Positions 1-51,630 of a stretch of DNA of 51,630 nt are shown here, in pieces. How positions within the stretch are numbered: position 1 is the first letter of the stretch; each line of letters starts with the position of its first letter. The notes under the pieces are model-generated. The model saw only the letters and a program-made list of their open reading frames with translations, had not been told where the DNA came from and did not search any database. A program made the translations under genes and the position numbers. The stretch comes from a virus: IMG/VR virus record IMGVR_UViG_3300045885_000315, positions 1 to 51,630 of that record, one strand, 5' to 3'.

Positions 1-1
1 T

Positions 2-109
2 CCCAAGCGCGGATCCTATCCGCACATCGTCCAGGGAGACATCCAGGAGGTTCCAGCCGGCGTCAGGCTTGCCCACGGTGGTCCGCTGGCGCTCTGGCCT
101 ATCGCATGA
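2..109 (+). CDS. 3' end of an unidentified gene (partial)
   Basis: The last 35 codons of a gene cut by the left edge, read in frame 2, ending in a TGA that overlaps the ATG of the next gene (ATGA). The visible tail ends in ...LALWPIA and is too short to assign. Its position next to a glycosyltransferase suggests it belongs to the glycan island that also occupies the right end of the window. That is inference. It does not join in frame to the partial methyltransferase at 51493. Confidence 0.6.
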   Translation, partial: PKRGSYPHIVQGDIQEVPAGVRLAHGGPLALWPIA

Positions 110-750
110 AACTGGTTACAGGGATCATGCCCACGCGAGGCAGGACTGAATATGCCACGCTGGCCGTGGCCTGCTTCTTGGCGCAGGACTACGAGAACAA
201 GCGGCTCGTGATCCTCGACGATGCCGACGATCCGAGCTTCCCGAACGGGTTCAGTGGAAAGTCGATTTCCTACACGGCGCTAAAGAAACGCATGCAGATC
301 GGAGCAAAGCGAAACATCGCCTGCGAGCTCGCCTTCCGGTCCGATTACATCGCGCACTTCGATAGTGACGACTGGAGCGCGCCGCGGCGATTAACCCAGC
401 AGATCGACCTCCTCGAGCGCACCGGCAAGGCCGTGACGGGTTACAACTCGCTGCTGTTTTACGAGCCCAAGACCGGCGGATGGGCGCGATGGACTGGAGG
501 CCAGGAGAACTCCGCGGGAACGAGCCTGGTCTACACGCGCGAGTGGTGGTCCACGCATCGGTTTAAGGACCAGAACTGCGGAGAGGACCACCTGTTTCGC
601 GATGCCGCCAAAGACGGTGAGGCCTTTATCGCCGTACCAGGCGAACAGATGATGGTCGCACGCGCGCACCCGGGCAACACCAGCAAGAAGCATCTTTCCA
701 ACTACCGACCCGTCTCTGTTCAAGACGTGCCGGCGGATTTTCCTTTGTAA
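106..750 (+). CDS. Family 2-like glycosyltransferase (GT-A fold)
   Basis: A 214-residue soluble enzyme expected to move a sugar from a nucleotide-sugar donor to an acceptor in the cytoplasm. Visible GT-A landmarks are the N-terminal MPTRGR strand and loop, FLAQDY, the ILDD donor-binding strand, a KRN motif, the metal-binding DSDDW motif at about residues 86-90, and a late CGEDHLF motif that would supply the catalytic acid. The length is that of a bare catalytic domain with no membrane helix. It overlaps its upstream neighbour by ATGA and the head-tail joining gene by TAATG, so it is translated within the structural operon. Donor and acceptor are unknown; virion or host glycans are the main options. 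Confidence 0.85.
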   Translation: MKLVTGIMPTRGRTEYATLAVACFLAQDYENKRLVILDDADDPSFPNGFSGKSISYTALKKRMQIGAKRNIACELAFRSDYIAHFDSDDWSAPRRLTQQIDLLERTGKAVTGYNSLLFYEPKTGGWARWTGGQENSAGTSLVYTREWWSTHRFKDQNCGEDHLFRDAAKDGEAFIAVPGEQMMVARAHPGNTSKKHLSNYRPVSVQDVPADFPL

Positions 751-1130
751 TGGGCTTCCGTGGTGGGCCTGGGACATTGAAACGCAGGATCACGTTCCAG
801 CGCTTTCCGGATCCTGAAGACGAAGCCTTGAAGGATAGCCTCGGGGAAGTGACCGGGGAGCCGACAGACGACTTCACGTGCTTTGCTGCTTATCAACCGA
901 TCGGCGGGAAGGAGTTTCCGGTCTCGGAGAAGCGCCATGCGGAAACGACTGGCAGATTCTGGATCCGGTACCGGCGGGACATCAATCCGCGGACGCTACC
1001 GGCAACGCACCGGATCTCTTACGTCGAGAATGCATCGGTGACGTCGCCTGTCACCAGGACTTACGACATCAGGGCCGTGGCAAGTTTCGGTTTCGTCGAG
1101 ATGCACATCGAGGTCTCCGAAATCCGGTGA
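750..1130 (+). CDS. Head-tail joining (head closure) protein
   Basis: A 126-residue protein resembling the SPP1 gp16 / phage head-tail adaptor family (PF05521-like), which closes the head and makes the interface for the tail. The diagnostic second half is present: a basic strand with RFWIRYR, then a TYDIRAV segment and a hydrophobic C-terminal strand. The start ATG shares a base with the stop of the glycosyltransferase (TAATG). In typical HK97-like phages this gene directly follows the gp6-like connector. Here the connector is at 48223, near the far end of the window, and the glycan island lies between them. Confidence 0.75.
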   Translation: MGFRGGPGTLKRRITFQRFPDPEDEALKDSLGEVTGEPTDDFTCFAAYQPIGGKEFPVSEKRHAETTGRFWIRYRRDINPRTLPATHRISYVENASVTSPVTRTYDIRAVASFGFVEMHIEVSEIR

Positions 1131-1277
1131 GCCTCGGCGTCGATCTCCTGAAGTTCCCGAAGGAGCGCGAGCCGCAGTTCGACTTTTTGCTGCAGCAAGA
1201 TCTCTCGGATTTCCATGTAAACCGGTCGGTTCATAGGCGGATTTTAGACCGTAACTCCCAGAAATAGTTAGCAATAA

Positions 1278-1739
1278 GTGAATATCGAGCAGGCGCTCTA
1301 CAAGCTCCTGAAGACCGACGCTGCGGTCTCCGGGTTCGTCGCGGGCCGCATTTTCGCCGGGGTCATGCCGCAGCAGGTGGAAACCTATCCGGCGATTGCG
1401 TACCGCGCTCCGGCGGCCGGCGGGCGCGGCGCCGGGAGTCGCGAGACGTTCCATACCCTGCCATCAGGATGCACGCTGGTCCGGCAGAGGCTGCAGGTCT
1501 TCAGCGCGGCCAAAACCTACGGCGAGGCTGCTCTGCTCGACGAGGCCGTCTACACCTTGCTCGATGAGTTCCGCGGCACCGTCATTCGCGACGGATCCTC
1601 ACCGGAAGAGTCGATCGACATTCAGGGCGTGTTTCTGGGCGACCCGGCCCATGCCTACGTCTTCGAGGACAAGACGCAGCTTCATCAATTCGTCTCTGAG
1701 TTCGCTTTCAACTTTATCGATCCTTCACGAATTCCCTGA
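1278..1739 (+). CDS. Tail completion protein (DUF3168-like)
   Basis: A 153-residue protein with a GTG start. It matches the DUF3168 / SPP1 gp17 tail-to-head joining family: an N-terminal helix (ALYKLLKTDAAV), then RIFAGVMPQ, then YPAIAYR, and a C-terminal strand after a variable loop. In this family it caps the head-proximal end of the tail tube so that the tail can dock on the head. A gap of about 150 bases precedes it, which is unusual in this tightly packed region. No strong ribosome binding site is visible ahead of the GTG, so the exact start is uncertain. Confidence 0.75.
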   Translation: MNIEQALYKLLKTDAAVSGFVAGRIFAGVMPQQVETYPAIAYRAPAAGGRGAGSRETFHTLPSGCTLVRQRLQVFSAAKTYGEAALLDEAVYTLLDEFRGTVIRDGSSPEESIDIQGVFLGDPAHAYVFEDKTQLHQFVSEFAFNFIDPSRIP

Positions 1740-1790
1740 AAGAACTCTGAATCCCTTCAATCGAAACCCCAACTGAAACGAGGTAAACAA

Positions 1791-2399
1791 ATGAACCTGA
1801 GCAAAACCATTCTCGGATTCCTGACTGTCGTCATGTCCTTTGCGGCTTCGCTGCTCTGGAGCGGCTACCATCGCTCCCGAAAGAGCAATCGGACGCCTCT
1901 GTTCGTTCGCGATCTCTTCCTGCGTGGCGCCTGGGCGCTCCATCCTGTCGCCGGTGCGGCCGACCAGGACAACGCGCAGATCGGCTCCCAAGTCGAAGTG
2001 TACTTCTGGGATGAACTCATCAGCAGCCCGGATGGCTACGCCGTGCTCGGGAAATACCGGCAATTGACCGACATTGTCGGCGTCGAGTTGCCTGAAGTGA
2101 ATTCGACCACGCTCGACAGCGAGGAAGAGGAGTTCATCGCAGGCCTCGGCATCGGTAAAGAATTCAGCGTCGTCACGACCTTGACCGCTGCGTCCCTGGC
2201 GAACTTCGAAGCTATCAACGCAGCCAAACAGAACATCGATATCAAGGTCGTGATTCCTGCCCCGACCAGCCAGACACGGTATTTTGCGGCAACTCCGCGC
2301 GGATTCGCATCGGGCAGCACGACGCCCAGCGGCCTGCAGGAGATCACCGGCAACTTCCGGCGTTCCGGACCTGCCTCTTCCGTCGATCCCCACGTTTAA
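1791..2399 (+). CDS. Major tail (tail tube) protein
   Basis: A 202-residue protein, probably the tube subunit that polymerises around the tape measure. The core from about residue 62 reads like tail tube proteins: a strand with SQVEVYFWDEL, then STTLDS followed by EEFIAGL, then a TLTAASLANFEAI segment and a beta-rich C-terminus. It starts at an ATG behind an AGG ribosome site (...cgaggtaaacaa). The odd part is the N-terminus. Residues 6-25 form a hydrophobic helix like a signal anchor, followed by a basic patch (YHRSRKSNR), which tube proteins do not normally have. A later internal start or N-terminal processing is possible. Confidence 0.7.
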   Translation: MNLSKTILGFLTVVMSFAASLLWSGYHRSRKSNRTPLFVRDLFLRGAWALHPVAGAADQDNAQIGSQVEVYFWDELISSPDGYAVLGKYRQLTDIVGVELPEVNSTTLDSEEEEFIAGLGIGKEFSVVTTLTAASLANFEAINAAKQNIDIKVVIPAPTSQTRYFAATPRGFASGSTTPSGLQEITGNFRRSGPASSVDPHV

Positions 2400-2415
2400 G
2401 CAAAGGAGCTGAACC

Positions 2416-2793
2416 ATGTTGACACGTGAACAGTTCCTTTCGCGCAAACCGCGCACGATTGAGAAAGTGGAGATCCCAGAACTCAGCGACCACGTTTTCG
2501 TCCGGTCTCTGACCGGAGCGGAACGAGACGCATGGGAGGACGCTAACCTCATCCGTAAGCACGGCGAAGGAAAGCGTCGCCTCGAGCTCTCGTTTGATGT
2601 CCGGGTGCAGAACTCCAAAGCCCATCTCGTCTGTATCAGTCTTTGCGACGAGTCTGGAAATCGGACCCTGCAGGATGGAGACGTGGCTGCCGTTGGAGAT
2701 CAGCCCGCCATTATCGTCAACCGCATCGCCGACGTGTGTATGCGGATCTCCGGACTCACCGAACAAGACCTGGAAGATTCCGTAAAAAACTGA
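2416..2793 (+). CDS. Tail assembly chaperone, short form (gpG-like)
   Basis: A 125-residue protein in the position of lambda gpG, between the tube protein and the tape measure. Chaperones of this type coat the tape measure protein before the tube is built. Visible features are VRSLTGAERDAWE near residue 35 and a CISLCDESG segment, both common in this family. A good ribosome site (aaaggag) precedes the ATG. The gene ends in GTA AAA AAC TGA, so the stop follows directly on a canonical -1 slippery heptamer that gives the longer GT form. Confidence 0.8.
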   Translation: MLTREQFLSRKPRTIEKVEIPELSDHVFVRSLTGAERDAWEDANLIRKHGEGKRRLELSFDVRVQNSKAHLVCISLCDESGNRTLQDGDVAAVGDQPAIIVNRIADVCMRISGLTEQDLEDSVKN

Positions 2794-3080
2794 GGACCCG
2801 ACCGGGACGCCGGTTCTACGTCGGGAAAGCAGATCAATACGGGATCACGGTCGATGAGTTTCTGAACCGTTTCGATAGCGCCAACATTACGGAACTCCAG
2901 GCCTACCAGATCCTGCTCAACGAGGAAGACGAGGAGCAGCGCGAGGAGGCCGAAAAGGAGCAGGTGAACCCGGGCCAGCGTGAACTAACCCCGGGAGAAG
3001 TCCTGGCTGTATTGGACGGTGGCAGCGTGTCACCACAACCGAAAAAGCCCAGAGCCAAACTAAAAAATGCCAGACGTTGA
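2416..3080 (+). CDS. Tail assembly chaperone, -1 frameshift fusion (gpGT-like)
   Basis: The long form made when ribosomes slip back one base at A AAA AAC (2784-2790). The product would be 221 residues: the 125 residues of the short form (the last Asn becoming Lys) followed by 96 from the -1 frame. The T part has FYVGKADQYG, VDEFLNRF and LQAYQILLNEEDEE, then an acidic helix and a basic C-terminus. It has no good start codon of its own near the junction, which supports production only as a fusion. Known GT proteins are made at a few percent of G and bring the tube protein to the coated tape measure. Confidence 0.85.
2784..2815 (+). promoter_or_regulatory. -1 programmed ribosomal frameshift site
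   Basis: The heptamer A AAA AAC sits in the zero frame immediately before the TGA stop of the short chaperone. A stable hairpin follows: ACCGG (2801-2805), loop GACG, CCGGT (2810-2814), with a possible extra G-U pair. This leaves a spacer of about 10 bases. Slippage moves reading into the open -1 frame ending at 3080. The heptamer, stop placement, hairpin spacing and position between tube and tape-measure genes all agree. Confidence 0.88.
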
Positions 3081-3465
3081 AGGTCTCGAGGAACTCGTGA
3101 GCGCTCTCCAGAACACGACCCTTAGTCTCTACCAGCGCAGTCGCCTGATCGAAAAGGGACTGCGTGCTGCCGGGAACATTCTCGCCGAGGAGCAGCGCCG
3201 GAGAGCTCCTGACGACCCGGATACGTCGGGTTCCAGGGTCGAGCGAAACATCGGCGTCTCGGTGCTGGAGCAGACGCCCACAGGCGCAATGATGCGCGCT
3301 GGCATGAAGAAATGGGGCTACGTGGGGAGGTTCGCGGAGTTCGGGACGATTTTTCAGACAGCAAGGCCATGGATGGGGCCTGCATTCGACGACAAGGTCG
3401 ATGAAGCCGTAGACCAGGCGTCCACCATCATTCTCGACGGCATTGAAGAGGCCTTCCTAAAGTAA
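3067..3465 (+). CDS. HK97 gp10-like tail/neck protein
   Basis: A 132-residue protein with the signature of the HK97 gp10 family: RFAEFGT, then an aromatic/Arg-Pro segment (TARPWMGPAFD) and a helical C-terminus. Family members act at the head-proximal end of the tail. It overlaps the end of the chaperone fusion by 14 bases and abuts the tape measure. In most HK97-like phages this gene lies before the tail tube gene, together with DUF3168. Here it has moved to a place between the chaperone and the tape measure. Confidence 0.7.
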   Translation: MPDVEGLEELVSALQNTTLSLYQRSRLIEKGLRAAGNILAEEQRRRAPDDPDTSGSRVERNIGVSVLEQTPTGAMMRAGMKKWGYVGRFAEFGTIFQTARPWMGPAFDDKVDEAVDQASTIILDGIEEAFLK

Positions 3466-6210
3466 ATGGCAACAGTTCGAAGTCTCTATGTCGTGCTCGA
3501 GGCGCGCACGCAGCAGTTCAACAATCAGATCCGCGCAGCGCAACGTGAGGCGCAGGAGTTCGGTCGCATGATCCGGCCCTCGACGAAGGCCCTGAACGAT
3601 CTGGGCGGTGCGGCGAAGACTGCTGGTGTCGCGCTCACAGTCGGCCTGAGCGCTCCTATAACGGCTGTCGGCACAGCGTCGATCAAAGCAGCGAAGGATT
3701 TTGAGAGCAGCTTCGCCGGCGTGCGAAAGACCGTCGATGCGACCGAGGCGGAATTCAAGCAACTGGAAGCCGGCTTTCGAAATATGGCGCGGGAGATCCC
3801 GGTCTCCGTCAACGAACTAAACAAAATCGGTGAGTCTGCGGGGCAGTTGGGAATCGCGAAGGAACATATCCTGCCATTCACGCGAACTATGGCGGATCTC
3901 GCGAAGACCACGAACCTGAGTTCAGAAGAGGCCGCGGCCGCCACAGCCAAAATCCAGAACATCTTCGGAACTTCAGGGAAGGATGTTGATAAGTTTGGAT
4001 CCGCTCTTGCCGCCCTGGGCAACGCGGGGGCCTCTACAGAAAAAGAGATCGTGGACATGGCGCAGCGTATCGCCGGTACTGGCAACCTCGTCGGCCTGGC
4101 TCAGGACCAGGTGCTATCGATTGCGTCGACTCTTTCATCAGTCGGCATCAACTCCGAAGCCGGCGGAACTTCAATCTCTCGCGTATTTTTGAAGATGCAA
4201 GACGCGATTATCGCTGGCGGGGAGCCCCTGAAAGAGTTCGGGAGAATCGCCGGGATGTCGTCGCAGCAGTTCAAGCAGGCGTTCGAAAACAATGCCGCGA
4301 ACGCTCTGGTGGCTTTCATCGATGGACTCGGCCGTATGAAGAACGCCGGCGAAGACGTGAACGGTGCCATCGAGGGAACGCTCGGGAAGAGCGTGCTCAT
4401 CAAAGACACGCTGTTGCGTGCATCAGGTGCGGGTAAGCTGATGTCTAGCAACCTCGCGCTTGGCGCCAAAGCCTGGAAAGAAAACACCGCCCTCACAGAA
4501 GAGGCCAACAAGCGGTATGGCACGCTCGAAAGTAGGCTGATCGTATTCAATAACACCATCAACGATATAGGGATCACGCTCGGCAACGTCTTGAACCGCG
4601 TCTTAGGCGAATTGCTGAGAATTTTAAATCCCGTCCTCGGCGTTATTGCTGAAGCGGTGGAATGGTTCGGCCGCCTACCTTCGCCAATACAGACGATCGG
4701 AGTTGTAGTTGCAGCCCTGGCCGCGGCAATCGGGCCGCTGTTGCTTGCCTTCGGATTCATTGCCACCACTATCGCCGGGGCCATCCCTGTATTTGTCGCG
4801 GCTGGTGGCGCGATTGCAGGTCTTGGAGCGCCAGTGTTGGCATTGATCGGAGCCATCGCCCTTTGGGTTACTGCAATCGTCGGAGCGGGAACCGCGCTGG
4901 TCCTGTTCATCAGCCAGAACGAAACCCTGCGTGCCGCGGTCCTCGAGGCGTGGGAAAAGATCAGGACTTCCGGAATGGAAATCTGGGTCCAGGTCGTGGA
5001 TCTGTTTAAGACCGCGTCCGCAGCGCTTAAGGCGATCTGGGCAGAGTGGGGGCCGTCGATCACGGCTGCATTCAGCGGAATGGTGACTGTCGCTGGCGAG
5101 ATGCTGAAGAACATCGCCGCCGCTGTCTCGACGGGCCTGAAGGTCATCAGTGGGTTGATCCAGGCGTTCCACGGACTGGTCACGGGCGACACGACCAAAA
5201 TGTCCGCAGGCCTACAAAAGATCTGGACGGCCCTCTGGAGCGCAATCAAGGGCGTCGTGACGGCAGGCATCAACGCGGTCAAGGGAGTCATCACCAGCTT
5301 TACCACAGGCGTCAGCAATGCATTCAAGATGATGTTTGACGCGGTCGCTGGCAATTCTTACGTTCCCGACATGATCGACGTGATTCGCGAGGAGTTCGGA
5401 ACGCTCGGCAACGTCATGGTCGATCCAGCCAAGCGCTCGACAAACGGTGTCCTGTCCTCCTTCAGCAACATGTACAACACCATTCTCGGATTCACCCGGG
5501 ACTGGAAGGGCGCGCTCAAGGGAATGTTTGAGGACTTCCTGGGCGGGCTCGATCTCGGCGCCATCCTAAAAGGAGATCTTGGCTCCGTCCTCGGTTCAGC
5601 GAAGGATGTGCTCGGAATCGGCGGTGGCGCAGCGAAAACCGCAGGTGGCCTCTTCGGGGGCTTCGGTGGAGGTTCCGGCGTGGTCGGTGGCGCTGCTGGA
5701 TCTGCATCCCTGCTTACGGGTATCGGTAGTCTGTCTGGGATCGCGGATACGGTCATTGGTCTTGTTGATAGGATTGGCGCCGGAAGGAAGTCTGCCAACG
5801 AGATCGTCAAGGCCCAAAACGCTTTCGTTAACGAAACACTCGCTGGAATTCTTTCCGACGCGGCCTTGTCAGCCACCAACAAGCTGAAGATGGTCGGCAA
5901 CGAGTGGGAAGCGTTCCAGTCGAACCTCACCCGCTTTGCCGGCAACGATCCGACCAATCAGAAGACAGCAAATCAGTCCTTCGCGACGGTATCGCCGCTG
6001 GTGTCGCAGATCCAGCGTGACCTCATGAAGGCCGGCGCCTCTGCTGATGGCGAATCGGGAGGCGGTGAGACCTATAACTTCACGTTCAACGTTTACGGCA
6101 TCGACAGCCCGGAGGACTTCATCGACTGGTTGAAGCGTAACGCTGGCGGGATCACCGAAGAGATTAAGCGGCAAATGGAACTCAAGGAAGGAGCTGTGAT
6201 CTCACACTAA
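3466..6210 (+). CDS. Tail tape measure protein
   Basis: A 914-residue protein, the longest candidate for the length ruler of the tail. Residues about 70-330 resemble the TP901-type minor tail domain (PhageMin_Tail): FESSFAGVRKTVDAT, AREIPVSVNELNKIGE and TTNLSSEEAAAA. Residues about 405-480 are a run of hydrophobic helices that could insert into the host membrane during DNA entry. A Gly-rich region near residues 700-750 and a short beta-type C-terminus follow. The ATG starts on the base after the previous stop. Tail length scales with this protein, so a tail of roughly 130-140 nm is inferred. Confidence 0.92.
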   Translation: MATVRSLYVVLEARTQQFNNQIRAAQREAQEFGRMIRPSTKALNDLGGAAKTAGVALTVGLSAPITAVGTASIKAAKDFESSFAGVRKTVDATEAEFKQLEAGFRNMAREIPVSVNELNKIGESAGQLGIAKEHILPFTRTMADLAKTTNLSSEEAAAATAKIQNIFGTSGKDVDKFGSALAALGNAGASTEKEIVDMAQRIAGTGNLVGLAQDQVLSIASTLSSVGINSEAGGTSISRVFLKMQDAIIAGGEPLKEFGRIAGMSSQQFKQAFENNAANALVAFIDGLGRMKNAGEDVNGAIEGTLGKSVLIKDTLLRASGAGKLMSSNLALGAKAWKENTALTEEANKRYGTLESRLIVFNNTINDIGITLGNVLNRVLGELLRILNPVLGVIAEAVEWFGRLPSPIQTIGVVVAALAAAIGPLLLAFGFIATTIAGAIPVFVAAGGAIAGLGAPVLALIGAIALWVTAIVGAGTALVLFISQNETLRAAVLEAWEKIRTSGMEIWVQVVDLFKTASAALKAIWAEWGPSITAAFSGMVTVAGEMLKNIAAAVSTGLKVISGLIQAFHGLVTGDTTKMSAGLQKIWTALWSAIKGVVTAGINAVKGVITSFTTGVSNAFKMMFDAVAGNSYVPDMIDVIREEFGTLGNVMVDPAKRSTNGVLSSFSNMYNTILGFTRDWKGALKGMFEDFLGGLDLGAILKGDLGSVLGSAKDVLGIGGGAAKTAGGLFGGFGGGSGVVGGAAGSASLLTGIGSLSGIADTVIGLVDRIGAGRKSANEIVKAQNAFVNETLAGILSDAALSATNKLKMVGNEWEAFQSNLTRFAGNDPTNQKTANQSFATVSPLVSQIQRDLMKAGASADGESGGGETYNFTFNVYGIDSPEDFIDWLKRNAGGITEEIKRQMELKEGAVISH

Positions 6211-6641
6211 TGGCATCCCGCTGGTCTATTACTGAGCCCGCCAGCATCAATGACATGACTCAACTCCCACGCGCGGGACGCTGGGAATCTCAAACGCTTG
6301 GACAGCAGCATGAGTCCATCGTGAATGAGACACAGCGCGGTGTCCGCTACGGATCGCATCTGTTCAAGCGGCAGCTGCTTCCCGGGATCATCTTCGAATT
6401 CCCGAGAGAGTTGGCCAGTCAGTATCAGGCGATTTCCGATGCGACCTTCGGCCGAGTCAAGCCGTTCTATTTCGTGCTAGATGAAAACCATTTCGAAGAC
6501 CTGCTCTATCTCCGGTTGGACGAGGACAGCTTCCTTCCGGATGTCTTTGGTCCAGGCGCTTTCGAAGGGACTATGCAGCAGTGGTTCCGCTGGGTCATGC
6601 GGGCCTCTGCTGAAGTCGCAGACCAACCCTTACTAGACTGA
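6210..6641 (+). CDS. Putative distal tail protein
   Basis: A 143-residue protein between the tape measure and the tail-tip proteins, joined to both by one-base overlaps (TAATG upstream and TGATG downstream). It has no membrane segment. The middle part, with FKRQLLPGIIFEF and PFYFVLDEN, reads as a compact beta-rich structural protein. Its position is that of lambda gpM or a distal tail protein that seeds the tail tip. No family could be recognised with certainty, so the role rests on gene order. Confidence 0.55.
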   Translation: MASRWSITEPASINDMTQLPRAGRWESQTLGQQHESIVNETQRGVRYGSHLFKRQLLPGIIFEFPRELASQYQAISDATFGRVKPFYFVLDENHFEDLLYLRLDEDSFLPDVFGPGAFEGTMQQWFRWVMRASAEVADQPLLD

Positions 6642-7684
6642 TGATCACGATACCCGGCGGCGCCTACATTCCAGCGGTTCCCATGACCGCGTTTTCCGCA
6701 CCGAACCTGATTGACGGTGCAACCATGGATGCATCGGGGGAGAAGTGGGCCATTATTTTCCGAGTGCCCCGCTCAGGAACTCTCGACCTGATGGAGTTTC
6801 AAATCGGCACCGTCGGCAACAACCCCGACAACGGACTGAAGGTATCTTTCCAGGACCTCGATGCCAACGGAGTTCCAGACGGTACGCCCGATCAGTATCG
6901 CCTGCTCGCCGGACCTTTCACGTCGAACACGTGGATCACACCGGGGCTGATGACCGCCGACGGAACGAACGGCGGAACCAAGCGCGCGGTAACTGCAGGT
7001 CAGATGCTCGCCTTCGTCTGCGAGTTCGAAAGCTTCACGGCGGGCGATAGCTACAACCCAAAATTTTTGGACATCGATGCCACGTTCGGCGGGATTCTCG
7101 GAGATAACACTAGAGCCAGATTCCAGTCTGCGGCGTGGACTAAACTTCCCGGAAACGGATGTTGCGCGCTGAAGTACGCGACCGACGGGTATGTCCCGAT
7201 TGCCGATGACATTTTCCCGATCCTCACCTTGACGACGGCTCAGTTCGGAATGGACTCCGCCAATGACGAGTTTGCGCTGAGGTTTCAACTTCCGGCATCC
7301 GTCCAGTGTGATGGCGCGTGGCTCTGGGGCGAGATTGATGCTGACGCCGACGTGGTGATTTACGACAGCAACGGGACCACCGTACTTGGTAGCGCCTCGA
7401 TTGATGCGAGCGCACGGCCGGGCACGGGTCCGTCCAAGCATCATGCCCGCTGGCCTGCCGTGACGCTACAGGCGAATACAACCTACCGGGTATCGCTCAA
7501 GGCCACAACGATAATCGAGCAAACTCTTCTTTACAACTGGACGGCGAATTCCGCAGGCCTGATGGCAGCGGCGCATGGCGGGGTCGAATGGTATCGCAGC
7601 AAGCGTGCAGACGGCGGCTCGTGGACTGACGAAAACACGATTCGTCCATTTATGGGAATTCACATTATCGGGTTGGATTCCTGA
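6641..7684 (+). CDS. Minor tail / tail-tip beta-sandwich protein, copy 1 of a duplication
   Basis: A 347-residue protein, predicted to be beta-rich and part of the tail tip. It is clearly homologous to the first 345 residues of the next gene. Shared segments include NNPDNGL, SFQDLD, DGTNGGTKR, VTAGQ, FTAGDS, DEFALRFQ/DEYALRFQ, WTANSAGLMAA and GGVEW followed by RSKRAD. Each half seems to hold two related beta-sandwich units, possibly carbohydrate-binding. The stop overlaps the ATG of the larger paralogue (TGATG). A free copy beside a copy fused to the tail hub suggests tandem duplication followed by divergence. Confidence 0.7.
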   Translation: MITIPGGAYIPAVPMTAFSAPNLIDGATMDASGEKWAIIFRVPRSGTLDLMEFQIGTVGNNPDNGLKVSFQDLDANGVPDGTPDQYRLLAGPFTSNTWITPGLMTADGTNGGTKRAVTAGQMLAFVCEFESFTAGDSYNPKFLDIDATFGGILGDNTRARFQSAAWTKLPGNGCCALKYATDGYVPIADDIFPILTLTTAQFGMDSANDEFALRFQLPASVQCDGAWLWGEIDADADVVIYDSNGTTVLGSASIDASARPGTGPSKHHARWPAVTLQANTTYRVSLKATTIIEQTLLYNWTANSAGLMAAAHGGVEWYRSKRADGGSWTDENTIRPFMGIHIIGLDS

Positions 7685-10600
7685 TGGCTCTCACAGTTTT
7701 ACCGGGTGGGTTTTACTACCCGTCACCGTTTCATCCGGCGGCGGCAATTCCGGCGAGCGTTTCGTCTACGCTGAATGCTTCGGGCGAAAAATACGCATGG
7801 GCCTTCCGAGTGCCCAAAAGTGGCGTTTTAGAGACCTGCGAATTCCGCATCGGCACCGTCAGCAACAACCCCGACAACGGATTGCGGATCTCCTTTCAGG
7901 ACCTTGATTCCTCCGGGAACCCGGATGGAACGCAGGACCAATACCGTGACATTGCAGGGCCGTTCTCCTCGAACACCTGGATTACTCCGGGAATCATGTC
8001 CCACGATGGGACCAATGGGGGAACAAAGCGCACTGTTACGGCGGGACAGGTCCTCGCGGTGGTCCTCGAATTCACCAGTTTCACGGCAGGGGATTCGATC
8101 AACATCGATGTGCTCGACCATCCCTCAGCGCCGGGCGGAATCACGGGTTTCGATCTCATTGATTACCTGTTCGAATCAGCGGCATGGTCGAAGAGTCTCA
8201 ATGCGGGCTATCTGGCGCTCAAGTATGAGACCGACGGCTACGAACCCGTGGCACAAGACATGGTGCCGGCTCTGGCGTTGTCCAGTGTCACCTACAACAC
8301 GGGTTCCGCCTCCGACGAATACGCGCTGCGCTTTCAGGTTCCTTGCGACATGCAGGTTGATGGAGGCTGGGTCCGTGCGGACATCGACAACGACGCGGAA
8401 CTTGTGCTCTATGACGGGGACGGCACTACGGTTCTGGGTTCGGCAACCTTCGACGCCAGCCAGCGCACCCTGACCACAGCGCACAACCATAACGGCAACT
8501 TTGCACCCGTCACGCTGATCGCCGGGGTGACCTACAGGCTTTCGCTGAAGCCGACTACAGGCAGTTCGATCATTTTGTACGGATGGACCGCGAATTCCGC
8601 AGGACTCATGGCGGCTGCTACAGGCGGCGTGGAGTGGCACAGGTCCAAGCGCGCCGATGCGGGATCGTGGACCGATGAAAGCACCGAGCGGCCCTGGATG
8701 GGAATTCATGTCTCGGCGGTTCCTTCAGGCACGGACGTCTCGGGACTCAACGAGAGCGCGGAAGGCGCGGATACGGCAGGCTATACCCTGACCGATTGCT
8801 TTGTTGGGATCGCTCAAGAATCTGCCGATGCGCTCGACCGTGCCAACTATGACCTCGTGCCGACGTTTGCCATGACAGTCACTGAGGCTGCGGATGCGGT
8901 GGACCGCGTCGAATACGACCTGCTAACCCCGCTGGCGTATACGGTTCAGGAAAGCGCGGAGGGCCTCGATACGGCCATCGGCGCCTCTCAGGTGCCCTAC
9001 GGTCCCTCCATGGCCATCCTGACGCACATCTACGACTATTTTGCCGGGTCGGACCCGTGGGCGTTTTCTTCCGGGCATCTGGTGAATTCCCACGACCATC
9101 TCGGGAAGGTCTTGAGTTGGGGCAGTAGCACGCGCGAAATTCCGATACCGGCAGGGCCTCCGCGCCTGGGGCGGATCGAATTGGAGTTTGACGACACGCC
9201 TGATCCTGTTACAGGGGTCCAATTTTTCCGCTCACAATTCGGCGCGCGCACACCGAAAGGGAAACGCGTGGACCTGCTGATTGGTCCCGTCGGCGGCAAG
9301 GAATCCCTGTTCCAGATTCCGGCAGCCGGAACGATCGAGCACGCGATATTCCCGCCGGGAAAGATGCGGCTTGTCATTCTAGATGACCGCTACAAGTGGC
9401 TGCAGAAGCCACTGCCGTTGCTGATCAACAAGACGAACTTCCCGAACCTGCCGGTAGATACTCAGGAAGCGTTTGCACCGTTCGTTTTCGGGGAAGTCAA
9501 CAGCGACGACTTCGGCGGTCAGGGCGCCATCGCCTTGGTGCATGTCGATACGGTTCAGCATCGCTATTGCGCGGCATGTCACATTGTCGAATCTGTCGCA
9601 GTCTTCAGGCGCGCGTCCGACGAGGACGAGTTCACCGAAGTTGTCTCGGGCTGGTCTCTGGTCTACGAGGACTTCGAAATCGGCGGACTCACTTACACGT
9701 TTTCATTCGTGGAATTCGACGTGGATCAGGATGGCGCCGAGATCCGAGCGGATGTCTCGGGCTGGCCGTTCGGCGGCGGCTGGGGCACCGTACCGCCGAC
9801 AATCGGCGTGCAGTCCAACGTCATTGAGCACGCCATCACGTTTCTGTATTTCGTTGACGCACTACACAAGGGCTTTACGCGCCCGCACGACCAGGCACTC
9901 TCAAGATTTGACCTTCCGTCATTCGCTACAGTGCGACAGCAGATTGAGGACTTAGGGTACATCTCGGGATACGTCATCGCCGAGCAGATGACTCCGGAAG
10001 TCGTACTTACTCAACTGTTCTCCACGTTCATGATTCACTGGTTCCCGAACCGGCAGGACAAAACCAAGGTCGTCAAGACGCCGCTGGATACGCCTTCTGA
10101 CGCACCAGTGTTCGGAGACTTCCACTCGATCCTGCTGAAGTCGGAGCAGGCGGAACTGGCCGTGGATACACGGAACCGCATTCTCTACCGCTACGGACGG
10201 CTTTACACAGGTTCAGAGGAATGGGGCGGACAGGGGACACACGACAACCTGCCGGACCAGGCCGCGCTAACGGACTCGGACGGGGAACCCATCATCGAAC
10301 CGGAGAGCGTCGATTTCCATGCCTGCCGGGATGCAGGCACTATCGCATTTTTGGCCGCCGAGTGGGCAGCATGGCGCGATCAGGACGCACACCGCTTTCG
10401 GTTTCAGCTTCATATGCCGACGAAGTTAACGCAGGTGGATCTGGCGAAAGACTTTCTGGTGACGCACTACGGCGGGCTGAACGCTGGCGGCTGGAACCGC
10501 GAGCGCTTCTTTCCCTTCAAAGTCACCGACCTTTACGAGCCTCTTCGCTTCGAAATCGAGGCCATCCGGTTAGTTTCACCGACACTCCCAGACAACGCAC

Positions 10601-11904
10601 TGCAGTCCATTGGCGATTTCCAGTGGAACGCTCTGGTTGGACCCTGGTATTTCGCCGGGACCCGGACCGTCTATATGGGCTTCAGCGATAACCGCGTCTC
10701 CGGACGAGGTCTCGTCATTCTCAAGCCGGGCGATGTTCCGGCCGATGATGGCGTGTTCCCGCTGCTGGCGAATCCTATTGGCTCGTTTCAGTACGTCCGC
10801 GACGGAAACAAGATCCACGTCGCAGCTCAGGAATTCATTTCAGGGCGCGTGTCCTACTCGTGCTTCGACATGGCCGCGGATCTTTGGGAAGTCGTCAACC
10901 AGACGGTGCTGACCTCAAACTCGCACGGGGACGCTGGCGTGTCGATCTGCATCCGTCAGCCGTCCGGGCGTCCACACATTGTCTATCAAGGGGACCGTGA
11001 AACCACGGACGGGAGCCTGGGTCAGTTCGGCGCAGGCACGTGGAAGCGCATGAAGTGCAAGACGCTGGTTGATGGTGTGTGGTCCACCGAAATCGATATT
11101 CGGGATACCGACTCCGAGCGCGCAGCCCTCTGGTTCGCCATTTACGGAGATCCTCTCTACTACGGCAGCCTCCATATCAACGTTGGCCGTGCAATTGCCG
11201 AAGAGAATAACGCCGTTCGCTATGTCTTCGCGAGAGAGGAACCCGCCGACGTTGCCAGCACGCAGGACCTCCAGACACAGATACTCACCGAAGACGATGC
11301 TCTTTCGGAGTGCTATGAGTTTAAATTCACGGGCGGCCTGGGTTACACGGCTCAATTCGCCTATGGCGACCCTTGCACGTTCGAATACGACGGAACGTTC
11401 TACACAGCCGTTCCCGTTGGGCTGCTGTTCGCTCAGATGCTCTGCATTTGGGAATCGACGACTCTGGCAGGGCCGCCAACGTTCACGATTCCATTGTCCA
11501 CTGCGGAAATACAGCCGGATACGTATGGAACCAAGAGCCCGCCGATGACTGTCCGCTGGTTCAATAACAAACTTTACGTGGTCATCGGGACTCGCGTCAC
11601 CGGTGGTGAGTGGGCAGCACTGAAGACAATTAGCCCGCCATTTACGACAGCAGAGCCCGCCTACAGCGGAGCCACGGCACGAGACGAGCAAGTCGGCCCA
11701 ACGTGGCCCAATTCGGAATATTCCCGGCATGGCTGCGAGTTCGCGAAGGTTCGCGGCCAGGACATCCTGTTCAAGGTAACGGCCGGGACTTTCGGAGTGC
11801 CGAATACTTCGGGCAAGCACATCTTCGAGCGCATCAATCTGACGACGGACGTACCAGGCGACAACGGTTACACCTTGGCGGAATGGCTCACGGATAACAC
11901 TTAA
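7684..11904 (+). CDS. Large tail-tip / hub protein with duplicated N-terminal domain
   Basis: A 1406-residue protein, the largest in the window, and probably the central tail-tip or receptor-contacting protein. Residues 1-345 repeat the preceding gene. Residues about 350-433 contain four short repeats with ESAE/ESAD, DR/DT and YDL. Residues about 434-965 look like a phage hub domain, with IPIPAGPPRLGRIEL and several conserved aromatic and acidic segments. Residues about 970-1406 are rich in WYF, VYMGFSDNR-type strands and resemble a beta-propeller or sugar-binding platform. No signal peptide is present. Domain names beyond the duplication are inferred from position and composition. Confidence 0.7.
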   Translation: MALTVLPGGFYYPSPFHPAAAIPASVSSTLNASGEKYAWAFRVPKSGVLETCEFRIGTVSNNPDNGLRISFQDLDSSGNPDGTQDQYRDIAGPFSSNTWITPGIMSHDGTNGGTKRTVTAGQVLAVVLEFTSFTAGDSINIDVLDHPSAPGGITGFDLIDYLFESAAWSKSLNAGYLALKYETDGYEPVAQDMVPALALSSVTYNTGSASDEYALRFQVPCDMQVDGGWVRADIDNDAELVLYDGDGTTVLGSATFDASQRTLTTAHNHNGNFAPVTLIAGVTYRLSLKPTTGSSIILYGWTANSAGLMAAATGGVEWHRSKRADAGSWTDESTERPWMGIHVSAVPSGTDVSGLNESAEGADTAGYTLTDCFVGIAQESADALDRANYDLVPTFAMTVTEAADAVDRVEYDLLTPLAYTVQESAEGLDTAIGASQVPYGPSMAILTHIYDYFAGSDPWAFSSGHLVNSHDHLGKVLSWGSSTREIPIPAGPPRLGRIELEFDDTPDPVTGVQFFRSQFGARTPKGKRVDLLIGPVGGKESLFQIPAAGTIEHAIFPPGKMRLVILDDRYKWLQKPLPLLINKTNFPNLPVDTQEAFAPFVFGEVNSDDFGGQGAIALVHVDTVQHRYCAACHIVESVAVFRRASDEDEFTEVVSGWSLVYEDFEIGGLTYTFSFVEFDVDQDGAEIRADVSGWPFGGGWGTVPPTIGVQSNVIEHAITFLYFVDALHKGFTRPHDQALSRFDLPSFATVRQQIEDLGYISGYVIAEQMTPEVVLTQLFSTFMIHWFPNRQDKTKVVKTPLDTPSDAPVFGDFHSILLKSEQAELAVDTRNRILYRYGRLYTGSEEWGGQGTHDNLPDQAALTDSDGEPIIEPESVDFHACRDAGTIAFLAAEWAAWRDQDAHRFRFQLHMPTKLTQVDLAKDFLVTHYGGLNAGGWNRERFFPFKVTDLYEPLRFEIEAIRLVSPTLPDNALQSIGDFQWNALVGPWYFAGTRTVYMGFSDNRVSGRGLVILKPGDVPADDGVFPLLANPIGSFQYVRDGNKIHVAAQEFISGRVSYSCFDMAADLWEVVNQTVLTSNSHGDAGVSICIRQPSGRPHIVYQGDRETTDGSLGQFGAGTWKRMKCKTLVDGVWSTEIDIRDTDSERAALWFAIYGDPLYYGSLHINVGRAIAEENNAVRYVFAREEPADVASTQDLQTQILTEDDALSECYEFKFTGGLGYTAQFAYGDPCTFEYDGTFYTAVPVGLLFAQMLCIWESTTLAGPPTFTIPLSTAEIQPDTYGTKSPPMTVRWFNNKLYVVIGTRVTGGEWAALKTISPPFTTAEPAYSGATARDEQVGPTWPNSEYSRHGCEFAKVRGQDILFKVTAGTFGVPNTSGKHIFERINLTTDVPGDNGYTLAEWLTDNT
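8731..8986 (+). repeat. Four 21-24-residue repeats inside the tail-tip gene
   Basis: This stretch encodes four tandem units beginning NESAEGADTAG, QESADALDRANYDL, TEAADAVDRVEYDL and QESAEGLDTA. They link the duplicated beta domain to the hub part and resemble a short extendable spacer. The DNA copies have diverged, so this is an old protein repeat and not a recent expansion. Confidence 0.7.
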
Positions 11905-11921
11905 ATCACCGGAGAAAATCA

Positions 11922-12653
11922 ATGCTGAAAGCCTCAACGCGGCAGCGGTCGCGAGCGCGCGGACGTGTGCTCTATGAACTGATCGACGCCCGAACCGGGA
12001 AGATCATCGAGCGCGGGAAATTCCACAACATCATCACGCGTACCGGCCTAGGTCTTTGGGATACGGCACTGTTTACCTCGCCGCCAAACCTCATTGACAC
12101 CTGCAAGGTCGGCAAGGGGCTGACCGTACCCGCTGACACCGATTCGGCGCTGACGTCTCTGGTTGAGTCCAAAGCGATAAGCAACCTGATCACGACCAAC
12201 GTTACAGGAGCAACGCCGTACATCATTGCCCGCACGCAATTCGACGAAGACGAGGCGGTTGTCGGCGGCAGCGATGGGATCACGGAGGTCGGGCTCTTCC
12301 TGTCGGGATCAGGGGCGATGTTTAACCACGCGTTCTTCGGCTCCGGCACGATCACCGGCGCCACCAAGGCGGATCCCTGTGTGATCACCTGCGCGAATCA
12401 CGGCCTCGTTGATGGCCAGCGGGTTCGTATTCAAAGTGTCGGCGGCATGGTGGAGTTGAACAATAACCTTTACTACGTCGACGAACTCAGTTCGAGCACG
12501 TTCGCGCTCTACAACGATGCAGCGCTGTCCGATACCGTGGATTCTACCGGTTTCACCACGTACACCTCTGGCGGCACGTTCATCGTCAGTATCCCGAAGA
12601 CCAACACGACGATTCTTGTCGTCCGCATCGAAGTCCAGCTCGCCAATGCCTAG
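11922..12653 (+). CDS. Tail fibre/baseplate protein with FCCH-like domain
   Basis: A 243-residue protein behind a good ribosome site (ccggagaaaatc). The first half, with HNIITRTGLGLW and FDEDEAVVGG, resembles phage appendage proteins. Residues about 145-220 match the small beta-barrel often annotated in phage virions as an E1 FCCH domain: ITCANHGLVDGQRVRI, then NNLYYVDELS, STFALYNDAAL and TTYTSGG. In that setting the domain is structural and has no link to ubiquitin. It sits directly downstream of the tail-tip protein, so a fibre or baseplate role is likely. Confidence 0.65.
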   Translation: MLKASTRQRSRARGRVLYELIDARTGKIIERGKFHNIITRTGLGLWDTALFTSPPNLIDTCKVGKGLTVPADTDSALTSLVESKAISNLITTNVTGATPYIIARTQFDEDEAVVGGSDGITEVGLFLSGSGAMFNHAFFGSGTITGATKADPCVITCANHGLVDGQRVRIQSVGGMVELNNNLYYVDELSSSTFALYNDAALSDTVDSTGFTTYTSGGTFIVSIPKTNTTILVVRIEVQLANA

Positions 12654-12671
12654 TTTTCTGAGGCTCGCCTG

Positions 12672-12917
12672 ATGTCTGAAACCATACGGCTCATCGTCGA
12701 CCTGCTCGCCATTGCCGCGATCGGCTACGCCATTCTCAAGGGTGTTTTCTCGGCAGGTCGAGAGACCACCCAACTCAAGATGCAGGTTACGCTGCACTCC
12801 AAATGGATCGCTGATCACGCCGAGTGCAACCGCAAGCAAATCGAGATCCTCAATAAGCTTTGCCATGACCTCGCGTTCCTGCGAGGGCTTCACGAAGCGC
12901 AACAGAGGGAACCATGA
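12672..12917 (+). CDS. Small membrane protein with helical tail
   Basis: An 81-residue protein with one N-terminal hydrophobic helix (residues 5-27, around LLAIAAIGYAILKGVF) and an amphipathic, coiled-coil-like C-terminus with two cysteines. The arrangement resembles XhlA-type lysis accessory proteins, but no specific family was recognised. It overlaps the start of the exported beta-helix protein by ATGA. A role in lysis or in exporting the next products is conjecture. Confidence 0.6.
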   Translation: MSETIRLIVDLLAIAAIGYAILKGVFSAGRETTQLKMQVTLHSKWIADHAECNRKQIEILNKLCHDLAFLRGLHEAQQREP

Positions 12918-14338
12918 ACTTTCTCATAAGGCTTCTGATCATTCTGTTTCTGGCAGCTCCTGCCTTCGCCGGCGTGCACACCGCAGCGAGCTGTAACCAG
13001 CCCGACATTGATGCAACGATCAGCGCCGTCAAGGCGGATGGCCAGCCCCTACCGATCATGGTCGTGCCGATGGGCAACTGCCCGACGACGGTGATAAGCG
13101 CTCCGAAGGCGATCATCCTTCAGGGCGCTGGAAAAGGCCTCACGACGGTAGCAACGATCAACATCGGCAATACCGGCGCGCGCGCCACTGGCTTCACGGT
13201 TACGAATGCGGCGGGCGGACCGGAGTCTCCTCTGGTGCTCGCAGAGGGACAGGGATGGCGCTTTGATCATTCGCAGTGCGTCAACGTCAAGGGTGTTGGT
13301 CCGCAGGGCGCGAACTCTTCGAATTGCGTCTTTGCCACAGGGCAGGTTTCCGGACAGCATCCGACCGGTCTGATTGACCACGTCGAAGCGATCGATGCCA
13401 GGTTCATGATTTTCGGGAACGGGCGCAATGACTGGTCGGAGCCATCGACGGTCGGCGTTGCCGGCGCCAGCGGCGTCGTCACCATAGAAGACTCCTCGAT
13501 CACATCGACTCTCTACGGGAACTGCTTTGACCTGATGCTCACTGCCAGGATCACTTTCCGTAAGAACAAGACACGGGGTTGCTGGTACGAAGCGCATTCG
13601 AAGCAGGTCGATTCCAGGAACGGCCGGAGCTGGGAGATCTACGACAACATCATCGAACTGGATCCGTCGCTGCCCGGATCTTGGATTGCGATGTTTCTCC
13701 GTGGCGGGACAGGCGTTGTCTTTAACAACACCTTTGTGGGGCAGGGGAGCGGAGCTCACCTGGTCGGAATCGATAACGGTTCGTTTCCGATAACAGCCTA
13801 TCCGATGACCGACCAGATCGGCCGCGGACGCGATCTCCCGGATGCGACCCAGCAATTGGAGCCGGCTTACTTCTGGAACAACAAACGGGCGGACGGCACT
13901 GCCGTCAACCCGGTCGTGCTCAATGGCCATGACTCGTTGATCCAGGTCAATCGGGATTACTTCTTATCGGCACGGCCGAACTACACGCCGACACCTTACC
14001 CGCATCCATTGCAGGGCGGATCCATTCCGATTCCGCCACAGCCGCAGCCTGAACCGAATCAGCCGCCCGTGCTCACGTTCAGGGCACCGTCGAACCTTCA
14101 GGTCATCACGGTGAAGAACTTCAAGATATCCGTCGAGAGCACCGACGACACCGGCGTCACGTGGCAGGAACTCTCCATCAACGGGCAAGTGGTCAAAGCC
14201 GCTGCGACAGCCACCATGACGTATTCGTGGAATACCGCGCCGTATAAGGGCAAGGGCCCCGTGGTGATCAAGGCCGTCGCCAGAGATGCGGACGGCTCGT
14301 CATCTGAACAGACAAGAACTGTGACCGTACGCAAATGA
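12914..14338 (+). CDS. Exported right-handed beta-helix protein with Ig-like domain
   Basis: A 474-residue protein with a textbook Sec signal peptide: MNFLIRLLIILFLAAPAFA, with cleavage expected before GVH. The body (residues about 25-350) has the strand-turn pattern of pectate-lyase-like beta-helices, with repeated segments such as ITFRKNKTRG, WEIYDNIIEL and GVVFNNTFVG. After a Pro-rich linker (about 358-372), residues about 374-474 form a bacterial Ig-like domain (NQPPVLTFRAPSN...AVARDADGSSSEQT). Family members bind or cut polysaccharides. A cleavable signal peptide is unusual for a virion protein, so secretion from the infected or lysogenic host is inferred. Neighbour overlaps (ATGA on both sides) place it in the late tail operon. 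Confidence 0.75.
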   Translation: MNFLIRLLIILFLAAPAFAGVHTAASCNQPDIDATISAVKADGQPLPIMVVPMGNCPTTVISAPKAIILQGAGKGLTTVATINIGNTGARATGFTVTNAAGGPESPLVLAEGQGWRFDHSQCVNVKGVGPQGANSSNCVFATGQVSGQHPTGLIDHVEAIDARFMIFGNGRNDWSEPSTVGVAGASGVVTIEDSSITSTLYGNCFDLMLTARITFRKNKTRGCWYEAHSKQVDSRNGRSWEIYDNIIELDPSLPGSWIAMFLRGGTGVVFNNTFVGQGSGAHLVGIDNGSFPITAYPMTDQIGRGRDLPDATQQLEPAYFWNNKRADGTAVNPVVLNGHDSLIQVNRDYFLSARPNYTPTPYPHPLQGGSIPIPPQPQPEPNQPPVLTFRAPSNLQVITVKNFKISVESTDDTGVTWQELSINGQVVKAAATATMTYSWNTAPYKGKGPVVIKAVARDADGSSSEQTRTVTVRK

Positions 14339-14364
14339 CTGACAAAAACCCGAGGAAGTTTCAC

Positions 14365-16647
14365 ATGAGATTAAAGCGAGGCCTGATCGTTGCCGCTGTT
14401 CTATTTTTTGCCGTTCTGCCGTCGTTCGCCCAGCAGCTGGGATGGAGCGAGATCCCGAACACGAAGATCGGCGGCAACGACACCTCCTGCAGCGGTAACT
14501 GCGGTGTTGCCATCAACTACCCGCAGTCCCGCAACGTCATTGCCGCTTGGGGTGGTGGTGCCTTCGATACACAGCGCAACCGAATGATTGTCTGGGGTGG
14601 TGGTCATAACGACTATTCCGGCAATGAGATCTATGCTGTGGATTTCGATGGCACCGCCGCTCCGCTGCGCTTGACCAACAACACCAACCCCGGCGCCTGC
14701 GGAACACCCTCCTGCGATGGAGGCGCAACACCGAATGCCCGGCACACGTATCACAACATGACGTACGTGCCGACATCGGATTCGCTCTTCGTATTCGGTG
14801 GTGGGTTGTCTGGTCCCGGTGTGACCTCCTACAACGACGCATGGCAGTTCAATTTCACCACGTCGGCGTGGACGCACCTGAATCCGATCTCGACGGGAAT
14901 GTTCGACACGCCTGTCTATTACATCTATTACGTCGAATACTACGCGCCGATGGATGCAGTGCTGATTGTCGGGCAATACGGGCTCTATCGATACAACCTG
15001 AACACTCGCACCATGACCACGCTGAAATCGACAGGTGGTGGAATTGGATATGCCTACGGCGCGATTGATCCGATCAAAAACAAACTGTTCATCTTCGAGC
15101 AGTCCTTCACCAATTTCATGTGGATCGACCTGACCGGTGCGGATGGTTATGCCTACCATTCCTTCACACCAACCGGGGCGGCGATGCCCGGCAGCTGGCC
15201 CGGTTGGGCCTACGATCCGGTCTCCGGGGATCTGGTTGGATGGTCCGGCGGCAGTACGGTCTACCGGTTCAACACGACCACCCACAATGTCACCGCGACA
15301 TCGTACTCTGGAGGTCCCGGACCGCGTCAGGCCAACGGAACCTACGGACGTTGGCAATACTCGCCATCTCTGGGTGCCTTCACTTTGGTGAATTCGTTCG
15401 ACGAGAATGCCTTCGTCTTCCGGTTGAATGGTGGGAGTCCTCCTCCGACAGATACCACGGCGCCCACGGTTCCCACTGGGCTCACGGCTTCACCCGTGTC
15501 TCAAACTCAGATCAATCTGGCATGGACAGCATCAACAGACAATATCGCTGTCACTGGATACAAGGTCTTCAGAAACGCAGCCGAGATCGCGACAACCGCA
15601 TCGGTCGCCTACTCGGCGACGGGTCTGGCGCCGGCAACGACCTATGTGTTTACAGTCGCCGCCTATGATGCTGCCAACAATATCTCCGCGCAATCGACGG
15701 CCGTGTCGGCAACTACCCAGTCGCCGCCTCCACCGTCAGGCCCAGTTACGGTTGGTCCGGGAAAGCAATACCCGACGTTGTCCGCAGCCATCGCCGCCGT
15801 CCCTTCCGACAGTGTGATCGAGTGCGATGCCGGCATCTACCCGAACGATTCGCTGGTCACCACCAAGAACCTGACGATTCGCGGTGTTGGCGGAAAGTGC
15901 CATCTGAAGTGGGGAAGCGGGGACTACCGGACCAACACGGCGATGATCCCTAACGGCAAGGCCCTGTTTGTGACCGGCGGAAATGTCACCCTTGAAAATC
16001 TGGAATTCTCCGGCGCGAAGGTCTCTGGTGAAAACGGTGCCGGGATCCGCTATGAAGGTGGAAACCTCACGATCCGCAACAGCTCGTTTCACGACAACGA
16101 AAACGGGATCATGGGGCAGGCTGGAATGAGCAACACGCTCATTATCGAATACTCTGCCTTCGAGCGTAACGGGTTCTGTGGTGCCGGCGGATGTGCCCAT
16201 AACGTCTACATCGGCGCAATGGGAAAGCTGGTTTTCCGGTACAACAGGAGCACCGATCCCACGCAGGGTCATACACTCAAGAGCCGTGCCCGAATCAACG
16301 AAGTCATCGGAAACACCTTGAGCACGCTGAACGGTGACGGTAGTTACGAAGCGGAGTTCCCGAATGGCGGTGAAGTCTACCTGATCGATAACATCATCGA
16401 GCAGGGTGCCAACACCGGAAACTCGACGCTGGTTCGCTGGGGTGCCGAGGGTGCGACAAACCCGAATCCAAAGCTCACTGTCGTTGGAAACACGCTCTAT
16501 AACTGGCGCCTGAATGGATCAACGTTTGTGCAGGTCAGTGGTTCTCCCGCGCCTGCGCTCTCAATCAAGAACAACTTCTTTGTTGGGCCTGGTACGCAAC
16601 TGACCGGCGGTTCGACCGACCTGAGCACCAACATCACACTGCCGTGA
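14365..16647 (+). CDS. Exported Kelch - fibronectin III - beta-helix protein
   Basis: About 760 residues. The start at 14365 is preferred because it follows a ribosome site (gaggaag) and begins a clean signal peptide (MRLKRGLIVAAVLFFAVLP, cut after SFA or SFAQ). An in-frame ATG at 14335 overlaps the upstream stop. Domains in order, counted from 14365: a Kelch-type beta-propeller at about 20-360 (MIVWGGGHNDYSG, LFVFGGGL), a fibronectin III domain at about 370-455 (VPTGLTASP, INLAWTASTDN, GYKVFRN), a Pro-rich linker, then a right-handed beta-helix at about 465-760 (YPTLSAAIAAVP, NLTIRGVGG). This is the architecture of a secreted carbohydrate-binding or carbohydrate-cutting protein. Its substrate is unknown. 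Confidence 0.75.
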   Translation: MRLKRGLIVAAVLFFAVLPSFAQQLGWSEIPNTKIGGNDTSCSGNCGVAINYPQSRNVIAAWGGGAFDTQRNRMIVWGGGHNDYSGNEIYAVDFDGTAAPLRLTNNTNPGACGTPSCDGGATPNARHTYHNMTYVPTSDSLFVFGGGLSGPGVTSYNDAWQFNFTTSAWTHLNPISTGMFDTPVYYIYYVEYYAPMDAVLIVGQYGLYRYNLNTRTMTTLKSTGGGIGYAYGAIDPIKNKLFIFEQSFTNFMWIDLTGADGYAYHSFTPTGAAMPGSWPGWAYDPVSGDLVGWSGGSTVYRFNTTTHNVTATSYSGGPGPRQANGTYGRWQYSPSLGAFTLVNSFDENAFVFRLNGGSPPPTDTTAPTVPTGLTASPVSQTQINLAWTASTDNIAVTGYKVFRNAAEIATTASVAYSATGLAPATTYVFTVAAYDAANNISAQSTAVSATTQSPPPPSGPVTVGPGKQYPTLSAAIAAVPSDSVIECDAGIYPNDSLVTTKNLTIRGVGGKCHLKWGSGDYRTNTAMIPNGKALFVTGGNVTLENLEFSGAKVSGENGAGIRYEGGNLTIRNSSFHDNENGIMGQAGMSNTLIIEYSAFERNGFCGAGGCAHNVYIGAMGKLVFRYNRSTDPTQGHTLKSRARINEVIGNTLSTLNGDGSYEAEFPNGGEVYLIDNIIEQGANTGNSTLVRWGAEGATNPNPKLTVVGNTLYNWRLNGSTFVQVSGSPAPALSIKNNFFVGPGTQLTGGSTDLSTNITLP

Positions 16648-16660
16648 ATCTGGAGGCATA

Positions 16661-17032
16661 ATGCAACTAGCGCCACGCTACAGCAACATCATCTATCGTA
16701 AATTCACGGTCAAGAAAGGTGAGGTCACGCAGGGGCACACCCACAACTTCCATCACGATATGTTGGTTGTGATCGGAAAGCTGGAAGTCATTGGACAGGA
16801 CACTGTTCCGATCCTCAATAAGAATGGAGACGAAATCGGGCGTGCTCCGGTCGGAAATCCTCACCCACCTAGAATCATTGAACCGGGATCTCTTCCACTG
16901 AGCATTCCCAAGGACACGCTTCACTGGATCACGGCGTTGAAGGATTCGGAATACTTCTGTCTCTTCGCCGCTCGAAATGCAGACGGTGAAGTCGTCGATG
17001 AGAACAACGGCAACATGGACGCGGCACAGTAA
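16661..17032 (+). CDS. Single-domain cupin protein
   Basis: A 123-residue protein with the two conserved cupin motifs: GHTHNFHHDM near residues 25-34, which offers metal-binding histidines, and a second motif with EPGSLPLSIPKDTLHWI, whose histidine would complete the site. The length is that of one beta-barrel. The first conserved block ends in the usual GKLEV strand. Cupins include sugar epimerases, dioxygenases and simple binding proteins, and the substrate here is unknown. It follows the exported beta-helix gene and abuts the next gene with no gap. Confidence 0.65.
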   Translation: MQLAPRYSNIIYRKFTVKKGEVTQGHTHNFHHDMLVVIGKLEVIGQDTVPILNKNGDEIGRAPVGNPHPPRIIEPGSLPLSIPKDTLHWITALKDSEYFCLFAARNADGEVVDENNGNMDAAQ

Positions 17033-17476
17033 ATGGAAATCCTGGTTCGCCTGACTGATCAATATGACGGCGAGGACCTGATCGCGATCTCGAAATCAGG
17101 CCGCCGTGGAGACGTCGTCGTGGGTCGCCCGGATGGCTCGTATTGGGGGCCGTGCGAGTTGAAAAACCCGCAGTTCATCATCCTGCGTGCTCCGCTGCCG
17201 ACCGGAAATCTCATGACTCTCTTGTCTGCGGACATCACGGAAGACCCATTGTCCAACCCTGTCTTACACAAGCGAGCTTTCCATCTCGATCTAGACAAGC
17301 TGGGAATCGCTCTCATGTCGGCGAAGGAGGCTCGGGACTTGAGGTTTCCTGGCGGGAAGGACGTCGAAGACTACAGGTCGCGACCAGACCAGAAAATCAT
17401 CGATATACCGCTTGGTGTTCTCTTATCCGCAATCGTCCGTAAGGAGCCTCTGCCGAATCCGCTGAGACCTCTGTAG
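17033..17476 (+). CDS. Conserved-type phage protein of unknown function
   Basis: A 147-residue soluble protein whose ATG follows directly after the cupin stop. It opens with a beta-rich part (MEILVRLTDQYDGEDLIAIS; GRRGDVVVGRPDGSYWG) and continues with helical segments. The early DGEDLIAIS and GDVVVGRP segments resemble small proteins found beside tail-fibre genes in other phages, but I cannot name a family. A structural or assembly role is inferred from its place among fibre-like genes. Confidence 0.6.
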   Translation: MEILVRLTDQYDGEDLIAISKSGRRGDVVVGRPDGSYWGPCELKNPQFIILRAPLPTGNLMTLLSADITEDPLSNPVLHKRAFHLDLDKLGIALMSAKEARDLRFPGGKDVEDYRSRPDQKIIDIPLGVLLSAIVRKEPLPNPLRPL

Positions 17477-17485
17477 CCCAATAAA

Positions 17486-19237
17486 ATGGCAACGCACACG
17501 ATCGGAACCGGAGGAGACTTCTCGACGCCGCAGGCGTGGGAAGACGACATCCCCGCAACACTGACCGAGCAGCGAATTGGTCAATTGAAGAACGAGTCGT
17601 TCTCGGGAAGTCCGGCCATCAACTTCAGCGCCCACACCACCACTGCTTCATTCGACATCATTCTGGAAACCGAGTCCGGAGCGAGCTTCAAGGATCAGGA
17701 TGTTCGCAATCGAGCGCTTCGATTCCAGACCGATTCCGCTCGTCTGACCTCAACGGGAAACTACTTCGAGGCACTCCGTGTGGGGAGTGTCACGATAGGA
17801 CACCTCATCGTCAGAAACATTCAGTTCCAGAAGGCATCGGGATCTTACGTCGGGGCCATCGACATACATGGCGTAACCACGACCGCGATGCAGTTTAAGG
17901 ACTGCATCGTCGAGAGCCACTCGACCAACTGGGCTGTCATCGCTTCGGCGCTCGCATCAGGAACGCTCCGATTCGACAACGTTGTGATGATCAACAGATC
18001 CACCGGGGGGCATGGCTTGGACGCTCGCGGGTCAGGCGGCACGACCCACGTCAATCACTGCACCATCGTCCGTCCGTCCAACATCACGGCCGCTGGCACA
18101 GGTATCCGCAGGCAATACGGGACGACGGTTGTTAAGAACACGCTCATTGCCGGGTTTACGACAGACATCGCCTCGGGAGCCGATAGTTCGTCCGACTACA
18201 ACGCCACGACGTTCACCGACGGGGGGTCAGGCCTGCCTGATCCCACTCCCGATCACAATGTCTATAACATCAACTACAACACGTCGCTGGTCGTTCAGCC
18301 CTCGGACTCCGGAGGCAATCACGATTTTCGGACGGTCAGCGGGAGCGCGCTGGAAGACACCGGTCTACTCGACAGCACGAATGCGCCCAACGACATCAGC
18401 GGCACAGCGAGGAGCGATCCGCCGGAGATCGGCGCATGGGAACTGGATGCGGGAGCGCCGGGCGGGGGTATTACAGCGACAGCATCTCTCGCCTTTGCCA
18501 CTGCAGCCGATATCCAGGCCACGGGAAAGCTTTCGGGAACGGCCGCGGTCGCCTTCACGACGGCCGCCGACGTCAGCGCCACGGGCAAGCTCAGCGCGAC
18601 AGCGACGCCCGCCTTCACGGCATCCGGCCAACTGCACAGCCCAGGCAAGCTGGTCGCGGCGCCGGCCATCGCCTTTACTGGCACCGCAGATCTCTCGGCG
18701 CTGGGAACGCTCGCGGCAACAGGAGCGGTCAGCTTCACGGGCGCTGGAGATATCTCCGCTCAGGGTCGTCTCTCCGGCACCGCTGCGCTTCAGTTCGCAA
18801 CCGCAGCGGTTCTGACTGAGGCGGGGCAGCAGCGCATCTTTGCGACGGCGACACTTACCTTTGTGACCAGTGCGGTACTGCGTGCGACCGGCAAGGTTCA
18901 GGCCCTCGCCGCCCTGTCCTTCGCTACAGCCGCAGACGTTAGCGCATCGGGCAAGTTGGTTGCCTCGTCCGCAATCGCCTTCACCACGTCGGCGGACCTC
19001 CGGCAGCAGAACTCCATGGCCGCGGTTGCGGCGATGTCGATATCCACAGCCGTAGTCCTCGAGGCCACAGGCCGTCTTGTCGCCGCCGGAAACCTGACGT
19101 GGGGAGCCTCTGCCCTTCTCGCCGATGCCAACGTCGGGATACTCGGCGCGATCAGCAACCCCGGCGCTATCCCTGGATCCGTCAGGCGTGGAGCCGTGTC
19201 GTCGTCCGTAGTCCGAAAAGCAATCCGTACACCATAG
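17486..19237 (+). CDS. Fibre-like protein: beta-helix head with eleven 20-residue repeats
   Basis: A 583-residue protein without a signal peptide. Residues about 1-325 have a beta-helix pattern like the previous two surface proteins (IGTGGDFSTPQAWEDDIP, then IVRNIQFQKASG, IVESHSTNW and NHCTIVRPSN). Residues about 330-550 are eleven near-regular units of 20 residues, each with a hydrophobic core (AFTTAADVSATGKLSATA-type). A short basic tail follows. The regular 20-residue period suggests a repetitive beta-solenoid or beta-shaft. It is likely a virion appendage, since the next gene is also fibre-like. Confidence 0.7.
   Translation: MATHTIGTGGDFSTPQAWEDDIPATLTEQRIGQLKNESFSGSPAINFSAHTTTASFDIILETESGASFKDQDVRNRALRFQTDSARLTSTGNYFEALRVGSVTIGHLIVRNIQFQKASGSYVGAIDIHGVTTTAMQFKDCIVESHSTNWAVIASALASGTLRFDNVVMINRSTGGHGLDARGSGGTTHVNHCTIVRPSNITAAGTGIRRQYGTTVVKNTLIAGFTTDIASGADSSSDYNATTFTDGGSGLPDPTPDHNVYNINYNTSLVVQPSDSGGNHDFRTVSGSALEDTGLLDSTNAPNDISGTARSDPPEIGAWELDAGAPGGGITATASLAFATAADIQATGKLSGTAAVAFTTAADVSATGKLSATATPAFTASGQLHSPGKLVAAPAIAFTGTADLSALGTLAATGAVSFTGAGDISAQGRLSGTAALQFATAAVLTEAGQQRIFATATLTFVTSAVLRATGKVQALAALSFATAADVSASGKLVASSAIAFTTSADLRQQNSMAAVAAMSISTAVVLEATGRLVAAGNLTWGASALLADANVGILGAISNPGAIPGSVRRGAVSSSVVRKAIRTP
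18473..19135 (+). repeat. Eleven tandem ~60-bp coding repeats
   Basis: About eleven units of 60 bases (one of 66, one of 63) encode the pattern x-A-F-x-T-A-A-D-[VIL]-x-A-x-G-K-L-x-[AG]-T-A. Units have diverged at the DNA level, but the Phe, the Ala-Asp and the Gly-Lys-Leu positions recur. Repeats of this kind can lengthen or shorten by recombination and so change shaft length. Confidence 0.8.
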
Positions 19238-19249
19238 GAGAAAAACCTT

Positions 19250-19693
19250 ATGTCTGCAGTCAATGACTTTGAGAACAAACTTTTGCTCTTGCTGTTCAAC
19301 AACACCGGCATTGCCAACATCGGGGACGCGACCGGATTGCCCGGATCTTCCGGCGCCGGCAGTTCGCAACTGTCGCTGCATACCTCAGCCCTGAGCGACA
19401 CAACAGCCGACCTGACGGTCAACGAGGTTGCCTATACCGGGTATGCGCGACCCACGCAGGCGCGCAGCGGCAGCGGCTGGACCGTCTCCAACAATAACGC
19501 CAGCAATGCCGCCCTCGTCCAATTCGGCGAGATGACGGCTGGAGGTCCTGATACCGTCGTGCACCTTGGCCTCGGCCTCCTTGCGACTGGCGACGTGATC
19601 CGGATCCATGCGGACCTGGCTGCAGATCTCGTGATCAACAACGGTGTGAACCCGCAGTTCGCGATCGGCGACCTGGATATCACGCTCGACTGA
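19250..19693 (+). CDS. Phage tail-fibre-like structural protein
   Basis: A 147-residue protein of a type common in many tailed phages. It opens with FENKLLLLLFNNTGIANIGD, then GLPGSSGAGS, SLHTSAL, VAYTGYARPT followed by RSGSGWTVS, and ends in NPQFAIGDLDIT. These blocks are conserved in proteins usually annotated as tail fibre or virion structural proteins, and they form a compact beta domain. A ribosome site (ggagaaaaacc) precedes the ATG. It closely follows the repeat-shaft gene and probably attaches to it or caps the same appendage. Confidence 0.7.
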   Translation: MSAVNDFENKLLLLLFNNTGIANIGDATGLPGSSGAGSSQLSLHTSALSDTTADLTVNEVAYTGYARPTQARSGSGWTVSNNNASNAALVQFGEMTAGGPDTVVHLGLGLLATGDVIRIHADLAADLVINNGVNPQFAIGDLDITLD

Positions 19694-19694
19694 T

Positions 19695-19985
19695 ATGTCC
19701 ATCGTCAAACCATTAGGCGAGAAAATCCTCAAGAAAACCGGATTCGGCGTCGACGTCCAAGGTGTCGACGTCATCATGAAAATCGGCAACGCAACCGTCA
19801 CGATGTCCTATGAGGTCGCGTTCAAACTCAGTGCATTCCTGCGCCACGGCGGAACTCTCGCCAAGAGAGCCGCCGGTGATCAAAGCCGACGCTTTACCGT
19901 TGTGGCGGATCTCACCGATGCCAACGCCGAAGAAATGAAGGCGGCGATGAGCAAAGACAGGAAGTCGGTCTTCTTTCGAGGTTGA
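19695..19985 (+). CDS. Small phage protein, unknown
   Basis: A 96-residue protein, basic and without membrane segments. It starts two bases after the preceding stop. The N-terminus (KPLGEKILKKTGFGVDVQ) is followed by two beta strands and a helical C-terminus ending in KSVFFRG. I do not recognise a family. Its place between two fibre/baseplate-like genes suggests a structural or chaperone role. Confidence 0.55.
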   Translation: MSIVKPLGEKILKKTGFGVDVQGVDVIMKIGNATVTMSYEVAFKLSAFLRHGGTLAKRAAGDQSRRFTVVADLTDANAEEMKAAMSKDRKSVFFRG

Positions 19986-19989
19986 TCCC

Positions 19990-20340
19990 ATGCTTGAACA
20001 CTTCATTCGAGACAGCGACAACCAGATCAAACTCACGCTAACCGAGGACGGCTCGCCGATCTCCGGCGCCTGGACGGAACTCGATATCTGGATCGGGGAC
20101 GTTCAAATCCACAGAACCAGTGATGGTGAAGGAGTCAGCCTCAGCACGACCACCGGATTGCTGACGTTGACTCCGGCCGACCTCGCCGCCGGCGAACTCG
20201 CAGCGATCGCCCTGCTGAGCGTCATGAGCGTCCAGCGCGTCCAGATCGTCGTCAAGAGTGCCCTCAATGACGATGGGGCTGTTTTTGGCGGAACTTCGGC
20301 TGACAGCATCTACTTCAAGATCACCGACAAGCCTTCGTGA
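19990..20340 (+). CDS. Beta-rich baseplate-type protein
   Basis: A 116-residue protein predicted to be mainly beta. The opening (IRDSDNQIKLTLTEDGSPIS) and the SLSTTTGLLTLTPADL segment resemble N-terminal domains that hold receptor-binding parts on phage baseplates (BppU-like). The resemblance is by pattern only. Its stop overlaps the GTG start of the transglycosylase (GTGA), which couples the end of the tail module to the lysis genes. Confidence 0.5.
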   Translation: MLEHFIRDSDNQIKLTLTEDGSPISGAWTELDIWIGDVQIHRTSDGEGVSLSTTTGLLTLTPADLAAGELAAIALLSVMSVQRVQIVVKSALNDDGAVFGGTSADSIYFKITDKPS

Positions 20341-20819
20341 CCCAGCCTGAACTGATCGCCACCGCCAAGCGCATCGCCGTGCAGCATGGCCTGGATCCGG
20401 TGTTGATCTGCGCCATTGCCGAACAAGAAAGCGCCTGGCATCCCTTCGCCATCCGGCCGGAGTCGGAGTCCGGGTTCGCCGCACGCTACGGCGCCGCCTA
20501 CACCAAGATCGTTCAGAACTCCGCGACGAAAATCGACGACCGCTGGTTCAAGTTCGAGGACGTCTTCTACTGTTCCTACGGCCTACTGCAGACGATGTAT
20601 CCCGTGATCATTGAGACCTTCCCGGAGCAGGCGGCCGCGCTGAAGTTCCCGACGGACCTCTGCGATCCGGAAGTTGGGCTCACGCAAGGGTGCCGGCTGT
20701 TCGCGCGCAAGCTGGCTGGCGCCGCGAATGTCGTGAGTCGCGCTTTGCTCAACTGGAATGGGGGAGGGAATCCGAATTATCCAAACGAGGTGCTCGCCCG
20801 CATGACTCGATACCGATAG
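20337..20819 (+). CDS. Lytic transglycosylase (SLT fold), likely endolysin
   Basis: A 160-residue enzyme expected to cut peptidoglycan between MurNAc and GlcNAc. The SLT signature is visible: AIAEQESAWHPFAI with catalytic Glu at about residue 31, then CSYGLLQTM, GLTQGCRLFARKL and a C-terminal LLNWNGGGNPNYP. It has no signal peptide, so release to the wall would need the holin encoded next. The start is GTG at 20337, overlapping the previous stop. The compact single-domain size fits a phage endolysin better than a virion muralidase, though the latter cannot be excluded. Confidence 0.82.
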   Translation: MTQPELIATAKRIAVQHGLDPVLICAIAEQESAWHPFAIRPESESGFAARYGAAYTKIVQNSATKIDDRWFKFEDVFYCSYGLLQTMYPVIIETFPEQAAALKFPTDLCDPEVGLTQGCRLFARKLAGAANVVSRALLNWNGGGNPNYPNEVLARMTRYR

Positions 20820-20836
20820 GCAAAAAGGAGTCTCCA

Positions 20837-21163
20837 TTGTTTCAAACTGTCGACCGCGTTCTGTCTTTGATTGAAAGGATCGTGCACGAAGTTCTCGATA
20901 TCGTCCGTGCGCAATTCGAACTGCTGTTTATCGCCTTCCTCTACCTCGGAGTCGCCGGGATTCTCGCCTACCTCGAGCATCACGAGTCGCTCGACTATTG
21001 GCTGACCGGCGGCGCCCTGGTCGGCGCGATCGCAACCTTGGTGAATCGCTACGGTGCGACTCGATACAAGAACGGCAATGGAGGCGACACGCAGGTCCAC
21101 ACAGAAACAACGGTCGACATCAACAAGAATCCACCACCTGCAACCCAAAAACCACAGGAGTAA
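20837..21163 (+). CDS. Holin-like membrane protein
   Basis: A 108-residue protein. The start is TTG at 20837, six bases after a strong aaggag, and continues FQTVDRVLSLIERIV. Two hydrophobic helices follow (LLFIAFLYLGVAGILAYL and WLTGGALVGAIATLV), and the C-terminus is polar and Asn/Pro-rich. Two helices with a charged tail next to an endolysin is the usual picture of a class II holin, which would open the membrane at the end of the cycle. The longer open frame upstream lacks a suitable start and overlaps the transglycosylase. Confidence 0.7.
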   Translation: MFQTVDRVLSLIERIVHEVLDIVRAQFELLFIAFLYLGVAGILAYLEHHESLDYWLTGGALVGAIATLVNRYGATRYKNGNGGDTQVHTETTVDINKNPPPATQKPQE

Positions 21164-21168
21164 CCACC

Positions 21169-21558
21169 ATGTCGAAGTTCGTCTCTATCCTGAAGAAAAT
21201 CGGCCAGGGCGCGCTCATCGGCGCCCAGGTCGTCCCCATCTACGGGGAAGTCGCCCGCGGGATCGCCCGCCTGACCACAACCACGAAGGATGATGAAGTT
21301 ATCGAGAAAGGCCTCGGTGTCGCCTCAGACGGGCTTGTGGCCGCGCAGAACATCATCCTGAATGCAGAAGCGATGGGCGCGGCGCTGGGCGTTCCTGGGG
21401 CCGATAAGGCCAAAGCTTCGGCGCCTGCGATACATCAGCTATTCATGTCGCTGCCGATCCTGAAGGGCAAGAAACCGAAGGATCCAGCCGTGGCAATGGA
21501 GAAGGCGCAGGCCCTGGGCGGGGCGATCGCTGACTATCTCAACTGCTACGAAGATTAA
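21169..21558 (+). CDS. Small Ala/Gly-rich phage protein
   Basis: A 129-residue protein starting at the ATG behind a caggag site. The first 50 residues (KKIGQGALIGAQVVPIYGEV) are amphipathic and could lie on a membrane, and the rest is helical and rich in Ala and Lys. No family was recognised. It follows the holin in the lysis region, so a lysis accessory or lysis-timing role is possible but unsupported by motifs. Confidence 0.6.
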   Translation: MSKFVSILKKIGQGALIGAQVVPIYGEVARGIARLTTTTKDDEVIEKGLGVASDGLVAAQNIILNAEAMGAALGVPGADKAKASAPAIHQLFMSLPILKGKKPKDPAVAMEKAQALGGAIADYLNCYED

Positions 21559-21568
21559 AGGAGGAAGC

Positions 21569-21820
21569 ATGACACCAGAACAATCCATCGGAAAGCTACT
21601 GGAAGCGGGGGCGACCCCGGAAGAGGCAGGCGTGGCGGCGAAACGGCTCTTTGGACTCATGCAGGGATTTGCGGGTCCTTCCGGATTCAACGCGCAAGAG
21701 ATGCTGGAAAATGCGACGGGGGCATTGGTGGCGTCGAGAAACTTCACGAGGGCCGGAGCGGACAAGGCCTTCAGCGATGCTGTGGCTGCGGGTCAGGCGT
21801 TCATCAACGCGGAGCAGTAG
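21569..21820 (+). CDS. Small helical protein at the end of the late operon
   Basis: An 83-residue, all-helical protein (EQSIGKLLEAGATPEEAGVA...) behind a strong aaaggagg site. It is the last plus-strand gene before the convergent early operon, and its 3' end overlaps the 3' end of the minus-strand gene at 21804 by 17 bases. No obvious terminator separates the two converging transcripts. Function unknown. Confidence 0.6.
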   Translation: MTPEQSIGKLLEAGATPEEAGVAAKRLFGLMQGFAGPSGFNAQEMLENATGALVASRNFTRAGADKAFSDAVAAGQAFINAEQ

Positions 21821-22100
21821 CGCCATCCTTCAGGGCTGCGCGGAGCTTCCGGTTCTCCTCGGTGAGCGCCTCGATCTTTTCGACTAAGCTGTCGCGTTCG
21901 AGTTCTGCCATGTAGGTGACTTCGGCTTCAAGCGCCTCGATCTTGTCGCGTAGCCTGCCTGACGTTTCCATCATGGTGTCAATGTGGGCTTGCTGAAGGG
22001 CAAACCTGTCGAGCACGGCTTGGCGGACGGCCACACGCTCGCTAGAGTGGCTGTGATAGTACGCATCCAGCAACTCCTCCAGCGGCTTGGGTTCGGTCAT
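21804..22100 (-). CDS. Coiled-coil protein, last gene of the early operon
   Basis: A 98-residue protein with a long coiled coil (residues about 35-85, heptad-like: RLRDKIEALEAEV...LVEKIEALTEENRKLRAAL). Its ATG overlaps the stop of a 20-codon ORF (ATGA). It is the 3'-most gene of the minus-strand operon. Such a helix could mediate dimerisation or binding to a host factor. No enzymatic motif is present and the function is unknown. Confidence 0.65.
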   Translation of the reverse strand: MTEPKPLEELLDAYYHSHSSERVAVRQAVLDRFALQQAHIDTMMETSGRLRDKIEALEAEVTYMAELERDSLVEKIEALTEENRKLRAALKDGATAPR

Positions 22101-22159
22101 TGCGGTTCCTCCCCCTTCAAGACGGCGTGGGCGAGCTTCAGGCTAAGGTCGTCGGTCAT
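22097..22159 (-). CDS. Possible 20-residue micropeptide
   Basis: A 20-codon frame (MTDDLSLKLAHAVLKGEEPQ) that fits exactly between two genes. Its ATG overlaps the upstream stop (ATGA) and its stop overlaps the downstream start (ATGA). The same coupling is used by most genes in this operon, which argues that it is translated. No function can be given. It could also be a coupling device for the downstream gene. Confidence 0.4.
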   Translation of the reverse strand: MTDDLSLKLAHAVLKGEEPQ

Positions 22160-22356
22160 GCGGCACGGGTGCGATTCCGGTTAAGCTTCACGAATAACCA
22201 CTGTCCCGCCTGCGACAGCCGCGGCGTTCCGTCTTTGTGAATCATCGGTTTCCATCCTGCCTTTCGATAGCTGAATCCGACAATACGCTCCCCTTTACGG
22301 ATTCCCCATTGCGGGTAGTCGCGTAGCGCCTCGATTGCTTTGGGAATTATATACAT
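22156..22356 (-). CDS. Small basic protein, unknown
   Basis: A 66-residue protein (MYIIPKAIEALRDYPQWG...) behind an agggag ribosome site. It is rich in Arg, Lys and Trp, with a GRPxxS-like beta pattern in the middle (GERIVGFSYRKAGWKP), and could bind nucleic acid. No family was recognised. It lies between a 37-residue basic ORF and the micropeptide. Confidence 0.6.
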   Translation of the reverse strand: MYIIPKAIEALRDYPQWGIRKGERIVGFSYRKAGWKPMIHKDGTPRLSQAGQWLFVKLNRNRTRAA

Positions 22357-22364
22357 GACTCCCT

Positions 22365-22478
22365 CTAGGCATGTTTCGAGGCCCGACGTTTTCGTTTTTT
22401 CGCGGCCTTAGATTTCGGCTTAGGTTTGTATGCAAGTACCTTATCGACAACATCGTTCAGTACCTTCGGCGGCTTCAT
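22365..22478 (-). CDS. 37-residue Lys/Arg-rich peptide
   Basis: A short frame, MKPPKVLNDVVDKVLAYKP followed by a very basic tail (KSKAAKKRKRRASKHA). The ATG overlaps the transposase stop (ATGA). The stop is followed within a few bases by the ribosome site of the next gene. The tail looks like a DNA- or RNA-binding extension. It is too short for most gene finders, but the tight coupling supports it. Confidence 0.5.
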   Translation of the reverse strand: MKPPKVLNDVVDKVLAYKPKPKSKAAKKRKRRASKHA

Positions 22479-23404
22479 CGTGCCACCAGCCGCTTGTAGG
22501 TCAGCCGACGCTTGGAGACGCCTTCAATCAGGGACTCAAGGCGCTTGGTCGTGTGCCGTCGAACGTTGCCGTCGTTCAGCCGGAAGGTGAACTCGTTGAC
22601 GTATCGGCCAACATGCTTCGCGCTGATGTGGTGAAACGTGCCGTGGATCCCGCGCTTCAGGACCGCCCAGACGCTTTCCATGCCATTGACGGTGGTGTCG
22701 CCTCGGGCGTACTCCCCGGCGCTGTGGTTGACCTTCTGGTGCCGAAAGAACAGCCCGTCCATGTCGCCATAGGCGGCGGCTTCGTCCGTGTTCAATGTCG
22801 ATCCGGGTTGGACGAAAGCATAGATTGCACTCTGGAGCGTGCCGCCTTCCGTGTCCTGGATCGGCATGGCGATCGTGCGGCCTCCACGTTCACGAAGACC
22901 CAGAATCGGAGTTTTGCCGACAGCGCCACGTCCAGCCTTGAGCTTTTTCCATTCGTGCTTGTTCCCTTCCTTGCCACCGACGTAGGTCTCGTCGATTTCG
23001 ATCACGCCGGAAAGGGGCGGCTCAGTAAAAAAGTCTTCGCCGCACGCTTCACGAATCCTATGCATCATGAACCACGCCGACTTCTGGGTAATTCCGATTT
23101 CCTTGGACATTTGAAGCGACGAGACCGACTTGCGGGCTGTGACCATGAGGTACATGGCGTAGAGCCACTTGTGCAGCGGGATATGGGACCGCTCGAAGAT
23201 AGTCCCGGTTCGGATCGTGAAATCCTCGGAGCAGTCGTTGCAGCGGTAAAAGCCGTCCTTACGGGTCGTGATGTTGCCACCGGAATTACAGACCGGGCAG
23301 ACGGGGCCGTTCGGCCACAAACGAGACTCCAGATACTTGCGGGCCGTTTCCTGATCGGGAAACATCTCAAAGACTTTGAAGGTGCTGATTGTGGAGCGGC
23401 TCAT
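22475..23404 (-). CDS. IS1595-family (ISXO2-like) transposase
   Basis: About 309 residues from the ATG at 23404, which follows aaagggg; a longer frame runs from 23437. Domains in order: an N-terminal region (FKVFEMFPDQETARKYLE), a zinc ribbon with CPVCNSGG...CNDC, a helix-turn-helix-like part (GITQKSAWFMMHRIREA), then the DDE nuclease with IEIDETYVGG, LNTDEAAAY and NGMESVWAVLKRG. The first two Asp and the last Glu/Asn positions are intact, so it could be active. No terminal inverted repeats or target duplication are evident, and both ends are coupled to phage genes. It is either a captured or domesticated copy, or an element with diverged ends. Confidence 0.88.
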   Translation of the reverse strand: MSRSTISTFKVFEMFPDQETARKYLESRLWPNGPVCPVCNSGGNITTRKDGFYRCNDCSEDFTIRTGTIFERSHIPLHKWLYAMYLMVTARKSVSSLQMSKEIGITQKSAWFMMHRIREACGEDFFTEPPLSGVIEIDETYVGGKEGNKHEWKKLKAGRGAVGKTPILGLRERGGRTIAMPIQDTEGGTLQSAIYAFVQPGSTLNTDEAAAYGDMDGLFFRHQKVNHSAGEYARGDTTVNGMESVWAVLKRGIHGTFHHISAKHVGRYVNEFTFRLNDGNVRRHTTKRLESLIEGVSKRRLTYKRLVAR

Positions 23405-23405
23405 A

Positions 23406-23840
23406 TCAGTAACCCCTTTCTTCTTTCGCACGGTCATCAGCAGCGGATGTATCTATCACGTCCAGAACAGCAACTGCTCTGTCGTGCGCATAGCCACTCC
23501 AGCAGTTATCCCTGATTGCCGTCAATGCCGCTCTCAGTGTCGCAATCTCTTCCTTGAGATTTGCTATTTGCTGAAAAGCCCACTCCGCGCCAGACTTGTT
23601 TGTTTCTTCCTGCGAGCAGACCTGGCATCGTTCATATGGAATCTGCCCAATAATCGTATAGGCACCATGAATCTGACATGATGTTGATCCATCCCGGTGA
23701 AACTCCAGCAACGCCTTCTTTAGCTTGTCCGTCTTTAACGGCTGACGACTTGCCGCATCAACCAAGTTGCCTACAATTTCGCCGTGCATTCGACGTTTGC
23801 GATTTTCCAGTCCGATTGATTTCATCCATTCTTCAAACAC
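23406..23840 (-). CDS. Helical phage protein with a Cys/His pair
   Basis: A 144-residue protein with a GTG start after an aggag site. It is mainly helical, with a possible metal site of four ligands (CQIHG...CQVC) near residues 55-75 and a coiled-coil stretch (IANLKEEIATLRAALTAI). It lies just upstream of the transposase, whose preferred ATG begins two bases after this stop. Similar coiled-coil plus zinc proteins are common in phage early regions, but I cannot name a function. Confidence 0.6.
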   Translation of the reverse strand: MFEEWMKSIGLENRKRRMHGEIVGNLVDAASRQPLKTDKLKKALLEFHRDGSTSCQIHGAYTIIGQIPYERCQVCSQEETNKSGAEWAFQQIANLKEEIATLRAALTAIRDNCWSGYAHDRAVAVLDVIDTSAADDRAKEERGY

Positions 23841-23842
23841 GC

Positions 23843-24025
23843 CTAACTCCTATGAGGTTTCGGATGGCCAAAATGCGGATCATTGCAATAAGGGCAATCG
23901 TCCGGGCATTCCCATTCTCTGAGGCATCTGGTACTGCAAAACCTGCTACCGGACCCGTCGGCGGTAATCGCCTGAAGCAGCGCGCCGCAATTCGGGCAAT
24001 TGCCAAATGATTTGTTTTCATCCAT
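23843..24025 (-). CDS. Small zinc-ribbon protein
   Basis: A 60-residue protein with three cysteine clusters: CPNC, then CSTRC and CPDDCPYC, which could bind two zinc ions. The start at 24025 (MDENKSFGN) avoids overlap with the upstream gene; a longer frame exists. Small zinc proteins of this kind often bind DNA, RNA or a host protein. Nothing narrows the target here. Confidence 0.6.
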   Translation of the reverse strand: MDENKSFGNCPNCGALLQAITADGSGSRFCSTRCLREWECPDDCPYCNDPHFGHPKPHRS

Positions 24026-24032
24026 CGGGGCA

Positions 24033-24239
24033 TTATGCCTTTCGCTGAAGAACCTGGGATTCATGGACGGCGACTCCGCCATCGTAGTATTTAGCGCCCT
24101 GCTCGGCACGCTCGCGCGTATAACCGAAAGCCTGAACGAAAAGCCGACCGTTGATGCGTCGGCAAATGGCCCAGTCCTTCTTCTGAAGGTTCATGGAATC
24201 TGCAATCTCGCGGAAGGCTTGAAGAGTTGCGTTGGTCAT
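24033..24239 (-). CDS. Small early protein, unknown
   Basis: A 68-residue protein starting at MTNATLQAF. The ATG overlaps the upstream stop (ATGA) and sits behind acaggag, and a promoter at 24273-24301 would also start transcription just ahead of it. The longer frame from 24266 begins at the expected transcription start, so it is unlikely. The protein has a helical start and a beta hairpin (WAICRRINGRLFVQAFGY). Function unknown. Confidence 0.6.
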   Translation of the reverse strand: MTNATLQAFREIADSMNLQKKDWAICRRINGRLFVQAFGYTRERAEQGAKYYDGGVAVHESQVLQRKA

Positions 24240-24715
24240 TGCTGTCGTCTCCTGTGTCCTAAACATGAGACCATTGTAGATAACTCCCTTGGCGCTGTCA
24301 AGGGAATAAAGTATATAATTCCCATTTTAATTTGAGCCTCGATTTCTTCAGCGACAATCGGCGCAAATTCCGATGGGTCCAAATGTGACTCAATCAACTC
24401 CAGTGCAGCTTCGCACGCTTCAGCGAGTTCCGGTGCGGCGGCGTGCATCGGACAATGCGATACCCGGAGTTCGATAGCCTTGATGCGGCCGCGTTCCCAC
24501 GAAAGCGCGTCTACCTCGCAGTTGTCGCAGTGGTCCGGGATACCCATTGCCTGACCGATACGCACCATGTCCAGCTTCATGACACCGTCTTCGGTGGAAA
24601 CTCCACCGGGAAGATCGGAAAAGGCTGCGCTCAATCGACAGCCACGATGATAAATGTCCAACTCGAACTCGTCGTCACAGTGCGCGCCGCAATGCTCACA
24701 TTTCGTCTCGCTCAC
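24236..24715 (-). CDS. Cys-rich early protein, unknown
   Basis: A 159-residue protein with a GTG start behind gaggag. The N-terminus has a possible zinc site (CEHCGAHC) followed by YHRGC, and more Cys/His pairs follow (DHCDNC; SHCPMH). The rest is helical and acidic. Its last 30 codons contain a sigma-70-like promoter for the following gene, and its stop overlaps that gene by ATGA. No family was recognised. Confidence 0.6.
   Translation of the reverse strand: MSETKCEHCGAHCDDEFELDIYHRGCRLSAAFSDLPGGVSTEDGVMKLDMVRIGQAMGIPDHCDNCEVDALSWERGRIKAIELRVSHCPMHAAAPELAEACEAALELIESHLDPSEFAPIVAEEIEAQIKMGIIYFIPLTAPRELSTMVSCLGHRRRQQ
24273..24301 (-). promoter_or_regulatory. Internal sigma-70-like promoter in the early operon
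   Basis: On the minus strand TTGACA (24301-24296), a 17-base spacer and TACAAT (24278-24273) form a near-consensus promoter. It would start transcription near 24266, about 27 bases before the gene at 24239. Just upstream lies an imperfect palindrome, GGGAAT-N10-ATTCCC (24302-24323), a possible operator. It would allow the distal half of the operon, including the transposase, to be expressed on its own. Confidence 0.75.
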
Positions 24716-24727
24716 GTCGTGCTCCTC

Positions 24728-25324
24728 TCAATCCCTAAACCACCAAATGTGCGGCGACAGCACGTCTTCCTTTATCCGGCTTTCCGGTTCAGGTCCAAAG
24801 TCTTCGCCTTTTCGCCAGCATGGTTCAGGAAATTTTTGCCCGTCTTCAGTACGGATCATCACGCAGCCCTGTTCCAGGATGACGCTATCAATGACGGCGG
24901 GAGTTTCGCGGTAGTAGATTTTGCGACCGATCAGCTTGTCGGGTTCCCATAACCGCGCTTCGGAATCCTTCAGCTTTTGAACCAATCCCCGTGCCCGTAT
25001 CAACGCCTCTTCCGCATCACGGTGAAAGAACTCGTAAATCTGAACGCCATTGAACGAAATCTTTCCAACGCCTCCCCTGCGAATCTCATCACCGCTCAAT
25101 TCGGATTGCTTCAGGTAGTTCTCTTCTTCAATCTCCACCTTGACGATGATTCGATGCCCGTCAAACCCATCAATCCGGCCAGACGGCCAACGGGCGTAGA
25201 TGTTGTTGTCGCTGCGTGAGTGCGGATGCTCACCAAGGATCAGCTCAACGAGTTTGCTGCCGACCTTCGCCATTGCAAACGCTTTCTCTTCCGTGTTGTT
25301 ACCAACTCCCCATTCGTCAGACAT
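24728..25324 (-). CDS. Phage protein of unknown function
   Basis: A 198-residue soluble protein starting at MSDEWGVGNN behind a strong ggagg; the longer frame upstream is rejected. It contains ARWPSGRIDGFDGHRIIVKV and a later KIYYRETPAVIDSVIL. The first half is helical (residues 10-35), the rest beta-rich. About 120 bases without a convincing gene separate it from the upstream gene, which breaks the usual coupling. No family was recognised. Confidence 0.6.
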   Translation of the reverse strand: MSDEWGVGNNTEEKAFAMAKVGSKLVELILGEHPHSRSDNNIYARWPSGRIDGFDGHRIIVKVEIEEENYLKQSELSGDEIRRGGVGKISFNGVQIYEFFHRDAEEALIRARGLVQKLKDSEARLWEPDKLIGRKIYYRETPAVIDSVILEQGCVMIRTEDGQKFPEPCWRKGEDFGPEPESRIKEDVLSPHIWWFRD

Positions 25325-25447
25325 TGCGTACCTCCGTCTCTTTCGTGGTGGCCGGATATCCCGTCCGACAATCGCCTTCTCGCTGGCTAAGATTCCGCAG
25401 GACCGACTCGGCAATAACTCGCCAGCACTATCGCCGCACCACGAAAC

Positions 25448-25717
25448 CTAGTTCTGCATCCCCTCAATCGCCCGATCAAACGCCGCCAGCACCTGCTCCT
25501 GCGTCCGTCCGCGAGCGTCGTTCCAAACAGTGATGCTCTTGCCTTTAATGCCATAATCTCTAAATGCACCGTATAGGCGATCTGCTTCCAGAGATGTCGA
25601 AGTAACAGCCTCGATAGCCCCCCACACGCAGTAGCGATCTCCATCGCGGGAAACCCTCTGACACCACCCCTTGGCCACCAGCGCCCTTGCTGCTTTCATG
25701 AGTTCAATGTCGGTCAT
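25448..25717 (-). CDS. DUF6197-like protein
   Basis: An 89-residue protein resembling the DUF6197 family found in phages and plasmids. Key features are KGWCQR near residue 17, YCVWGAIEAV, then a late segment with TVWNDARGRTQEQVLAAFDRAI. The ATG shares a base with the upstream stop (TGATG). The biochemical role of this family is unknown. The much longer frame in the same phase upstream is a shadow of the neighbouring gene. Confidence 0.65.
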   Translation of the reverse strand: MTDIELMKAARALVAKGWCQRVSRDGDRYCVWGAIEAVTSTSLEADRLYGAFRDYGIKGKSITVWNDARGRTQEQVLAAFDRAIEGMQN

Positions 25718-26466
25718 CAATGCACTCGCTTCCTCTGCCGCTTTGCAGCCTTCGCGTTGATGTCTGCGCCGAAGAACAGTGGGTCTTCCGGCTTGGGCTC
25801 TTCGTCGTCGTGGTCCTTCTCCTGCATTGTCTGGATCGCGGCCGCGGCCTGGTCCGTATTGCGGATTCGGACAACGGCTTCCCCTTCCGATCTTTGGTCG
25901 ACGCAGTTCTGGCAATACGCCAGCGTCTTCGATCCGTCGACGATGAACTCGGGATTGGGCGCCTCGCATAACCGGCAGAGCACGCCATCGTACTTCTCAT
26001 TTTCCGGGAACAGCCCAGGCTGCATCGGCTTAAAGGTGAGATAGAGCTTCTCCTGCATCAGGCTGACCAGGTCGGGGATGACATTCTTATCGACGATTTC
26101 AAACGTCGCGTTGAAGATCAGTGAGAATCGCGGATCGTCAGGGATGACCTTCTGCGCAGAGATCTTCCCGACCTCGACGTCGTTGACCAGTGCCTCGTGG
26201 CCGACGTATTCAGGGTGCCGCCGGTATCCCATAGACTGCGTGGGGACCTGGATCACAAAGTCGGTGCGTCCCATCTCGAGCACCGGATAGGGCGCCTCGC
26301 CTTCAGCCTTGCGGAACAGGCGGTCGGCGATCGCAGGAGAGGCTTCCTGCGCGAGTTCGAACGATACCGGCGTGATGAAAAAACGCAGGATGGCGAGACG
26401 CTTTTCGCCGTCGGCTTTCAGGAGGATTGATTTCAGGTAGGCTTCGACGTTTTCAGTTCTGAACAT
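25717..26466 (-). CDS. Early phage protein with zinc ribbon, unknown
   Basis: A 249-residue protein behind an aaaggaa site. The first 170 residues look like a compact mixed fold (FVIQVPTQSMGYRRHPEY; IFNATFEIVD). Residues about 165-195 form a four-cysteine ribbon (CRLC...CQNC), and the C-terminus is acidic, then basic (KAAKRQRKRVH). Proteins with this outline accompany phage replication and recombination genes, but no name can be given. Confidence 0.6.
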   Translation of the reverse strand: MFRTENVEAYLKSILLKADGEKRLAILRFFITPVSFELAQEASPAIADRLFRKAEGEAPYPVLEMGRTDFVIQVPTQSMGYRRHPEYVGHEALVNDVEVGKISAQKVIPDDPRFSLIFNATFEIVDKNVIPDLVSLMQEKLYLTFKPMQPGLFPENEKYDGVLCRLCEAPNPEFIVDGSKTLAYCQNCVDQRSEGEAVVRIRNTDQAAAAIQTMQEKDHDDEEPKPEDPLFFGADINAKAAKRQRKRVH

Positions 26467-26481
26467 TGGGTTCCTTTCTTG

Positions 26482-26526
26482 TCATGCGGGTTCTTCCAGT
26501 TCGCTGGCGAGATCGAAAAGAGTCAT
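26482..26526 (-). CDS. Possible 14-residue peptide
   Basis: A 14-codon frame (MTLFDLASELEEPA) whose ATG overlaps the stop of the DNA methyltransferase (ATGA). It ends just ahead of the ribosome site of the next gene. It may be a real micropeptide or may carry ribosomes forward to the downstream gene. The evidence is position only. Confidence 0.25.
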   Translation of the reverse strand: MTLFDLASELEEPA

Positions 26527-27395
26527 GCGAATAACTTTCCTTGCGATGCCGAGGCCTCAATCAGCGCCGTAGCTTGGTTGAAATATTCTGGCTTCAATTC
26601 CACGCCGACGAACCGCCTCCCTTGTTTCATAGATTCGACGCCTTCGCTTCCGATCCCCATGAACGGCGAGAGCACGGTGTCTCCCGGATTACTCCACATC
26701 ACGAGCGCACGGCTGATGACATCCCGCTGTAAGGGGCAAAGATGCTTCTCGTCTTTGTCTGAGCGGACCACGACAGTGTTGAGCACGTCTGTCTGATCGA
26801 CGGTCATCCATACCGGCGAGGCCCACTCCTGCCATTGACTGACCGGGAAGTCTTCTTTTCTGTGACTGATGGGCTTCGGGTTGTCCCCGGGTTTACGGAA
26901 GACGAGGAGATAGTCGGGCATTCCTGCGCGAGAGCGGCCGGAGTCTTTCAGTAATTGCTTGTGCAAGAGTCCGAGTGCTTTCGTGCGGGTCATCTCCACT
27001 ACTGGATCTTTCCAAATGGTGATACGCGAATACAGCAACCATCCCGCGGCCTGGTGCGCGCGTATAACCATGCCGGAGAAATCCTTGATTGCGATGTCTC
27101 CGTCCTTCCACTTCTGCATTGGCAGGTCCGAACAATGCACGGCAGACAACCTTCCCGACACCGTCAACCTGAATAGCTCAGGAATCAAAAATCCGTAGTG
27201 CTCGAAGAATTCCTCGTCATTCTGGCAATTGCCCATGTCGGCAATCGAATCCGAGTACGTGAAGAGATTAGCGAACGGAGGGCTATAGACGGAGAAGTCG
27301 ATGCACTCATCCGGCATTTGGCGGACGATATCCACGCAGTCTCCGTTATAGAGCGCGAACGAATCCCCGTGAGATTCTTTCAGGCAACGAACCAT
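26523..27395 (-). CDS. DNA methyltransferase (beta-type, amino-group)
   Basis: A 290-residue enzyme predicted to methylate an exocyclic amino group of adenine or cytosine using SAM. The catalytic motif IV reads SPPF (residues 38-41) and comes before the SAM-binding motif I (SPFMGIGSEG, near 245-252), which is the order of beta-class enzymes. SPP(F/Y) is more often seen in N4-cytosine enzymes than DPPY, but specificity cannot be settled. No restriction endonuclease is next to it. Its start overlaps the SNF2-type helicase by 16 bases, and the pair probably acts together or protects the phage genome. Confidence 0.85.
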   Translation of the reverse strand: MVRCLKESHGDSFALYNGDCVDIVRQMPDECIDFSVYSPPFANLFTYSDSIADMGNCQNDEEFFEHYGFLIPELFRLTVSGRLSAVHCSDLPMQKWKDGDIAIKDFSGMVIRAHQAAGWLLYSRITIWKDPVVEMTRTKALGLLHKQLLKDSGRSRAGMPDYLLVFRKPGDNPKPISHRKEDFPVSQWQEWASPVWMTVDQTDVLNTVVVRSDKDEKHLCPLQRDVISRALVMWSNPGDTVLSPFMGIGSEGVESMKQGRRFVGVELKPEYFNQATALIEASASQGKLFA

Positions 27396-28765
27396 TGCGG
27401 AAGCCTCCCTTGATGATTGGGTTCATAATGACGTTTCACGGAAGAACTCAAACCGATCGCCCGCCTCATCGCCGCAGCCATCTCTTTCTTCATGTGGTCA
27501 TGGTCTTCAGATTTGCGATCCAGAACCCGGCCTATCGAGTCTTCGCCTTCCGCGACAACGACGTGCACCGTGACAGGGTTTTTCTGGCCGAATCTCCAGC
27601 AACGCCGTACCGCCTGATGCCAGGATTCGTAAGAGAAGGAACGCCCGACGAATACCATCGTGTCGCAGTGCTGCCAGTTCAAGCCGAACCCAGTGATGCT
27701 GGACTTCGTGAGAATGCCAAGGGCATCTCCGGTACCGAATCGCTGAATCGCATCTTCCTTCGCTTCGATCGACATGCTGCCGCGAACCTCAACGAGGCGA
27801 TGGCCGAAGATCGGGAGCAGAGCTTTTCTTACCGCATCGCTCTCGTAGTCTGTATCGACCCATACGATGAAAGGTTTCTCGCGGCCCTCAAGAATCAGCG
27901 CCGCGGACTTCGCCCGCTGTTCTGCGGTCTGGCGTTTCAGGTCGTGAATTCCGGTGGCGCTGACATCGGCAGCAAAAAGCGTTCCGTCAAGCTTCAGGTC
28001 GGAAGCATCAGCGCGATGATGGACAACGCGAAGTTCCGGCAAGTCGTAGCCGGTCGATAGCTCATCTCCAAGGTCTCGGGGATGGTCCGCCATCCGGCAC
28101 CATGAAGACATCCAGTCCCAGTAGGAGTCACGTGCATGGCCTTTCAGCCTCCACGTTCCGGTATCCGCTGTGTCGTTGATGAACCAGCGAATCAGCATGT
28201 CGTTCATCGGCATGACACCCAGGAATTCCGACTGCGTTCCGAGTTCCTGATGGTCGTTTGGTGCGGGCGTTGCGCTCGCAGAGAGTCTCCATCGGTGATT
28301 AGCGAAAGCGGCAATCAACGCCCGAGAAGTCTTTCCGGTAAAGTTTTTGATGATGCTGGATTCATCAAGGACGACAGCCCCGAATGCGTCAGGATCGAGT
28401 AGGCTCAGTCTGTCGTAGTTGCAGACGTTGATTCCATCGACGGCTTCGGATTGGTCTCGAATGACTTTGGCGGGATATCCCCACCGTAGACCTTCCGCTT
28501 CAATCTGGCGAGCTACTGCCAGCGGCGTCAGAATCAAGGATCTGCCATTCGACGCTTCGCCGGCGTGCAGCGACCATTCCAACTCACACGCTGTCTTTCC
28601 TAGACCCGTGGACAGGAAGAGTCCCGCAGACCCGCACGTCAATCCGAACCCGACCGAATGACGCTGGAACGGGAATAGGTGGCCCTTTAAGGCTGGAATG
28701 GACGATAGTCCGCGGTTCTCCGCAAGGCTCACCTTCGATGCCAGGAATTGAGCGTAGGGTTGCAT
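27380..28765 (-). CDS. SNF2-type / DEAD-like helicase
   Basis: A 461-residue ATPase starting at MQPYAQFL, whose ATG shares a base with the upstream stop (TGATG). Motifs in order: LSTGLGKTA (Walker A, Lys about 57), VLDESS (Walker B/DExx), SASATPAPND (motif III), and in the second RecA lobe TKSSITGFGLNW and then ESWHQAVRRCWRFGQ (motif VI). This is the superfamily 2 helicase type that many phages carry near replication or recombination genes. It may remodel DNA for replication or supply access for the adjoining methyltransferase. The longer frame upstream is a shadow. Confidence 0.85.
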   Translation of the reverse strand: MQPYAQFLASKVSLAENRGLSSIPALKGHLFPFQRHSVGFGLTCGSAGLFLSTGLGKTACELEWSLHAGEASNGRSLILTPLAVARQIEAEGLRWGYPAKVIRDQSEAVDGINVCNYDRLSLLDPDAFGAVVLDESSIIKNFTGKTSRALIAAFANHRWRLSASATPAPNDHQELGTQSEFLGVMPMNDMLIRWFINDTADTGTWRLKGHARDSYWDWMSSWCRMADHPRDLGDELSTGYDLPELRVVHHRADASDLKLDGTLFAADVSATGIHDLKRQTAEQRAKSAALILEGREKPFIVWVDTDYESDAVRKALLPIFGHRLVEVRGSMSIEAKEDAIQRFGTGDALGILTKSSITGFGLNWQHCDTMVFVGRSFSYESWHQAVRRCWRFGQKNPVTVHVVVAEGEDSIGRVLDRKSEDHDHMKKEMAAAMRRAIGLSSSVKRHYEPNHQGRLPQWFVA

Positions 28766-28962
28766 CAGTCCAGTCCCTTCTTCCCAAACCCAAGCCTGTC
28801 GGCTGTTGCGTGGCCTTCCGCGGTCGGCCCTTCCTCCTCTTCGACGCATTCCACGTGGAACGTCCACTTCGTCTCCGGATCGTACCGGATCGTGTCGCCC
28901 TGCTCGATGGGCTTGCCGCACTCGTGGCAGGACGATCGGAATTTTGCCGTGATGGTTCTCAC
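28765..28962 (-). CDS. Small zinc-finger protein
   Basis: A 65-residue protein. The GTG at 28962 overlaps the upstream stop (GTGA), which sets the start; a longer frame in the same phase lies inside the neighbour. The finger is CHECGKPIEQGDTIRY...FHVEC, with Cys/His ligands of the type seen in small phage zinc proteins. The C-terminus is acidic, then basic. It could bind DNA or a host polymerase part; no specific role is shown. Confidence 0.65.
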   Translation of the reverse strand: MRTITAKFRSSCHECGKPIEQGDTIRYDPETKWTFHVECVEEEEGPTAEGHATADRLGFGKKGLD

Positions 28963-29327
28963 TCCAAACCTCGATGCCCCAGGTGGGCGTCCGCCTGGCG
29001 CTTCGATCTCACTAACCGTTCCCGGTACTGGCGCATCTCCGACAGGCATTGTTTCGCGTCGTCAATCTTGTCGGAATGCAGGTCGTTGTCCTCCGAGCAC
29101 CAGATCCATTGACTCGCTGCGTTGGCTGCCATGGGGTCCTTTGCGCGCAGCGTGAAGATCGGTTCGTCCTCCGCGGCCCTGACCACGCAGCCCGAGTCGG
29201 TCGTGTTGTCCTCAAGGATCTTGGCGATTTCGATTCGTTCGTCGGCGTCGAGCGTTCCAGCGATCAGCTTTTCCTTCAGCCGCCGGACTCTCATCAGGAA
29301 GTCAGGGGAACGTTTGGTGTGGTTCAT
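28959..29327 (-). CDS. Helical early protein, unknown
   Basis: A 122-residue protein starting at MNHTKRSPDF, set by ATGA overlap with the upstream stop. It has an amphipathic helix (MRVRRLKEKLIAG), a Trp/Cys patch (SQWIWCSEDND) and a basic helical C-terminus (RQYRERLVRSKRQ). It ends in a GTGA coupling to the zinc-finger gene. No family was recognised. Confidence 0.6.
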   Translation of the reverse strand: MNHTKRSPDFLMRVRRLKEKLIAGTLDADERIEIAKILEDNTTDSGCVVRAAEDEPIFTLRAKDPMAANAASQWIWCSEDNDLHSDKIDDAKQCLSEMRQYRERLVRSKRQADAHLGHRGLE

Positions 29328-29515
29328 GTCTCCTCCGCGTCCAGTTTCTTCAGTTCTCGAAGGACCCATTCCATCGCGCCGATGTTGCCTTCGGTCCGGC
29401 CGATCAGCAGCGGGTTCGTGGTGTAGTCCTGCGAACTCGGCGCACGCTGGGCTTCCAGCTTTTGCTTGAGCCAGTCGAGGCGATCGCGCAGGAGTTTTTC
29501 TTGTTGGCGGGTCAT
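29324..29515 (-). CDS. Small coiled-coil protein
   Basis: A 63-residue protein, helical, beginning with a coiled-coil stretch (LLRDRLDWLKQKLEAQ) and ending ELKKLDAEET. Both ends are coupled by ATGA overlaps. It looks like a small phage protein that binds a partner. No function is known. Confidence 0.6.
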   Translation of the reverse strand: MTRQQEKLLRDRLDWLKQKLEAQRAPSSQDYTTNPLLIGRTEGNIGAMEWVLRELKKLDAEET

Positions 29516-29835
29516 GCGAAATCCTCATCGATGGCGATACAAACATCTCCGGCGATCTGGTGTGTCGTTTGATACAGGGACTGATAGATCTTCGTAGCCT
29601 CTGCATTGATGGGCTTCTTCGGGCGGATGGGTTTGATTTCGAACCGGCCGTTGCCGTGGTCAACCATCTCGGTCTCCCAGCCGTCATCATCAACGCACAT
29701 CACGCGCCCGTCGCGCAGATTGACCGAGTCGCCCGTTTCGCAGCCGATCAATCGGTGAATGGTTCCAATGGCATTGTGTTTCGAGATCTCGTGCTCTTCG
29801 CGGGTTCCGTTGACTCGGATGACTTCAACTTTCAT
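29512..29835 (-). CDS. DUF3846-like phage protein
   Basis: A 107-residue protein starting at MKVEVIRVNG by ATGA overlap. The pattern resembles the DUF3846 group: a beta-rich start, then RLIGCETGDSVNL, MCVDDDGWE and a late PINAEATKIYQ. Members occur in phages and plasmids without a known biochemical role. The longer frame in the same phase is a shadow of the next gene. Confidence 0.55.
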   Translation of the reverse strand: MKVEVIRVNGTREEHEISKHNAIGTIHRLIGCETGDSVNLRDGRVMCVDDDGWETEMVDHGNGRFEIKPIRPKKPINAEATKIYQSLYQTTHQIAGDVCIAIDEDFA

Positions 29836-30191
29836 TTCAGCCCCACCGCCTTCACGTATGCGTCGATAACCGCGTCTTCCAATTTCGCGGCCTGATGCCG
29901 CTCTGTTTGCTTGTCGAGGTAGTGCATGTCGATCGCGAAGCCACCGTCCGCCGAAAACTGAATCACCACGTGCGAGGCGTACCCCGGCAACATCTTCATC
30001 ACCATCTGATTCAGTTCGGCACGGGCGAAGAAATCCTGCGGGTCGGTCCGCAGCAACGCGCCGCTGGCGTCGAAAGCGCCGATCCAGCACAGCGATTCCC
30101 TGATCGGAAAGCCGTTGTCGTCAAACTTCGGCGACGGCTCAAAGCGCATGGCGAGTTCTCTGTTGATGGCGGCGCGATCCATTTTGGTCAT
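29832..30191 (-). CDS. Early phage protein, unknown
   Basis: A 119-residue protein with a TGATG junction to its upstream neighbour. It has a helical start (AINRELAMRF), a beta segment (ASHVVIQFSADGGFAIDMHYL) and a helical C-terminus. No motif for an enzyme is visible. Function unknown. Confidence 0.6.
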   Translation of the reverse strand: MTKMDRAAINRELAMRFEPSPKFDDNGFPIRESLCWIGAFDASGALLRTDPQDFFARAELNQMVMKMLPGYASHVVIQFSADGGFAIDMHYLDKQTERHQAAKLEDAVIDAYVKAVGLK

Positions 30192-30460
30192 CAGCCCTCG
30201 ATAAACTTCCCGCCATTCAGCGAGAGATACGAAAACCCCTGCATCACGCCGTGCAGGTAGTCCTGGCCGCGCTTCTCATCGGCCTTGTGCAGGTTGAGCC
30301 ACGTGAGATAGATCACGCCGGCGAACGAATGATTCAGCGACGAAATGCAATAGGTGTCGTTGAAGAGGATGGTGAAGGCTTTGGGATCAATCGCGACGCG
30401 ATCGCCGTCTCGAACCAGCGGACACTCGCCCGGCGCATACATGTGGTAGCCAAAATTCAT
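30191..30460 (-). CDS. Early phage protein, unknown
   Basis: An 89-residue protein starting at MNFGYHMYAPG behind a very strong ggaggaggag site. The longer frame would begin inside the intergenic hairpin and is rejected. It contains SFAGVIYLTWLNLHKA and is aromatic-rich. It is the first gene after a 217-base gene-free stretch and probably has its own translational control. Function unknown. Confidence 0.6.
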   Translation of the reverse strand: MNFGYHMYAPGECPLVRDGDRVAIDPKAFTILFNDTYCISSLNHSFAGVIYLTWLNLHKADEKRGQDYLHGVMQGFSYLSLNGGKFIEG

Positions 30461-30677
30461 TTCAATCTCCTCCTCCCGTAATCCGGTGCCGGAACGAACC
30501 CGCACCGGACTCAGGGTCTAGATACGGCTCACCGCTTGCGCATTGGCCCACGCCGTGCGGTGACACCTGAATGCGCCTTTGAGGCAAGCGCGGCCGTCTT
30601 CCCCGGGCCCCGGTCATCGCAGTTGGGCCCAGCCGTTTCTAGTCAACTTGCCCTCAGCTAAAAGGGGCCCGGGAAAC
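30461..30677 (-). other. 217-base gene-free segment with hairpins
   Basis: No credible gene is present. At 30483-30508 a strong stem (CCGGTGC paired with GCACCGG) lies just upstream of the ribosome site of the gene at 30191-30460. Three GGGCCC palindromes lie at 30605, 30625 and 30665, and the first and last belong to a 10-base inverted repeat (ccccgggccc / gggcccgggg-like). A clear promoter was not found. It may be a regulatory leader, a transcription boundary, or a protein-binding region. Confidence 0.5.
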
Positions 30678-31424
30678 TCACGCGTACTGCTTATTCGTCG
30701 CAATGAGCGACTCTTTCAGCAGGTCCGTTATCGAAACGGGAGCCTGTGCGTGCCCCTTACGGTTATCCGCACTTCCGGCCCAGGAATCGGCTCCAGAAAT
30801 CAAACCCATTGAAATCGCTTGCTGGTGCAGCAGATCCAACTCCGCGCAGAACTTGTCCAATTCACTATCCAGCAATCGGATGTAGTCCTCGTCTCGATAG
30901 ATTCGAGCAAGGGCCATCGGCATCTCTGGATGAAACGAAAGGACGTCGCACCATTCCTTCTCGCAGATGAGAAGTTGCATCTGCACCTGGGGTCTGTAGG
31001 CTTCGTATGGCGATCCAGTGCTTAGCAGGTAGCTGACATGCTCACCTTCGGACGGGCACTTGATTTCAAGAAGGCCGTCGGTGCTGACGAATCGGTCTGG
31101 CGAGGCTCCGCGGTCGCCCTTATCGTTGGTCACGAATCCCGCCGACACTGTGTCGATATCGCGCTGCATCTGGTAGAACAGCAGCGCATCAGCCTCCATC
31201 TGCGAGCCACGCTTCATCCAGAACGAGACGCGCTCGGTGATGGGATGCCGCATGATGCGCTCAGCCAACAACTCCAGCCTGTAAGGCTCCTGCGACTTGC
31301 TTGCCTGCGGTCCGGTTTTACCCAGGCCAGGCGTTAGAATTCGGTGAGCTTGCGATGCCGTGGGAATGCCGGAGCGGAGCGCAAGCCATTCTGTTGTGCC
31401 TTGGACGACGTTATGGATTTGCAC
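30678..31424 (-). CDS. YqaJ / lambda Exo-type exonuclease
   Basis: A 248-residue nuclease expected to digest 5' strands of double-stranded DNA to feed the annealing protein. Visible blocks are QGTTEWLALRSG...PTAS, GSQMEADAL, GASPDRFV with the active-site Asp, then the LLEIKCPS motif holding the catalytic Glu-x-Lys, and QVQMQLLICEKEWCDVLSF. All are typical of the family. It is followed by the gene-free segment and overlaps its upstream neighbour by 14 bases. With the Erf protein two genes upstream it forms a recombination pair. Confidence 0.85.
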   Translation of the reverse strand: MQIHNVVQGTTEWLALRSGIPTASQAHRILTPGLGKTGPQASKSQEPYRLELLAERIMRHPITERVSFWMKRGSQMEADALLFYQMQRDIDTVSAGFVTNDKGDRGASPDRFVSTDGLLEIKCPSEGEHVSYLLSTGSPYEAYRPQVQMQLLICEKEWCDVLSFHPEMPMALARIYRDEDYIRLLDSELDKFCAELDLLHQQAISMGLISGADSWAGSADNRKGHAQAPVSITDLLKESLIATNKQYA

Positions 31425-31722
31425 GTTTCTCCCCGGCTTTCATGGCGATCCATTTCTCAAAGCTGTCTTCTCGTCCCCAGCAGGTGGCGGGCGCTTCGTT
31501 ATAGAGATAGCTGACGATGGCGGGCAGAATCCTGATGTTGTGCTCGTCGGCGCGTCCTACCGCGTTCATCAGGTCGTTGCAGATGACGGCTTCCAGGAAC
31601 CCACCAGTGGGCGCGCCGTGGTGGATATAGCGCCGTAGCGACCCGACAAGGTCGGGCGGGACGTACATCCCGAAAGCGCGGTATCCCTTCACATCGTCCG
31701 AGGCGTCAATGTGCACGCTCAT
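31411..31722 (-). CDS. Early protein between Erf and exonuclease, unknown
   Basis: A 103-residue protein coupled by ATGA to the annealing protein and overlapping the exonuclease. It contains YVPPDLVGSLRRYIHHGAPTGGFLEAVI and NDLMNAV, and then an aromatic C-terminus (SFEKWIAMKAGEKR). Small proteins of similar layout are common between phage recombination genes. A role with the recombinase is likely by context, but none is shown. Confidence 0.65.
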   Translation of the reverse strand: MSVHIDASDDVKGYRAFGMYVPPDLVGSLRRYIHHGAPTGGFLEAVICNDLMNAVGRADEHNIRILPAIVSYLYNEAPATCWGREDSFEKWIAMKAGEKRANP

Positions 31723-32459
31723 TTCTTCTCCGCTGCTTTCTTCGCGTTGTCCTGGCGTTTCACTTCGATGGCGTTGATCGCCTTGCGGTAGTCGACGGCG
31801 AGAATCTCTTCCATGGCCCCGACGGCCATGTACAGCAGGAACCGCGGAACGTCCATCCCGACTTCCTGCACCGCAGCTCGCAGGTCCTTCGCCTGATCTT
31901 CGGTGATAGTCTTCCGGCTTTCCCCGTCACTGTCTTCGTCGCGCTCGATGATGTTCAGATGCATCTTGAGTAGATACCGACGGGCATACGACACCGTGGA
32001 GCCTGCATCCTGAATTGCTGGTCTTATCGATTTCCCCTCGCGGTTTGCCGCGGCCGTGTCGATAGGGACGGTCAGCTGCTTCGTTTGAGAGTGGCCCATC
32101 GCATGGGAGATCGTTCCGGCGAACGTGACCGTCTTGTCGGTGTGCGATTCCTCATCGAACGAGAAGCTGAACTCTTCCTCGGCCAGCAGCGGCCGTATCA
32201 CCACGTCGATATCTTCGAGTTTGGCAAATTTGCTGTTCTTCCCCTGGCCGGCCTTGTTGATCTGCGGCAGCTTGGCCTGCAGCCGTGCCATGGCTGCGTG
32301 GAACGCTTGCTCGGCCTGCATCCGCATGAAGTCCTTCTGCAGTTCGAAGAGGCCGCGAAGTTTTTCAATGTCGAGGTCCTGCGTTTTGTCGACGGCCTGC
32401 TGGAGAACCTCTAGGACATTCCCAGGGCGAACTGCAAGGCCGGTAGGTTCTGCGCTCAC
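31719..32459 (-). CDS. Erf-type single-strand annealing protein
   Basis: About 246 residues, read from GTG at 32459, which overlaps the upstream stop (GTGA) behind ggagg; an ATG at 32474 is the alternative. The protein matches the ERF family: FAKLEDIDVVIRPLL, then EEFSFSFDE, and the signature GSTVSYARRYLLKMHLNI. A Lys-rich tail follows. Erf anneals complementary strands, acting with the exonuclease in phage recombination and in making ends fit for packaging or circularisation. Confidence 0.88.
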   Translation of the reverse strand: MSAEPTGLAVRPGNVLEVLQQAVDKTQDLDIEKLRGLFELQKDFMRMQAEQAFHAAMARLQAKLPQINKAGQGKNSKFAKLEDIDVVIRPLLAEEEFSFSFDEESHTDKTVTFAGTISHAMGHSQTKQLTVPIDTAAANREGKSIRPAIQDAGSTVSYARRYLLKMHLNIIERDEDSDGESRKTITEDQAKDLRAAVQEVGMDVPRFLLYMAVGAMEEILAVDYRKAINAIEVKRQDNAKKAAEKK

Positions 32460-32638
32460 TTCGCCTCCACGCATTTCACGCCCAACTCGGTCAGGCGAAT
32501 GAGGTCCTCAGGTTCGGCGACAACTACGCTGAAGCGAGGTTCGACGACTGCCTTCAGGGCGGCCGCAGGATTCTTGGCACTCACCAGATGGTTCTTCTTG
32601 TCCCCGTCGGTGTTTTCGGTCACTTTGTAATAGGGCAT
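32456..32638 (-). CDS. Small early protein, unknown
   Basis: A 60-residue protein starting at MPYYKVTENTDG behind aaaggaggag. It has the outline of small phage proteins with a Tyr-Tyr-Lys-Val start and a segment with AKNPAAALKAVVE. It lies just upstream of the annealing protein. No activity is known. The longer frame upstream has no better start. Confidence 0.6.
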   Translation of the reverse strand: MPYYKVTENTDGDKKNHLVSAKNPAAALKAVVEPRFSVVVAEPEDLIRLTELGVKCVEAK

Positions 32639-32654
32639 ACCGGATTCTCCTCCT

Positions 32655-32933
32655 TTAGATTTGGGAAACTCTTCCGCATCGGTCGAAGCACCCTTGACAA
32701 ACATCGGCCTCGTCATGGAAGGGGCCGGTCTCGTGGTCGACGCCGCTGGATACGATGTGCTTCACGACGGGACGCTCGTCGCACAGGTCGCAGGTGGGTT
32801 CCAGCTCTTCGCACTCCTGGCAGAGCCGCCACTCCCCCACGTACTCGACGCGTCCATAGATAGGCTCGTCGCAGTTATCGCAGCGAATGATTCCGATCGT
32901 GTCGCGCGTACGGCGAAGGGTGTCGAGGTTCAT
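32655..32933 (-). CDS. Zinc-finger protein
   Basis: A 92-residue protein with three Cys pairs (CDNC, CQEC, CDLC) and a fourth pair (CQGC...C) near the end, consistent with two treble-clef or ribbon zinc sites. It is coupled to its upstream gene by ATGA. Small multi-zinc proteins are frequent in this operon. DNA, RNA or protein targets are all possible. Confidence 0.65.
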   Translation of the reverse strand: MNLDTLRRTRDTIGIIRCDNCDEPIYGRVEYVGEWRLCQECEELEPTCDLCDERPVVKHIVSSGVDHETGPFHDEADVCQGCFDRCGRVSQI

Positions 32934-33124
32934 ACAACCGGACTCCCTTCCGCGATGCGCTGCAGCAGCCGGTCGACTTCCTCATCCGAGCAGTGGTCCA
33001 CGATCTGCTCCGCCAGGAAGTGTCGCGGCTCCGGGACTACCGCACACAGCATCACGGCCAATCCGCTATTTTTGATATCGCCCTCAACGAGCAAGTTGTG
33101 CAGGGTCGTTCGCTTGCTGTTCAT
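32930..33124 (-). CDS. Small early protein, unknown
   Basis: A 64-residue protein linked by ATGA at both ends. It has a hydrophobic middle (SGLAVMLCAVVPEPRHFL) and an acidic helical C-terminus (SDEEVDRLLQRIAEG). It is too polar to be a clear membrane protein. Function unknown. Confidence 0.55.
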   Translation of the reverse strand: MNSKRTTLHNLLVEGDIKNSGLAVMLCAVVPEPRHFLAEQIVDHCSDEEVDRLLQRIAEGSPVV

Positions 33125-33390
33125 ACATCGCCTCCATCGAAGACGTGGAACACGAGTCGACCTTCAAGCATCTGGAAAGTTCCGATGTAGCGATAACCGA
33201 CGATTCCGCTGGCGTCATGGCCGGTTCCGCGAATCAGTATTCGTCTCTGCGTTTTCGGATTGATCTCATCGACGAGAGCCCAGAGGCATGGCGACTCCTG
33301 CTGGAGCTGGACGCAGAGCATCGTCGCCATCGCAGGCATCTGAACGGTCTGCTCGTCAACGACCACCAGCGGATACTTCCAGATCGTCAC
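33121..33390 (-). CDS. DUF7352-like phage protein
   Basis: An 89-residue protein with GTG start at 33390 overlapping the upstream stop (GTGA). It matches a common small phage family recognised by TIWKYPLVVVDEQTVQMP at its start, then CVQLQQESPCLWALVDE and a late IGTFQMLEGRLVFHVF. The family is widespread in phages and its function is unknown. The longer frame upstream is a shadow. Confidence 0.75.
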   Translation of the reverse strand: MTIWKYPLVVVDEQTVQMPAMATMLCVQLQQESPCLWALVDEINPKTQRRILIRGTGHDASGIVGYRYIGTFQMLEGRLVFHVFDGGDV

Positions 33391-33572
33391 TGCGCACTCA
33401 CCAACAGCACGAGGATCACCGGAATGAAGATCAGCCCGAAGACGAAGACGGCGCCTCGGTCTGCGCGGGTTTTGGGTCCGGGTTCGTTGAACACACGTAT
33501 TCCTTCCTGCATGGCAAACGTTGATTTTGTTTCGGGAGTTCGGCAGACCTGCCAGTCGCCAGCCCGATTCAC
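33387..33572 (-). CDS. Small membrane protein, C-terminal anchor
   Basis: A 61-residue protein with a C-terminal hydrophobic helix (GAVFVFGLIFIPVILVLLVSA) that would anchor it in the inner membrane. The soluble N-terminus is basic and short. The start at 33572 is a GTG; an internal ATG would give 41 residues. It is coupled to the DUF7352-like gene by GTGA. Function unknown. Confidence 0.55.
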   Translation of the reverse strand: MNRAGDWQVCRTPETKSTFAMQEGIRVFNEPGPKTRADRGAVFVFGLIFIPVILVLLVSAQ

Positions 33573-33576
33573 GCAC

Positions 33577-33795
33577 TCAACTTAAAAACCAAATTTTCGC
33601 GGTCCTCTTGCATGGACCAACCTTGCCTTTACGCTCGAGTTCTTCCCATGTGGTCAGTTCTTCCCTGACCAGCCGGTGCGCGACCACGTAGTCGGAAGCG
33701 CACAGTTCCCGACACACCGCGACGCGATCGCATCCATGCCGCAGGCATTTGCGCTGCGGCTTCATGGCTACCGTTCTTTCCCGTGTTGGCTTCAC
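33577..33795 (-). CDS. Small zinc-finger protein
   Basis: A 72-residue protein with a finger-like Cys/His cluster (CLRHGC...CRELC) in the N-terminal half, then a basic helical C-terminus. Its ATG overlaps the stop of the Cro-like gene (ATGA). Being second in the early operon, it is made very early. Its target is unknown. Confidence 0.6.
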   Translation of the reverse strand: MKPTRERTVAMKPQRKCLRHGCDRVAVCRELCASDYVVAHRLVREELTTWEELERKGKVGPCKRTAKIWFLS

Positions 33796-34019
33796 GCAGC
33801 ATCGGCTTTCTCCGGTAGAAGTTCTTTCAGAGGGATTCTCAGGGCTTTACTGAGAGCACGCGCCGTTCTCTGGTGCGCTCGATTCGTTTCCAAAGCCTTA
33901 CCGATAGTGCTGTAGTGAATCCGTTCGCCAGTCTTCTCTTCGGTGAGGTTCGACATCGCCGCTAAAGTCAGGCCGCGCTCATCCATAACTTGTCGAACTT
34001 TTTTGAAGTCGTATTGCAT
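33792..34019 (-). CDS. Cro-like HTH transcriptional regulator
   Basis: A 75-residue protein with a single XRE-type helix-turn-helix: MDERGLTLAAMSNLTEE, HYSTIGKALETNRAHQ and TARALSKALRIPLKELL. It is the first gene of the minus-strand early operon, with a strong promoter at 34030-34057. It faces the CI-like repressor gene. The small size and position fit a Cro-type repressor that turns the early operon down and opposes the lysogenic repressor. Confidence 0.8.
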   Translation of the reverse strand: MQYDFKKVRQVMDERGLTLAAMSNLTEEKTGERIHYSTIGKALETNRAHQRTARALSKALRIPLKELLPEKADAA

Positions 34020-34020
34020 A

Positions 34021-34040
34021 CTGTGACGAATTATCCACAG
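34021..34040. promoter_or_regulatory. Candidate operator (palindrome)
   Basis: A 20-base dyad, CTGTG-N3-AATT-N3-CACAG, overlaps the -10 box of the early leftward promoter. Both half-sites are perfect. The placement is that of a repressor operator in a genetic switch. It lies between the two divergent HTH regulators. Confidence 0.7.
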
Positions 34041-34057
34041 TTAATAAAACACGTCAA
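34030..34057 (-). promoter_or_regulatory. Early leftward promoter
   Basis: On the minus strand, TTGACG (34057-34052), a 16-base spacer and GATAAT (34035-34030). Transcription would start at about 34023 and run through the whole minus-strand operon. The start of the Cro-like gene (34019) lies very near, so the mRNA may be nearly leaderless. The operator palindrome overlaps the -10 box. Confidence 0.75.
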
Positions 34058-34065
34058 GAAGTTTT

Positions 34066-34094
34066 TTGCGCTTCCTTGATTGGCGGTCTACTGT
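34066..34094 (+). promoter_or_regulatory. Rightward promoter for the CI-like gene
   Basis: On the plus strand, TTGCGC (34066-34071), 17 bases and TACTGT (34089-34094), a moderate match to the sigma-70 consensus. It is divergent from the early leftward promoter and about 40 bases ahead of the start of the repressor at 34134. Such a weak promoter suits a repressor gene. Confidence 0.45.
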
Positions 34095-34133
34095 TTCCGC
34101 GAAATGCCGCGCACCCCAAAGCAGGAGCACTCG

Positions 34134-34538
34134 ATGACGCAAGTTTGGAGGCAGCGTCTCGGTGCACACATTCGGCGGCGACGGGTCGACGCGGGGCATT
34201 CCCAGGATAGCCTTGCCGCAACAGCCGGCCTCAGCCGCGAGACCGTCAATAAGGTTGAGAACGGCAGGGGAGACTACGGAATAGATCAGGCGTTGCTGTT
34301 GTTAGTCTGCGCGGAGACCAAGGAAATCGAAGATGCCCTGCAGCTCGATCCAGTTGTACAGATCGTAGCGGCGGCGCGAGGAATAAACAATTTGAGCCCT
34401 CGCGAGATCGAAGCATGCAGGACACTACTGGAGGCGATGCACGATCCGAAGCGCAAGAATCAGGCAGAGACGTATATAAAACTATTGAGAGACGGCGAAA
34501 AGCCGCCCCACTTGCGGGACGTTTCTGCCGATCGCTAA
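34134..34538 (+). CDS. CI-like HTH repressor
   Basis: A 134-residue regulator starting at MTQVWRQRLG behind agcaggag (spacing about 7); in-frame starts exist upstream. The XRE-type helix-turn-helix is near residues 10-60 (RRRVDAGHSQDSLAATAGLSRETVNKVENG). The C-terminal half is helical and may dimerise, but it lacks a visible RecA-dependent self-cleavage domain. Divergence from the Cro-like gene points to the lysogenic repressor, although a roles swap is possible. Confidence 0.75.
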   Translation: MTQVWRQRLGAHIRRRRVDAGHSQDSLAATAGLSRETVNKVENGRGDYGIDQALLLLVCAETKEIEDALQLDPVVQIVAAARGINNLSPREIEACRTLLEAMHDPKRKNQAETYIKLLRDGEKPPHLRDVSADR

Positions 34539-34582
34539 CGCGGCCCGCGCTCGTCAAGGACGGCGAGAGACGCGGGCCAAGG

Positions 34583-34768
34583 ATGCGACACTATATCTAT
34601 CAAGAGATCGTTAGATACGCGACGGGCCAGGTCGGCGAGCGAAGGATTTTTTTTCGCCACATCGATAACTGTAGACCCTGCTTCAGGAAATGGGAGAACG
34701 CCAAGAAAAAAGGCGAGAATTCGACGAGTCTCTTTCTTCTGGTAATGGCGTTTTTGTCGACGGCTTAA
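34583..34768 (+). CDS. Small ZAS-like zinc / membrane protein
   Basis: A 61-residue protein starting at MRHYIYQEIV behind caagg. The middle has H-x3-C-x2-C (HIDNCRPC), the zinc motif of small anti-sigma factors, followed by a basic stretch and a C-terminal hydrophobic helix (TSLFLLVMAFL). It may hold or silence a regulator at the membrane. The motif is short and the assignment tentative. Confidence 0.45.
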   Translation: MRHYIYQEIVRYATGQVGERRIFFRHIDNCRPCFRKWENAKKKGENSTSLFLLVMAFLSTA

Positions 34769-34770
34769 GT

Positions 34771-35229
34771 ATGACCACATTCACGAAACTAATGATAGCG
34801 CTTGTCGGTGGCTCGTTTTTATTTGCCATAGCCTGCTTGATGATTTTTCTTTACTTCGCTGCGACAGCGCCACCTGCGAAACTCGATAAGCCACAAGCTA
34901 AAATTCCAGCCGTTGAGCCGAAGGTGACTGTCAAGAAAACCCCAAGTATTTTCAGCGTCGGTGAAACGGCCACGCTGCAGTTCCTGTGTTTCGCTGCAAT
35001 CGATGACGGATCTTGGGACGAAATGGTCAAAGCCCAGACCGCAAAGGACAACGTTGGCCTGGCGGACTTGCTCGTAACCGGTCGAATATTTCGACTGCAG
35101 CAAGGCGATGAAGTCCTTGTCATTGATAAGGGGTTCACGTCGTACAGAGTTCGGTCTCGCGGCGCAAAAACCGGCGGCCGCGCAGGCTGGATCTATCGCG
35201 AATGTCTGCACGGCGAAGACGCTAACTGA
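34771..35229 (+). CDS. Membrane-anchored SH3-like protein
   Basis: A 152-residue protein starting at the ATG two bases after the previous stop (MTTFTKLMIAL). One N-terminal helix (residues about 6-28, LVGGSFLFAIACLMIFLYFA) anchors it, followed by a Pro/Lys linker (PPAKLDKPQAKIPAVEP) and a beta-rich C-terminal part (about 65-145). That part has the layout of SH3-like barrels: GRIFRLQQGDEVLVID followed by YRVRSRGAKTGGRAGWIY. A role at the cell surface such as superinfection exclusion is plausible by location and topology. Confidence 0.55.
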   Translation: MTTFTKLMIALVGGSFLFAIACLMIFLYFAATAPPAKLDKPQAKIPAVEPKVTVKKTPSIFSVGETATLQFLCFAAIDDGSWDEMVKAQTAKDNVGLADLLVTGRIFRLQQGDEVLVIDKGFTSYRVRSRGAKTGGRAGWIYRECLHGEDAN

Positions 35230-35352
35230 TTTTTTTCGTTGACACGTCCGCTCTGTTTTTTGCACCATTCGCTTCGACCTGCCAGTCGCCTCGCTCTCAG
35301 GTGAAGTAACGAGAGCACACAATCCCGCATTCACGCTCTGGAAACGGAGCGT
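35230..35352 (+). other. 5' leader with two hairpins
   Basis: Gene-free stretch ahead of a 38-residue membrane protein. It contains a TTGACA (35239-35244) without a good -10 box. Two stems lie close together: GCTCTC (35293-35298) with GAGAGC (35311-35316), and ACGCTC (35333-35338) with GAGCGT (35347-35352), the latter ending directly at the ATG and holding the ribosome site (ggag). This may limit translation of the small gene. Confidence 0.45.
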
Positions 35353-35469
35353 ATGACACCAAACGAATCTCTACACATTGAGAATCGGGTTCCGAAACCC
35401 GTGGCGTATCTCGTCATCGTCGCATCGGCGATGGCAGGCGTGCTCGTCGCGTTGAGGCTCTTCGCGTGA
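35353..35469 (+). CDS. 38-residue single-helix membrane peptide
   Basis: A short frame: MTPNESLHIENRVPKP, then a hydrophobic helix (VAYLVIVASAMAGVLVALRLF). Its stop overlaps the GTG of the next gene (GTGA), and the ribosome site ggag sits in a hairpin. The amphipathic N-terminus and single helix resemble small phage membrane peptides. Function unknown. Confidence 0.5.
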   Translation: MTPNESLHIENRVPKPVAYLVIVASAMAGVLVALRLFA

Positions 35470-35777
35470 TCCACCTGACACTCATCGTCTTCATCGCCTG
35501 TCTGACCGTGCTCATGCGCGAGTCGATGCTGGCCACTGCGAAGCAGAAGACCCAGGAGAAAGAGATCCTGACTAACTGGTCGCCCTGTAAGAACGCCCAT
35601 GACTTTGTCGTCATCGATTCGAAGCTGGTCGATGGTCCTCATTTTGCGATCCGGCATACGTGCGCGCTGTACCGCTGCTCCCGCTGCAAGGCGCACGCGA
35701 GTTTTCTTTATCCGGGAGAGTGGACGATTGCGGACCTGCTGCAGGGGAATTCTAGTGAGGCGATTGCGAAGCTATGA
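35466..35777 (+). CDS. Membrane protein with Cys cluster
   Basis: A 103-residue protein with GTG start. A hydrophobic helix (residues 2-18, IHLTLIVFIACLTVLM) is followed by a soluble part with a zinc-like pair (CALYRCSRCKAH). It is coupled to the upstream peptide by GTGA and to the HTH protein by ATGA. The adjacent small membrane genes suggest a lysogenic-conversion or exclusion cluster. No motif settles it. Confidence 0.55.
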   Translation: MIHLTLIVFIACLTVLMRESMLATAKQKTQEKEILTNWSPCKNAHDFVVIDSKLVDGPHFAIRHTCALYRCSRCKAHASFLYPGEWTIADLLQGNSSEAIAKL

Positions 35778-36037
35778 GCAGGGAAGAAGAGACTCCCGTC
35801 TTTCTGACGGCTGCCCAGGTGGCCACACGTTACGGCTGCTCGGAGAAGTGGCCGTACCACGACAAGAACATGCGCCTGATGGCCAGGCAGATCGTCGGCG
35901 CCCGCGGCCTGAGATGGAAACTCTCGGACCTCGAGGCCTTCGAGGCCGGAGGCAGTGAGCGCGCGGACGTGCTGCGTTATTTCCGGCGCATGGCCGATAA
36001 CCAGCGGGACAAGAAGGTCCGGTTTACCTTGGCCTAG
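35774..36037 (+). CDS. Excisionase-like / AlpA-type HTH protein
   Basis: An 87-residue protein of the HTH_17 group: FLTAAQVATRYGCSEKWPYH, then GLRWKLSDLEAF. This fold occurs in excisionases and AlpA regulators that bind at attachment sites. It is a small DNA-binding protein downstream of the repressor, coupled by ATGA. Excisionases normally work with an integrase, and none could be found in this window. It may act as a transcriptional regulator instead. Confidence 0.7.
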   Translation: MSREEETPVFLTAAQVATRYGCSEKWPYHDKNMRLMARQIVGARGLRWKLSDLEAFEAGGSERADVLRYFRRMADNQRDKKVRFTLA

Positions 36038-36050
36038 GGGATTAAAACTT

Positions 36051-36347
36051 ATGCGACGTTCAGCACCAAACCAGAAGACACCCAAGAGCACGGCAGGACA
36101 CGGAAAAGCACGCCCACCACAGGGTTTCGGCTCGTCTTCCATAAACCGCTCGAAAACGGTGCAAATCAAACATAATGCATCCAATACGACGTTCGGCACG
36201 GGCAAACACAGCAACATAATCCCGGTACCGTACTGCCGACGTGGCCATCCCTTGTCGCCGAAAGCATCCCACTGCGCGACCTGTCGCGAACTTCGCATCG
36301 CCTCAAACCTGGCTGCTGTTCTTAGCATGGGGGCGCGGCGTGGGTAA
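36051..36347 (+). CDS. Small Cys-His zinc protein
   Basis: A 98-residue protein starting at MRRSAPNQKTPKST. A basic, flexible N-terminus is followed by a zinc-like cluster (YCRRGHPLSPKASHCATC) and a helical C-terminus. The longer frame upstream in the same phase is a shadow. Its ribosome site is weak (attaaaactt), so expression is uncertain. Function unknown. Confidence 0.5.
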   Translation: MRRSAPNQKTPKSTAGHGKARPPQGFGSSSINRSKTVQIKHNASNTTFGTGKHSNIIPVPYCRRGHPLSPKASHCATCRELRIASNLAAVLSMGARRG

Positions 36348-36363
36348 ACATTTCCCGTCAACA

Positions 36364-36492
36364 ATGCCCTCGATCCTCTCCTGCCTCTCTGGCAAGAAAT
36401 CGAAGAAAACCCCAAACACCGGAGGCCGTGTGCGCGATCGACGGGAGCGCTGGGCCTCCGGGCTTTCCTGCTTCGAAGGGAGGGCGGCGTGA
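36364..36492 (+). CDS. Possible 42-residue protein
   Basis: A short frame starting at MPSILSCLSGKK, basic, ending in a GTGA overlap with the next gene. No ribosome site is clear. It may be a real small gene or only a bridge between neighbours. Position and coupling are the only support. Confidence 0.35.
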   Translation: MPSILSCLSGKKSKKTPNTGGRVRDRRERWASGLSCFEGRAA

Positions 36493-36845
36493 TCCGGCGC
36501 GGCATAGAGATCGGGCACGTTCCAGACTCCAGACCTGCGTGGATGAAACAGATTCGCGTCGGTGACGTGCTGCGCTCTCGCGGCGGATTACTGCGGATCG
36601 TTCGGGCTGTCGAGCATCGCGGCACAAAGACCGTGGTGACGTTCTCCATCAAGCATTGCTCGTGGACTGGACGCTGTTACACGGTCTATTTCCACAACGA
36701 TCTGAAGTCGATGGGCTACGAGCCGACAGGGAAGCGGGTAAGGCTTCGCAGCCAACTCGACAAGCTGGTTCGTGACGAGATCGTAAACCACTACCGACCA
36801 GGCGACATCAGGGTTAAGTGCTGTGACGTGGAGGGAATTGCATGA
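36489..36845 (+). CDS. Basic phage protein, unknown
   Basis: A 118-residue protein with GTG start. It is rich in Arg and Lys. The region IRVGDVLRSRGGLLRIVRAVEHRG has a beta-barrel look, and SIKHCSWTGRCYTVYFH suggests disulphide or metal use. The C-terminus also has CCD. It couples to the next gene by ATGA. It may bind nucleic acid; no family was named. Confidence 0.55.
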   Translation: MIRRGIEIGHVPDSRPAWMKQIRVGDVLRSRGGLLRIVRAVEHRGTKTVVTFSIKHCSWTGRCYTVYFHNDLKSMGYEPTGKRVRLRSQLDKLVRDEIVNHYRPGDIRVKCCDVEGIA

Positions 36846-37060
36846 GCGCGTGCTGGATGTGCTGCGGCACCGGTGAATGCCACTGCCTGATCTGTCACGG
36901 CACGTGTGAGGCGTGCGCCGGGCGTGCTCGGGCAGAGAAGCAACTCGACCTGATTCGCCGCCTGCGCATCGACGTCCAGGACGTTCGCAACTACGAAGTG
37001 CGGCATGACGGGCCCAGGCAATACCGGAGGCTGAAGCTTCCGGCGGGAGTGAGCGCATGA
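36842..37060 (+). CDS. DnaJ-type Cys-rich protein
   Basis: A 72-residue protein with a dense zinc motif at its start: CWMCCGTGECHCLICHGTCEACAG. The pattern resembles the CxxCxGxG modules of DnaJ. The rest is basic and helical. It may act as a zinc chaperone or bind a partner protein. It is coupled on both sides by overlapping codons. Specific function unknown. Confidence 0.65.
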   Translation: MSACWMCCGTGECHCLICHGTCEACAGRARAEKQLDLIRRLRIDVQDVRNYEVRHDGPRQYRRLKLPAGVSA

Positions 37061-37110
37061 GCAGCACGGCAAAAGCCCGCTGCTTTACCCCGCAGGAGGT
37101 TTTGAGTTGA
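37057..37110 (+). CDS. Possible 17-residue leader peptide
   Basis: A short frame (MSSTAKARCFTPQEVLS) whose ATG overlaps the preceding stop (ATGA) and whose end lies within the first copy of the ribosome-site repeat. It may couple translation forward. Evidence is positional. Confidence 0.3.
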   Translation: MSSTAKARCFTPQEVLS

Positions 37111-37147
37111 CGCCGTATTACGGCCCCCCATAAGGAGGTTTTGAGTT
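37094..37147 (+). repeat. Duplicated ribosome-site repeat in a translation leader
   Basis: Two copies of AGGAGGTTTTGAGTT (37094-37108 and 37133-37147), 39 bases apart, each a perfect ribosome site followed by TTG. They lead into very short frames (for example MTPYYGPP) and then into the TTG-started gene at 37181, which has its own gaggaggag. The repeated motif may tune translation of that gene. Confidence 0.6.
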
Positions 37148-37180
37148 TTTGACCATGACCACGATCGCTGAGGAGGAGTA

Positions 37181-37609
37181 TTGAGCACTGTACAACAAGC
37201 AAGCTTCACAGGTTGGGCCATCGTGGAAATGATGGGACATCGCAAAGAGATCGGCTACGTCACGACCGAGAGCTACGGCGCCGCGTCATTGTTCCGCGTC
37301 GACACACCTGGTCTCGAAGAGCGCGACTACGAACTCGAACGGCCGGAGTGGCACACCATTAACGGTCGCTATCAGGAAGTTCCGAAGGGTAGCAAGCTGC
37401 GCAGGCCTGCAGTTCCTCCGCGGAGCGTTCTCGTGGGTCCTAGTTCCATCTACGCGCTCAATCCCTGCGATGAGCAGACGGCGAAGAAGGCCATCGAGCG
37501 GATGCTCGCGCCACCGTTGATGCTGCTCAGCGTTCCTGAAGGAAAGCAGTTGACGTCAGGCGAAGACTCTCAAGATCCAGACGGGGATGAAGATGATCAA
37601 GAGTACTAG
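37181..37609 (+). CDS. Conserved phage protein, unknown
   Basis: A 142-residue protein with TTG start behind gaggaggag. It shows blocks of a widespread phage family: FTGWAIVEMMGHRKEIGYV, then ESYGAASLFRVDTPG. The middle is a beta-rich part and the C-terminus acidic (SGEDSQDPDGDEDDQEY). Members are common in phages of many hosts and lack a known function. The acid tail may bind a basic partner. Confidence 0.7.
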   Translation: MSTVQQASFTGWAIVEMMGHRKEIGYVTTESYGAASLFRVDTPGLEERDYELERPEWHTINGRYQEVPKGSKLRRPAVPPRSVLVGPSSIYALNPCDEQTAKKAIERMLAPPLMLLSVPEGKQLTSGEDSQDPDGDEDDQEY

Positions 37610-37652
37610 CCCCGCACAGGATTCCATACAACCACAGCGACGTAGACCGGAG

Positions 37653-37692
37653 GCGCTGCCGGCATTCTCGTTCCTAGGGCGAGCGGCAGCGC
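37653..37692 (+). other. Stem-loop after the conserved phage gene
   Basis: Eight base pairs (GCGCTGCC at 37653-37660 with GGCAGCGC at 37685-37692) enclose a further four-pair stem (CTCG with CGAG). The structure begins about 45 bases after the stop at 37609. No T run follows, so it is not a simple terminator. It could be an RNA processing or stability element. Confidence 0.5.
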
Positions 37693-37770
37693 TGAAGGTA
37701 TCCGATTCCAACCTGGAGGTGCCGCCATGAAGAACTGAACCGATTCCGAATCTCTTTTTCGACTAGTGAA

Positions 37771-37804
37771 CCGGGTCCGACGGAAGACCGGGCCCGGATT
37801 TTTT
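37771..37804 (+). terminator. Rho-independent terminator
   Basis: A stem CCGGGTC (37771-37777) with GGCCCGG (37791-37797), including one G-U pair, is followed by A and six T (37799-37804). This is a clear intrinsic terminator that ends transcripts coming from the repressor side before the replication genes. Confidence 0.8.
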
Positions 37805-37945
37805 GAACTTATCCATGACGCGAACAGTAGGCAGACGGGAAGGTGTCCTGCCGCAAGTACGGAGTTTGTGCCTGAGGAGGGCTCACTGAACGACCGATAG
37901 CGGCGGGCCCGATTGAACGATCGCCACTGAGAGAGTGCTGAAGAA

Positions 37946-38503
37946 TTGAAGACTGAAGACAAAGGGCGCACGGCACCCGCGCCGATCGAAACAGAATACC
38001 AAGGCTACCGCTTCCGCTCACGCCTTGAAGCGCGATGGGCTGTCTTCTTCCAGAATCTCGGGCTACACTGGCGATACGAGATCGAGGGGTTCTATCTTCC
38101 ATCTGGCCCCTACCTGCCGGACTTCTTTATTTCCAATGGATTCGGTTTCTATGTCGAGGTAAAGCCGCATGTATCGCTTTCCCGTGCTCAACATTTATGT
38201 GCAGACCTGGCACGCGCCACCAGTGTGAACTGCTTGCTCATCGAGGGTGAGCCATGGCCAAACGAATACGTCGCACTGCTTTTCGAAGCTTCGACCGGCA
38301 TCGAATACAAGCATGTGCGGTTCGGAGAATGTCGTAAGTGTGAAGGCGAACCATGGTTATTCTCTGCAGATTTAGCTTCTCCGCTTGCGCCGCGGAGCAA
38401 CTGCCGTTCGGAAGTCTGGCCCATTGAACACACTCCATACCTGATCGCTGCCTTCAAGGCCGCGCGAGGTGCCCGCTTCGAGCACGGCGAGGTGCCCGCA
38501 TGA
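37946..38503 (+). CDS. PD-(D/E)XK-type nuclease
   Basis: A 185-residue protein with TTG start (the only good in-frame start). It carries the pattern of small phage PD-(D/E)XK nucleases: FRSRLEARWAVFF with the conserved Glu, YLPDFFI with the Asp, and FYVEVKP with the Glu-x-Lys. A Cys pair (CRKC) follows. Known members cut or process DNA in replication or recombination. It overlaps the primase-helicase by ATGA, which supports a replication role. Confidence 0.75.
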   Translation: MKTEDKGRTAPAPIETEYQGYRFRSRLEARWAVFFQNLGLHWRYEIEGFYLPSGPYLPDFFISNGFGFYVEVKPHVSLSRAQHLCADLARATSVNCLLIEGEPWPNEYVALLFEASTGIEYKHVRFGECRKCEGEPWLFSADLASPLAPRSNCRSEVWPIEHTPYLIAAFKAARGARFEHGEVPA

Positions 38504-40509
38504 TTCCCATCGGCATCGACTTGAGTGCGATGGATTACGCGATGCTCGCAAAGTCGGGAATCTCCCAGCAGCTCGCCGCCGACGCCGGAATCCGTCGAGT
38601 CTCCAACGCTGAAGGCATGGTCATGATGGGGCGCTCTGGTCGTGGAGACTATGCGGGGATCGTCTTTCCCTACCGATGGCCTGGCGATGTTGCCATTCGC
38701 GAATACCGGTTGCGGCGAGACCATCCCGAAGTAGAACTCAACGATGACGGTAAAGAGAAAGAGCGCGCCAAGTACATCTCCCCTCCTGGCCGCAGCAACA
38801 TGCTCTACTTCCCGCCCGGTGTGCAGGTGGAGCAGCTCAGTGACTCCAAACTACCCATTCTGATCACAGAGGGTGAAAAGAAGACACTGGCCCTTTCGGT
38901 TTTAGCCTGGCGCAATCTCGGCGAAGCTGCAGAAAAACCACGGTGGCTTTCCGTGGGATTGTCGGGCGTCTGGAATTGGCGCGGGACTGTCGGTAAGACT
39001 TCCGGCCCAGACGGGGAGCGGCGAGACATCAAAGGCGTGATTCCTGATGTCGACAAGATCAGCTGGCGCGGCCGCGATGTCACGATTGTGTTCGACCGTA
39101 ACGCCGTAACGAATCAGTCGGTGATGGCCGCCCTCGTCGGCCTTTCCCATGAACTCCGACGTAGAGGATCCATCGTTCGGCGTTTTGTTTGGCCCAAACA
39201 CGAAACAGTTAATGGTATCGATGACGTTGTTGGTAAACATGGTGCGGATTTCACATTGGCGCTTATCCAAACCAACAGCCATCCCATCACACCGACTGAA
39301 CGCGACCAACAGAACTCACCCCGGAAGTACGACAAAGAAGAAAGCGGACACCGGTTGGAGTTTAAAGACGTCGGCGTGACCTTCCAGGTCGACCGGATGC
39401 GCCGGGATCGCCACGAACTCATCGGAGAACTCACCGTGCGCTGCAGTCTCGCGGGGGCGAAGACCGTGGATGGCTGCCTGTCCGTGGCAGACTTCAACTT
39501 CTCCTCTCTTCGGGCGCGACTGGATAGAGCGAAGCACCTTTCCGAGCGAGCCAACGCAACGCAGCTCGACTGGGTCTCGATGATCGAGGAGTTCTGTCAG
39601 AAGGTATTCGCGATCGAACGCCAAGGCGCGCCCGCGGTGGATTTACGAACAGTGGAGATGCCGCCGGAAGATGACGACTACTACATCAACGGGCTTGTCT
39701 TCCCCCGCCGTCACCCGACGATTCTGTTTGGCGATGGCAGCGCAGGAAAAAGCTATATCGCGCTATGGGTGGCAGGTCAACTCGAGGCGCAGGGCTTCAA
39801 CGTGGCGCTCTTCGACTGGGAACTAGCTGCATCTGATCATCGCGTTCGATTACAGAGGCTATTCCCGGATATGCCAAGAATCACCTATTGCCGGTGTGAG
39901 TTTCCTATCACCCATGAGATTGATCGACTGCGGCGTGTCGTGACGGAGAACCAGATCGACTTCGCGATCTTCGACAGCATTGCTTTCGCGTGTAATGGCC
40001 GTCCAGAAGACGCCGAGATTGCGAGTCAGTATTACCGCGCCGTTCGCTCGGTAGGCGTCGGCAGCCTGCACATCGCGCACATCAATAAGTCGGAGGACGG
40101 CGACAAGAAACCTTTCGGTTCGGTGTTCTGGCACAACGGCGCTCGCATGACCTGGTATGCCCATGCCGCCGAGCGTGCCGACGACAACGAACCTCTTACT
40201 GTGGGCCTGTTCAACCGCAAGGCGAATCTGAACGGCGCACGTCAACCTGTCAGCCTCCGCCTGACCTTCGGGCGTCAGCGGACTGATATTTCCCGGGTCG
40301 ACATGGCAGACACGCCAGACCTGGCCAGCAAACTCACGATCCGCCAACGCATGACCGTCCTCCTCAAGAGGGGTTCGATGACCGAACAGGAAATCGCCGA
40401 TGAACTCGAGGCCAGCCTCGACAGCGTTCGAAAGGCCGCAAAACGAAATCATCGCGACTTCATCCTCTTGAGTGGCGGCCGCATCGGTCTCGTGGAAAAA
40501 GGAGCATGA
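38500..40509 (+). CDS. Primase-helicase (TOPRIM plus RepA-like ATPase)
   Basis: A 669-residue replication protein. The N-terminal half resembles DUF3854/TOPRIM primases: ILITEGEKKTLAL with the conserved Glu, then VTIVFDRN and NGIDDVVGKHG. The C-terminal half is a RecA-like hexameric helicase: TILFGDGSAGKSYIAL (Walker A, about 411-418), FAIFDSIAF (Walker B), and HIAHINKSEDG...PFGSVFWHNGARMTW. A short HTH-like end (TEQEIADELEASLDSV) closes the protein. It is likely the key initiator for phage DNA synthesis, and the candidate origin lies right behind it. Confidence 0.85.
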   Translation: MIPIGIDLSAMDYAMLAKSGISQQLAADAGIRRVSNAEGMVMMGRSGRGDYAGIVFPYRWPGDVAIREYRLRRDHPEVELNDDGKEKERAKYISPPGRSNMLYFPPGVQVEQLSDSKLPILITEGEKKTLALSVLAWRNLGEAAEKPRWLSVGLSGVWNWRGTVGKTSGPDGERRDIKGVIPDVDKISWRGRDVTIVFDRNAVTNQSVMAALVGLSHELRRRGSIVRRFVWPKHETVNGIDDVVGKHGADFTLALIQTNSHPITPTERDQQNSPRKYDKEESGHRLEFKDVGVTFQVDRMRRDRHELIGELTVRCSLAGAKTVDGCLSVADFNFSSLRARLDRAKHLSERANATQLDWVSMIEEFCQKVFAIERQGAPAVDLRTVEMPPEDDDYYINGLVFPRRHPTILFGDGSAGKSYIALWVAGQLEAQGFNVALFDWELAASDHRVRLQRLFPDMPRITYCRCEFPITHEIDRLRRVVTENQIDFAIFDSIAFACNGRPEDAEIASQYYRAVRSVGVGSLHIAHINKSEDGDKKPFGSVFWHNGARMTWYAHAAERADDNEPLTVGLFNRKANLNGARQPVSLRLTFGRQRTDISRVDMADTPDLASKLTIRQRMTVLLKRGSMTEQEIADELEASLDSVRKAAKRNHRDFILLSGGRIGLVEKGA

Positions 40510-40840
40510 AAAGACACGTGTCCAGACACTACAGACAGGTGTCTTATCTTATTGGTTCTACTAATGAAACTCGGATTCATACCTCGGGGCGAATGAGCGA
40601 GTGGCTTTGAAAAGTCGCGGACACTACCGAAAGTGTCCGGACAGGCGGCTTAGGTTGTTGAAAACAAAGAAAAATGCTTGAGTTTAACGTCTTTTGGCGG
40701 ACGAAAATTTTAAGAAAGAAAGAAAGTACCAAAGAAAGAAAGAAAACAGGGAAATCTCTCTTAAAGAGATTTCCAAACCCTGTAGAAAGAGCGCCGTCTG
40801 TTGCCGCTATCGCGGCAGCCGTCGCAGGGAACGGGGAACT
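40510..40840. other. Candidate replication origin (repeat-rich, AT-rich)
   Basis: This 331-base segment has no convincing gene. It holds a perfect GACACGTGTC palindrome (40513-40522) and two related hairpins, AGACAC...GTGTCT (40524-40544) and CGGACACT...AGTGTCCG (40618-40639). The shared core is GACACTAC-N-GA-N-A...GTGTC. Two runs of AAAG repeats (about 40709-40745) and two more stems follow. It lies between the primase-helicase and a resolvase-like gene. These features fit an origin, though function is inferred. Confidence 0.55.
40750..40774. repeat. Perfect 10-bp inverted repeat
   Basis: GGAAATCTCT (40750-40759), five-base loop CTTAA, AGAGATTTCC (40765-40774). It sits directly after the AAAG-rich stretch and is flanked by a further weak pairing (ACAGGG with CCCTGT). 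No T run follows, so origin structure or an RNA element is more likely than a terminator. A smaller stem, TGCCGC-TATC-GCGGCA, follows near 40803. Confidence 0.75.
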
Positions 40841-41335
40841 GTGAACTCCGATGTTTCCCGCATCGAGTTCACCATCACCGGGCAACTCTACAGCCTGAAG
40901 AACAACCGGATGATCCTGCCTGTTGCTCCGAAGAATCCCGTGGCTGCTGGAGCGAAGTGCCCGCACTGTAAAAAACCCTTGATGATGATGACGCACCTCA
41001 ACAGTAAGGCTTCGGCATTCGAGCGGGCGTTTCGAAAGCAACTCCCCGAATCCGCCAAGCAGAACTGGGAGATGCCCGTCGGGGTGACGGTCACCATCTA
41101 CTACCCCACCAACCTGCAGGACGCCGACGAAGCGCATGTCTTCGACCTGATGCAGGCCTACGGCGTGATCAAAAACGACCGCCAGGTGGTTTCAAAGTTC
41201 GTGAGGAAACTGATCGACCCGGACAACCCACGCGTTCACGTTGTCGTGATCCCGGTGCTCTGGGATCGCTCCGGCAGGCAGCCCGGCCTTTTTCACGACG
41301 ACACCCAACAGAATCCGATGGAGGTATCCGCATGA
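40841..41335 (+). CDS. RusA-like Holliday junction resolvase
   Basis: About 164 residues, read from GTG at 40841 behind ggggaact; the frame is open upstream. The RusA pattern is present: FTITGQLYSLKNNR at the start, and DADEAHVFDLMQAYGVIKNDRQVVSK with acidic residues and the NDRQV motif, then VHVVVIPV. A CPHC insert may bind a metal. RusA enzymes resolve branched recombination intermediates before packaging. It fits with the Erf/exonuclease pair and the nuclease nearby. Confidence 0.75.
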   Translation: MNSDVSRIEFTITGQLYSLKNNRMILPVAPKNPVAAGAKCPHCKKPLMMMTHLNSKASAFERAFRKQLPESAKQNWEMPVGVTVTIYYPTNLQDADEAHVFDLMQAYGVIKNDRQVVSKFVRKLIDPDNPRVHVVVIPVLWDRSGRQPGLFHDDTQQNPMEVSA

Positions 41336-41568
41336 CGACTCTATTCGCGAATGAAAAGCGCAAACTCCCGGCAGGTTTTGTTCTCCACATCCCCCTTGCT
41401 GAAGCGATGCTCTGCCTGGACTGCGAAACGATCTCGCGGGGCAATCAGTGTGCGGCCTGCGGATCCGCCTCGATCGTCAACCTGAAGACCATCGTCGACG
41501 GCAAACCCCTTCCCCTCTCAGACGCCTGGAAGCAGGCCCGCGAGAAAGAACTGGAGCGTGCCGGATGA
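41332..41568 (+). CDS. Zinc-ribbon protein
   Basis: A 78-residue protein with a CLDC...CAAC zinc ribbon (residues about 28-44), a short beta part and a helical C-terminus (SDAWKQAREKELE). It is joined by ATGA to the resolvase and to the next gene. No specific role is known; a DNA-repair accessory is possible. Confidence 0.6.
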   Translation: MTTLFANEKRKLPAGFVLHIPLAEAMLCLDCETISRGNQCAACGSASIVNLKTIVDGKPLPLSDAWKQAREKELERAG

Positions 41569-41738
41569 TCTGGATGTTGTGCCTATCGCTGTCCCTAAAC
41601 GTGGTTCTGGTCGTGATCGTCTGCGTGCTGGAGGGTGCCCTCTGCGATGCGCGCGACACCATCGCGGTCCATGAGGATTCGATTGAAACGCTGTCTCGTA
41701 CTTTGAGCGAATCGAAGTCGGAGGAGTGGATACGGTAG
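41565..41738 (+). CDS. Small membrane protein (Rz/spanin-like shape)
   Basis: A 57-residue protein with one N-terminal helix (MIWMLCLSLSLNVVLVVIVCV) and a polar helical tail (AVHEDSIETLSRTLSESK). The shape would fit an inner-membrane spanin or a small regulator, but it is far from the lysis genes. ATGA overlap links it to the zinc-ribbon gene. Function unknown. Confidence 0.5.
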   Translation: MIWMLCLSLSLNVVLVVIVCVLEGALCDARDTIAVHEDSIETLSRTLSESKSEEWIR

Positions 41739-41765
41739 CGTGTGCAATCTGAGAGGCCTAAGCCG

Positions 41766-41930
41766 ATGACGCGTGAATGGCTGCTTGAACACAAGTTCTG
41801 CGTGGCTTGCCAGACTCAACCGGCGCAGAACAATCAGATCTTCTGTAAAAATTGCTTTCGGCGGATGTTGACGGCGGATGCTTCCGCAATGAAAGGGCTC
41901 AGTTCGGAACTGGCAAAGCATAAGCATTGA
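41766..41930 (+). CDS. Small zinc-ribbon protein
   Basis: A 54-residue protein starting at MTREWLLEHKF behind gagaggcc; a GTG at 41742 would add eight residues. The core has CVACQTQPAQNNQIFCKNC, a small four-cysteine ribbon, followed by a helix. It belongs to the cluster of tiny zinc proteins here. Function unknown. Confidence 0.55.
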   Translation: MTREWLLEHKFCVACQTQPAQNNQIFCKNCFRRMLTADASAMKGLSSELAKHKH

Positions 41931-42000
41931 CACGGGGTGCTAATCTGGCATCCACAACAACCCTACGGGACGTTGACCCCACCACAAAACAACAGGGCAT

Positions 42001-42264
42001 TTGCCCGACTATTCCCAAAAACATCTGATGACGAAGAACGCTGAACGCCGGGAGAAATTCCGGAAGCGTGGAACTGCGCCTACCGAACTTGAGCGTGAAT
42101 GGCGAGCCTACCTCGGGGAATCCCCGAATCCGTGGGGTGGCGCGAAGTCTGCGGATGCTGGTGACGAAGACGAGGACAAAAAGCGTGCGGGTCCACAGAC
42201 TATGCAAATCGACAACGGCAGGCGGAAAAGTAAGCTGGAGATCCGGACTCTTGCAGGGTTGTGA
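42001..42264 (+). CDS. Small charged protein upstream of HNH
   Basis: An 87-residue protein with a possible TTG start; ATG at 42028 (MTKNAERREKF) is the alternative. It has a basic N-terminus, a helix (TELEREWRAYLGE), an acidic linker (DAGDEDEDKK) and a basic end. No known domain. It precedes the HNH nuclease by three bases. It may help packaging, but this is only by place. Confidence 0.5.
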   Translation: MPDYSQKHLMTKNAERREKFRKRGTAPTELEREWRAYLGESPNPWGGAKSADAGDEDEDKKRAGPQTMQIDNGRRKSKLEIRTLAGL

Positions 42265-42267
42265 CGC

Positions 42268-42615
42268 TTGCCGATACGTAAGCCGTGTGGCAGGCCAGGC
42301 TGTGCACATTCAAAGCCCTGCCCCGACCATGCTGAGCGCACCTACCAGCCCGACACCAAGACCGAAGATGAACGCAGGTTCTACAGTTCCACGGCGTGGA
42401 AGCGCAAACGCAGGGAGGTCCTCGATCGAGAGCCGTTGTGTCGCGAATGCAAGAAGCGCGGGCTCTACATCGCAGCCACAACCGCAGACCACATCGTTGC
42501 GATGCGTGACGGCGGCGCTCCTCTCGACGACGACAACCTCCAGCCCCTCTGTACGCCCTGCCACAACGCCAAGCGAGCCCGGGAGCGTGCTGCGCGGGTG
42601 GGGGGAGGGTCGTGA
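42268..42615 (+). CDS. HNH endonuclease
   Basis: A 115-residue nuclease with TTG start. The beta-beta-alpha-metal motif is intact: CRECKKRG, TADHIVAMRDGG with the catalytic His, NLQPLCTPCHNAKRA with Asn and the last His, and Cys pairs that bind zinc. HNH proteins directly ahead of the terminase are typical of HK97-like phages and help cut DNA for packaging. The gene order here (HNH-TerS-TerL-portal) fits this well. Confidence 0.85.
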   Translation: MPIRKPCGRPGCAHSKPCPDHAERTYQPDTKTEDERRFYSSTAWKRKRREVLDREPLCRECKKRGLYIAATTADHIVAMRDGGAPLDDDNLQPLCTPCHNAKRARERAARVGGGS

Positions 42616-42690
42616 GCTATCTCCTTTATTTCCCGGCACCGCCCGGCGCCCAAATTCTCTGTTCACCAAAATGGAGCCTCGGGCCTGAGT

Positions 42691-43086
42691 ATGGGAGGTC
42701 GACCTCGCACCCCGACGAATATTCTCGACGCCCGCGGGGCCTTCAAGGACCACCCCGACCGAAAGCGTGCCAGGGCGAATGAGCCCATCGTCACCGCTCC
42801 TCTCGGTGATCCGCCGGAAGGTTTAACGGGCGATCAGCTCGGCTGCTGGAAGGAGATCGTCACCGTGGCGCCCGCCGGTGTCCTTCGTTCCTCGGACCGG
42901 ATGGCGGTGGAGGAGGCGGCGCGAATTCTCACGAAGATTCGGCAGGGCGGTGCGTCCACCGAGGAGCGTCGACTGTTCCTGAACTACTTGGGCCGATTTG
43001 GCATGACTCCGTCCGACCGTTCGAAGGTTTCTGTAGACAAGCCGAAGCCGCAAACCGGATCGAAGTGGAGCGGCATTGGCAGCTAA
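42691..43086 (+). CDS. Terminase small subunit (P27 family)
   Basis: A 131-residue protein with the family layout: GGRPRTPTNILDARG at the start, a helical middle (LTGDQLGCWKEIV, then AVEEAARILTKIR) and a basic C-terminal end. It binds packaging-site DNA and loads the large subunit. The stop is 11 bases inside the start of the large subunit. The ribosome site is not clear. Confidence 0.82.
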   Translation: MGGRPRTPTNILDARGAFKDHPDRKRARANEPIVTAPLGDPPEGLTGDQLGCWKEIVTVAPAGVLRSSDRMAVEEAARILTKIRQGGASTEERRLFLNYLGRFGMTPSDRSKVSVDKPKPQTGSKWSGIGS

Positions 43087-44797
43087 GACGTTCGGGGCCC
43101 GAGCTACGCAGTATGCGCGCGACGTCGTTGCCGGAAAGGTTCCCGCGGCGAAGCTTCTCCGTCTCGCCTGCGAACGGCACCTGAAGGATCTGGAGCGATC
43201 GAAGGACAAGTCGTACCCGTACGTGTTCAACCCGGCACGGAAAAACGGGAAGGCGGCGCCGGCGGAGGCAATCTGCCGGTTTGCGGAAAACATGGTTCAC
43301 GTCAAAGGCGAGTGGGCCGGGAAGACGATCGTTCTGGAGCCGTGGCAGTGTTTCCTTCTCTCAGTGGCCTTCGGCTGGATCCGGCGTGCGGATGGCTTGC
43401 GGCGCTTCCGAGAACTCTACTGGGAAATCGCCCGCAAGAACTCCAAGAGCACGATGGGCGCGATCGTCGGCTTGTATATGACGTTTGCCGACGATGAGCC
43501 TGGCGCCGACGTCCTCGCCGGAGCGACCTCGCAGGACCAGGCGATGTTCGTGTTCAAGCCGGCATGGCAGATGGCGAAGAAGAATCCGGAATTCGCGGAG
43601 CACTTCGGGATCGGTCTCGCCGGAACAGAAACCAATCCTGGGAATATCTACTCCCTCGGCTCGGCCAGTGCGTTTCGGATGATTATCGGGAAGCCGGGCG
43701 ACGGCGACAGCCCGCACTGCGCCATCATTGACGAATTCCACGAGCACTCGACTCCGGACCAGTACGACGCGATGAAAACCGGCATGGGAGCCAGACGCCA
43801 ACCGATGCGGTCGATCATCACCACGGCCGGCACCGATACCTCCGGGCCCTGCTACGACAAGCATCTGGAATCGATCAAGGTCCTCGAGGGAACGCTCGAG
43901 AACGATGAACTGTTCTGCGTGATCTACGGCATCGATGAGGACGACGACTGGAAAGATTTCTCGATTTGGCGGAAGGCCAACCCAAACCTCGGCGTCTCCG
44001 TTCGGGAGGATTATCTCCGTGCCCAGCTGCGCGACGCTTTACAGAACCCCGGCCAGACCAACGCGATTCTCACGAAGAATCTGAACCGGTGGATGTCGGC
44101 CGGCGTCGCCTGGATGAACATGGCGAAGTGGTCGGCCTGCGCACGGCCAGGACTGACGCTCGAGAGCCTCCGTGGGCGCCGTTGCTGGCTGGGCCTGGAC
44201 TTGGCGAATAAGATCGACATCGCGTCGCTTGCCTACATCTTCGAACTCGAAGAGTCCGGCCTCTACGGCTTCCTTTGCCGGCACTACCTTCCATCGGAGA
44301 CGATCGAGCTCCAGCCGAATTCGCACTATCGAAAATGGCGCGACGAAGGCTGGATCATCGAAACCGAAGGAGCACGGACGGATTTCCTTCGCATTGAAGC
44401 CGACATCAAAGACGCGACCTCGCAGTTCTCCGTCCAGGAACTTGCCTATGACCCACGTGAGGCGAGTTACCTGATCAAGAACATCGAAGACTGGGCCTCG
44501 TTTGAATGCTTCGAAATCAACCAGGGCCCGCAGCTGATGTCTGAGCCGATGAAGGAGATGGAGGCGCAGGTCTACGCCGGCACGATCCAGCATCCGGACG
44601 ATCCGGTCCTGAACTGGATGATGGGCAACGTGATCAAGAAGCAAGCCCGCACCGGCGGCCCAGTCAAAACCTACTACCCGACCAAGGACCGCGACGCGAA
44701 CAAGATCGACGGGGTGGTGGCTGGGATCATGGGGCTCGGTCGCGCGATCCTTAACGCTGGCGCCGGTTACGTCGAGGGGCGCCTGACCGTCGCATGA
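43076..44797 (+). CDS. Terminase large subunit
   Basis: A 573-residue packaging motor with TTG start. It belongs to the Terminase_1 group: the N-terminal ATPase with EIARKNSKSTMGA (Walker A, residue about 120), CAIIDEFHEH (Walker B, about 217) and a later SIITTAG (motif III), then the RNase H-like nuclease with GLDLANKIDIAS and DANKIDGVVAG acidic residues. The length is normal. It pumps DNA into the prohead and cuts concatemers; the clade is often cos- or pac-type and cannot be decided here. Confidence 0.93.
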   Translation: MAAKTFGARATQYARDVVAGKVPAAKLLRLACERHLKDLERSKDKSYPYVFNPARKNGKAAPAEAICRFAENMVHVKGEWAGKTIVLEPWQCFLLSVAFGWIRRADGLRRFRELYWEIARKNSKSTMGAIVGLYMTFADDEPGADVLAGATSQDQAMFVFKPAWQMAKKNPEFAEHFGIGLAGTETNPGNIYSLGSASAFRMIIGKPGDGDSPHCAIIDEFHEHSTPDQYDAMKTGMGARRQPMRSIITTAGTDTSGPCYDKHLESIKVLEGTLENDELFCVIYGIDEDDDWKDFSIWRKANPNLGVSVREDYLRAQLRDALQNPGQTNAILTKNLNRWMSAGVAWMNMAKWSACARPGLTLESLRGRRCWLGLDLANKIDIASLAYIFELEESGLYGFLCRHYLPSETIELQPNSHYRKWRDEGWIIETEGARTDFLRIEADIKDATSQFSVQELAYDPREASYLIKNIEDWASFECFEINQGPQLMSEPMKEMEAQVYAGTIQHPDDPVLNWMMGNVIKKQARTGGPVKTYYPTKDRDANKIDGVVAGIMGLGRAILNAGAGYVEGRLTVA

Positions 44798-46071
44798 GTT
44801 TACTCAGCCTGGGGCTCTCATCGATTCCGCGGCCGGAGTCGGACCTCAAGACCGCCACGACGATCACGATCGACGAACTCGTCAAGCGGCTCGACTCTGT
44901 TTACCAGACGATCAGCGGCATCAGCGTGACTCCCGAGAATTGCATGGAGTCGCCGACCGTTCATTCGCTGATCACCGGGATCTCGAGGCGCGTGGCAAGC
45001 CTTCCCCCTGTCGTACTACAGAAGACCACGAGCAAAGGGCGAACCACGAAGGAGCCTCTGCCGAACCATCCGGTACAAAGGCTGCTGAACAAGCCGAACG
45101 ATTGGCAAAGCCGAACGGATTACTGGCTGGACGCGACGAGTTATCTCCTGCGTTATGGCCGTTATTATGCGTTCAAGGCTCAAGGAAAGACCGGTCCGAT
45201 CCGCCGGCTGATCCCGCTCGCGCCCTACCGCGTCACGGGTCGACAGAACGAGGACTGGTCCGTTGTCTATGACATAACCCAGCCAAATGGCGCAAGAAAA
45301 CCCTATCAGCCCTGGGAGATTCACTATGCCCGCGGTCCAGCGCGGGATGGATTCAATGGTGACTCGCCGGTTAACGACTGTCGGGAGGCGATCGCCTGCG
45401 AAATCGCAGCTCAGAAGTTTGGCGGATCGTTCTTCGGTGGTGGCGCGATGCCGGGCGTCATCTTCGAATTCATGGAGAACGTCCAGGGCTTCAAGAGCGA
45501 TGAGCAGCGCAAAGAGTTTGTCCGGGACTACCAGCAAGTATTCAGCGGCCGTGGCCGATTCAATGCAATGCTCATGCCCAAGGGCATCAAAGTCGGCACA
45601 CAGGTCGGCGTTGAGCCCGACAAGGCGCAGTTTATCCAGACACGCTCGTTCCTGCGCAGCGTCATCGCCGGTGCCTGGGGGATTCCGCCTTTCATCGTCG
45701 GCGACCTCGAGCACCAGACCTTCAACAACGCCGAGCAGCAGAGCATCGAGTTGGTCATCGGCGTCATTCTGCCTTTCCTTAAGATTTTCGAGTCCGCCAT
45801 GGAGCGCGATCTTCTGACGGTCGACGATCGGAATAGCGGAGTGATCATCCGGTTCAACCTCGATGCTGCCCTGCGCGGCGACTTCAAGACGCGTCAGGAA
45901 GGGCTGAAGATCCAGCGCGAAAACGGCGTCATCAATCCCAACGAGTGGCGCGAGTTCGAAAACATGAATCCCAGGGAAGGCGACGGCGGCGAGGAGTACT
46001 GGGACGAAGGACCGTCTGGACAGAACAGCCAGCCCGGCAAGCAAGATCCTCAAGGAGAACCGAATGCGTAG
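44794..46071 (+). CDS. Portal protein (HK97 type)
   Basis: A 425-residue protein of the HK97 portal family: RRVASLPPVVLQK, RLLNKPNDWQSRTDYW and RYGRYYAFKAQGKTG, then AWGIPPFIVGDLEHQTFNNAEQQS. The last segment is diagnostic. The C-terminus is Pro/Gln-rich. It overlaps TerL by ATGA and the protease by 8 bases. It forms the dodecameric ring through which DNA enters and leaves. Confidence 0.93.
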   Translation: MSLLSLGLSSIPRPESDLKTATTITIDELVKRLDSVYQTISGISVTPENCMESPTVHSLITGISRRVASLPPVVLQKTTSKGRTTKEPLPNHPVQRLLNKPNDWQSRTDYWLDATSYLLRYGRYYAFKAQGKTGPIRRLIPLAPYRVTGRQNEDWSVVYDITQPNGARKPYQPWEIHYARGPARDGFNGDSPVNDCREAIACEIAAQKFGGSFFGGGAMPGVIFEFMENVQGFKSDEQRKEFVRDYQQVFSGRGRFNAMLMPKGIKVGTQVGVEPDKAQFIQTRSFLRSVIAGAWGIPPFIVGDLEHQTFNNAEQQSIELVIGVILPFLKIFESAMERDLLTVDDRNSGVIIRFNLDAALRGDFKTRQEGLKIQRENGVINPNEWREFENMNPREGDGGEEYWDEGPSGQNSQPGKQDPQGEPNA

Positions 46072-46744
46072 AACACTCACCTTTCCGATGGAAATCAAGG
46101 CGCTGAAGGGGCGGGAGTTTGAAGGCTATGGCTCCACCTTCGGGAACACGGATCTCGGCGGTGACATCGTGATGCCGGGCGCCTTCACTAAGAGCCTAAC
46201 GAAGAAGAACCCCAAGATGCTCTATCAGCACGACCCGAGCCGAGTGCCTGGCGTCTGGCGGACCGTTCAGGAGGATTCCAAGGGGCTCTACGTACACGGT
46301 CGCCTGATTGAAACCACGCTCGGCAACGACGCTTATGTGGAGTTGAAGGAAGGCGCCATCGACGGGATGTCGATCGGTTTCATCACCGTGAAGGATGATG
46401 GGCGCCGCAATCCTCGCAAGCTTCAGGAAATCGATTTGTGGGAGGTGTCGATTGTCACCTTCCCGATGAATGAGTCGGCACTCGTCGACTCGATCAAGCA
46501 ATTTTGGGGAAACGTCCCCAATACCAAGCGAGAACTCGAGGCCCAGCTCCGCTCGTTCGGGATGAGCAGCGCGGAAGCAAAGACCATGATTTCTCAGCTC
46601 GGCAAGATTTTCGACTCGGACCCTGACGGGATGCCAGACGGTCGCCACCGCGATGGTGGAGTCGAGCCGGACGAAGTTACCGAACTCCTGGAGGGCATGT
46701 ACCGCTTCCAGGATTCCGCCGTAGCAGGAGCGCTGCGCCGGTAA
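46064..46744 (+). CDS. Prohead protease (S78 family)
   Basis: A 226-residue protease. The S78 markers are visible: FEGYGSTFGNTDLGGDIV, LYQHDPSRVPG with catalytic His56, and GMSIGF with catalytic Ser103. The C-terminal part is helical and may serve as a scaffold or targeting tail. It would remove the N-terminal delta domain of the capsid protein. A terminator-like hairpin lies between it and the capsid gene. Confidence 0.9.
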   Translation: MRRTLTFPMEIKALKGREFEGYGSTFGNTDLGGDIVMPGAFTKSLTKKNPKMLYQHDPSRVPGVWRTVQEDSKGLYVHGRLIETTLGNDAYVELKEGAIDGMSIGFITVKDDGRRNPRKLQEIDLWEVSIVTFPMNESALVDSIKQFWGNVPNTKRELEAQLRSFGMSSAEAKTMISQLGKIFDSDPDGMPDGRHRDGGVEPDEVTELLEGMYRFQDSAVAGALRR

Positions 46745-46772
46745 GAACTTCCGTCAAACCGTCAACTGAAAC

Positions 46773-46797
46773 AAGCCGCCTTTCCGGGCGGCTTTTT
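46773..46797 (+). terminator. Rho-independent terminator before the capsid gene
   Basis: AAGCCGCC (46773-46780), loop TTTCCG, GGCGGCTT (46787-46794), then a run of T that starts in the stem and extends to 46797. It lies 26 bases before the capsid ATG. A partial terminator here could separate capsid from portal/protease expression or trim RNA ends. Confidence 0.75.
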
Positions 46798-46819
46798 CAT
46801 TTCCGAGGACTTATTCTTC

Positions 46820-48106
46820 ATGAATGCACCCACTTTTCAGGAAATCAAATCCGCCATTGAGGGCATGAATTCTGCCTTCGACGTGTACAAGCAGACCAAC
46901 GAGCAGCGACTCGAGGCCGTCAAGAGCGGCAACGAAGCGCTGGCGAAAGAACTCGACGGCAAGCTCAAGAAGATCGACGCCGACATCCAGAAGTTCAGCG
47001 ATCTGAAGACGCTGCTCGAGACCGAGCAGAAGTTGATCCGCGAGCGCATCGAAGAACTGGAGTCGCGCGCCTCGACGCCCGGAAAAACCACGCTGGAAGT
47101 GACGCAGGACGAGCAGAAAGAAGCCTTCATCGGATGGATCCGCAGCAAGGGCGCTTCGATGGAACACGAGCAGAAGATGCGCCAGTGTGAGAAGAAACTC
47201 ATCGACATGAAGGACATCACGGTGGGTACACCTTCGGCCGGCGGCTACGCTCTGCCGAAGACGATCGTCCAGGCGATTATGGATCTGGAAATCAAGCTCT
47301 CGCCTGTCCGTCGCCTGATCCCTGCGGTTCAGGTCGGGACCACGGACTTCCACGAATTGATCGGACTACGAGGGGCGAGTTCTGGCTGGGTTGGTGAAAC
47401 CGGAACACGAACGGCGACCAACACGCCGACCTTGCGCGACATTCTTCCGACCTTCGGAGAGTTGTATGCCTACCCGCAGGTTTCGGAGTGGTCGCTCGAC
47501 GACCTCGGGTTCAATGTCGAGAACTGGCTGACCAAGAACATCGCCGACGAGTTCTCGTATCAGGAAGGCCTCGCCGTGATCAGCGGAAACGGAACCAACA
47601 AGCCGACAGGCATGTTGAACACCCCGCCGACGGCAGTCGCCGACTGGCCGATCTCCCGTGCCGCGGCGGTGTATCAATACGTCAACAACACGACCTCGCC
47701 GACCGCGCTCGACCCGGACAAGTTGATCGACCTGGTCTATGCGCTGAACTCTGCATATCGCTCGGGATCCTCTTACGTCATGAACTCGCTGACGACGGGC
47801 GGAGTCCGTAAGCTCAAGGACCAGAACAACCAGTATCTCTGGCAGCCTTCCGTGCAGGCCGGCCAGCCGAACATGCTCAACGGCTATCCCGTCGAAACAT
47901 GGGAAGACCTCGACGACGTTGCGCAGAACAAGTTTCCGGTCGCATTCGGCAATTTCCCGAAGGGCTACCTCCTTGTCGACCGGATCGGTATGCGGATCAC
48001 GCGCGACAATGTCACCACTCCCGGTTATGTGAAGTTCTACGTCCGGCGCCGTGAAGGTGGCATCGTTCTCGACAACAACGCCATCAAGTGGATCCGCACG
48101 ATCTAG
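46820..48106 (+). CDS. Major capsid protein (HK97 fold)
   Basis: A 428-residue protein. Residues about 1-130 are a coiled-coil delta domain (QKLIRERIEELESRAS) expected to be cut off by the protease. The mature part begins near GTPSAGGYALPKTIV, and has FHELIGLRGASSGWVGETG, then TFGELYAYPQVSEWSLDD and a late GNFPKGYLLVDRIGMRI. All are usual for HK97 gp5-type capsids. The ATG has a weak ribosome site (gagga). A second hairpin follows the stop. Confidence 0.95.
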   Translation: MNAPTFQEIKSAIEGMNSAFDVYKQTNEQRLEAVKSGNEALAKELDGKLKKIDADIQKFSDLKTLLETEQKLIRERIEELESRASTPGKTTLEVTQDEQKEAFIGWIRSKGASMEHEQKMRQCEKKLIDMKDITVGTPSAGGYALPKTIVQAIMDLEIKLSPVRRLIPAVQVGTTDFHELIGLRGASSGWVGETGTRTATNTPTLRDILPTFGELYAYPQVSEWSLDDLGFNVENWLTKNIADEFSYQEGLAVISGNGTNKPTGMLNTPPTAVADWPISRAAAVYQYVNNTTSPTALDPDKLIDLVYALNSAYRSGSSYVMNSLTTGGVRKLKDQNNQYLWQPSVQAGQPNMLNGYPVETWEDLDDVAQNKFPVAFGNFPKGYLLVDRIGMRITRDNVTTPGYVKFYVRRREGGIVLDNNAIKWIRTI

Positions 48107-48125
48107 TCATAGACCGCGTCTACTG

Positions 48126-48145
48126 GGGCGGGCTCCGGTCCGCCC
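48126..48145 (+). terminator. Likely terminator after the capsid gene
   Basis: GGGCGG (48126-48131), loop GCTCCGGT, CCGCCC (48140-48145), then TTTCGATTT. The stem is strong but the T run is interrupted, so it may be a weak terminator. It begins 20 bases after the capsid stop. A basic 35-codon frame follows (48159-48266) without a ribosome site and is not called as a gene. Confidence 0.5.
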
Positions 48146-48222
48146 TTTCGATTTCGCGATGAAGAAACAGAAGAAGCCACGGCGCCCTCGCAAAAAAGGG
48201 CCAGCCCCGGAAAACAAATCCT

Positions 48223-48861
48223 TTGTACGAGCACCCGAAAATAAATCCCCTACGCCTCTCCGTTGATCCGATCCCACTCGACGACCTGGACGTGGGAACG
48301 CTGATGGCCCACGCCAACATCGATCACGACGAGTGGGAAATGCTGCTGGTGAAATACCTTCCGGCGGCAGTGGAGAATTTCGAGAACGACACGCATCGGA
48401 CCGCTATACGTCGCGCTCATCGCTGGGTGCTCGATCGGTTTCCCTATTCGCCGGGTCATATCCGTCTGCCTCGTGGCAAAACGACCAGTGTCGAGAGCAT
48501 CGCCTATAGCCTGAATGGCGAGACCGTCCTGCTGACCGGTCCATCGCTGAGCCCTTCGGGTTCGGACTTTCAGGAGGACCTGAACGGCGAAGACGGCGGG
48601 GTGATCATGCCGCCACGTGGACAGTCTTGGCCTTCAGCCGACTCCGATGTCCCCGCGCCGGTAGTGATCGCCTTCAACGCCGGATACGATTGGTCGGACC
48701 TGCCGTTCGGCATCCTGCAGGCGATTCTCTTTAAGGCGACAGACCACGTCGAATTCAGGGGCACCGCGGATATACCGCGCAATCAGGACGTCAATCAGCG
48801 CGCATGGGACCGGCTAATCAGCCCATACGTGCTGACGCGGACCTATGGAATATGCGATTGA
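48223..48861 (+). CDS. Head-tail connector (gp6-like adaptor)
   Basis: A 212-residue protein with probable TTG start. It matches the phage gp6/phiE125 gp8-type adaptor: HANIDHDEWEMLLVKYLPAAVE, DRFPYSPGHIRLPRGKTTSVESIAYSL, then a late WDRLISPYVLTRTY. It forms the ring under the portal. The length is normal. The methyltransferase at 48852 overlaps its end. The next structural partner (head closure) is not here but at 750. Confidence 0.82.
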   Translation: MYEHPKINPLRLSVDPIPLDDLDVGTLMAHANIDHDEWEMLLVKYLPAAVENFENDTHRTAIRRAHRWVLDRFPYSPGHIRLPRGKTTSVESIAYSLNGETVLLTGPSLSPSGSDFQEDLNGEDGGVIMPPRGQSWPSADSDVPAPVVIAFNAGYDWSDLPFGILQAILFKATDHVEFRGTADIPRNQDVNQRAWDRLISPYVLTRTYGICD

Positions 48862-49310
48862 ATCTCGGTGCCTGCGACCGGAAGGTTCCAGGCTTCCTGT
48901 CTGTGGATATTGTTCCGCCGGCTGACTTCGTTGCCGACCTTTCGAAGCCGTGGCCCTGGCCGGACTCCAGCGTCGATGAGGTCGCGGCCTTCGACATCAT
49001 CGAGCACCTGCCCGACAAGCGGCACACGATGAATGAACTCTGGCGGGTTCTAAAGAACGGGGCGCGCGCATCGATTGGAGTGCCAACGGTTCGAGGCGTC
49101 GGCAGCGTGTGCGACCCAACGCACGTGTCGTACTGGTCCGCGGGCGACTTCGAGTATTACGAAAAGGGCAACTTCGCGCGGGAGAGATTCCGGAGTTACT
49201 ACGGGATCGTCGCGGACTTCAGGATCGTTTCGCTCTCTCAGGACATGTACAAGAACCGATTCGACGAGGAAGTTTGGAAAGCGTCAGTCGTCCTCGAGGC
49301 TGTAAAGTGA
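48852..49310 (+). CDS. SAM-dependent methyltransferase (class I)
   Basis: A 152-residue enzyme starting at MRLNLGACDRK (an in-frame ATG further up is less likely). It has the usual SAM motif I (LNLGACDRK), then VDIVPPADFVADLSKPWPWPDSSVD and AAFDIIEHLPDKRHTMNELWRVLKNG, a type seen in sugar and small-molecule methyltransferases near glycosyltransferases. It overlaps the connector stop, so it is translated within the head operon. The most likely substrate is a sugar of the glycan island. Confidence 0.82.
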   Translation: MRLNLGACDRKVPGFLSVDIVPPADFVADLSKPWPWPDSSVDEVAAFDIIEHLPDKRHTMNELWRVLKNGARASIGVPTVRGVGSVCDPTHVSYWSAGDFEYYEKGNFARERFRSYYGIVADFRIVSLSQDMYKNRFDEEVWKASVVLEAVK

Positions 49311-49492
49311 GCACCGCTGCCGATATCGCCGACGTTCATAACGCGGAATCGAAACTTCGACTCAAGCCGCACCTAGCAACTCAGTCTCTGTCTTTCACTG
49401 TGGTGGGCGAGGGGCCTCTACGCGTCACGCTCGAGGAGTTGTTGACAGCAGAGACCGTCGAGACGCTCAGAAAGCTGGGCATTCTGCAATGA
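49307..49492 (+). CDS. Small protein inside the glycan island
   Basis: A 61-residue protein with GTG start overlapping the methyltransferase stop (GTGA), and its own stop overlapping the glycosyltransferase ATG (ATGA). It has SKLRLKPHLATQSLSFTVVGEG, then LEELLTAETVETLRKLGIL. Small proteins of this shape are seen in phage head regions, but no role is known. It may be a leftover part of the connector operon. Confidence 0.55.
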   Translation: MSTAADIADVHNAESKLRLKPHLATQSLSFTVVGEGPLRVTLEELLTAETVETLRKLGILQ

Positions 49493-50172
49493 GTAATCTT
49501 GCTGTCGTCATCCCTTCCAGGACGCTCTCCAACATGAAACCATGCGTCGAGGCGGTTCAAAAGCACGAGCCGGAGGCGCAGATCTTTGTCGTCGACGACG
49601 GGATCGTCGATCGGCCGGTGCCGAGCCAGGGGATGATGTACATCAACGGCATATCCCCTTTCTGCTTCGCCAGGAACTGTAACCTCGGGATTCTTATGGC
49701 GCACGATAGAGATGTCGTTCTGCTCAACGATGACGCGCTCCTGGAGACGCCCGGCGGGTTCTCGCTGATGCAGGGGGTCGCCGAAGAGAATCCCAGCATT
49801 GGGGTGATTTCCTCCACAACGAACGTCGCCGGAAATCTGAACCAGCAACCTAAGGGCGTTGGATTGCGGTTCGAGTTGCACCGGAGCATCGCTTTCGTCT
49901 GCGTGCTTATCCCGCGGCGAACGATCCTCCTGCTGGGCGGACTGGATGAGCGATTCGGCGGCACCCTGCCCGACGGGCGCAGGATCTACGGCTGGGAGGA
50001 CAACGACTATGTGCGGCGGGTTCGAAGCGCAGGCCTGCGCGTGGCTATCCACGATGGCTGCTATGTCGACCATGGCAGCTTAAGGAGCACATTCCGCGGC
50101 GATCCCCGATCGGCAGGAGATATTTCCGCAGGTGCCGAAGTCTACCGGGCGAAGTGGGGCGATCTTAAGTGA
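49489..50172 (+). CDS. Family 2-like glycosyltransferase
   Basis: A 227-residue GT-A enzyme: AVVIPSRTLSN at the start, FVVDDG, FARNCNLGI, then VVLLNDDALL with the metal-binding acids, GGLDERFGG, and YGWEDNDYVRRVRSAG with the catalytic acid. The order is that of rhamnosyl- or general GT2 transferases. No membrane helix. It overlaps both neighbours (ATGA, GTGA). Sugar and acceptor cannot be given. It differs from the other GT2 at 106, so the island makes at least two linkages. Confidence 0.85.
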   Translation: MSNLAVVIPSRTLSNMKPCVEAVQKHEPEAQIFVVDDGIVDRPVPSQGMMYINGISPFCFARNCNLGILMAHDRDVVLLNDDALLETPGGFSLMQGVAEENPSIGVISSTTNVAGNLNQQPKGVGLRFELHRSIAFVCVLIPRRTILLLGGLDERFGGTLPDGRRIYGWEDNDYVRRVRSAGLRVAIHDGCYVDHGSLRSTFRGDPRSAGDISAGAEVYRAKWGDLK

Positions 50173-50705
50173 AGCTTTTCCTCAGTCCGCACAACGACGA
50201 TGAGACGCTTTTCGGTGCGTTTACTATTCTGCGCGAGCGTCCGATGGTTGTCGTCTGCCTCGACTCTTACGTCCAGGTCAATCGTGGCTCCCAGAACTGC
50301 AATGCCGATGCGCGCAGGCTGGAAACCATCGCGGCCATGAAGATTCTGAATCCGGACCGGCCGCCCGTCTTCCTTGGGTTTCGCGATGATTCAATCTACA
50401 GCCTTGAGTTGGAGGATGCGCTCAAGCAGTTCGGTCAGCCTGAAATGGTTTACGCGCCTGCAATCGAGACCGGTGGCCATGAACAGCACAACCTTATCGG
50501 AGCTCTCGCTCGTCGCGTGTTCAAAAATGGCCAGCATTACATGACCTACACCAAGGCAGGGAAGTCCACAGGTCGACCGGTGCCGTACGAGCCGGAATGG
50601 CCGCTGCTTAAGCTTCGCGCGCTGGCCTGCTACCAGTCGCAGATTACGCACCCGGCAAATGCCGAGCACTTTCTTCGGGATCAGTTCGAATACACGCAAT
50701 GCTGA
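50169..50705 (+). CDS. PIG-L (LmbE-like) N-deacetylase
   Basis: A 178-residue enzyme with GTG start. It has the zinc site of the PIG-L family: SPHNDDETL (His8, Asp10/11, the latter catalytic), and a later GGHEQHNLIGALA with His104 and His107. The Arg-Glu pair of the second motif (RRLETIAAMKIL) is also visible. Family members remove N-acetyl groups, most often from GlcNAc-containing lipids or glycans. In this island it points to amino sugars in the final product. Confidence 0.85.
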   Translation: MKLFLSPHNDDETLFGAFTILRERPMVVVCLDSYVQVNRGSQNCNADARRLETIAAMKILNPDRPPVFLGFRDDSIYSLELEDALKQFGQPEMVYAPAIETGGHEQHNLIGALARRVFKNGQHYMTYTKAGKSTGRPVPYEPEWPLLKLRALACYQSQITHPANAEHFLRDQFEYTQC

Positions 50706-51496
50706 AAAAGGTTTTCGTCCAGTGCCTGTTTGGCCAGCCGTTCCCGTGGACGGATGAGTACTTTGAGAACTTCCGAAGGCTAGCGCCTTGCGGCTGGTAC
50801 CTGCGAGTGTTCACGCCGAATCCGCTGCCGGAGGCCGAGAACATCGACGTCATCCCCATGACGCTCGCGGAGTATGACGGTCTCGTCGAGAAGCATTGTG
50901 GCGTTCAGGTGAAAAACTTCCTGAACAGCCGCGGGGTTCCCAATAAGCTGACGAGTGATCACTATCCGGCGCAAGGCTGGATTTTTCAGGACTTCCTGAA
51001 GGACGCCGACTATGTGGGGATCACCAACTGGGATTGCTGCTACGGCAAGCTTTCGAAGTGGCTGCCCGACTCCGAACTACAGAATTACGAAATCTGGAGC
51101 GATGACCCTTGCGGTTTCAACGGGATCTTTACCTTGTTCGAAAATACGGAGCCCGCGCTCAATCTGTTCCGTGAAGTCGAGAACTGGAAGCACCATTTCA
51201 CAGTTCACGAGCCCTGCGCGTTCGACGAGATCCGATTCAGCGAGATTCTGAGAAAGGCCAGCGCCGACGGCCGTATCGCCTGGGGACGTCCGGACCACTT
51301 CCCGTTCCATAGCTATGACAGGCTTGTGATGCACCAGCCGAAGCCGCACCTGTACTTCGAGGAAGACGGGGCGCTGATCGAGTGGTACGAGGACCGAACG
51401 CATCCGCCGTCGACAAAGAGGCACTACGGGCGGGAGATTCCACTGTTCCACTTCTCCAAGACGAAGCGATGGCCGATCGGATCGAGGCCGGAATGA
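50699..51496 (+). CDS. Glycosyltransferase-like protein (possibly DUF6625)
   Basis: A 265-residue protein that seems to have a GT-A type fold without GT2 signatures. A hydrophobic strand (KKVFVQCLFGQPFPW) opens it, a helical section (KLTSDHYPAQGWIFQDFLKD) follows, and YVGITNWDCCYGKL could hold the metal-binding acid. WGRPDHFPFHSY and PLFHFSKTKRWPIG lie near the end. The pattern resembles DUF6625-type glycosyltransferases, but the match is by eye. It follows the deacetylase with an overlap and precedes a methyltransferase. Confidence 0.6.
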   Translation: MLKKVFVQCLFGQPFPWTDEYFENFRRLAPCGWYLRVFTPNPLPEAENIDVIPMTLAEYDGLVEKHCGVQVKNFLNSRGVPNKLTSDHYPAQGWIFQDFLKDADYVGITNWDCCYGKLSKWLPDSELQNYEIWSDDPCGFNGIFTLFENTEPALNLFREVENWKHHFTVHEPCAFDEIRFSEILRKASADGRIAWGRPDHFPFHSYDRLVMHQPKPHLYFEEDGALIEWYEDRTHPPSTKRHYGREIPLFHFSKTKRWPIGSRPE

Positions 51497-51630
51497 GCGC
51501 GCTGGTCGACCAGTCTTACTGGAACGCGCGTTATCGCGCAGGCCACGGCAGCGGTGCCGGGTCGAACGATGTCGCGTGTACCAGAAAGGCTCGCTGGCTG
51601 ACCGGACTTCCCGGTATTCGAACAATCACT
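51493..51630 (+). CDS. Methyltransferase (partial, cut by the window end)
   Basis: The first 46 codons of a protein beginning MSALVDQSYWNARYRAGHG, then SGAGSNDVACTRKARWL. That opening (YW-x-RY ... SG-x-GS) is common in class I SAM methyltransferases associated with sugars. The SAM-binding motif lies beyond the edge, so this is tentative. The ATG overlaps the stop of the previous gene (ATGA). It would be the second methyltransferase of the island. Confidence 0.6.
   Translation, partial: MSALVDQSYWNARYRAGHGSGAGSNDVACTRKARWLTGLPGIRTIT

Follow-up and report, generated by a model that had tools for sequence, protein, structure and literature searches.

A putative virion glycosylation locus in the head-neck operon of uncultivated tailed phages

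To our knowledge, few cases of virion glycosylation have been described in bacterial viruses. In mycobacteriophage Che8 and its relatives, both capsid and tail tube subunits bear glycans (Freeman et al. 2023, doi 10.1016/j.chom.2023.05.028, as cited in PMC12619734 and PMC11256854). The capsid glycan machinery of chlorovirus PBCV-1 (A064R, A061L) comprises virus-encoded glycosyltransferases and, in addition, methyltransferases by which the glycan is O-methylated (PMC9614988). Here we describe a gene island in an uncultivated virus, IMG/VR record IMGVR_UViG_3300045885_000315, analysed over its whole length of 51,630 nucleotides (hereafter the window). Like the Che8-type mycobacteriophages, this phage encodes predicted glycosyltransferases; like PBCV-1, the island combines virus-encoded glycosyltransferases with a methyltransferase. 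We think it fairly likely that this is a tailed phage whose soluble, late-operon enzymes equip one of the virion proteins with a tailored glycan.

Gene content and boundaries of the island

The island spans position 48852 to the record end plus bases 2 to 750, with all genes on the same (+) strand, and is flanked by a head-tail connector gene and a head-completion gene. The features are as follows.

46820-48106, + strand: HK97-type major capsid protein (MCP), which anchors the slot upstream (PF05065, 1.3e-65)
48223-48861, + strand: head-tail connector/adaptor, left flank (phrog_442, 1.5e-9; PF05135, 0.01, under cut-off)
48852-49310, + strand: MT1, class I SAM methyltransferase with motif I LNLGACDR (PF08241, 1.5e-6; phrog_6636, 7.9e-11)
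49307-49492, + strand: small 61-aa ORF with a GTG start, without Pfam or PHROG match
49489-50172, + strand: GT2a, GT-A glycosyltransferase and core enzyme, with NDD and YGWEDND (GT7C-like) motifs (phrog_2456, 1e-6)
50169-50705, + strand: predicted PIG-L/LmbE-type sugar N-deacetylase, PHNDDE...GHxxH (PF02585, 2.4e-8)
50699-51496, + strand: DUF6625 protein, probable GT-A fold glycosyltransferase (PF20330, 1.5e-18)
51493-51630, + strand: first 46 codons of an ORF truncated by the record end, in ATGA overlap with the DUF6625 stop
2-109, + strand: C-terminus of GT_RIRNE, the third core glycosyltransferase, truncated by the record start (stop codon 107-109)
106-750, + strand: GT2b, family 2 glycosyltransferase and core enzyme (PF00535, 3e-11)
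750-1130, + strand: head completion/closure protein (HCP), right flank (PF05521, Phage_HCP, 3.2e-12; phrog_25)

From the connector through HCP, stop and start codons overlap at every listed junction (ATGCGATTGA, GTGA, ATGA, GTGA, ATGCTGA, ATGA, ATGA and TAATG). Together with the Pfam and PHROG matches, these junctions bear out the genes, coordinates, strand and tight coupling proposed by the sequence-only reading, whose island list lacked the 61-aa ORF and the third glycosyltransferase. A 49% identical copy of the small ORF adjoins PIG-L in two other loci (L004 and L008). The GC content of the island (58-61%, against 57.8% in the rest of the record) gives no sign of recent import.

MT1 (29.2 vs 21.2 bits, Methyltransf_11), GT2b (44 vs 23.3 bits), PIG-L (35 vs 28.2 bits, PF02585) and the DUF6625 protein (68 vs 27 bits) all pass their Pfam cut-offs. 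The gene at 49489 had been called a GT2. Its GT-A motifs hold up, and the DDG, NDD and DxD of YGWEDND columns are invariant in eight homologues; its GT2 membership does not, as it scores under the Pfam cut-off (13.9 vs 23.3 bits, E 0.054). Profile matches to chondroitin synthase (9e-5) and beta4GalT7 (0.006) were also found, and we term it GT-A/GT2-like. In PIG-L, H8, D10, D11 and H107, corresponding to the metal-binding H/D/H and the catalytic D, are invariant in an alignment of 12 sequences. Its AlphaFold2 model (pLDDT 94.3) has the LmbE-like fold in all of the top 25 Foldseek matches, which include diacetylchitobiose deacetylase (2.2e-7), MshB and BshB. Because the hydratase GalB shares this fold, we only infer that PIG-L is an amino-sugar N-deacetylase. 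The DUF6625 model (pLDDT 73.4) matches GT-A enzymes at a TM score of about 0.4, suggesting that this protein is probably a GT-A fold glycosyltransferase. The second methyltransferase claimed at 51493 could not be established, as this fragment of only 46 aa has no Pfam, PHROG or locus match.

The record is classed as linear and end repeats are absent. The product of bases 2-109 is 73% identical over 33 aa (E 8e-11) to GT_RIRNE of another locus (L053) and matches over 30 other members of this family, and gene order completes one full circuit across the record. This glycosyltransferase C-terminus and the full-circuit order make it likely that both record ends belong to one island with an unassembled gap inside it, perhaps 1-2.5 kb long as judged by locus L005. 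The idea that the island continues across the window edge is thus supported by homology as far as a single island is concerned. A circle is not: joining 51630 to 1 would lead the last ORF into a stretch without homology in that frame.

Recurrence and exchange of the locus

GT2a is present in 208 IMG/VR contigs. The locus, with its core of three glycosyltransferases and variable tailoring genes, occurs in about 90 non-redundant uncultivated contigs, most of them fragments, nearly always beside head, neck or tail genes. The 109 mapped loci fall into 88 groups; 69 groups carry GT2a and 40 carry MT1 homologues. On automatic maps, recognised head, neck or tail genes lie beside 67 of the 69 GT2a groups, in two cases (L057 and L098) by one weak gene only; PHROGs place terminase, portal or baseplate genes next to these two as well as to L066 and L087. 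An independent query with GT_RIRNE gave 28 further groups, of which 23 have GT2a and 23 lie beside head, neck or tail genes. Single-sequence IMG/VR queries with the MCP and DUF6625 returned two distant loci and none, respectively. Recurrence strengthens the earlier proposal of a glycan pathway in the virion operon, and a check of relatives for the same genes outside a head or tail context did not refute it.

The island had been called unusual, which holds for GenBank phages and fails among uncultivated ones, where it is recurrent. GT2a, GT2b, PIG-L (by tblastn) and DUF6625 have zero matches in 50,697 GenBank phage records, a megablast search of GenBank phages with the 44-51.6 kb segment gave none, and we found no paper describing such a locus in the open-access literature. 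Among GTDB species genomes, PIG-L in its PHNDDE form has only five weak matches, and glycosyltransferase matches in a Gemmatimonadota sample, looked at for a possible host, are weak and probably generic (77 of 298, best 1e-14) and assign no host. Some secreted proteins look Acidobacteria-like, as an impression only.

The tailoring genes comprise methyltransferases, a PIG-L or YdjC deacetylase, DegT aminotransferase (1.9e-78) and RmlD or NAD epimerase, including an RmlD-methyltransferase fusion; a TOD1_MUCI70 glycosyltransferase was also found. The slots occupied are MCP/connector, connector/HCP, HCP/TCP, TCP/TMP and TerL/portal. Because several different slots are used, the acceptor cannot be read from a neighbouring gene. 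The use of more than one slot, and the HNH-like and helicase ORFs in some islands, could also mean that head-neck boundaries simply tolerate varied late accessory genes, with sugar genes as common cargo lacking a virion target. We consider this quite unlikely, as the three-glycosyltransferase core is retained across most loci, unrelated cargo is rarer, and the identifiable accessory clusters of top frequency are mostly glycan enzymes.

Cassette proteins are 50-75% identical between phages whose TerL, portal and MCP are 15-35% identical. The window and L031 share 71% identity in MT1 and 57% in GT2a, against 23% in TerL and 18% in MCP; with L033 and L052, PIG-L is 60-64% and TerL 26-27% identical. 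Loci were selected by GT2a or PIG-L similarity, which inflates those identities, and MT1 was not a selection query. As cassette identity lies far above that of TerL, portal and MCP, these comparisons of very distantly related phages indicate that cassettes move from one phage to another. GT2b divergence tracks that of portal and MCP (Mantel r 0.60 and 0.47, p 0.0005), and GT2a tracks less. Conditioned on portal, the correlation of GT2b with MCP is gone (r 0.07, p 0.30), and co-divergence does not single out the MCP as acceptor.

A proposed virion glycan pathway and its alternatives

We infer the substrates, the order of steps, GT2b as initiator, the virion as acceptor and a benefit to the phage. 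The head-neck operon would be expressed late, along with a soluble cytoplasmic enzyme set. GT2b, probably the initiating enzyme, GT2a and GT_RIRNE, aided by the DUF6625 protein, may assemble a short glycan from host nucleotide sugars with a virion protein, most probably one of the head or neck, as direct acceptor. PIG-L would deacetylate a GlcNAc-type residue to a charged amino sugar. Methylation of the sugar would fall to MT1, possibly with other methyltransferases in the missing stretch. With three glycosyltransferases as a constant core and interior genes swapped between phages, this could act as a particle serotype locus.

Late-operon placement would equally suit enzymes with another late target. 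The enzymes might alter or cap host surface polysaccharide for superinfection exclusion or serotype conversion, with the late operon serving for timing only. Phage glycosyltransferases in such a role exist in Gtr systems, surface glycans also show PIG-L and methyltransferase tailoring, and bacterial plasmids carry distant GT2a relatives (25-29%). Gtr-type systems rely on membrane GtrA/GtrB, whereas membrane segments are nearly absent from the island proteins (weak in 7 of 66 for GT2a, 0-1 for the others), which on this basis appear to lack the membrane flippase/bactoprenol transferase of Gtr serotype conversion. Neither flippase nor polymerase was noted in the islands, and the initiating polyprenyl-phosphate sugar transferase PF02397 was not found in 49 records, with a positive control. 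The cassette also sits in a virion operon: locus maps and the transmembrane scan together link soluble glycosyltransferase genes to virion genes. The host-surface option, which the sequence-only reading had also offered, is therefore less favoured, and we regard it as unlikely.

A third possibility is that the phage DNA contains modified bases and that these are what the glycosyltransferases, deacetylase and methyltransferases act on; virus-encoded glycosyltransferases that hypermodify DNA have been reported (Pyle et al. 2024, as cited in PMC12619734). This appears very improbable here. The thymidylate synthase/hydroxymethylase-type family PF00303 was found in 0 of 49 records, which are fragments, with a positive control; Tet_JBP was likewise found in 0 of 49, with no signal from its own control. 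Scanned window genes include only an N6/N4 DNA methylase, and the locus adjoins structural, not replication, genes.

Returning to the virion glycan, recurrence at or near the head-neck place suggests widespread self-decoration of phages with custom sugars. The locus may even be a phage counterpart of bacterial O-antigen loci, with a constant three-glycosyltransferase core and exchangeable tailoring genes. It would reside in the head-neck operons of numerous tailed phages unrelated to one another, spread from phage to phage and give varied methylated, deacetylated particle glycans; we put this forward tentatively, as somewhat less than an even chance. If true, sugar-coated particles would be common among environmental phages and overlooked because such phages are uncultured, raising the questions of what such a coat protects from and on which protein of the virion it sits.

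Comparison with known systems

Unlike here, the glycosyltransferase genes of the related F1 mycobacteriophage Maravista lie near the genome 3' end and not between head and neck genes, as described in PMC12619734 and PMC11256854. GT2a, GT2b and PIG-L also differ from the mycobacteriophage system in having no tblastn match in the GenBank phage collection. The DUF6625 model weakly matches a PBCV-1 capsid glycosyltransferase structure, a likeness at the level of the GT-A fold only; PBCV-1 is a eukaryotic virus, and common ancestry is not shown. In the mangrove-soil phage GX15bay (MK557849), glycosyltransferase and methyltransferase genes are likewise clustered, in a run upstream of terminase, and one glycosyltransferase is 31% identical to GT_RIRNE of L005; GX15bay differs in its slot, in this low identity and in that PIG-L is not annotated. 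The island PIG-L is shorter (178 aa) than other PIG-L/LmbE deacetylases and reads PHNDDE where HPDDE is usual; it shares its fold and its catalytic and metal-binding residues with diacetylchitobiose deacetylase, MshB, BshB and teicoplanin deacetylase.

Gene layout and the two record ends

The window is a single virus record, linear and 51,630 bases long, and its glycan-enzyme genes (the island) and their neighbours are arranged as follows.

48223-48861, + strand: head-tail connector, which starts a gene run reaching the record's end
3' of the connector to the record's end, + strand: MT1 (SAM methyltransferase), a 61-aa ORF, GT2a (glycosyltransferase), PIG-L (sugar N-deacetylase), DUF6625 (GT-like protein) and an ORF start, in this order
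Record's end, + strand: this further ORF, first 46 codons only
2-109: gene remnant at the record's start, last codons
106-750: GT2b (glycosyltransferase), near the record's start
750-1130: head completion protein (HCP); tail genes come next

The island gene junctions overlap, most being of the ATGA/GTGA type, which points to translational coupling, and island GC resembles that of neighbouring genes. The sequence-only reading had joined the record ends into a circle, of which the record bears no sign, and had named a second methyltransferase at the record's end, an assignment that is not established, its basis being 46 residues without a match. A direct end-to-end join is not supported, as the last ORF would enter a frame without homology. 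That both ends belong to one island does stand as likely. Bases 2-109 code for the C-terminus of GT_RIRNE (73% over 33 aa to the related locus L053, E 8e-11), a glycosyltransferase of the same island in relatives. Since, in addition, gene order makes one full round (HCP, tail, replication, terminase, head, connector), the record likely holds a single island interrupted by an unassembled gap, which we would guess at ~1-2.5 kb from relatives such as L005.

Elsewhere in the window, two adjoining tail-region ORFs (6641-7684 and 7684-11904) share a similar N-terminal stretch (ASGEK..FRVP.SG) without a Pfam match, and a signal-peptide-like protein lies downstream of the tail genes (14335-16647), where it gives matches to kelch, fibronectin III and beta-helix models.

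Placement and content of related islands

The PIG-L query alone retrieved 23 IMG/VR loci, and a GT2a alignment query 208 IMG/VR contigs, 80 of which were taken further. Using custom-built HMMs, we mapped 109 loci, collapsed to 88 non-redundant groups. GT2a is present in 69 groups. For 67 of these, the automatic maps show head, neck or tail genes, in L057 and L098 on one weak gene each; the neighbours in these two and in the two missed groups (L066, L087) are terminase, portal or baseplate genes (PHROGs). An independent GT_RIRNE query added 28 new groups, with GT2a in 23 and head/neck/tail-type neighbours in 23. Such nearness alone is weak evidence, because IMG/VR contigs are selected as viral and virion genes occupy much of a phage genome. 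The stronger fact is bracketing of the island between head and neck/tail genes, found in 29 complete cases. The connector follows GT2a in 35 groups and precedes it in 16, as in the window. A further slot is seen in L131, L148 and L155, where the island lies past the tail completion or p3067-type gene, closer to the tape measure gene. One contig binned as bacterial (Gemmatimonadetes MAG, JAHFCU010000051.1) carries PIG-L, DUF6625, GT_IPTRG, GT_YLAHN and GT_RIRNE, and is perhaps a phage contig within the MAG.

The island core consists of GT2b, GT2a and GT_RIRNE. The variable part includes MT1 (40/88 groups), PIG-L (25/88, a count partly due to selection), MT2 (11), DUF6625 (7), and GT_IPTRG (18) and GT_YLAHN (20), the last two called GTs by sequence look and position, their L005 copies having no Pfam match. 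Other variable genes encode a DegT aminotransferase, an RmlD-methyltransferase fusion, an NAD epimerase, a YdjC deacetylase and a TOD1_MUCI70 GT. As predicted from sequence, this content is a pathway for tailored sugars.

Several other proteins accompany the islands. A small protein resembling Ntn-hydrolases (proteasome-like) adjoins GT2a inside the island (L005:8667-9131; L028, NTN family). L005 also encodes, between connector and HCP (13567-15165), a collagen-like GPTGPTG repeat protein with a signal peptide; collagen repeats rich in Thr could serve as acceptors for glycans. HNH-like ORFs, recognised by eye only, recur within islands (L004:8595-9086, L008, L042, L043, L045, L047, L088) and are perhaps homing endonucleases aiding cassette movement.

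Probable exchange between phages

Between the window and the related locus L031, identity is 23% for the terminase large subunit (TerL), 18% for the major capsid protein (MCP), 71% for MT1 and 57% for GT2a; MT1 reaches 75% with L039. Similarity to GT2a or PIG-L decided which loci entered the set; MT1 played no part in that choice. The terminase usually ranks among the better-conserved phage genes. Because MT1 and GT2a are nonetheless much closer than TerL, the cassette has probably moved across phage lineages. Of the three enzymes GT2b, GT2a and MT1, GT2b tracks portal and MCP most closely, which would suit an enzyme recognising a head protein. The GT2b-MCP signal is gone once conditioned on portal, and head-module linkage accounts for the tracking as well.

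Candidate function and known systems

The PIG-L structure model (pLDDT 94.3) is sound and predicts a deacetylase, matching diacetylchitobiose deacetylase, MshB and BshB. The DUF6625 model is moderate (73.4) and matches GT-A enzymes with TM ~0.4. One possible role is synthesis of a lipid-linked, exported glycan; against it, nearly all island proteins lack transmembrane segments in a hydropathy window test, and the polyprenyl-P sugar transferase PF02397 was found in 0 of 49 records. Another is DNA modification, which is disfavoured as PF00303 (thymidylate synthase/hydroxymethylase-type) was not found in the 49 records with a working positive control, nor Tet_JBP in a search of them without one. 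With both disfavoured, the most likely role is that the enzymes glycosylate a virion protein directly while it is in the cytoplasm, with deacetylation and methylation following or running alongside.

Outside these loci, GT2a, GT2b, PIG-L and DUF6625 gave zero tblastn matches (E 1e-5) among 50,697 GenBank phage records, in which GT_RIRNE and MT1 have distant matches (30-37%). PIG-L of the window's form, sought with a single peptide pattern, has five weak hits among the 84,980 species genomes covered, and GT2a relatives occur on plasmids (25-29%).

The glycan locus is real and widespread. PBCV-1 A064R/A061L illustrate that a virus can make the glycan of its own capsid and also methylate it (PMC9614988), and mycobacteriophages show that glycans can occur on phage virions (PMC12619734, PMC11256854). 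This kind of locus is known in principle; what is new is the arrangement, together with gene families not found in the GenBank phages searched.
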